Origin: a virus
Length of the DNA stretch: 30,538 bases
Direction: 5' to 3' (one strand)
Virus record (IMG/VR): IMGVR_UViG_3300009182_000222
Coordinates: 1 to 30,538 of that record
A program made the position numbers and the translations under genes. Below are positions 1 to 30,538 of this stretch, piece after piece (positions within the stretch are counted from its first letter, which is position 1; each line of letters starts with the position of its first letter). The notes beneath the pieces are model-generated. The model was given only the letters and a program-made list of their open reading frames with translations. It was not told the origin of the DNA and ran no database searches.

Positions 1-1
1 C

Positions 2-964
2 CTTCAAGTTGGTGACTTGGTTAGCCTTTCTGGTTTTTATCTGAATGGATGGTCTTTTATAAACACCACAGCCACTGGAAGCCTGAATGGATACGCAACC
101 ATTACTTATTCCACAATGCCTCAAGTAAATGTGGGGGATTCAATTCGTATATTTAACTCTGGAACAAACAACGGATGGGCTGATGGAACTTACACTGCCA
201 CTGCTGTTTATACATCCACTAAAACTATTGTTTTAAGCCTTCCAGCAACATCTCAATCAATTAATGGGGCGAATGTGTATGCAGAAAATGTCACTACAAA
301 ATATGCAGTAACCGCAATAAACACCAGCACATTTGCAGTCACATTGAGTTTTCCTGTTTCTGGAACAGCATCTCTGTCCACTCCGTCAGTAACTCAAAAC
401 AACAATAGGCTTTTACAGGTATCTGATTCAGACATTGGGTTTCCTTGGGTGAGGAGAACAAGTAAGTATCTTCCAACTGCCTACACTTCTGTTAACGGAT
501 ATGTGCAACTGCCTCCAAACAGGGTGGAATACAAGACGGGGCAATTCAGTTTTCCGGGACTAATATACACTTGGGGTGAAACTTCTAGTGGCACTTCTGC
601 GACCTTCACATACCCTCAAAACAGACTTCCTCTTGATATAACTTGCACGATGAAGCACGTTTATACATATTATGATTATCAACCAAATGTGTCGGCATTA
701 AAGTTTTTTAAAGTAGTCACGCAACCTTGGGCCATTAAGTTTTTTGGCATTCCTAAAAACACAATTCATCCTCCAGCACCAATTTCATTTAAGAATGATG
801 CTTCTGTTGAAAACGGAGTAACTTACGGAGTTTTTGGAGGGCAGGCTTCCACTCCAACCACTTACAAAATAGGACAACAGATTCTCATTGGAGCAGATGT
901 GCAGTTATGGCAAGGTGGAATTTATGTTCAGCGTCTTATTTATACTCAGGAACCTTTAAGTTAA
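2..964 (+). CDS. Virion structural protein, N-terminus cut by window edge
   Basis: The reading frame is open to the first base of the window, so the gene begins outside it; the apparent TTG start at 17 is unlikely to be real. The visible 320 residues are rich in Ser, Thr, Asn, Gly and Tyr. Two related beta-rich units can be seen near the N-terminus, each with a VGD motif followed by an NGW or NNGW turn. That composition is typical of tail or receptor-contact proteins. There is no coiled coil or signal peptide. It is followed four bases later by another protein of similar composition, in a run of virion genes. The virion assignment is inferred from composition and neighbours; no family is recognised. 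Confidence 0.7.
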   Translation, partial: LQVGDLVSLSGFYLNGWSFINTTATGSLNGYATITYSTMPQVNVGDSIRIFNSGTNNGWADGTYTATAVYTSTKTIVLSLPATSQSINGANVYAENVTTKYAVTAINTSTFAVTLSFPVSGTASLSTPSVTQNNNRLLQVSDSDIGFPWVRRTSKYLPTAYTSVNGYVQLPPNRVEYKTGQFSFPGLIYTWGETSSGTSATFTYPQNRLPLDITCTMKHVYTYYDYQPNVSALKFFKVVTQPWAIKFFGIPKNTIHPPAPISFKNDASVENGVTYGVFGGQASTPTTYKIGQQILIGADVQLWQGGIYVQRLIYTQEPLS

Positions 965-968
965 TATT

Positions 969-1397
969 ATGGCTTGGACTCAAATTACAGCAACTTATTC
1001 TGAATCGTCGGGAACTGGCATTTTGGCAATTCCCAACCTTACTTTGGACGAGTTGTATTACACTACCTTACGAGGATACACCACCACTGGGACTGGCGGA
1101 GTAACTAGCCCTACTTCTTGGTTTATTACTTGGGATCAAACAACCTCAACAACTGGATACGCAAATGGAGTTGCTCCAACAATTCCAAGTGAAATTTATG
1201 TTGGTGGATACCTTACTGCTGGTGGTAACGCATATAGCGATGTGTGGAATTTTGTTTTAAAGCCTAATGGCATTTGGACTCTTACTGCTGTTAAAGCAAC
1301 GGCAAGCACAACCCATCCAACGGAAGTTTTCTTTGTTGGGTATGACAATGTAAATAATCTTACTTATACTAAACAAGTAGAACTTAGCTTGCCATAA
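969..1397 (+). CDS. Putative virion protein, unknown family
   Basis: A 142-residue protein with high Thr, Ser, Gly and Tyr content, no charged clusters and no membrane segment, matching the composition of the preceding virion protein. It starts with MAW four bases after the upstream stop. Its own stop codon overlaps the next start (TAATG at 1395-1399), so the three genes from the window start to 1729 look like one translationally coupled unit. No family is recognised; a tail or fibre-associated role is inferred from context. Confidence 0.65.
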   Translation: MAWTQITATYSESSGTGILAIPNLTLDELYYTTLRGYTTTGTGGVTSPTSWFITWDQTTSTTGYANGVAPTIPSEIYVGGYLTAGGNAYSDVWNFVLKPNGIWTLTAVKATASTTHPTEVFFVGYDNVNNLTYTKQVELSLP

Positions 1398-1729
1398 TGC
1401 ACCCAAACCACAAATTTGAAGAAGACCCGTTTTCTCAAACTTCCTCCACTTCCTTTGTAGGTGACAGGATAAGCAACTCAGAATCATTTGATCCGTTGGT
1501 GGATATTCAAAGTCAGATTAATGCTATTGTCCCAACAAACATTGGCCCTTTAACGGCACAAGTTGCAACCAACACTGCAAACATTGCCACCAACACAGCA
1601 AGCATTTCTTCATTAAATACAAATTTAAATACCGCTAATGCCTCTTTTCAAGCGGCGTATGTTGGAGGGGTTCAATTAACTCAAGATTCGGCTGGAACTA
1701 TTCCTCTCTACGTTTGGTCGCACACATAG
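1397..1729 (+). CDS. Small protein with Asn/Thr heptad-like repeat
   Basis: A 110-residue protein. The N-terminal 45 residues are polar. From about residue 50 to 80 there is a repetitive stretch of NTANIATNTASI type with hydrophobic residues at heptad spacing, as in the trimeric coiled-coil stalks of phage fibres. The C-terminus ends in a short Tyr/Trp segment. It begins within the TAATG overlap with the preceding gene. A fibre-stalk or fibre-tip adaptor is a reasonable guess from the repeat, but no family is recognised. Confidence 0.6.
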   Translation: MHPNHKFEEDPFSQTSSTSFVGDRISNSESFDPLVDIQSQINAIVPTNIGPLTAQVATNTANIATNTASISSLNTNLNTANASFQAAYVGGVQLTQDSAGTIPLYVWSHT

Positions 1730-1732
1730 CAC

Positions 1733-1760
1733 TTGACAAAAGATTGCAGATAAAGCAATC
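1733..1760 (+). promoter_or_regulatory. TTGACA box followed by small hairpin before the glycosyltransferase-like gene
   Basis: A perfect TTGACA lies at 1733-1738, 42 bases before the ATG at 1775. GATTGC (1742-1747) and GCAATC (1755-1760) then form a 6-bp hairpin with a 7-base loop. No convincing -10 hexamer sits at 16-18 spacing, so the promoter call is tentative. The hairpin could be an operator or a translation-control element. Confidence 0.35.
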
Positions 1761-1774
1761 AATTGTTCATTGAA

Positions 1775-2794
1775 ATGATTGTTGCAATCTCATACCACGA
1801 TGGGGATAGGGAGTTAATGAAACGTTGGGCTAACCACGTTGAGAAACTTGGCCCTTATCCTAACCACAGCATAATCCTAGCCCCTTCTCACGAAAGCTCA
1901 ACTGAAGGCATTCTGGAGCCATTGCAGAGGTGCTTTGCAAGCGTGGACTTGCAACCTTGCCATCATACAGAAACTGGATGGCCTATTAGTTGCAATATGG
2001 CATTTGAGAGGATTGCTTGGCACGTTTCTATGAGCGTGAAACAACCATTTTTATTCATGGAACCAGATGCAATCCCACTTAAAAGAGAGTGGTTGGATGA
2101 AATTGAGCAGGAATATAAATCTTGCGGTAAGCCATTCATGGGAGACTTTGTTGCAATTAATGGCATCATGCCAAATGGAATAGATCACATGAGTGGAGTT
2201 GCGGTCTATCATTGGGATCTCCATTCTTTAGCTCCAAATATTTTTAGAAATGAAAAAGTTGCTTGGGATATTGCTTCTGCCAAAGACGTTGTTCCAAGAC
2301 TTCACAAAACTAAACTTATTCAGCATGATTGGGTTCCGAATGCCAAATGGCGCAGGGATAAAGTTGATTTTACTTGCGTTAAAATGAACGCTGTAATTTA
2401 TCATCCAGACAAGCTGGGCGTTTTAATGAATGATGGATTATCTCCGAATGATGTGCAGGGAGATCCTGCAATGGGTGGTGACTTGGTTGCTCACAAGCCT
2501 CATGAAACAAAGGAACTCCTAATCAGCACTAAAGAAATTCCATCTGGAACTCCAGAAGCGGAAGAGCAAGCAATTTTAAAAGCCATAAACACACTATCAT
2601 TCCATGCCTCTATTAGCCCCAAAAACAAAAAGAAAATCAAGGAATGGCTCTGCGAAAAAGACCTTAGTTCCAAAACCACGAAAAGGGCCAAGCGTGTTAG
2701 AAGTAAGGTTTTCAAAAATGTGGGCATTAATAAACAACGCTCCAATCTTAGTGGAAGAACACAGATTCCATCAAACTCGAAAGTGGAGGTTTGA
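1775..2794 (+). CDS. Glycosyltransferase-like protein (GT-A-like)
   Basis: About 339 residues from ATG 1775; an in-frame TTG at 1763 is possible but less likely. The N-terminus (MIVAISYHDGDRELM) resembles the first beta-strand and loop of GT-A sugar transferases. A motif around residue 92, FMEPDAIPL, resembles the acidic sugar-nucleotide/metal site of that fold, with Asp replacing the classic DxD. Such proteins are common near phage tail and capsid genes and may glycosylate virion or host surface sugars. The last 64 codons overlap the next gene in another frame and become strongly basic, so the true C-terminus may be functionally unimportant. Family assignment is moderate; substrate is unknown. 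Confidence 0.6.
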   Translation: MIVAISYHDGDRELMKRWANHVEKLGPYPNHSIILAPSHESSTEGILEPLQRCFASVDLQPCHHTETGWPISCNMAFERIAWHVSMSVKQPFLFMEPDAIPLKREWLDEIEQEYKSCGKPFMGDFVAINGIMPNGIDHMSGVAVYHWDLHSLAPNIFRNEKVAWDIASAKDVVPRLHKTKLIQHDWVPNAKWRRDKVDFTCVKMNAVIYHPDKLGVLMNDGLSPNDVQGDPAMGGDLVAHKPHETKELLISTKEIPSGTPEAEEQAILKAINTLSFHASISPKNKKKIKEWLCEKDLSSKTTKRAKRVRSKVFKNVGINKQRSNLSGRTQIPSNSKVEV

Positions 2795-3002
2795 TTTTGC
2801 TCATTTAGAGAGTAAAACTGCAATTGAGATTGAAGGTGGCGTTTGGTCTGGAGGTCGCCACACTAGGGGAGCTGGATATGCTAAAGACGCAGAGAAATAC
2901 AACGAAGCAAACTTTGATGGATGGGCTGTGATTAGACTTGTTGGGCCAATGATTACATACGAGAATTGCGAAAAGATTAAAACTTTGATAGAATCCCGTT
3001 GA
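2604..3002 (+). CDS. Small PD-(D/E)XK-like endonuclease
   Basis: 132 residues. A Lys/Arg-rich N-terminal 30 residues leads to LEVRF, then RWRFDFAH and IEIEGGVWSGGRH at about residues 62-85, and finally a WAVIRL strand. An Asp in a DF.H context followed by an E-I-E strand is the active-site pattern of the DUF559/Vsr-type PD-(D/E)XK fold. The first 190 bases lie inside the end of the glycosyltransferase-like gene in a different frame. The LEVRF segment looks authentic, so I keep the ATG at 2604 rather than the later ATG at 2718. Likely a DNA endonuclease for recombination or host-DNA attack; the exact role is inference. Confidence 0.65.
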   Translation: MPLLAPKTKRKSRNGSAKKTLVPKPRKGPSVLEVRFSKMWALINNAPILVEEHRFHQTRKWRFDFAHLESKTAIEIEGGVWSGGRHTRGAGYAKDAEKYNEANFDGWAVIRLVGPMITYENCEKIKTLIESR

Positions 3003-3014
3003 TTGATTTATATT
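2985..3014 (+). promoter_or_regulatory. Candidate sigma70 promoter for the capsid gene
   Basis: TTGATA (2985-2990), an 18-base spacer, and TATATT (3009-3014); each hexamer matches its consensus at five of six positions. The predicted start near 3021 is followed at once by the structured leader and then the probable major capsid gene, which shows codon use of a highly expressed gene. Confidence 0.5.
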
Positions 3015-3024
3015 AATTATAGTA

Positions 3025-3115
3025 GTTGGAAGGTAGCGTAAGTGGAGTCGCTTCCACAAATTAGGCGTATGGAGGGGTCGCCGCTTCCAACCAAGAAGTA
3101 ACATTCTGTTGCTTC
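3025..3115 (+). ncRNA. Structured leader RNA upstream of the capsid gene
   Basis: GTTGGAAG (3025-3032) pairs perfectly with CTTCCAAC (3084-3091). This stem encloses hairpin GTGGA/TCCAC (3042-3046 with 3053-3057) and stem GGCG/CGCC (3064-3067 with 3079-3082), giving a possible three-way junction. A separate 8-bp hairpin, GAAGTAAC/GTTGCTTC (3095-3102 with 3108-3115, one G-U pair), follows. No U-tract follows, so it is not a terminator. The element fills the 5' leader of the capsid transcript and may stabilise the mRNA or control translation. An alternative pairing of TGGAAG (3027-3032) with CTTCCA (3051-3056) is also possible. Confidence 0.5.
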
Positions 3116-3148
3116 AAAACTAACTCCAACAAACTAATATTTAATTTT

Positions 3149-4390
3149 ATGGCTATTACTTGCTCTACAGTTAATGATCTGTTTTTGAGGGAATCTGGTA
3201 GGTTCTCTCTAGACGTTCATGAGCGTTATTCCGTCGATTCCCCTTGGGGTCGTCTTGTCCGTGTCGGTAAATTCCCACAGGGAATGGGTACGTCCCTTAA
3301 CGAGGTTACTATTGAGCGTGTGCTTTCTGGTAGCTTTGAATCTAGCTGGACTGATGTGACGACTGGAACTTCTGGTGCTGTGTCGAATGGTTGCGTTCCT
3401 AACCCTACTGATCTGGCTTTTGGTCAGACTGTTCGTAACTGGAATCTTCAGACAAACAGCTATCAGACTCCTTGTATCTGTTTGGATGATCTTAAAACAT
3501 CGTTCCAGATTGAGAGTCAGATTGCCAAGACTGTTCAACAGCTCACGCAGTTGACCAAGACTGTATTGGACAATCGTCGCCGTTCAGAGTATCTGCGATT
3601 GGTTAACAAGATTGTTGCAGGTTACAACACCGAGTTTGGTGCTGGATCTGTTAACTCTGCCATCTCCACTTCTGATGGAACTAGCCACATGGCTCCTCCA
3701 ACTGTTCAACTCTCGCAGGATCAGCTTGACACAATCCGTGTTCAACTCATCCGTGATGGTGCTGGTCAGAACGCTCTTGGGCGTGAAGGTGGATCTCCTG
3801 TGCTTGGTCTTATCACCAGCCCTGAGACGAGCCGCCAGTTGCTTCGTAATAACGATACGCTCCGTCAGGACATCCGCTTTGCTACTCCTAGCGAGCTGAT
3901 TGCTCCTCTTGGTGTTGATCGCTCTTATGCTGGTTACTACCACATGGCTGATTTTGAGGTTCCTCGTTACACTTGGAGCACCCCTAGCTACAACAGCTCT
4001 GGTGTTCTTCTTAGCGGTGGATTTACTCAGATTTATCCATTTGTTTCAACCACGACCACGAAGGGAACTATTTGGAATGCAAACACTGCATACAACTCCG
4101 CTCCTTACGAAGCCGCATTCATCTTCCACCCCGATGTGTATGAGGAAGCCGTTCAACAGGTTGGGCCGAACATCCCAAATGCATCGTTTGACGATTATCC
4201 ATACTACTACAGTGGTCAGTTCTTCTGGCTGAACATCCGCACCCCAGATACCAATCCCCTTGGTAAGATTGGTCGCTGGTTGTCGGTGTTCAACAATGGT
4301 AGCCGCCCAATCGCTCCTTATCTCGGTAAGGTTGTGATTCACAAGCGTTGCGCCAATGATCTGAACTACTACACCTGCGTTAACTCCTAA
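3149..4390 (+). CDS. Probable major capsid protein
   Basis: 413 residues. Order and composition fit an HK97-fold coat protein: a charged helical N-terminus, a helical mid-region around residues 125-160, a TSPETSRQLLR segment, and a late beta-rich region with PYEAAFIFHP and a C-terminal GKVVIHKRC strand. Several Cys are present (for example CICLDD near residue 108 and two near the C-terminus). Unlike its neighbours, which favour AGG/AGA for Arg, this gene uses mostly CGT/CGC and GGT, as expected of the most abundant virion protein. It has its own promoter and structured leader upstream and a strong terminator 22 bases downstream. A conserved hypothetical virion protein is the alternative. Confidence 0.75.
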   Translation: MAITCSTVNDLFLRESGRFSLDVHERYSVDSPWGRLVRVGKFPQGMGTSLNEVTIERVLSGSFESSWTDVTTGTSGAVSNGCVPNPTDLAFGQTVRNWNLQTNSYQTPCICLDDLKTSFQIESQIAKTVQQLTQLTKTVLDNRRRSEYLRLVNKIVAGYNTEFGAGSVNSAISTSDGTSHMAPPTVQLSQDQLDTIRVQLIRDGAGQNALGREGGSPVLGLITSPETSRQLLRNNDTLRQDIRFATPSELIAPLGVDRSYAGYYHMADFEVPRYTWSTPSYNSSGVLLSGGFTQIYPFVSTTTTKGTIWNANTAYNSAPYEAAFIFHPDVYEEAVQQVGPNIPNASFDDYPYYYSGQFFWLNIRTPDTNPLGKIGRWLSVFNNGSRPIAPYLGKVVIHKRCANDLNYYTCVNS

Positions 4391-4411
4391 TCCGAGTTAA
4401 ATAGGTCAAGA

Positions 4412-4446
4412 GAAGCCTCCTCAGAAATGAGGGGGCTTTTTCTTTG
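4412..4446 (+). terminator. Rho-independent terminator after the capsid gene
   Basis: GCCTCCTC (4415-4422), loop AGAAAT and GAGGGGGC (4429-4436) form an 8-bp stem with one T-G pair. It is followed by TTTTTCTTTG. It lies 22 bases after the capsid stop codon. Confidence 0.9.
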
Positions 4447-4449
4447 CCA

Positions 4450-4478
4450 TTGACTAATTTTTTTCCATACAATTTACT
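4450..4478 (+). promoter_or_regulatory. TTGACT box 35 bases before a start codon
   Basis: TTGACT (4450-4455) comes directly after the capsid terminator. At 17-base spacing lies TTTACT (4473-4478), a weak -10, ending only six bases before the ATG at 4485. If used, the mRNA would be leaderless or nearly so. TACAAT at 4468-4473 is a better -10 match but at 12-base spacing. Confidence 0.4.
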
Positions 4479-4484
4479 AACCAA

Positions 4485-4853
4485 ATGCCAGCCACTATTA
4501 ACAACATTTCTGTTGAACAGAATGTTCCTTATTCGTTCATAACAAAAGTCACCCAATCGGATGGAACAACTCCAGTTAATGTTAATTCTGGATATACATT
4601 TTCCTCCAAAATCAGGGCTGATTATCAAGCCGCTCCACTCATCACGCTTTCTTTGGGGAATGGAATATCAGTTTTAGGATCTACTCCTTGGCCTATAACT
4701 TGGTCTCTTACTGCGGCTCAAACACTTTCCCTGCCTGTTACTACTATTCCCACAACTTTAATTTATGATGTGTTGATGACCTACGCACCAACTGGATTAA
4801 ACTTTATGATTGCTAGGGGAACAATATCAGTGATTGGTGCAAGCACTAGATAA
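4485..4853 (+). CDS. Putative virion protein with Ig-like/beta-sandwich character
   Basis: 122 residues with alternating hydrophobic and Thr/Ser/Asn residues and no long helices. Early motifs are NVPYSFITKV and GYTFSSKIR; a late strand is TTLIYDVLMTY. This pattern resembles small beta-sandwich domains of phage tail or baseplate adaptors such as those that seat receptor-binding proteins. It is the first gene after the capsid terminator, and its stop overlaps the start of the glycine-rich protein (TAATG at 4851-4855), so the two are probably made together. Function is inferred. Confidence 0.6.
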   Translation: MPATINNISVEQNVPYSFITKVTQSDGTTPVNVNSGYTFSSKIRADYQAAPLITLSLGNGISVLGSTPWPITWSLTAAQTLSLPVTTIPTTLIYDVLMTYAPTGLNFMIARGTISVIGASTR

Positions 4854-5791
4854 TGGATATTAACTATACATTTCCAAGTGTAGGTTCAATTGTTGCAAGC
4901 CAACCATCAGTTTCATCTATTTTGTATTCTGGAAGTTCATTTCCATACCAATTTATTATTTCCTATTTTTTAATAGGAGGTGGAGGTGGATCAGGATCTG
5001 GAATTGTAGGAGGAAATGGTTCAGCAGGGGGGGGAGGAGGAGGAGTTCAATCGGGAACAATTGGAGTTTTGAGATACGCTGATTCTGTTTATATTAGCGT
5101 TGGAACAGGAGGAAATGGCGGGGTTTATAATTCTGTAACTGGAGTTGATTATGCAGGAAGCGTTGGTGGACAAACATCCATAACAAGAAAAATAGCCTCA
5201 TTTACGATTTACGCATACGGAGGATCTGGAGGAGGTTCAGACAATTATCCTGAATTAGATGCAAATATGATGCCATATCCATATAATCCAGTTCCATACC
5301 CTCAATTTATTGGATCTGGAGGTGGGGCAGGAACAGATGGAATTTATGTTGGTTCTGCTGGTGTTCCAACATCAGGACAAGGCCATAATGGAGGAGACGC
5401 AGTAGCAATGTTTAATGCCGGAGGTGGAGGTGGTGGAGCTGGATCTGCTGGAACTTCTACAACATCAGATGGGATTGGAGGAAATGGAGGAAACGGGCTT
5501 GCGTCTTCTATTACTGGAGCTTCTGTTTATTATGGAGCAGGAGGATCAGGAGTAAGTGGAAACGAGCCTTATGAAAATGGACTAAATGGTTTGGGATATG
5601 GAAACTATGGGTCTGGTGCAAACGCCCAATACGGAGGTTCTGTTTCTGGATATTCTGGAGCTGTTATTCTATCCATTCCAACGGCAAGTTATTCTGGAAT
5701 CTATACAGGAACACTAGAATCTGGATTTCCTAAAGTTGTTGGGTCTAACACTATTCTTTGTTTTATAGGGAATGGAACATATACTGCCTAA
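4853..5791 (+). CDS. Glycine-rich tail fibre / adhesin-like protein
   Basis: 312 residues. After a roughly 35-residue N-terminal segment, the protein carries repeated glycine runs (residues about 42-66, 120-128, 155-162 and 190-220) mixed with Ser, Asn, Ala and Tyr. A non-repetitive C-terminal 50 residues with beta character follows. Clusters of polyglycine runs separated by short variable loops characterise the polyglycine type II sandwich of receptor-binding tips such as the gp38-type adhesins. A tail-tip adhesin is therefore a good inference, though overall identity to a known adhesin cannot be judged. The DNA contains G/A-rich runs that are prone to slippage. Coupled to the upstream gene by TAATG. 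Confidence 0.65.
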   Translation: MDINYTFPSVGSIVASQPSVSSILYSGSSFPYQFIISYFLIGGGGGSGSGIVGGNGSAGGGGGGVQSGTIGVLRYADSVYISVGTGGNGGVYNSVTGVDYAGSVGGQTSITRKIASFTIYAYGGSGGGSDNYPELDANMMPYPYNPVPYPQFIGSGGGAGTDGIYVGSAGVPTSGQGHNGGDAVAMFNAGGGGGGAGSAGTSTTSDGIGGNGGNGLASSITGASVYYGAGGSGVSGNEPYENGLNGLGYGNYGSGANAQYGGSVSGYSGAVILSIPTASYSGIYTGTLESGFPKVVGSNTILCFIGNGTYTA

Positions 5792-5797
5792 TCCCCA

Positions 5798-5826
5798 TTG
5801 ACTCACATTTCTTATCCAATTATTAG
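5798..5826 (+). promoter_or_regulatory. TTGACT box with weak -10 before a start codon
   Basis: TTGACT (5798-5803), a 17-base spacer, and TATTAG (5821-5826), with the ATG at 5836. The -35 is good and the -10 is weak (four of six). The layout is nearly the same as that before the gene at 4485. Confidence 0.4.
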
Positions 5827-5835
5827 TTTCAAATC

Positions 5836-6093
5836 ATGAGTTCATCATTTCCCATCCCTAAAGGCTATTCTGCTCCAGATGGAGTTAAAGAAGGCCAAGA
5901 GTTTACTGAAATTGCTTCTTTTAAATTTGACGGAAAAGAAATGACTCTTTTATCTGTGGGAGAAGATAAAACCCCGATTGCAGGAAAAGACAGCAAGCCA
6001 AAGGGAGCCAAGGACGCAATCAAAGATCAACTTTCTGCCCTTGAGGACAAGGAAGGTAGCGAAAAAATGAAAGACACGGAGGCTGGAGAGTAA
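5836..6093 (+). CDS. Small conserved-type phage protein with KPKGAxxxIKxQL motif
   Basis: 85 hydrophilic residues beginning MSSSFPIPKGY. The first 45 residues look like a small beta domain (EFTEIASFKFDGKEMTLLSV). The remainder is charged and probably disordered or helical. Residues 54-66 read KPKGAKDAIKDQL, closely matching the last residues of the probable scaffold (18907-20076) and the N-terminus of the protein at 16726. A virion or assembly-docking role is suggested by this shared motif. Stop and next start overlap (TAATG at 6091-6095). Confidence 0.65.
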   Translation: MSSSFPIPKGYSAPDGVKEGQEFTEIASFKFDGKEMTLLSVGEDKTPIAGKDSKPKGAKDAIKDQLSALEDKEGSEKMKDTEAGE

Positions 6094-6254
6094 TGCACAG
6101 CACAGGTTCAACTCCAATTGTGGGGGCTATCACAAGCCTCACCTTTCTTTCTTTCTCGTTTATTCCAGAAGTGCCTCCTGTCGCTCAATGGATTTGCCTT
6201 GTTTTATCTGCTCTAGCTTCTATAATCACGATCATTAAGAACTCCTCACACTAA
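6093..6254 (+). CDS. Small membrane protein, possible holin component
   Basis: 53 residues in a TAATG overlap with the upstream gene, preceded by a GGAG-type ribosome binding site inside that gene. Hydrophobic segments lie at about residues 8-24 and 31-48, separated by a short PEVPP turn, giving a helical-hairpin topology with a Lys/Asn/Ser/His tail. Two short membrane helices in so small a protein fit a holin or antiholin, but it lies 1.9 kb from the lysis genes, so another membrane role is possible. Confidence 0.6.
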   Translation: MHSTGSTPIVGAITSLTFLSFSFIPEVPPVAQWICLVLSALASIITIIKNSSH

Positions 6255-6260
6255 TTTAAT

Positions 6261-7007
6261 ATGCCCGTTTACACCCCAATATTTGCAAGTCCATCTGATA
6301 GCTCTAGCATAACGCTTTGCAAAATTCTTGATGTATTGGCATCAAATTCTGGTTCAGAACAAGCTCCTGTTGTTGGTTCTATTTCTACTGGAACCGGAAC
6401 ATTGGTTGTAAGTGCCTCTGACATTTCCACTCTTTCCTTTTCAACCACTGCCGCAACTTCTGGAACAATTTCAATTTCAGCGTCTGTTGATGGAACAAAC
6501 TATCTTTCAACTTCTTATGTTGCTCTTACAAGCGGAAATACATCTTCTTCTTTTAATGCCGCTACTATTACAATTGGGCAAATCAATACTGTTGGAGTAG
6601 GTTATATTAAGTTTACGGCAAGCTCTCTTGTTGGAACCATTACAATTACAACTGTTGGAGCTAATGGAGTGTCTAACGTAATGTTAGATAACCCTCTTCC
6701 TGCTGGAGCCAATGTGATTGGTGTTGTTGGAACGCAATCGGCTAACGGAACTGTAACATTTAGTGGTGGAACGGCCACATCAGCAACTGGCGTTTCCCTT
6801 GGAGTTAGCCCAACCAAATCTCTTACAATCCAAAACACTTCTACTGGGTCTGCAATTTTGTACGTTTCTACAACAAGCGGAACTCTTACAAATGTTAACT
6901 CAATAAACATTGCCGCAGGAGTTGGGTATCAGTTCCCATTCATTCCATCTGGAACAATTTATATTGGTGCTTCTGCTAGTTGCACTTATTCTTTCTGGTA
7001 CGCTTAA
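6261..7007 (+). CDS. Putative tail/virion protein, beta-rich
   Basis: 248 residues dominated by Thr, Ser, Gly, Val and Ile, with few charged residues. Motifs such as TSGTISISASVDGTNY in the middle and a final YIGASASCTYSFWYA strand suggest stacked beta-sandwich domains similar to those that decorate tails or capsids. It is set between the small membrane protein and a LamG-like protein. No family is recognised with confidence; the virion role comes from context and composition. Confidence 0.6.
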   Translation: MPVYTPIFASPSDSSSITLCKILDVLASNSGSEQAPVVGSISTGTGTLVVSASDISTLSFSTTAATSGTISISASVDGTNYLSTSYVALTSGNTSSSFNAATITIGQINTVGVGYIKFTASSLVGTITITTVGANGVSNVMLDNPLPAGANVIGVVGTQSANGTVTFSGGTATSATGVSLGVSPTKSLTIQNTSTGSAILYVSTTSGTLTNVNSINIAAGVGYQFPFIPSGTIYIGASASCTYSFWYA

Positions 7008-7024
7008 TGGCGTCCCCATAAATT

Positions 7025-13464: not shown

Positions 13465-14098
13465 TTGCGTTCCTCCGAACGACTATCGTTTTGTAGTTCC
13501 AGAAACAGGCTACAAGATAGGTGGATTTAAAAGGCTGGACGAACTTTTAGTGGCTGTTGAGTCTCATTACAGGTCTAATGATATTCCTCTCCCTTCAGAC
13601 TGGAAAGCAAAAGTAGAAGACCAGATGTGCAAAAGCCTTCCAAATGGATGGTGCATTTTGTCAGATGATAAAGATGCTCCATCATTCTCTTCTATCATGT
13701 CTGCTGATAACATTATAAAAGCCATAAAGTCTTTAGCGGCAATGGCTTCAACCGCATTATCTGGAGAAGAAGTGTTTGTGGATCAGGATGAAGCAAACGT
13801 AAGGGCATCAATTTGCGCTAGGTGCTACATGAATGTGGACGCTGGATTTTGCATGGGATGCGGCTCCATGCAACAAGTTACTGAATTAATTGGCAAGGTT
13901 AGGGGAAGTAGAACAACTGACTCGGATCAGTTCCTAAGTAACTGCGGAATATGCGGATGCCAAAATAAAGCTATAGTCCATGTCAAGAGAAAACTATTGC
14001 TTTCTGGGGAAAAACAAGAGACAACAGACAAGCGTCCAGATTGGTGTTGGCTGAAATCTGACGATCTAAACACCTCAAAATCTTTACTTAAACTATGA
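13436..14098 (+). CDS. Cys-rich, probable zinc-binding protein upstream of the portal gene
   Basis: 220 residues. The N-terminal 110 residues are mixed helix and strand. A Cys cluster follows: ICARCYMNVDAGFCMGCG at about residues 125-142, then a second set with CGICGC at about 183-188, giving two probable zinc sites. WCW appears near the C-terminus. The gene overlaps the portal start (ATGA at 14095-14098), so it probably belongs to the head operon. Small zinc-finger proteins in this position are seen in other tailed phages, but their role is not known to me. Confidence 0.6.
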   Translation: MILQKLIKTDCVPPNDYRFVVPETGYKIGGFKRLDELLVAVESHYRSNDIPLPSDWKAKVEDQMCKSLPNGWCILSDDKDAPSFSSIMSADNIIKAIKSLAAMASTALSGEEVFVDQDEANVRASICARCYMNVDAGFCMGCGSMQQVTELIGKVRGSRTTDSDQFLSNCGICGCQNKAIVHVKRKLLLSGEKQETTDKRPDWCWLKSDDLNTSKSLLKL

Positions 14099-16314
14099 TT
14101 TCACAAGGCTTAACCAATCCGAATGTTGGCGAGGAACCTCCTAAGACTAGGATTGAGGATGCGGCATCTGCCAGATCCATGCTTTATGAGTTGATTGAAG
14201 ACGATCAGATTGCCTCTAATCGCAGGGCTCAAATCCAAGGAATCATTGATGGTAATGCTCCCTACAATGACCAGCAGTTAAGGGAGATGGGGCAAGGCGA
14301 TAGGATAAATGTTAATTGGGGACACGCAGAGGCAAAAATTGAAGGAGCTGTTATTCCTTATTTTGACATCCTCACATCAGTGCCCTTCTATGCCACTTGC
14401 AAAACAAAGTATGGAAAGGACATGGGAAAGCGGGAGGAGTGGAGTAGAATCATCACTGAGGAGTTCCACAGGCTTTTAGCTTCTTCTAATCCAAACTTCC
14501 TAGCACAGCATCAAGTTAATCACAAAGAGCTAGTTATTCATGGTCAAGGGTGTATGTATTTCCCAGACCAAACAGACTGGAGATCAAAAGCAATTGAGCC
14601 TTATTCATTGCTGGTTCCAAAGGGAGCAAAAGTAGATTGGGACAATTGGGAGTTTTGTTTTATTTTGGATGACCTTTATTGCGAACAGCTTTATTCCTAT
14701 ATTGAGAACAAAGAAGCCGCAGAAAGGGGTGGATGGAACGTTGACCAGTGCGAGCAAGCCATCATGGACGCTAGGGTGGATGACCAAGATCAACGCCGTC
14801 CTTTTGAGTGGTATCAGAGAGAGCTTAAAAACAATGGGCTATACTATTCTTACGCAAAGAGTAAGATTATCAAAGTGGCCTATATGTATGTTAAGGAATA
14901 CGATGGTCGCATCTCTCAATACATTTTTGATCGCCTAAATCCTACTGAGTGGCTTTGTCAGAAAGTCGGACGCTACCAGAAGTTTAGCCAAGCTTTCACT
15001 GTGTTCCTTAATGGAATTGGAAACGGGTATTATCATGGAGTGAGAGGGCTAGGACAGAAGGTTTATAAGTATGCAGAGGCAATGAACAGAGTGAATAACG
15101 CTCTTCTTGAGGGTGTTATTATTGGAAGTGCCGTGATGTTCCAGCCTAATTCTGCGGCTGATGCTGAGAAGCTCAAAACTGTCCAGATTGGGCCTTATCG
15201 CATTCTTCCTCCCAACCTTAACCTTACTCAGGTTAATGTGGCTTCTAATCTCACTTCTGCCATGCAAACGGCTCAGTTCTTCCAAGGACAGGAGAGTGAT
15301 GACATTGGTTCCTTTATGCCATCCGTGTCAGGGGGAGGGCGAAAGAAGGGAAATAAGGAAGTTGAGGCAGAGATTGGTGAGAAGAGCCGACTTACCAACA
15401 CTCGTGCAGAAATCTACCTTCAGGCTCTTGATGTGCATTACGCAGAGGTGTATCGCAGGGCGGCTAATCCTAATCTCATTGAAGAAGATCATGGTGGGAA
15501 GGAAGCCCTTAGATTCCAAGAGGCTTGCAAGACAAGGGGAGTTCCTGCCGCCGCATTGATTGACATGGATTCAGTTAGGGCGACTCGTTCTATCGGACAG
15601 GGGAGCTCTGCGGCTCGTATGCAAGCAATGGAGCTTATTGGTAAATATCTTCCTCAACTGCCAGAGTCCAATCGGAAACGAGTTATTAATGCCAACATAG
15701 CGGCAATTGCGGGACAAACTGGCGTTGAGACCTTTGGTATTCCAGAAGAAGTGAAGCCAGAAGGAAATGATCTTTCTATTGCTTCTTTGGAAAACAATGC
15801 TTTACAGCAAGGTGGTCAAGTGTTAATTGATCCAGATCAGAACCACTTCACTCATCTTAATGTTCATCTTCAATTTGCTGGAAGCCTTGTTAAAGCAGTG
15901 CAAGACAAACAGGTTGATCCCCGCATGGCTGATAAAGCTTTGCAGTCTGTCATTCCTCACCTCCTTGGTCATCTTCAGTTCCTTCAAGAAGATCCAACTA
16001 GGACGGAGCAGTTTGACTCTCTCAATGAGCAGACTAGCGAACTCATGAAGATTGCCGACCAAATGGCTTCTTATGCTCAGAAGATGCAAGAGCAGGAGAA
16101 TGCTCAACAAGAGCAACAGGGGCAACAGCAAGATCCTAAAGTCATGGTTGCTCAAAACAAGATTCAATTAGATCGAATGAAATTTGAAAATGATGCTCAG
16201 ATCAGACAGGCGAAAGCCCAGCATCAGATGCAACTACAAGATAGGAAGACGGCACAGAGGCTGATGATTGACCGAGTAAAGACTGCCCAGAAATACCCAA
16301 CACTAGGAGCATAA
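14095..16314 (+). CDS. Portal protein
   Basis: 739 residues, the longest protein here and in the size range of podovirus-type portals. It starts with a helical region (IEDAASARSMLYELIEDDQ), has a long core with a GIGNGYYHGVRGLGQKV segment at about 305-320, and ends in a Gln/Ala/Lys-rich coiled coil (from about residue 655) as in portal barrels. A dodecameric portal forms the DNA entry channel and binds the terminase. Portal, small basic proteins, probable scaffold and terminase follow in order over 8.5 kb, which supports the call. Confidence 0.82.
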   Translation: MISQGLTNPNVGEEPPKTRIEDAASARSMLYELIEDDQIASNRRAQIQGIIDGNAPYNDQQLREMGQGDRINVNWGHAEAKIEGAVIPYFDILTSVPFYATCKTKYGKDMGKREEWSRIITEEFHRLLASSNPNFLAQHQVNHKELVIHGQGCMYFPDQTDWRSKAIEPYSLLVPKGAKVDWDNWEFCFILDDLYCEQLYSYIENKEAAERGGWNVDQCEQAIMDARVDDQDQRRPFEWYQRELKNNGLYYSYAKSKIIKVAYMYVKEYDGRISQYIFDRLNPTEWLCQKVGRYQKFSQAFTVFLNGIGNGYYHGVRGLGQKVYKYAEAMNRVNNALLEGVIIGSAVMFQPNSAADAEKLKTVQIGPYRILPPNLNLTQVNVASNLTSAMQTAQFFQGQESDDIGSFMPSVSGGGRKKGNKEVEAEIGEKSRLTNTRAEIYLQALDVHYAEVYRRAANPNLIEEDHGGKEALRFQEACKTRGVPAAALIDMDSVRATRSIGQGSSAARMQAMELIGKYLPQLPESNRKRVINANIAAIAGQTGVETFGIPEEVKPEGNDLSIASLENNALQQGGQVLIDPDQNHFTHLNVHLQFAGSLVKAVQDKQVDPRMADKALQSVIPHLLGHLQFLQEDPTRTEQFDSLNEQTSELMKIADQMASYAQKMQEQENAQQEQQGQQQDPKVMVAQNKIQLDRMKFENDAQIRQAKAQHQMQLQDRKTAQRLMIDRVKTAQKYPTLGA

Positions 16315-16315
16315 T

Positions 16316-16465
16316 ATGAAACCAAAGGGATTGTATGCAAACATCCATGCTAAACAAGAAAGGATAGCAAAAGGATCTGGAGAAAGGATGAGAAAAGTTG
16401 GGAGTAAGGGAGCCCCAACTTCCAAAGCATTTAAGCAATCAGCCCGCACCGCAAAAAAGAAATGA
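16316..16465 (+). CDS. 49-residue strongly basic protein
   Basis: MKPKGLYANIHAKQERIAKG, then a Gly/Ser/Lys/Arg-rich sequence ending TAKKK. It starts one base after the portal stop and overlaps the next gene by ATGA (16462-16465). Small basic proteins of this type recur beside portal genes in phages; nucleic-acid or head-interior binding is a fair inference. Confidence 0.65.
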   Translation: MKPKGLYANIHAKQERIAKGSGERMRKVGSKGAPTSKAFKQSARTAKKK

Positions 16466-16722
16466 GCGAGGCATGGACAAAGAAGGCTGGTAAGAATCCC
16501 AAAGGCGGATTGAACGCCAAGGGAAGAGCTTCCTACAACAAGGCACATGGTGGTCACTTAAAACCTCCTGCCCCTCATCCTAAGAATGAGAAGGATGCCG
16601 CAAGGAAGAAGAGCTTTTGTGCCAGAATGCAAGGCATGAAAAACAAAATGACAAGTCCTGCCAAGAAGAAAGATCCTAACAGCAGAATCAACAAGTCCCT
16701 TCGGGCTTGGAAATGCCAATAA
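16462..16722 (+). CDS. Basic phage protein of the AWTKKAGKNPKGGLNAKGR type
   Basis: 86 residues with a very high Lys/Arg content. Conserved-looking blocks are WTKKAGKNPKGGLNAKGR at the N-terminus, LKPPAPHPKN in the middle, SFCARMQGMKNKMTS, and a C-terminal DPNSRINKSLRAWKC. I recognise this arrangement as a recurrent small phage protein family (DUF6321-like) without known function. Charge and position after the portal suggest a role in the head or in DNA packaging. Confidence 0.7.
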   Translation: MSEAWTKKAGKNPKGGLNAKGRASYNKAHGGHLKPPAPHPKNEKDAARKKSFCARMQGMKNKMTSPAKKKDPNSRINKSLRAWKCQ

Positions 16723-16725
16723 ATT

Positions 16726-17136
16726 ATGCCAACTAAGCCAAAAGGTGCAATGCAAAGCATTAAGGAGCAACTCACTCCTTTTCAAGTTTCTGATTGGAAG
16801 CCCAATCTTAAAGACAAAAGAGAAGATGGCTCCTTAAAAGGAGCTGGATATTTTGGAACTTTGAAGCGTCCAGATGGAGGAGTTTCTGGAGAAATTAGCC
16901 TTGGGATGGATTTCGGTCATGGAGAAATGGATGTTCCTTTAATGGTTCCAACTCTTGCCGCACATGAGTTGCATTACCTATTAACAACTCCAGAACACAA
17001 GCTGGAAACAGATCCTAGTATTTTTAAGTCAATTCAAAAAAAGGCTGTTGAACACGCCAAACAAAGAATGCTTTATGGAAAGCCAGTTTTTGCTGAAGAG
17101 CATGAAGAGGGAACTCATCCAACTCCTGTTTTTTAG
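16726..17136 (+). CDS. Putative virion/assembly protein with N-terminal KPKGAM motif
   Basis: 136 residues. Residues 4-16 (KPKGAMQSIKEQL) match the C-terminus of the probable scaffold and a segment of the protein at 5836. A beta-rich domain follows (GYFGTLKRPDGGVSGEISLG and MDVPLMVPTLAAHEL), then a helix with KAVEHAKQRM and a C-terminal GKPVFAE. The VPTL..HE and KA..HA pattern is familiar from podophage proteins near portal genes. It probably interacts with head or portal parts; the function is unknown. Confidence 0.6.
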   Translation: MPTKPKGAMQSIKEQLTPFQVSDWKPNLKDKREDGSLKGAGYFGTLKRPDGGVSGEISLGMDFGHGEMDVPLMVPTLAAHELHYLLTTPEHKLETDPSIFKSIQKKAVEHAKQRMLYGKPVFAEEHEEGTHPTPVF

Positions 17137-17163
17137 CCAACCCACAAAACACAACCAAATAAA

Positions 17164-17367
17164 ATGAACACCTCCGCCCAAGATGCGGCTAGGGATGAAA
17201 TGCGAGAACAGATTATTGCTCTCACCTATCACAAGTACGTCTATTTTCGGACGTTCTTTGGAAAAGAAGACCAGACAGCACTTGCCCTCAAGGGGCTAAT
17301 CCTTGATATCAGGGAAGACCAAGCAAAAGAACAGGAATCAAAGAATGAGCAAATGTTTAGTTATTGA
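17164..17367 (+). CDS. Small helical hypothetical protein
   Basis: 67 residues, helical and charged (DAARDEMREQIIALTYHKYVY then a Glu/Gln/Lys-rich C-terminus). It is preceded by an A/C-rich leader (17137-17163) without Shine-Dalgarno, and its end overlaps the ATP-grasp gene by 23 bases. No family recognised. Confidence 0.55.
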   Translation: MNTSAQDAARDEMREQIIALTYHKYVYFRTFFGKEDQTALALKGLILDIREDQAKEQESKNEQMFSY

Positions 17368-18625
17368 CCACGGGATCTTCACGGCCTTTGCAAAGAGGCT
17401 GGCTGAAGACCATCAAGTCTTTTATTTCGTCCCCTACGCTGATCGTTCCTTCCCTATTCATGGCCCCGCCATGATTGGGGAGGGGATTGATGGAGTGGAA
17501 AGAGTTGAGGATATGTGGAGACTTGTGGATGAAGTGGACTTTATCGTGTTCCCTGATGTGGGATTTTATCAGCTACAAGAATATCTACGCTCTAGAGGAT
17601 ACAAAGTATGGGGGGCGGGACTAGGAGAGAAGCTGGAAGTGCAGAGGTGGAGGGCAAAGGAGACCATGAAGGCTCTTGATCTACCTGTGGGAGAATGTGC
17701 CCTTGTCACTGGCATGACAGAGCTTCGTGACTACATCAGCAATAACGAAGACGTATATGTCAAAATATCTGGCTTTAGAGGAATAGCCGAGACATTCCAT
17801 GCCTACAACATTTCAAGCGCATCACAGAGGCTTAATGAGCTTGCATTAGCCCTTGGAGGGGCGGCTGAAGTGTTTCCGTTTGTGGTTGAGCATAAAGTGG
17901 AATCAGTTGTGGAAGCTGGATACGATGGTTTCTGCATTGATGGGAAATTCCCACTTACTTGCCTCACTGGAGTTGAGATTAAAGATTGCGGATACCTTGG
18001 AGCAGTTAGGGACTATGCGAAACTATCCGATCCAGTGAAAGAGGTTAATGATAAGCTTGCCCCATTCCTTCAAGAAGCTGGTTATCGTCAATTCTTTTCA
18101 ACTGAAATTAGAGTGACGGATGAAGGAACTCCATATTTGATTGACCTCACAACTCGTTGTCCTGCTCCTCCATCTGCACTGTATTGGGAGATGATTGAGA
18201 ATGTGGGCGAGATTGTAGAGGCTGGAGCCAACGGAGAGCTTGTAGAGCCTGTTTGGAGGGCTAAATACGGAGCCTTGGCAGTTATCACCTCGGACTTTGC
18301 CGCAGAACGCTGGTGTTCAGTGTGGAATGATCCTAAAGTCAATCAATGGATTAAGTGGAGAAACTACTGTTGTATTGACGGACAAGGATATATCATCCCA
18401 ACAGACGGCGTTAAGATGATTGAAATCGGAGATTGCATTGGAATAGGCGACACGATTGAAGAAGCAATTTCTTCTTGCCAAGAACACGCTGAGTATGTAA
18501 AGGGAGACAAGGTGGTTGTTAATACTCAATCACTTTATGACGGACTAGATGAAATAACCAAGGCTGAAGAAAATGATATTATCTTCACTGAGGATAAACT
18601 ACCAACCAAAAAAGAACTGATATGA
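17345..18625 (+). CDS. ATP-grasp family enzyme of unknown substrate
   Basis: About 426 residues from ATG 17345; an in-frame TTG at 17303 would overlap the upstream gene more deeply. The N-terminal domain (MSKCLVIDHGIFTAFAK) resembles the preATP-grasp Rossmann-like domain. DVYVKISGF at 137-143 gives the ATP-binding Lys140. PFVVEHKVESVVEAGYDGF (178-196) resembles the adenine-contact strands, and FFSTEIRV (250-257) with PYLIDLTTRCP (263-273) fits the metal-binding strands, where the usual E-x-N is D-L-T. Such enzymes join a carboxylate to an amine or similar nucleophile using ATP, as in PurD and peptide ligases. It sits between portal and scaffold genes, which is unusual. Confidence 0.7.
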   Translation: MSKCLVIDHGIFTAFAKRLAEDHQVFYFVPYADRSFPIHGPAMIGEGIDGVERVEDMWRLVDEVDFIVFPDVGFYQLQEYLRSRGYKVWGAGLGEKLEVQRWRAKETMKALDLPVGECALVTGMTELRDYISNNEDVYVKISGFRGIAETFHAYNISSASQRLNELALALGGAAEVFPFVVEHKVESVVEAGYDGFCIDGKFPLTCLTGVEIKDCGYLGAVRDYAKLSDPVKEVNDKLAPFLQEAGYRQFFSTEIRVTDEGTPYLIDLTTRCPAPPSALYWEMIENVGEIVEAGANGELVEPVWRAKYGALAVITSDFAAERWCSVWNDPKVNQWIKWRNYCCIDGQGYIIPTDGVKMIEIGDCIGIGDTIEEAISSCQEHAEYVKGDKVVVNTQSLYDGLDEITKAEENDIIFTEDKLPTKKELI

Positions 18626-18897
18626 CGCATCAAGAATGGAGGGCTAACGCCTCCCTTGCAAGTGAGTTGAAACAAGCTTTGGAAATCCCTGCCGTTAAGG
18701 CGGCTTTGGATATCCTTGAAAGGCAAACAATGGCCTCCACTCTTTCTGGAAACGGACTTCTCCAGTTGGCAGACAAGGCGATTCTTTTGTTTGGATATGA
18801 CGCAGGACGTTATAGCGTTATTTCTGACCTTCAAAATCTTGCAACTATACCAGAAGAGATGCACGAGATCGTCCCATCTTATAAGGGTGAATTTTAA
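18622..18897 (+). CDS. Small helical hypothetical protein
   Basis: 91 residues in an ATGA overlap with the ATP-grasp gene. It is helical throughout (LASELKQALEIPAVKAALDIL, LLQLADKAILL) with a C-terminal MHEIVPSYKGEF. Small helical proteins just before a scaffold gene may be assembly cofactors; no family is recognised. Confidence 0.55.
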   Translation: MTHQEWRANASLASELKQALEIPAVKAALDILERQTMASTLSGNGLLQLADKAILLFGYDAGRYSVISDLQNLATIPEEMHEIVPSYKGEF

Positions 18898-18906
18898 TTT
18901 AACAAT

Positions 18907-20076
18907 ATGACAGAAACCACATCCACTGAACTGCCAATAAGCAACGCAACATTAGAGCCTTATGAGTCCGTATTAGAGAGGCAAAACAAGAAGCCTCCTC
19001 TTGAGAAGATGAACATCAAGAGCTTGGGAGAACTTCCAGATCCTTCCGCAGGAGGATCAAATGGATTTGAACAGCTTGACAGCCAAACTTCTGAAGAGTT
19101 TTTGAAGAGCATGGAGCCAAATCAGACCATATCTGAAGAGCCTATTGAAAAGAAAAAGAAGCAGAAATCCGAGACAGTTGAGAGCAAGAATGATTTCTCG
19201 CTCGACGACCTTGATCTTTCAAAAGATCCAGAACCTATTGTTGAAACTAAAAAGAAGAGCAAAGAAGACAATATTGCCGAGCTCCGCAAAAAGGCGGAAG
19301 CTTATGAGGAAACTCTAAAAACCAAAGACACAGAAGTTTTATCTTACAAGGAGAAATTAGAAAAACTAGAAGCAGAACTTGAACGCACAGCATTTGAGCG
19401 TTCTCCTAAATTCAAAGACAAATATGAAACACCTTACAACACTAGCGTCCAAAAGGCTTCAGAGTTCGCCAAGGAAATTGCAGATGATGCGACGATTGCA
19501 GAGAAAGCTTTATCGCTTAAGGGGCGTGAACGGCTTGAGTTCATCGACGAATCCTTTGGAGGGGGTGCAGTTGCTAGTCAATTTCTCCAACTTATCAATG
19601 ATGCCGATAGCAAGCGAAATGCACTTGAGGGAGCTCTTACAGATTACAGATCAACTGCTTCTACTCTGCAAGCTGAAGAGCAAGCCGAGTTATCTTCAAC
19701 GAGCGAAACGATCAATAAAAACTTTGATCGAGTCAGTCAGCACTTTGCTAACAAGATAGAGTGGTTTAGGAAGGGAGATGACGAAGACCATAACAAAGAG
19801 GTGGATCGTCGTGTGAGTGCGGCTAGGAATATCATACAAGGAAACGCCACTCAAAATGAAATGATGGCGGCTCCTTTCCTTGCGGTTATTGCCAAGGAAG
19901 CAGTGGATGAGAATGCAAAACTAAGGGCAGAGATTGCGAAGTATAAGGCTCGTGTTGCTGAAAACATTTCAGTTGAACCTCGCATTACTCGTGGAGAGCT
20001 TTCTGATTCAGATAGAGCAGGAAGCAAGCCCAAGAGTGCAATGGATGCTATTAGGGCACAGCTTCGCTCTTATTGA
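18907..20076 (+). CDS. Probable scaffolding protein
   Basis: 389 residues. The first 110 are acidic, Pro/Ser/Glu-rich and probably disordered. Residues about 118-160 form a Glu/Lys coiled coil (YEETLKTKDTEVLSYKEKLE), the middle is helical, and the last part is helical and basic, ending SKPKSAMDAIRAQLRSY. Long acidic coiled coil followed by a short basic C-terminal helix is the plan of podovirus scaffolds, in which the C-terminal helix binds coat protein. It lies in the portal-terminase block and ends before a terminator. It has no recognised catalytic motif. The C-terminal motif recurs in two other proteins. Confidence 0.65.
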   Translation: MTETTSTELPISNATLEPYESVLERQNKKPPLEKMNIKSLGELPDPSAGGSNGFEQLDSQTSEEFLKSMEPNQTISEEPIEKKKKQKSETVESKNDFSLDDLDLSKDPEPIVETKKKSKEDNIAELRKKAEAYEETLKTKDTEVLSYKEKLEKLEAELERTAFERSPKFKDKYETPYNTSVQKASEFAKEIADDATIAEKALSLKGRERLEFIDESFGGGAVASQFLQLINDADSKRNALEGALTDYRSTASTLQAEEQAELSSTSETINKNFDRVSQHFANKIEWFRKGDDEDHNKEVDRRVSAARNIIQGNATQNEMMAAPFLAVIAKEAVDENAKLRAEIAKYKARVAENISVEPRITRGELSDSDRAGSKPKSAMDAIRAQLRSY

Positions 20077-20145
20077 TTTACAGCCCAGAGGCAACTCCTA
20101 TCCCATGAAACACTGGTGACGAATCTCTGGTTTCTTTTATTGACA

Positions 20146-20174
20146 GGCTCCTCTTAATTGGGGAGTCTTTCTTT
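20146..20174 (+). terminator. Rho-independent terminator after the scaffold gene
   Basis: GGCTCCTC (20146-20153), loop TTAATT and GGGGAGTC (20160-20167) form an 8-bp stem with two G-T pairs, followed by TTTCTTT (20168-20174). The next gene starts at the very next base. A TTGACA box at 20140-20145 lies 35 bases before that ATG. Confidence 0.8.
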
Positions 20175-20969
20175 ATGAAAAACAATCTACCTGTTGTTGT
20201 GGCCTATGGCGGTGGCACAAATTCTGTTGCAATGCTATGTGGTTTTTTAGAACGAGACATAAAGCCAGAGTTAATTATCTTTGCCGATACTGGAGGAGAA
20301 TTACCTCACACCTACAATCACATTTCAATGATGTCTAAAAAGACAATTGAGTGGTGGGGGATTCCTATTGAGATCGTTTCAAAGAAATACCAAGGCAAAT
20401 TTGAAGGATTAGAAGGTGAATGCATCAGGAGAAAACAACTTCCATCTCTTGCTTATGGAATGAAAGCGTGTTCGTTGAAATACAAACAAGAACCGCAGAG
20501 AAAATTCATTAAGAAATGGATGGATCATGTTAACGAAAAATCTATATATCAAGCCATTGGTTATGATGCAGGAGAAGGACATAGGGCAATAGGAATCACT
20601 GAAAATTTATTAGGTAAAAATCGGGTCTCTATGAATTGGTTCCCGCTTGTTGAATGGATGTGGAGGAGGCAAGATTGCATTGAAACAATCAAGCGGCATG
20701 GTATCCCTCAAGTTGGAAAGTCATCTTGTTTCTTCTGCCCATCAATGAAGACCGCAGAAATCATTCGCCTTCGTAAAGAATATCCAGAATATTTTGAAAG
20801 AGCGATCAACCTTGAAAAAAACATGGTGGTGAAAGGGCGGATTGAAGGTTTGCATTTTGGAATTAAGTGGAGTGAAATTGTTGCCGCAGATGACGATCAG
20901 CTCCAAATGTTTGAATGGTTAGATCAACACGATGCACCAAAGATTCCTTGTGGTTGCTATGACGGATGA
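20175..20969 (+). CDS. PP-loop / PAPS reductase-like ATPase domain protein
   Basis: 264 residues. VVAYGGGTNSVAML at 8-21 is a PP-loop (normally SGGxDS) in the N-type ATP pyrophosphatase fold, followed by LIIFADTGGELPHTYNH (34-50). KACSLKYKQEP (97-107) and GYDAGEGHR (129-137) match the PAPS reductase/DndC-type adenylation family. Cys99, Cys185 and Cys188 (SSCFFCPSMK), and Cys259 and Cys261 could bind a cluster or zinc. Relatives reduce PAPS or transfer sulfur, including the phosphorothioation enzyme DndC. No other sulfur or Dnd genes are seen. Its stop overlaps the terminase start (ATGA). Confidence 0.75.
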   Translation: MKNNLPVVVAYGGGTNSVAMLCGFLERDIKPELIIFADTGGELPHTYNHISMMSKKTIEWWGIPIEIVSKKYQGKFEGLEGECIRRKQLPSLAYGMKACSLKYKQEPQRKFIKKWMDHVNEKSIYQAIGYDAGEGHRAIGITENLLGKNRVSMNWFPLVEWMWRRQDCIETIKRHGIPQVGKSSCFFCPSMKTAEIIRLRKEYPEYFERAINLEKNMVVKGRIEGLHFGIKWSEIVAADDDQLQMFEWLDQHDAPKIPCGCYDG

Positions 20970-22654
20970 AGCTTCAGACCTACGGCCTAGACTTTAGTAA
21001 ATTCCCTGCAATAACTCAGTTGGAGATTGAGTTATTAATGGTGGCGAATAAATCCCCAGAGCTTTGTGGTGGCCTAAGCAGGGGCCAGCACATCAAGCAT
21101 TGCATTCAAATGCTTTGGCCTTGGGCTTACAAGGGATGGAATGATTGGAGTGAGATGTGTTTGTGGGCTTGGACAAACTTTGATGAGATTGGAACTACTG
21201 GGTGTGCGGCGGCTGGAAAAACCTTCACGTTCACTCAGCTTGGAATAATTGAGTATCTTGCAAAGCCTCATGCTACTCGGTTGGCTTTAACAAGCACTAC
21301 TGTGCCTTCCTTGAGGGGGCGTATCTGGGCGGAAGTGATGAATTTCACCCAACCTTGCATTGGATTGTTTGGGCTAAATGTGGTGGATTCCGCAACAAAG
21401 ATTCAGTTCAAAAAAGGGGATGATCGGAACGCAATCATTGCCCTTGCAGTGGATTCTGGATCAGTGGAGCAAGCAGTTGGTAAATTGCAGGGGGTGCATC
21501 CAGATCGAATGGTGATTGTGGTGGATGAGGCGGCTCAAACTCAGCCAGCTATCTTCTCAGCACGAGCCAACCTTCAAGTGGGAACGAGCCTTTACCGATT
21601 TGTTGCCATTGCTAATGCCTCTTCTCAGTTTGATGCTCATGGGCAGTTCTGCCAGCCAAAGCTAGGATGGTCAACAATTAGTGTTAATGACGAACACTGG
21701 GAGACCAAAACAGGAGTTTGCTTGCACTTTGATGGTCTCAAGTCTCCAAACATAAAGGCAGGAAAGACTATATTCCCGAAGCTATTTGCTCAAGAAAACA
21801 TTGATGCAATCCGAAAGAATCATGGAGAAAACTCCCTTGAGTGGCATTCTTATGTGAGGGGCTTCTGGCCTCCTAGCGGCGTTAGAAATACTATTCTGGA
21901 TGCCGCCACCATACAGGAAGGAAAAGCTCAAGAGAAGGCAATCTGGAGTGGCACGGGCATCTATACGATTGCTGGACTAGACCCTGCATTCACTAGCGGG
22001 GGAGACGATTGTATGTTGAGGATTGCCAAAGTGGGTAAGGCAATGGATGGCGAGATGTGTTTGATGAGCGTTGAAAAGATTAAGATTCATTTAGAAGACT
22101 CCGTTTCAAACCCTTTATTTTATCAAGTGGCAGACAAGACGATTGATATGCTGAACAAGCATGGAGTTAAGCCAGATTGCTTTGGCCTTGATTCTACTGG
22201 GGCTGGAGCAGGAATTGCAGACATCATCTCTCAGCGTTGGCACAATGGGTTTCATCGCATATCATTCGCAGGAGCCGCCACTGAAGACAGCGTGAGCGTG
22301 GAGGATGATCGTCCCGCAAACAAAGTTTATGGAAATCGTGTGAGTCAACTCTGGGGGCAGGTTGGAAAGCTAATCATGAGTGGGAGAGTGAAAGGGCTAG
22401 ATGACGAAACTGCTCAACAATTCTGCACTCGCATCTATGGGCTCAAGAACGAGAGGATTGTGATTGAGACAAAGAACGAGATGAAGAAACGCACGAATGG
22501 ACAAAGCCCTGATGCGGCTGACGCTTTTGCCATCATGTGTCAAGTTTATATTTCTAAAGTTGGGTTTGGTAATGCCACAGCAAGTCAAGATCATAATTTT
22601 GAAGATTGGGAAAAATATGTGTTGGACAATGAAATGGATGCTGAGTATCGGTAG
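20966..22654 (+). CDS. Terminase large subunit
   Basis: 562 residues. The ATPase motor has Walker A GCAAAGKT at 79-86, Walker B VIVVDEA at 183-189 with catalytic Glu188, and a coupling motif AIANASS at 214-220. The nuclease domain has AGLDPAFTSGGDD at 336-348 (Asp339), FGLDSTGAG at 406-414 (Asp409) and SPDAADAF at 514-521 (Asp516/Asp519), the RNase H-like metal ligands. It packages DNA through the portal and cuts it. No small terminase subunit is obvious; the small proteins at 22658 or 22862 are candidates. Starts in an ATGA overlap with the PP-loop gene. Confidence 0.93.
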   Translation: MKLQTYGLDFSKFPAITQLEIELLMVANKSPELCGGLSRGQHIKHCIQMLWPWAYKGWNDWSEMCLWAWTNFDEIGTTGCAAAGKTFTFTQLGIIEYLAKPHATRLALTSTTVPSLRGRIWAEVMNFTQPCIGLFGLNVVDSATKIQFKKGDDRNAIIALAVDSGSVEQAVGKLQGVHPDRMVIVVDEAAQTQPAIFSARANLQVGTSLYRFVAIANASSQFDAHGQFCQPKLGWSTISVNDEHWETKTGVCLHFDGLKSPNIKAGKTIFPKLFAQENIDAIRKNHGENSLEWHSYVRGFWPPSGVRNTILDAATIQEGKAQEKAIWSGTGIYTIAGLDPAFTSGGDDCMLRIAKVGKAMDGEMCLMSVEKIKIHLEDSVSNPLFYQVADKTIDMLNKHGVKPDCFGLDSTGAGAGIADIISQRWHNGFHRISFAGAATEDSVSVEDDRPANKVYGNRVSQLWGQVGKLIMSGRVKGLDDETAQQFCTRIYGLKNERIVIETKNEMKKRTNGQSPDAADAFAIMCQVYISKVGFGNATASQDHNFEDWEKYVLDNEMDAEYR

Positions 22655-22657
22655 TGA

Positions 22658-22858
22658 ATGACAAAGCCAAAAGCCAAAAAGAAAGACACCACCAAACTAA
22701 AACCGCTAGATATTTACGATCTGGATATGATCGGATCATTCATCTATAGGTACTCAGATTACTTTGAAGATCATTGCGAAAGATTGAATAACTACACAAT
22801 AGAAGAAGCGCATGAGCTAATCATGAGGGTTAGCAAGCTTACTTGCAACAAGGCATAG
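22658..22858 (+). CDS. Small hypothetical protein after the terminase
   Basis: 66 residues: a basic N-terminus (MTKPKAKKKDTTKLK) followed by an acidic/aromatic helical part (DLDMIGSFIYRYSDYFEDHCE). It starts three bases after the terminase stop. No family recognised; a DNA-contact role or small-terminase function is speculative. Confidence 0.55.
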   Translation: MTKPKAKKKDTTKLKPLDIYDLDMIGSFIYRYSDYFEDHCERLNNYTIEEAHELIMRVSKLTCNKA

Positions 22859-22861
22859 AAT

Positions 22862-23116
22862 ATGGAAAGCGCACAAACCAACGAACTCCTGTCTGAATCC
22901 CTCACGCTAGTAAAAACGCTGGAGCCTATGTTCTACTCGCATTTGAAGAATGCGGAGCGTCACAATCTAGACACAATTGAAATCTCAACTGCGAGGGCTA
23001 GGGAGATTGGTCGTGATCTTCTCGTGTTGAGAAAAAAACTCACGGACTTCATGCAGATGCAGAGAAAGGTTCAGTTGGCAACTGACGATCATCTAGACAA
23101 AATGTTCGGGATTTAA
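22862..23116 (+). CDS. Small helical hypothetical protein
   Basis: 84 residues, predicted helical throughout (ELLSESLTLVKTLEPMFYSH, TARAREIGRDLLVLRKKLTD), with a C-terminal helix. It starts three bases after the previous stop. Helical oligomer-like composition, possibly a DNA-binding adaptor; no family recognised. Confidence 0.55.
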   Translation: MESAQTNELLSESLTLVKTLEPMFYSHLKNAERHNLDTIEISTARAREIGRDLLVLRKKLTDFMQMQRKVQLATDDHLDKMFGI

Positions 23117-23151
23117 ATCGCCAACCAAAACACGCCGCAACCACAAAAAAC

Positions 23152-23442
23152 ATGAAAAAAGTTAAGTTCAATGATCAGGAATGTGATGTACTGATTTCAA
23201 GATACCCAGATACAAACATTGCGATCCAGCTTTATGCAAATGGATTTCCATATGCAATGGCAAGCACTAACGACCCAGAACTGGAGCTAGAATCCGATCA
23301 AGTTTTGATTAAAGACTATTCCGAAAACAAGGGAATGGTGAAGGCATTGCAAGAGGCGGGGATTATTCAACCTTTATATCCCTATCCTGTTGGATTTTTT
23401 GGAGCTAATGCATGGGTCTGCGAACTTATTTCAAAATCATAA
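23152..23442 (+). CDS. DUF4313-like small phage protein
   Basis: 96 residues. The pattern VKFNDQECDVLISRYPDTN, an alternating beta region, then VLIKDYSENKGMVKALQEAGII is one I associate with a small phage/mobile-element family (DUF4313-like) of unknown function. It follows a 31-base A/C-rich leader (23121-23151) with no Shine-Dalgarno. Confidence 0.6.
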   Translation: MKKVKFNDQECDVLISRYPDTNIAIQLYANGFPYAMASTNDPELELESDQVLIKDYSENKGMVKALQEAGIIQPLYPYPVGFFGANAWVCELISKS

Positions 23443-23461
23443 ATTAAAAACAACCACGAAC

Positions 23462-23692
23462 ATGAAAGTAGACTACATTTGTAAAAACGAGGAGTGTGAA
23501 CATGAATTTGAAGTCTCATTCTCACCAGAGCAACCAGCATCAGGACAATACGGCCCCGTAGAACTCTATGACCCCGGACAAGACGCAGAGGTAGACCCCG
23601 GTGAGTGTCCTAGATGTGGGCAGGACGTTGACCTTGAGGATGTAACCGCCGAGTGCGAGCCAGATCAGGATGATTACGAGTGCGAAGTATGA
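23462..23692 (+). CDS. Small acidic zinc-ribbon protein
   Basis: 76 residues from ATG 23462, preceded by the A/C-rich leader AAAAACAACCACGAAC; a longer frame from 23390 would overlap the upstream gene. YICKNEECEHEF near the N-terminus and ECPRCGQDVD at about 49-58 provide two Cys pairs for a zinc ribbon. The rest is rich in Asp and Glu. A zinc-binding adaptor is a fair inference; its partner is unknown. Confidence 0.6.
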   Translation: MKVDYICKNEECEHEFEVSFSPEQPASGQYGPVELYDPGQDAEVDPGECPRCGQDVDLEDVTAECEPDQDDYECEV

Positions 23693-23733
23693 ACAAGAGA
23701 CTGATCTTAACTGAAGCCGCATACAACTTGTAA

Positions 23734-24486
23734 ATGAATGAGTTACACCTATTTGCAGGAGTCGGGGGAGGAATCCTCGGTGGAATGCTTCTCGGACATA
23801 CCACAGTCTGTGCTGTCGAGCTTGAACCATATTGCCGACGAGTCTTGTTGCAACGCCAGCGAGATGGAATCTTGCCAAAGTTCCCAATTTGGGATGATGT
23901 CTGCACATTCGACGGAACACTTTGGAAGGGAAAGGTCGATGTCGTTGCAGGGGGATTCCCATGCCAAGACTTGTCAATTGCAAATCCAAGAGGAAAAGGA
24001 TTGGACGGAGAGCGTTCTGGACTTTGGACTGAACAAGCAAGAATTATTGGCGAAATACGACCCAAATACGCATTCATTGAAAACTCGCCAAGGCTTACTG
24101 TGGGAGGAGGGGTACGAGTCATTGCGAATCTTGCCAAAATGGGGTATGATTGTGCGTGGGGAATTATGGGAAGCAGAGATGTTGGACTTCCCGTCAAGAG
24201 AGACAGAATCTGGATTCTTGCCAGCACCAGTAGCAAGCGATGGAAGACATCACGGCAAGGAGAAGTGGATAAAAAACAGCCGATCAAAAAGAAAAGAGAC
24301 TGGAAGATCAGCACCGACAGAGAAAATAACTTACGCATATTACGAAGCCGATATTGCCCCGAAATACTTTCCAGAGATTTCCGAGGAGATGATGAGCTGG
24401 CCTCAAGGATGGACAGACTTACGGCGATTGGAAATGGACAAAATGCAGTTTTGGCGGCAACAGCATTCAGACTTCTTTCACAATAG
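23734..24486 (+). CDS. DNA cytosine-C5 methyltransferase
   Basis: 250 residues. Motif I LHLFAGVGGGILGG (4-17) binds SAM, and motif IV GGFPCQD (73-79) carries the catalytic Cys77. Motif VI is ENSPR (116-120), motif VIII VKRDRIW (154-160), and motifs IX/X are RMDRLTAIGNGQ (225-236). Its target-recognition region, residues about 165-222, is short and Lys/Arg-rich, so the enzyme is shorter than usual 300-plus residue members. It probably methylates phage DNA for protection. A second long frame (23738-24502) covers nearly the whole gene. No partner restriction enzyme is seen. Confidence 0.85.
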   Translation: MNELHLFAGVGGGILGGMLLGHTTVCAVELEPYCRRVLLQRQRDGILPKFPIWDDVCTFDGTLWKGKVDVVAGGFPCQDLSIANPRGKGLDGERSGLWTEQARIIGEIRPKYAFIENSPRLTVGGGVRVIANLAKMGYDCAWGIMGSRDVGLPVKRDRIWILASTSSKRWKTSRQGEVDKKQPIKKKRDWKISTDRENNLRILRSRYCPEILSRDFRGDDELASRMDRLTAIGNGQNAVLAATAFRLLSQ

Positions 24487-24502
24487 CAATACAAACCTAT
24501 GA
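23738..24502 (+). CDS. Long alternate frame over the methyltransferase gene, possible overlapping gene
   Basis: 254 residues starting from the second ATG of ATGAATGAG, in the +1 frame relative to the methyltransferase. Ser/Glu/Cys-rich N-terminus, then KYDPNTHSLKTRQ, LPKWGMIVRGELWEAEMLD and a late MMSWPQGWTDLR, all with ordinary protein composition. The stop overlaps the nuclease ATG (ATGA at 24499-24502), whereas the methyltransferase stops 13 bases earlier. That junction is what a real gene would show. The frame could still be a by-product of conserved methyltransferase motifs and codon bias. No function is assigned. Confidence 0.45.
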   Translation: MSYTYLQESGEESSVECFSDIPQSVLSSLNHIADESCCNASEMESCQSSQFGMMSAHSTEHFGRERSMSLQGDSHAKTCQLQIQEEKDWTESVLDFGLNKQELLAKYDPNTHSLKTRQGLLWEEGYESLRILPKWGMIVRGELWEAEMLDFPSRETESGFLPAPVASDGRHHGKEKWIKNSRSKRKETGRSAPTEKITYAYYEADIAPKYFPEISEEMMSWPQGWTDLRRLEMDKMQFWRQQHSDFFHNSNTNL

Positions 24503-25266
24503 AATACACAACCTATAACGGCGACCGCCCAAACTTGGATTGGACTCCTCCAACAAAAACAACTTATAAAAATATGGAAAAAACAAAACTGATAAAAGAC
24601 GCCCCGCACCAGAAATACTTTTCTGAGGACGGCACACAACTCGCAGGAGGTTCTACCATCTGCAAAATCGGAGATGATCCAGCAGGGCTTCTCTACTGGG
24701 CTTGGGATTTAGGCAGGCAAGGCAAGGACTTCCGCAAGGAGCGAGGCACTGCCGCAAACATTGGAACCATAGCCCACTTCATGATTGAATGTATGCTGAA
24801 CGAGCAAGTGGCGGATCTTTCTGATTTCGATCAGGCTGACATTGATAAGGCTCTGGTATGCTACTCAAAGTTTCTCGATTGGTGGAATGAGCAGAGCCTT
24901 AAAGTTGTAAAGACTGAGATTCAGCTTGTGAACGAGCTTTATAAATACGGGGGAACAATTGATCTAATCGCCATTAGCGAGAATGGTGAATATATTCTGC
25001 TTGATTTCAAAACCAGCAAGAAGATTAGTGAGTCATATTGGAGGCAACTGGCTGGCTATGCAGAGCTTTGGAATTACAACAATCTCGGTTGCAAGATCGT
25101 TAATCATTGCATCGTGAGGATTGGCAAGGAAGAAGAAGGGGACTTTGAGGCAGTGTGGAGGGATGATCTATCTGGCTACTGGGAGACATTCAAGGCGCAA
25201 GTGAAGGTGTGGTGGGCTATCAAGAACGAGAAGCCTGTTAAGGTGAAGAAGGAGAAAAAGAAATGA
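24499..25266 (+). CDS. RecB/Cas4-like PD-(D/E)XK nuclease
   Basis: 255 residues from ATG 24499; ATG 24574 (residue 26), which follows an A/C-rich leader, may be the true start. The nuclease core has IGTIAHFMIE (88-97, His93), YGGTIDLIA (150-158, Asp155), YILLDFKTSK (165-174, Asp169 and Lys171) and YWRQLAGYAEL (180-190, the motif with conserved Gln183 and Tyr187). This is the Cas4/RecB exonuclease arrangement, which pairs with annealing proteins such as ERF in phage recombination. No four-Cys cluster is seen, so it may lack the Fe-S site of many Cas4 proteins. Confidence 0.82.
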   Translation: MKYTTYNGDRPNLDWTPPTKTTYKNMEKTKLIKDAPHQKYFSEDGTQLAGGSTICKIGDDPAGLLYWAWDLGRQGKDFRKERGTAANIGTIAHFMIECMLNEQVADLSDFDQADIDKALVCYSKFLDWWNEQSLKVVKTEIQLVNELYKYGGTIDLIAISENGEYILLDFKTSKKISESYWRQLAGYAELWNYNNLGCKIVNHCIVRIGKEEEGDFEAVWRDDLSGYWETFKAQVKVWWAIKNEKPVKVKKEKKK

Positions 25267-25592
25267 GCGACACACCACGCACTGACGCTGAAACTTATGT
25301 TTGGGAGAAGGGGAGAGAAAATCCCTTTGTTCACAAGGAGTTTGCCCAACAGCTTGAGAGGGAACTCAACGCATCTCTTGAAAACCAAGTGAAAGCAATG
25401 GAGAAGCTTGTTGAACAACAAGATTTCACTCTAAAGTCCGCCGTATTGTTATCAAAAGCCATTTCACAACGAGACCGAGCCATCAAGATTGCAGAAATTT
25501 TCCAAGGTGAAATTGGGATGTATGATCCTGATTATGCTTTTCTAGATATTATAGAGAAAGAATTTGAAGCACTCAAAGTTGAAATAAAATGA
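25263..25592 (+). CDS. DTPRTDA-type small phage protein
   Basis: 109 residues starting MSDTPRTDAETYV, a starting motif I recognise in many small phage proteins of unknown function, followed by a coiled-coil helix (AQQLERELNASLENQVKAME). It overlaps both neighbours by ATGA. A peptide at 9472 resembles the N-terminus of this protein. The function is unknown. Confidence 0.65.
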   Translation: MSDTPRTDAETYVWEKGRENPFVHKEFAQQLERELNASLENQVKAMEKLVEQQDFTLKSAVLLSKAISQRDRAIKIAEIFQGEIGMYDPDYAFLDIIEKEFEALKVEIK

Positions 25593-25837
25593 TCTCAGAA
25601 ATTGAAAGACAAGAAGCTTTTGAAATAATAAACAGCGTATTATTGTCAATTCCACAAAAGGAAATGGAAATTTTGATTATGAGGGAGGCAGATGGAGTGA
25701 AGCTTAAAGAAATTTCAAATTTGTTTAAGTTGAGCATTAGCCAAGTTAGGCAAGTGTCATTAAGTGCCGCAAGAAAACTAAGGCATCCAACAAGGCTTTA
25801 TAAGCTTCAAGAAGCCGCCGAAGTAATATTCTCATGA
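25589..25837 (+). CDS. Sigma region 4-like helix-turn-helix protein
   Basis: 82 residues. LSIPQKEMEILIMREADGVKLKEISNLFKLSISQVRQVSLSAARKLR (residues about 19-65) fits the region 4 pattern of sigma70 factors: an initial helix, then a helix-turn-helix that contacts the -35 box, and a basic end. No region 2 is present, so it is not a full sigma factor. It could redirect host RNA polymerase or act as a simple regulator. It lies between the nuclease and helicase genes with ATGA overlaps on both sides. A DnaA-like or LuxR-like HTH is the alternative. Confidence 0.6.
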   Translation: MISEIERQEAFEIINSVLLSIPQKEMEILIMREADGVKLKEISNLFKLSISQVRQVSLSAARKLRHPTRLYKLQEAAEVIFS

Positions 25838-27084
25838 GCCTTCCACAATCACCAGAGGCAGAAAAGGCTTTTCTAGCCTCTTGCCTTAATCACAGTTCGA
25901 TCCTCAACGAGGCTTCCGATCTTATTAAACCTCGTATGTTCTTCAATCCTTCAAACCAAAGGATATTCAATTCCATTATGGAACTTTGGAAGGAGGGGAG
26001 GGAATGCGATCTCATCACGATCACTGACCACATGGACACAAACGGAACTCTTGAGTTGTCGGGAGGAGCCGCCTATGTGACGGAAGTATTTATATCTCTC
26101 CCCACTTCTCAAAACTGGCGTGAATATCTAGACATTATTAGGGAGAAGCATTCAGCTCGTCTATACATATCGGTAGCAGAGAAGATCATAGCATCTGCCA
26201 AAGATCCTGCAAACAATCCCAATCTGGCTGATGAAGTGCAGAAGGCTCTAGTTCAAGTGGCGGCTGAGTCCGAAACTGCCAGTTCAATTCAATCCTTAAA
26301 AGAAGTGGCATTGAATCGTATTGAAGAATACGAGGATATGATTAAAAATCGGGGGAAGCTCATTGGTATTACAACAGGCTTTCCATCACTAGATAGACTC
26401 ACTGGAGGGTTCCGCAAGGGGCAGTTAATCGTCATAGGAGCCCCTACAAAGGGGGGCAAAACTGCAATGGCACTCAACATGGCACTGCGAGCCGCAGATG
26501 ATTCTGTTCCAGTTGGAATAATCTCTCTGGAAATGGGGGCTGGAGAATTATTTGATCGGCTTATAGCGTCCAAGACAAGTGCTGACATTTCTCGTTTATC
26601 CAAAGAGGCAACCACTTGCGATAAGCTCATGACTAAGATTAGAAGTGGCGTTGCAACACTATCGTCTCTTCCCATTTTTATCAGAGACGAGAGCATGATG
26701 AACTGCCTTCAGCTTCGTGCCGCCGCAAGGAGATTGGTTGCAGTGCATGGTGTTAGGCTTTTGGTGGTGGACTACATTCAATTGCTAGAGCCAACCAGCA
26801 AGACAGATTCCAGAGAGAGGCAAGTGGCTGAATGTTCCCGCACATTAAAAGGATTGGCAAAAGAACTAGGCATCACTATCATAGCCCTCACTCAACTCAA
26901 TGCAGATGGAGCCTCACGAGAAAGCAGGGCAATTGAACATGACTGCGATCTCTTTATTAAAATCTCACAGGATGAAAAGGAACAAGAGAATTGGTTTCTC
27001 AATATCGCTCTAGCAAGGGCTTGTCCTCGCACATCCATACCACTCACCTTCAAGCCAGAATTACTCTGCTTTGAAGAACGATGA
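25834..27084 (+). CDS. DnaB-type replicative DNA helicase
   Basis: 416 residues. An N-terminal DnaB-like domain (residues 1-105: PEAEKAFLASCLN, YVTEVF..LPTS) and a linker precede a RecA-type core starting GITTGFPSLDRLTGGF (178-193). Walker A is GAPTKGGKTA (202-211), Walker B LLVVDYIQLL (309-318), and Gln354 in ALTQLNADG is the sensor. DnaB helicases are hexamers that unwind the replication fork. It is slightly shorter than bacterial DnaB (about 470). A separate loader or primase is not obvious. Overlaps the sigma-like gene by ATGA. Confidence 0.92.
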   Translation: MSLPQSPEAEKAFLASCLNHSSILNEASDLIKPRMFFNPSNQRIFNSIMELWKEGRECDLITITDHMDTNGTLELSGGAAYVTEVFISLPTSQNWREYLDIIREKHSARLYISVAEKIIASAKDPANNPNLADEVQKALVQVAAESETASSIQSLKEVALNRIEEYEDMIKNRGKLIGITTGFPSLDRLTGGFRKGQLIVIGAPTKGGKTAMALNMALRAADDSVPVGIISLEMGAGELFDRLIASKTSADISRLSKEATTCDKLMTKIRSGVATLSSLPIFIRDESMMNCLQLRAAARRLVAVHGVRLLVVDYIQLLEPTSKTDSRERQVAECSRTLKGLAKELGITIIALTQLNADGASRESRAIEHDCDLFIKISQDEKEQENWFLNIALARACPRTSIPLTFKPELLCFEER

Positions 27085-27122
27085 CATGGAGGAAATAGAC
27101 TCCAAATAACCAACCAAACAAA

Positions 27123-27344
27123 ATGCCGCAATACGACAACGAGAAAAGATTTGTCTTGTTCCCTAAGAAGGTTCAGACAAATCCTAAAGCCCCCAACTGG
27201 GAGGGAACCATCACCATCGAAGGGAAGGAATGGGAGATGAGTGCTTGGACAAAGACCAGCAAGAATGGAAATGACTTCCTTTCTGGGTCTATCAAAGAGC
27301 AGTATAAGAAGAACGTCAAAAACGACGAGGAAGTTCCTTTTTAA
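27123..27344 (+). CDS. Small SSB-like protein with acidic C-terminal tip
   Basis: 73 residues. The body has alternating strands (KRFVLFPKKV, WEGTITIEGKEWEMSAW, NDFLSGSIK) like a small OB-type domain, with a DUF736-like feel. It ends KNDEEVPF, very like the DDDIPF tip by which single-strand binding proteins recruit replication enzymes. It follows an A/C-rich leader (27108-27122) after the helicase gene. A phage single-strand binding protein is a good inference, but the OB-fold is not proven here. Confidence 0.65.
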   Translation: MPQYDNEKRFVLFPKKVQTNPKAPNWEGTITIEGKEWEMSAWTKTSKNGNDFLSGSIKEQYKKNVKNDEEVPF

Positions 27345-27432
27345 TTTGCATTAGTCCTTAGCCATGATGCGTGGGGAGATCCTACGATGGCCTATCATGT
27401 TGGCTTTTGAAACAACGAGGGACGATCATTGG

Positions 27433-27473
27433 AAGCCCTCTCTAGGCACTCAAACTAGGGAGGGCTTTTCTCT
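27433..27473 (+). terminator. Strong rho-independent terminator after the replication block
   Basis: GCCCTCTCTAG (27435-27445) pairs with CTAGGGAGGGC (27455-27465): 11 pairs with one G-T, extendable by two A-T pairs. The loop has nine bases, and TTTTCTCTT follows. The strongest terminator in the window. Confidence 0.92.
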
Positions 27474-27501
27474 TGACAAGCCGCTAGAGGTAGATTTTAT
27501 C
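27473..27501 (+). promoter_or_regulatory. Candidate promoter directly behind the terminator
   Basis: TTGACA (27473-27478, perfect), 17-base spacer and TTTATC (27496-27501, weak -10). It begins inside the terminator's T-rich tail and would drive the accessory genes from 27.6 kb onward. Confidence 0.4.
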
Positions 27502-27665
27502 AGCTTCCGCAAGCCATGAAAATAATTTAATTTTTTTCTTGAGCATGATGAAAATTGTGAAAGACTACATCCATCGGCTACAACCAGCCGCTAAAAAAAC
27601 AATGAACGCACACCAAGCCTCTTACCTAATCGCAGTGGAGGCACTAACCAACAAACTATACACCA

Positions 27666-27959
27666 ATGACAGCATTAGTAATAATTACGGGATCAACTGG
27701 AATGCTAACAGCTCTAGCTATGGGGTTCTGGCTTTACGGAAAGGCAGTCAGAGAAAGTCACCTCGATCTGCTTGCACGATGGATGAGAGACGACAAGCAA
27801 AGCTTCGACCTCTTCATGTATCAGCAAGCCTTACGAGTCACTAAAAGAGAAATAGCACTACAAAAACAAAACAATGACAACGCTAGAGAATCACTTCATG
27901 GATCAGATTCATCAGGAGATGGAGCAGGACAATCTCAGTCTAATCAATCAAGTCAGTGA
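27666..27959 (+). CDS. Small membrane-anchored hypothetical protein
   Basis: 97 residues. The N-terminal membrane helix (ALVIITGSTGMLTALAMGFW, residues about 3-24) is followed by a charged helical region (KAVRESHLDLLARWMRDDKQ) and a Gln/Asn/Ser-rich tail. It follows an A/C-rich leader (AACCAACAAACTATACACCA). Possibly a membrane-surface protein of the phage infection cycle; no family recognised. It overlaps the next gene by 86 bases. Confidence 0.55.
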   Translation: MTALVIITGSTGMLTALAMGFWLYGKAVRESHLDLLARWMRDDKQSFDLFMYQQALRVTKREIALQKQNNDNARESLHGSDSSGDGAGQSQSNQSSQ

Positions 27960-28062
27960 GCTTCGTGAAGCCCTCAAGGATGTGATTAAATACAACTGCC
28001 TTGGAAAAACTAATAAGATTGCAGACGTTTGTGAGATCACTCTTGGATACAGAACAAAATAA
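27874..28062 (+). CDS. Small hypothetical protein, start uncertain
   Basis: 62 residues from ATG 27874, in another frame over the end of the upstream gene; ATG 27898 would shorten the overlap. The C-terminal 45 residues are a charged helix (LINQVSELREALKDVIKYN) followed by a Cys-containing segment. The upstream ACTACAAAAACAAAACA resembles the leaders before other starts. No family recognised. Confidence 0.5.
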   Translation: MTTLENHFMDQIHQEMEQDNLSLINQVSELREALKDVIKYNCLGKTNKIADVCEITLGYRTK

Positions 28063-28173
28063 CAACTAACCATTTGCTAAAACAATTTGGATTCTTTCAC
28101 TAACCACGAAAGTGCTGGCTACGCCGCAGTGAGAGCATCCTCTAACAAACCAACCCAAACCAACCCAAACAAA

Positions 28174-28503
28174 ATGAGCAACCTAATCATACCAGACGAA
28201 TTAAAAGAAAAACTTGTTCCGATTGAATTTCCGTTGAAGGCACTCGGAGATACAGTCATGGACGCAAACGACAAGGAGGTGGCATCAATCAATGACAAGA
28301 TTGACATAAGGCAATCCATGAATATTGCAAAGCTGTTTGCGGCATCCCACACCATGTTTGAGCTAGTGAGGGACTACTACGCCCTCACAATCATATTGGC
28401 GGCATCTAATGGCCTCCCACATGGCACTCCAGATGAAACAGAGGAAGACAAGGCTGAATGCCTTCTTTGCAAGGCTGAAGCCCTTCTAGCTAGATTGTCA
28501 TAA
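28174..28503 (+). CDS. Small hypothetical protein with long A/C-rich leader
   Basis: 109 residues from ATG 28174. The frame extends upstream to a TTG at 28087, but that extension translates the repeated CCAACCCAAA leader (28145-28173) and is unlikely to be coding. The protein starts MSNLIIPDELKEKLVPIEF and is helical afterwards (IRQSMNIAKLFAASHTMF), with an acidic, Cys-containing C-terminal helix. No family recognised. Its stop overlaps the next ATG (TAATG). Confidence 0.6.
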   Translation: MSNLIIPDELKEKLVPIEFPLKALGDTVMDANDKEVASINDKIDIRQSMNIAKLFAASHTMFELVRDYYALTIILAASNGLPHGTPDETEEDKAECLLCKAEALLARLS

Positions 28504-28715
28504 TGGACTACGAACGCACAAATAGCTCAATGTTCGCCCCCCTCGATCACGAGGGGGGCAGTGAGTATCGGATCAGCTCTCAAGTGAGCAGGGCGATTGA
28601 CAAGTTCTGGGAACGGAGGGGGATTGATCCCAAGGCGGACACTTGGAAATTCAATTGGAATAACAAGAAAAAGGAAATAGGAGCCAAACAGAAAGAATTT
28701 AAGGAAGCCGCATGA
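28503..28715 (+). CDS. Small hypothetical protein
   Basis: 70 residues starting in a TAATG overlap. A short helical core (SSQVSRAIDKFWERRGIDPKA) is followed by a Trp/Asn/Lys-rich tail (WKFNWNNKKKEIG). Basic overall; no family recognised. Confidence 0.55.
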   Translation: MDYERTNSSMFAPLDHEGGSEYRISSQVSRAIDKFWERRGIDPKADTWKFNWNNKKKEIGAKQKEFKEAA

Positions 28716-28728
28716 ACAACATAGAATT

Positions 28729-28965
28729 ATGATAGCAATTTCTATTTTGTGGCTATGGCTTAATTCCGCATCGACTTCGCCAACACCGAAACCAATTCAC
28801 CATCCAGTAATTGTAGAGACGCTTCCAAAGGGAAAACCAATCCCGCCACTGCCTCCTGCACAATCGCCAACGCCTCTCCCTGCAATCACGCCTATACCTA
28901 GAGCAAAAAACTTACCATACCCTACTCCTCCTCCAGTGAGAGGCACAGCTTATAGCGTTATATGA
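28729..28965 (+). CDS. Proline-rich protein with N-terminal hydrophobic segment
   Basis: 78 residues. A short hydrophobic start (MIAISILWLWLNSAS) may be a signal sequence or membrane anchor. The rest is about one quarter Pro (PPLPPAQSPTPLP, PTPPPVRG), an extended envelope-spanning or surface-exposed segment. Proline-rich lipoproteins such as Rz1 have this look, but no lipobox Cys is present. It overlaps the next gene by ATGA. Confidence 0.55.
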   Translation: MIAISILWLWLNSASTSPTPKPIHHPVIVETLPKGKPIPPLPPAQSPTPLPAITPIPRAKNLPYPTPPPVRGTAYSVI

Positions 28966-29255
28966 TACAAGCAGAAAAGCCATCGCCCCAACAAGCTTGG
29001 GAAGAAATAAAGAAAAGGATTAGCTCAGAGTTCCCTAAAAATCTTTCATGGTTGGAGCTTGGAACGCTAAAAAAGTTCCATGAAGGGCTATTTATAATTG
29101 AGTTTCCTGCATCAGCAATGGATGAGGCTAGGAAATTGCATTTGACCTCTGTTTCAACCTTGAATCATTTAATAAATAGAGAATTAAGCGAAATGATGGG
29201 GGAGAATTGTGAGATATTAACCATGTTCGCCCCGCATGATGATCGCCCCGCATGA
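28962..29255 (+). CDS. Small protein with possible DnaA N-domain/DnaX-like fold
   Basis: 97 residues. AWEEIKKRISSEF, LSWLELGTLKKFHEGLFIIEFP and LNHLINRELSEMMGENCEI follow the helix-strand-strand-helix order of the DnaA N-terminal or DnaX C-terminal domain, where a Trp/Leu helix is followed by a LFIIEFP-type strand. This is a weak pattern match. If right, it could contact the host replication initiation or clamp-loader machinery. It is coupled by ATGA on both sides. Confidence 0.45.
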   Translation: MIQAEKPSPQQAWEEIKKRISSEFPKNLSWLELGTLKKFHEGLFIIEFPASAMDEARKLHLTSVSTLNHLINRELSEMMGENCEILTMFAPHDDRPA

Positions 29256-29401
29256 TTGCCATTGTTCACGCATCAGTTTTTTTGTTAGCGGTAGGGTTTT
29301 TTGTTTTCTTTTACATGATATATAGGGGGCTAAGAAAGATGGTGAAGAGGGCCAGAAAGATCAGAAGAAGAGAGAAAGCGGCAAGGATAAAAGCCCCATG
29401 A
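29252..29401 (+). CDS. 49-residue single-pass membrane protein
   Basis: Starts in an ATGA overlap at 29252. Residues about 3-24 are hydrophobic (VHASVFLLAVGFFVFFYMIY), followed by a strongly basic tail with many Arg and Lys. A positive-inside membrane protein; no family recognised. It is the last clear plus-strand gene of this run. Confidence 0.55.
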   Translation: MIAIVHASVFLLAVGFFVFFYMIYRGLRKMVKRARKIRRREKAARIKAP

Positions 29402-29460
29402 AATAAAGACGACGAATCAGGAAGGAAACATGAAGGGGGAGGTGGACGAACAAGAGCAAA

Positions 29461-29487
29461 GAAAAAAGGGAGGCTTTAGCCCTCCCC
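29461..29487 (-). terminator. Terminator of the minus-strand block
   Basis: Read on the minus strand, GGGAGG plus a GC pair closes a short loop with CCTCCC, followed by TTTTTTC (plus positions 29467-29461). On the plus strand the downstream tract is weak (CTTAATTTATTT), so it mainly ends the minus-strand block. Confidence 0.65.
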
Positions 29488-29499
29488 TTAATTTATTTA

Positions 29500-29655
29500 A
29501 TGGCTGATATTATGACTGAAAATATCAGCACAGATACAATCAACAAAAAAGTTTCTGTTAAGTGCTTCACTTTAATCGGTTATGGGCTCGGCGGCGGTGG
29601 GTTCAGTGGTCATGAGATTAGACCTCTTGCAATGCTAACGGCGGGAACCTCATAA
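29500..29655 (+). CDS. Small hypothetical protein, weak
   Basis: 51 residues: MADIMTENISTDTINKKVSV, then LIGYGLGGGGFSGHEIRP and a short end. It overlaps the 3' end of the minus-strand gene 29610-29816 by 46 bases. Translated composition is reasonable, but there is no ribosome binding site and no close neighbour on this strand. Low confidence. Confidence 0.3.
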   Translation: MADIMTENISTDTINKKVSVKCFTLIGYGLGGGGFSGHEIRPLAMLTAGTS

Positions 29656-29816
29656 TTTGTGACAGCTTGTCCGCAGAAGTCATGAGTAGATACGTAATAC
29701 GTTTTGACTAACTCCCCTTTAGAGTTATAGGTTTTAAGGATGTCTGTAACAGTGCAAAGATCGGCGCGTTTGTCGCGCGTTTTGTATTGTGTCCCGATAG
29801 GGTATTCTGTTGTCAT
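29610..29816 (-). CDS. Small phage protein of the YPIGTQY..RDKRADLCTVTD type
   Basis: 68 residues. The pattern YPIGTQYKTRDKRADLCTV, then TYYVSTHDFCGQ and a final ARGLIS, is one I recognise from other phage hypotheticals; it looks like a small beta domain with two Cys. It is preceded on its strand by an AAAGGA-type ribosome binding site (at about 29830-29835 of the plus strand). Function unknown. Confidence 0.65.
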   Translation of the reverse strand: MTTEYPIGTQYKTRDKRADLCTVTDILKTYNSKGELVKTYYVSTHDFCGQAVTNYEVPAVSIARGLIS

Positions 29817-29829
29817 GTTATTATATCCT

Positions 29830-30030
29830 TTAAGAATTAACGCAGTGAGAAACGGGGGTTCCGTTTTTTACGCTTTCAGCTTGCAAGCGTGTTGCTTCAT
29901 CAATGGCATGCTTGAATGACTGGCATTCTTTGATCTTTATCCAAGAACCGGAAAAAAAGGTTTTTCCGTTCTCTGGGTTTGTTCTTTTTTCTTCCTGATA
30001 GGCGTATACGAATCTCAACGAATCTTTCAT
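29830..30030 (-). CDS. Small hypothetical protein
   Basis: 66 residues, MKDSLRFVYAYQEEKRTNPE followed by GSWIKIKECQSFKHAIDEA. Mixed beta and helix, charged. Upstream on its strand is an A/C-rich leader containing CTAACCAAC. A different frame of this strand (29900-30130) is also open but runs into both neighbours and is unlikely. Confidence 0.6.
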   Translation of the reverse strand: MKDSLRFVYAYQEEKRTNPENGKTFFSGSWIKIKECQSFKHAIDEATRLQAESVKNGTPVSHCVNS

Positions 30031-30042
30031 AGTCTGAGTTGG

Positions 30043-30303
30043 TTAGTTTGTAGCTTTTTGGATTGCTTTGATTATTAAGGAATAATCTTCTTGTTCTTGT
30101 TCGTCGTCGCCGTCCTCTTCCATGTAGCATTTTGCTATATTTAGAGCCTTGACAAGTTCTGCTATCAGTTCGATTGCTTCGTCTATTGTTTCGGATGCTA
30201 TACGATCCCCAAAGACTTCTTCGGGATTGTCGTTGTGTTGCTCGTAGTCATTAAGCATTACGGCGGCGGCGGTTAGTCTGTTTATGATGTCTGGTGTTTT
30301 CAT
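30043..30303 (-). CDS. Small acidic helical protein
   Basis: 86 residues: MKTPDIINRLTAAAVMLNDYEQ, acidic in the middle (NPEEVFGDR, TIDEAIELIAEL) and Glu/Asp-rich near the end. Predicted helical. It is first in the minus-strand run 30303 to 29610. No family recognised. Confidence 0.6.
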   Translation of the reverse strand: MKTPDIINRLTAAAVMLNDYEQHNDNPEEVFGDRIASETIDEAIELIAELVKALNIAKCYMEEDGDDEQEQEDYSLIIKAIQKATN

Positions 30304-30347
30304 GCTGTTATTTAGTTGTTGTTCCTGAACTGAATTGCTCAGGCTTC

Positions 30348-30371
30348 AATCCTCCCCGATAGGGAAGGATT
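30348..30371. repeat. Strong hairpin upstream of the minus-strand block
   Basis: AATCCTCCC (from 30348) pairs with GGGAAGGATT (30362-30371), nine pairs with one bulged A. On the minus strand it lies about 45 bases upstream of the ATG at 30303, so it is in the leader of the minus-strand transcript. No T-tract follows on either strand, so a regulatory hairpin is more likely than a terminator. Confidence 0.5.
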
Positions 30372-30381
30372 GCTTGCCTAG

Positions 30382-30537
30382 TCAATTAGAGAGACGAACC
30401 ACGCTACAATCCCCAAACATTGCAGGAAATAGTTCTTTTTTTCTCCATGCTCCCCTTTCGGTATATCTGAAGATATATTGAGGATGATCCGTGAAATCTT
30501 TCTCATTCCCATAGGCGTTTCCATTGTAGAAAAATCC
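30382..30537 (-). CDS. Partial gene running off the right end, minus strand
   Basis: 51 residues of open frame to the window edge with no start inside. GNEKDFTDHPQYIFRY, then ERGAWRKKELFPAMFGD, are aromatic- and charge-rich and look protein-like. A second minus-strand frame (30378-30524) is the alternative. Fits as the first gene of the minus-strand block. Confidence 0.4.
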   Translation of the reverse strand, partial: GFFYNGNAYGNEKDFTDHPQYIFRYTERGAWRKKELFPAMFGDCSVVRLSN

Positions 30538-30538
30538 A

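Follow-up and report, generated by a model that had tools for sequence, protein, structure and literature searches.

Nested same-strand reading frames that probably encode one two-polypeptide C5-cytosine methyltransferase in phages

Organization of the locus

The sequence analysed here, referred to throughout as the window, is the 30,538-nt (30.5-kb) virus record IMGVR_UViG_3300009182_000222, and the locus under study occupies positions 23734-24502. Two long plus-strand frames share this locus (Table 1): frame 0 encodes the catalytic polypeptide of a C5-cytosine DNA methyltransferase, hereafter alpha, and frame +1 a second polypeptide, hereafter beta. A preliminary description of this DNA had reported both frames, with starts 4 nt apart in ATGAATGAG, and an ATGA overlap between the second frame and the following gene; the coordinates are exactly as reported, and the TGA of beta, read from the sequence, does overlap the ATG of the next gene. 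In profile searches that gene (24499-25266) hits exonuclease PHROGs and has a weak match to PD-(D/E)XK. Long minus-strand frames had also been noted, and a 299-aa minus-strand ORF is indeed present at 23610-24509, but it is unconserved: the three minus frames are fully open in just 1, 4 and 0 of 67 viral relatives and in 1, 0 and 0 of 74 genome relatives. Because it is not open in relatives, this ORF is ascribed to chance, and the minus-strand ORFs were rejected as genes for want of conservation across both sets.

Table 1. Features of the methyltransferase locus, in window coordinates
Feature	Position	Strand	Remarks
alpha	23734..24486	+	250 aa; catalytic chain of a C5-cytosine DNA methyltransferase, with motifs I-VIII and X
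beta	23738..24502	+	nested +1-frame polypeptide, 254 aa; motif IX-bearing, inferred partner of alpha
double start ATGAATGAG	23734..23742	+	alpha ATG 23734, beta ATG 23738
alpha motif IV PCQ, catalytic Cys77	23959..23967	+	P76, C77 invariant, Q78 near-invariant
beta PxWGMxxxGE, residues 133-142	24134..24163	+	P133 invariant; W135, G136, G141 near-invariant (105 sequences)
alpha motif VIII RDRIWI	24199..24216	+	R156, R158, W160 (near-)invariant
beta LPAPVASD, one PTPxASD copy	24218..24241	+	element repeated in longer relatives
alpha predicted disordered, beta more constrained	24265..24432	+	AF2 residues 178-233, pLDDT ~42; dNN/dNS 0.09-0.13 from alpha codon 165
beta motif IX PEISEEMMSWPQGW	24371..24412	+	family consensus LNPxWxEWLMGWPxGW
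alpha motif X RLTAIGNGQNAVLAATAF	24415..24468	+	R228, G233-Q236 near-invariant; AF2 helix 238-249
ATGA	24499..24502	+	beta stop / start of downstream exonuclease-like gene

The beta ATG is invariant at a site where the Asn codon of alpha would be free to vary. Of 141 genes, 126 have Asn as the second residue of alpha, and every one of those 126 writes it AAT, a codon that makes up just 37-47% of Asn codons elsewhere in these genes; the beta ATG exists because this codon is AAT. The third codon is GAG in 130 of the 136 genes that have Glu there. Relatives that lack an alpha ATG at position 0 (TTAAATGAG and similar) usually have an ATG 12-15 nt upstream and retain the beta ATG, and in L012, which lacks the usual beta ATG, the beta frame is open upstream as far as another ATG. 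No clear Shine-Dalgarno sequence was found in the window, and one is present in only 27 of 67 viral relatives.

The catalytic polypeptide

Alpha satisfies the criteria for a C5-cytosine DNA methyltransferase, namely a match to the Pfam profile PF00145 (E=6.2e-29, 101.9 bits against a cut-off of 22) and a catalytic PCQ at residues 76-78, and it also matches the PHROG profile phrog_363 (E=1e-54). Read in the +1 frame, the bases surrounding the PCQ encode the SHAKT of beta. What alpha lacks in its own chain is motif IX and a target-recognition domain: the Pfam match stops at residue 194, and no motif IX is seen in frame 0, where residues 178-233 are disordered in the AF2 model. The pLDDT of that model is 80-96 in the core, about 42 over residues 178-233 and 95 in the motif X helix. 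Its best match among solved structures is M.HhaI (Z 20.5 over 187 residues), and because the match spans HhaI residues 12-320 yet covers only 187 residues, about 120 HhaI residues, the size of the small domain, are left without a partner.

The +1-frame polypeptide

A profile search of beta returned no significant Pfam or NCBIfam match, but beta does match phrog_1008, as do 52 of 52 beta-family members. The label of this family, 'DNA methyltransferase', hides the fact that its beta members sit in the +1 frame of a methyltransferase gene. Conserved in beta are PxWGMxxxGE, PTPxASD elements within a variable region and, close to the C-terminus, LNPxWxEWLMGWPxGW. A counterpart of the first, TSGMTRNG, is found in the +1 frame of actinophage relatives, and PTPxASD repeats occur both in the +1 frame of relatives and in fused actinophage enzymes. 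AF2 models beta poorly (mean pLDDT 57.7, the C-terminal third being best), fold searches with the model yielded no usable structural match, and comparison of the beta profile with PDB sequences gave a single weak match of doubtful meaning (3nng, E 0.04). No locus with beta and no methyltransferase frame occurs among those examined.

Absence of stops from the +1 frame

Expected numbers of +1 stops were obtained from a null in which synonymous codons are permuted within each methyltransferase gene, with protein and codon usage kept. For the window methyltransferase 5.7 stops are predicted and 0 seen, the stop-free fraction being 0.000 of 300 permutations. Across 133 distinct relatives there are 33 +1 stops against 595 predicted, and 124 genes are stop-free against 1.2 expected. 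That set mixes loci found through either frame; two further sets, one of viral and one of genome relatives, were picked by the methyltransferase frame alone, the genomes being scanned with the methyltransferase alignment. The +1 frame is stop-free in 63 of 66 viral relatives (~0.5 expected; 3 stops against 290) and in 73 of 74 genome relatives (~1.6 expected; 3 stops against 264). Stops in close relatives, named beforehand as an observation that would refute dual coding, are absent from nearly all of them. As a control, the same count was made in an unrelated phage Dcm clade, the relatives of a second methylase in Vibrio phage 1.091.O, where 1100 +1 stops stand against 1116 expected, and the null is thus sound. 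The GC content of the control clade is lower (0.38), but the permutation is matched gene by gene.

The second methylase of Vibrio phage 1.091.O (L002:3652-4563) is a different C5-methyltransferase that lies just downstream of the alpha/beta locus and has no overlapping +1 frame. Rare breaks of the beta frame comprise stops in L015 (codon 143), L079 (codon 125) and L113 (codon 208) and a frameshift in L047, which may be real losses or sequencing errors.

Selection in both frames

Because the wobble base of each alpha codon is the middle base of a beta codon, changes that are silent in alpha alter beta. In pairs at 60-70% protein identity, the third base is identical at 57-58% of fourfold codons of conserved residues, against a value of 36% for the control Dcm clade, 34% for the window lineage terminase and 33% or 28% for random bases; the helicase gave 47%, from four pairs only. 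Normal synonymous variation in the methyltransferase frame, the other observation named beforehand as refuting, is not what is seen, since fourfold sites are strongly constrained.

Single differences were also classed by their effect in both frames in an OLGenie-like count, with the transition weight fixed at 2.5, uncorrected distances and each sequence used at most twice. By this count dNN/dNS is 0.11-0.43 in the alpha/beta family versus 1.0-1.85 in the control clade, and dSN/dSS is 0.23-0.49 versus 1.3-1.5. Not one alpha-silent change that creates a beta stop was seen in any distance bin. Beta is most tightly constrained between alpha codon 165 and the end (dNN/dNS 0.13 in the viral set, 0.09 in the genomes), which is also where alpha is most relaxed. 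Over the first ~70 residues of beta, constraint is weak in the viral set (NN/NS 1.27, CI 0.78-2.45) but evident among the genomes (0.34). All these counts of substitutions are approximate, and the confidence intervals are optimistic because the sequences are related. Both alpha and beta are under purifying selection as proteins. The permutation null, the two-frame substitution counts and the control Dcm clade all back the true dual-coding locus that the preliminary description had entertained, and with an effect this large and a control that behaves in this way, any other conclusion about dual coding is very unlikely.

Fused, split and nested relatives

In 43 actinophage-type loci, namely mycobacteriophage Filuzino gp68 and 42 others, the segment that carries motifs IX and X continues the frame of the catalytic part; in 12 relatives, some of them more than 90% identical over the catalytic part, it lies in the +1 frame. 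In L439, frame 0 stops just past motif VIII, and a +1 ORF holds the PTP elements, motif IX and motif X. Four loci (L396, L416, L419 and L444) share ~91-98% catalytic identity with L367 (Filuzino gp68), yet depart from it as to which frame, in-frame or +1, holds the motif IX segment. Because relatives as close as these differ in the frame of the segment, it is possible that fused and split forms interconvert over short times.

These relatives also bear on the identity of the conserved C-terminal motif of beta. Aligned by hhalign, the beta motif matches motif IX of the fused actinophage methyltransferases with a probability of 96.7% and E=4e-10, over only 27 columns. The motif of the fused enzymes in turn aligns with canonical motif IX, directly before motif X, and the fused relative L428 matches PF00145 profile positions 1-314. 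Because of this alignment and the hhalign match, the existence of fused and +1 relatives, and the fact that phrog_1008 spans both the beta proteins and the C-terminal part of the fused enzymes, computation assigns motif IX to beta. Alpha lacks it.

Comparison with known systems

The closest known enzyme is M.EcoHK31I (YGGCCR), a heterodimer in which the large subunit carries motifs I-VIII and X and the small subunit motif IX (Lee, Kam & Shaw 1995, as described in PMC3404938). Alpha and beta share this division, with motifs I-VIII and X but no IX in alpha and motif IX in a second polypeptide; the likeness is one of motif division and not of compared sequences. As general background, the small subunit of M.EcoHK31I is also read from another frame within the large-subunit gene, and beta is itself nested in another frame of alpha. 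There are differences as well. M.EcoHK31I comes from a bacterial restriction-modification system and its predicted recognition domain is placed in the large subunit (PMC3404938), whereas alpha and beta are found in phages, with a beta start that follows that of alpha by 4 nt and a beta frame that extends over the entire gene. A second divided enzyme, M.AquI, has its catalytic motifs in one polypeptide and part of the variable region plus motif IX in the other (PMC3404938). Its motif X lies in the small subunit whereas that of the window lies in alpha, so that the window does not follow the AquI-type split; the actinophage relatives L439 and L416 do follow it, with motifs I-VIII followed by IX-X in a +1 ORF.

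Another system with an extra ORF in a different frame of a phage methylase gene is the ShiLan domain, a hidden HNH endonuclease (PMC11855218). ShiLan is a mobile HNH insertion, whereas the window locus has neither HNH nor insertion: no HNH match for beta was found in Pfam, and the family is open over its full length without an insertion.

Elsewhere in the sample, an HNH-endonuclease-like insertion does occur in the C-terminal part of two methyltransferase/beta loci (L035:2310-2729 and L111:2044-2900, limits approximate), where it shifts both frames equally, like an intron or a ShiLan-like insertion. A functional layout with motif X in the beta frame had been considered for L035, L111 and L122 and was dropped, the first two having this insertion and L122 one shift by which the two frames are displaced together.

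Proposed mechanism and alternatives

The locus is, with high probability, a same-strand nested gene pair encoding one two-polypeptide C5-cytosine methyltransferase, although ribosome-profiling, proteomics and methylation data were lacking for this analysis. The function of the pair is inferred from its anatomy and from precedent, and the translation of beta, its assembly with alpha, the need of both for methylation and protection from host restriction are inferences as well. Weighing against the proposal are the poor model of beta without a structural match, the weak constraint on its first ~70 residues in the viral set, the lack of a clear Shine-Dalgarno sequence in the window and in most viral relatives, and the shortness of the hhalign match. 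In the proposed mechanism, which the preliminary description did not offer and the relatives suggest, ribosomes would start at either of two AUGs 4 nt apart. Translation in frame 0 would yield alpha, a SAM-binding and catalytic core (motifs I-VIII and X) in which a disordered stretch replaces the target-recognition domain and motif IX, and translation in frame +1 would yield beta, whose second half would supply the motif IX segment (LNPxWxEWLMGWPxGW) and the adjoining variable PTP region. Beta would then bind to alpha and so complete its DNA-binding small domain, the part played in M.EcoHK31I by the motif IX subunit, and the completed alpha-beta enzyme would let the phage methylate its own DNA.

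A more ambitious proposal combines an old, widespread dual-coding family of tailed phages and prophages, with three interchangeable layouts (fused in frame, overlapping split and fully nested), with a separate function for the N-terminal half of beta, a half that has no in-frame counterpart in the fused enzymes. As a combination this remains speculative and rather unlikely.

Overprinted viral genes often encode accessory proteins, and beta might be a real protein of this kind, such as an anti-restriction protein or a methylase regulator, instead of a methyltransferase subunit. Most of beta has no structural match, which together with the unpaired N-terminal half would suit such a role; however, the C-terminal motif is the motif IX known from the fused C5-methyltransferases, the very parts missing from alpha are present in beta, and beta alone is found at none of the loci examined, leaving an accessory role improbable. 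Still harder to sustain, with only a slight chance of being correct, is programmed ribosomal frameshifting that fuses the N-terminal part of alpha to the C-terminal part of beta with no separately initiated beta. Many actinophage enzymes do have the same segments covalently fused in frame, but the beta frame is both open and under selection ahead of any shift site that could be of use, it has its own invariant ATG 4 nt past that of alpha, and a nested fusion would drop motif X, which is kept in frame 0. That no second protein exists, the +1 frame being open merely because methyltransferase motifs and codon bias exclude stops, was the other explanation in the preliminary description, is the usual one for long overlapping ORFs and has in its favour that +1 stops require particular Leu/Ile/Val/Met codon pairs, but it is refuted in practice and retains almost no probability, as permutations keeping protein and codon usage predict ~3-6 stops in most genes, the control clade conforms to them, and neither the fourfold constraint nor dNN/dNS is explicable by codon bias alone.

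Distribution and annotation

The arrangement of a methyltransferase with an overlapping +1 ORF is kept in well over 100 sampled phages and prophages. The +1 ORF occurs in phages of Vibrio, Pseudomonas, Acinetobacter, Salmonella, Klebsiella, Stenotrophomonas, Bacteroides, Paenibacillus, Lacticaseibacillus, Rhodobacter and Microcystis and in mycobacterial phages, in Leptospira and Pseudomonas plasmid records, and in genome loci of many Proteobacteria, Akkermansia, Verrucomicrobia and Anaerolineales. Enterobacterial genomes hold a second alpha subfamily (YYNEIDP...), also accompanied by the +1 ORF; because these loci were found through beta, they are not an unbiased sample.

To our knowledge, few fully nested pairs of same-strand genes have been accepted in tailed phages. 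By design, gene callers keep only one gene of such a pair. The present case is a ~760-bp nested pair with strong two-frame selection, in phages and prophages of Proteobacteria, Akkermansia, Bacteroides, Leptospira, Paenibacillus, Lacticaseibacillus and mycobacteria. No report of this overlap in phages was found in the open-licence literature, and the new features are its wide occurrence among phages, the double start spaced by 4 nt and the frame layouts that can replace one another. Should beta be the motif IX subunit, a methyltransferase produced from alpha alone would seem inactive, and methylation assignments in phages would have to be revised. The existence of fused, split and nested relatives also allows one to trace how the enzyme came to be divided between two reading frames.

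Annotation of the locus is inconsistent, with alpha only, beta only (as in Vibrio phages 1.291.O and 1.236.O) or both recorded, and usually one gene shown. Both ORFs were annotated by the depositors of Paenibacillus phages, among them Diva ('g49 internal gene'), and of E. coli phage K1G (ORF31/ORF30). One contig, L111, carries tandem methyltransferase/beta pairs at 299-1440 and 1469-3010, of which the upstream pair is the more divergent.
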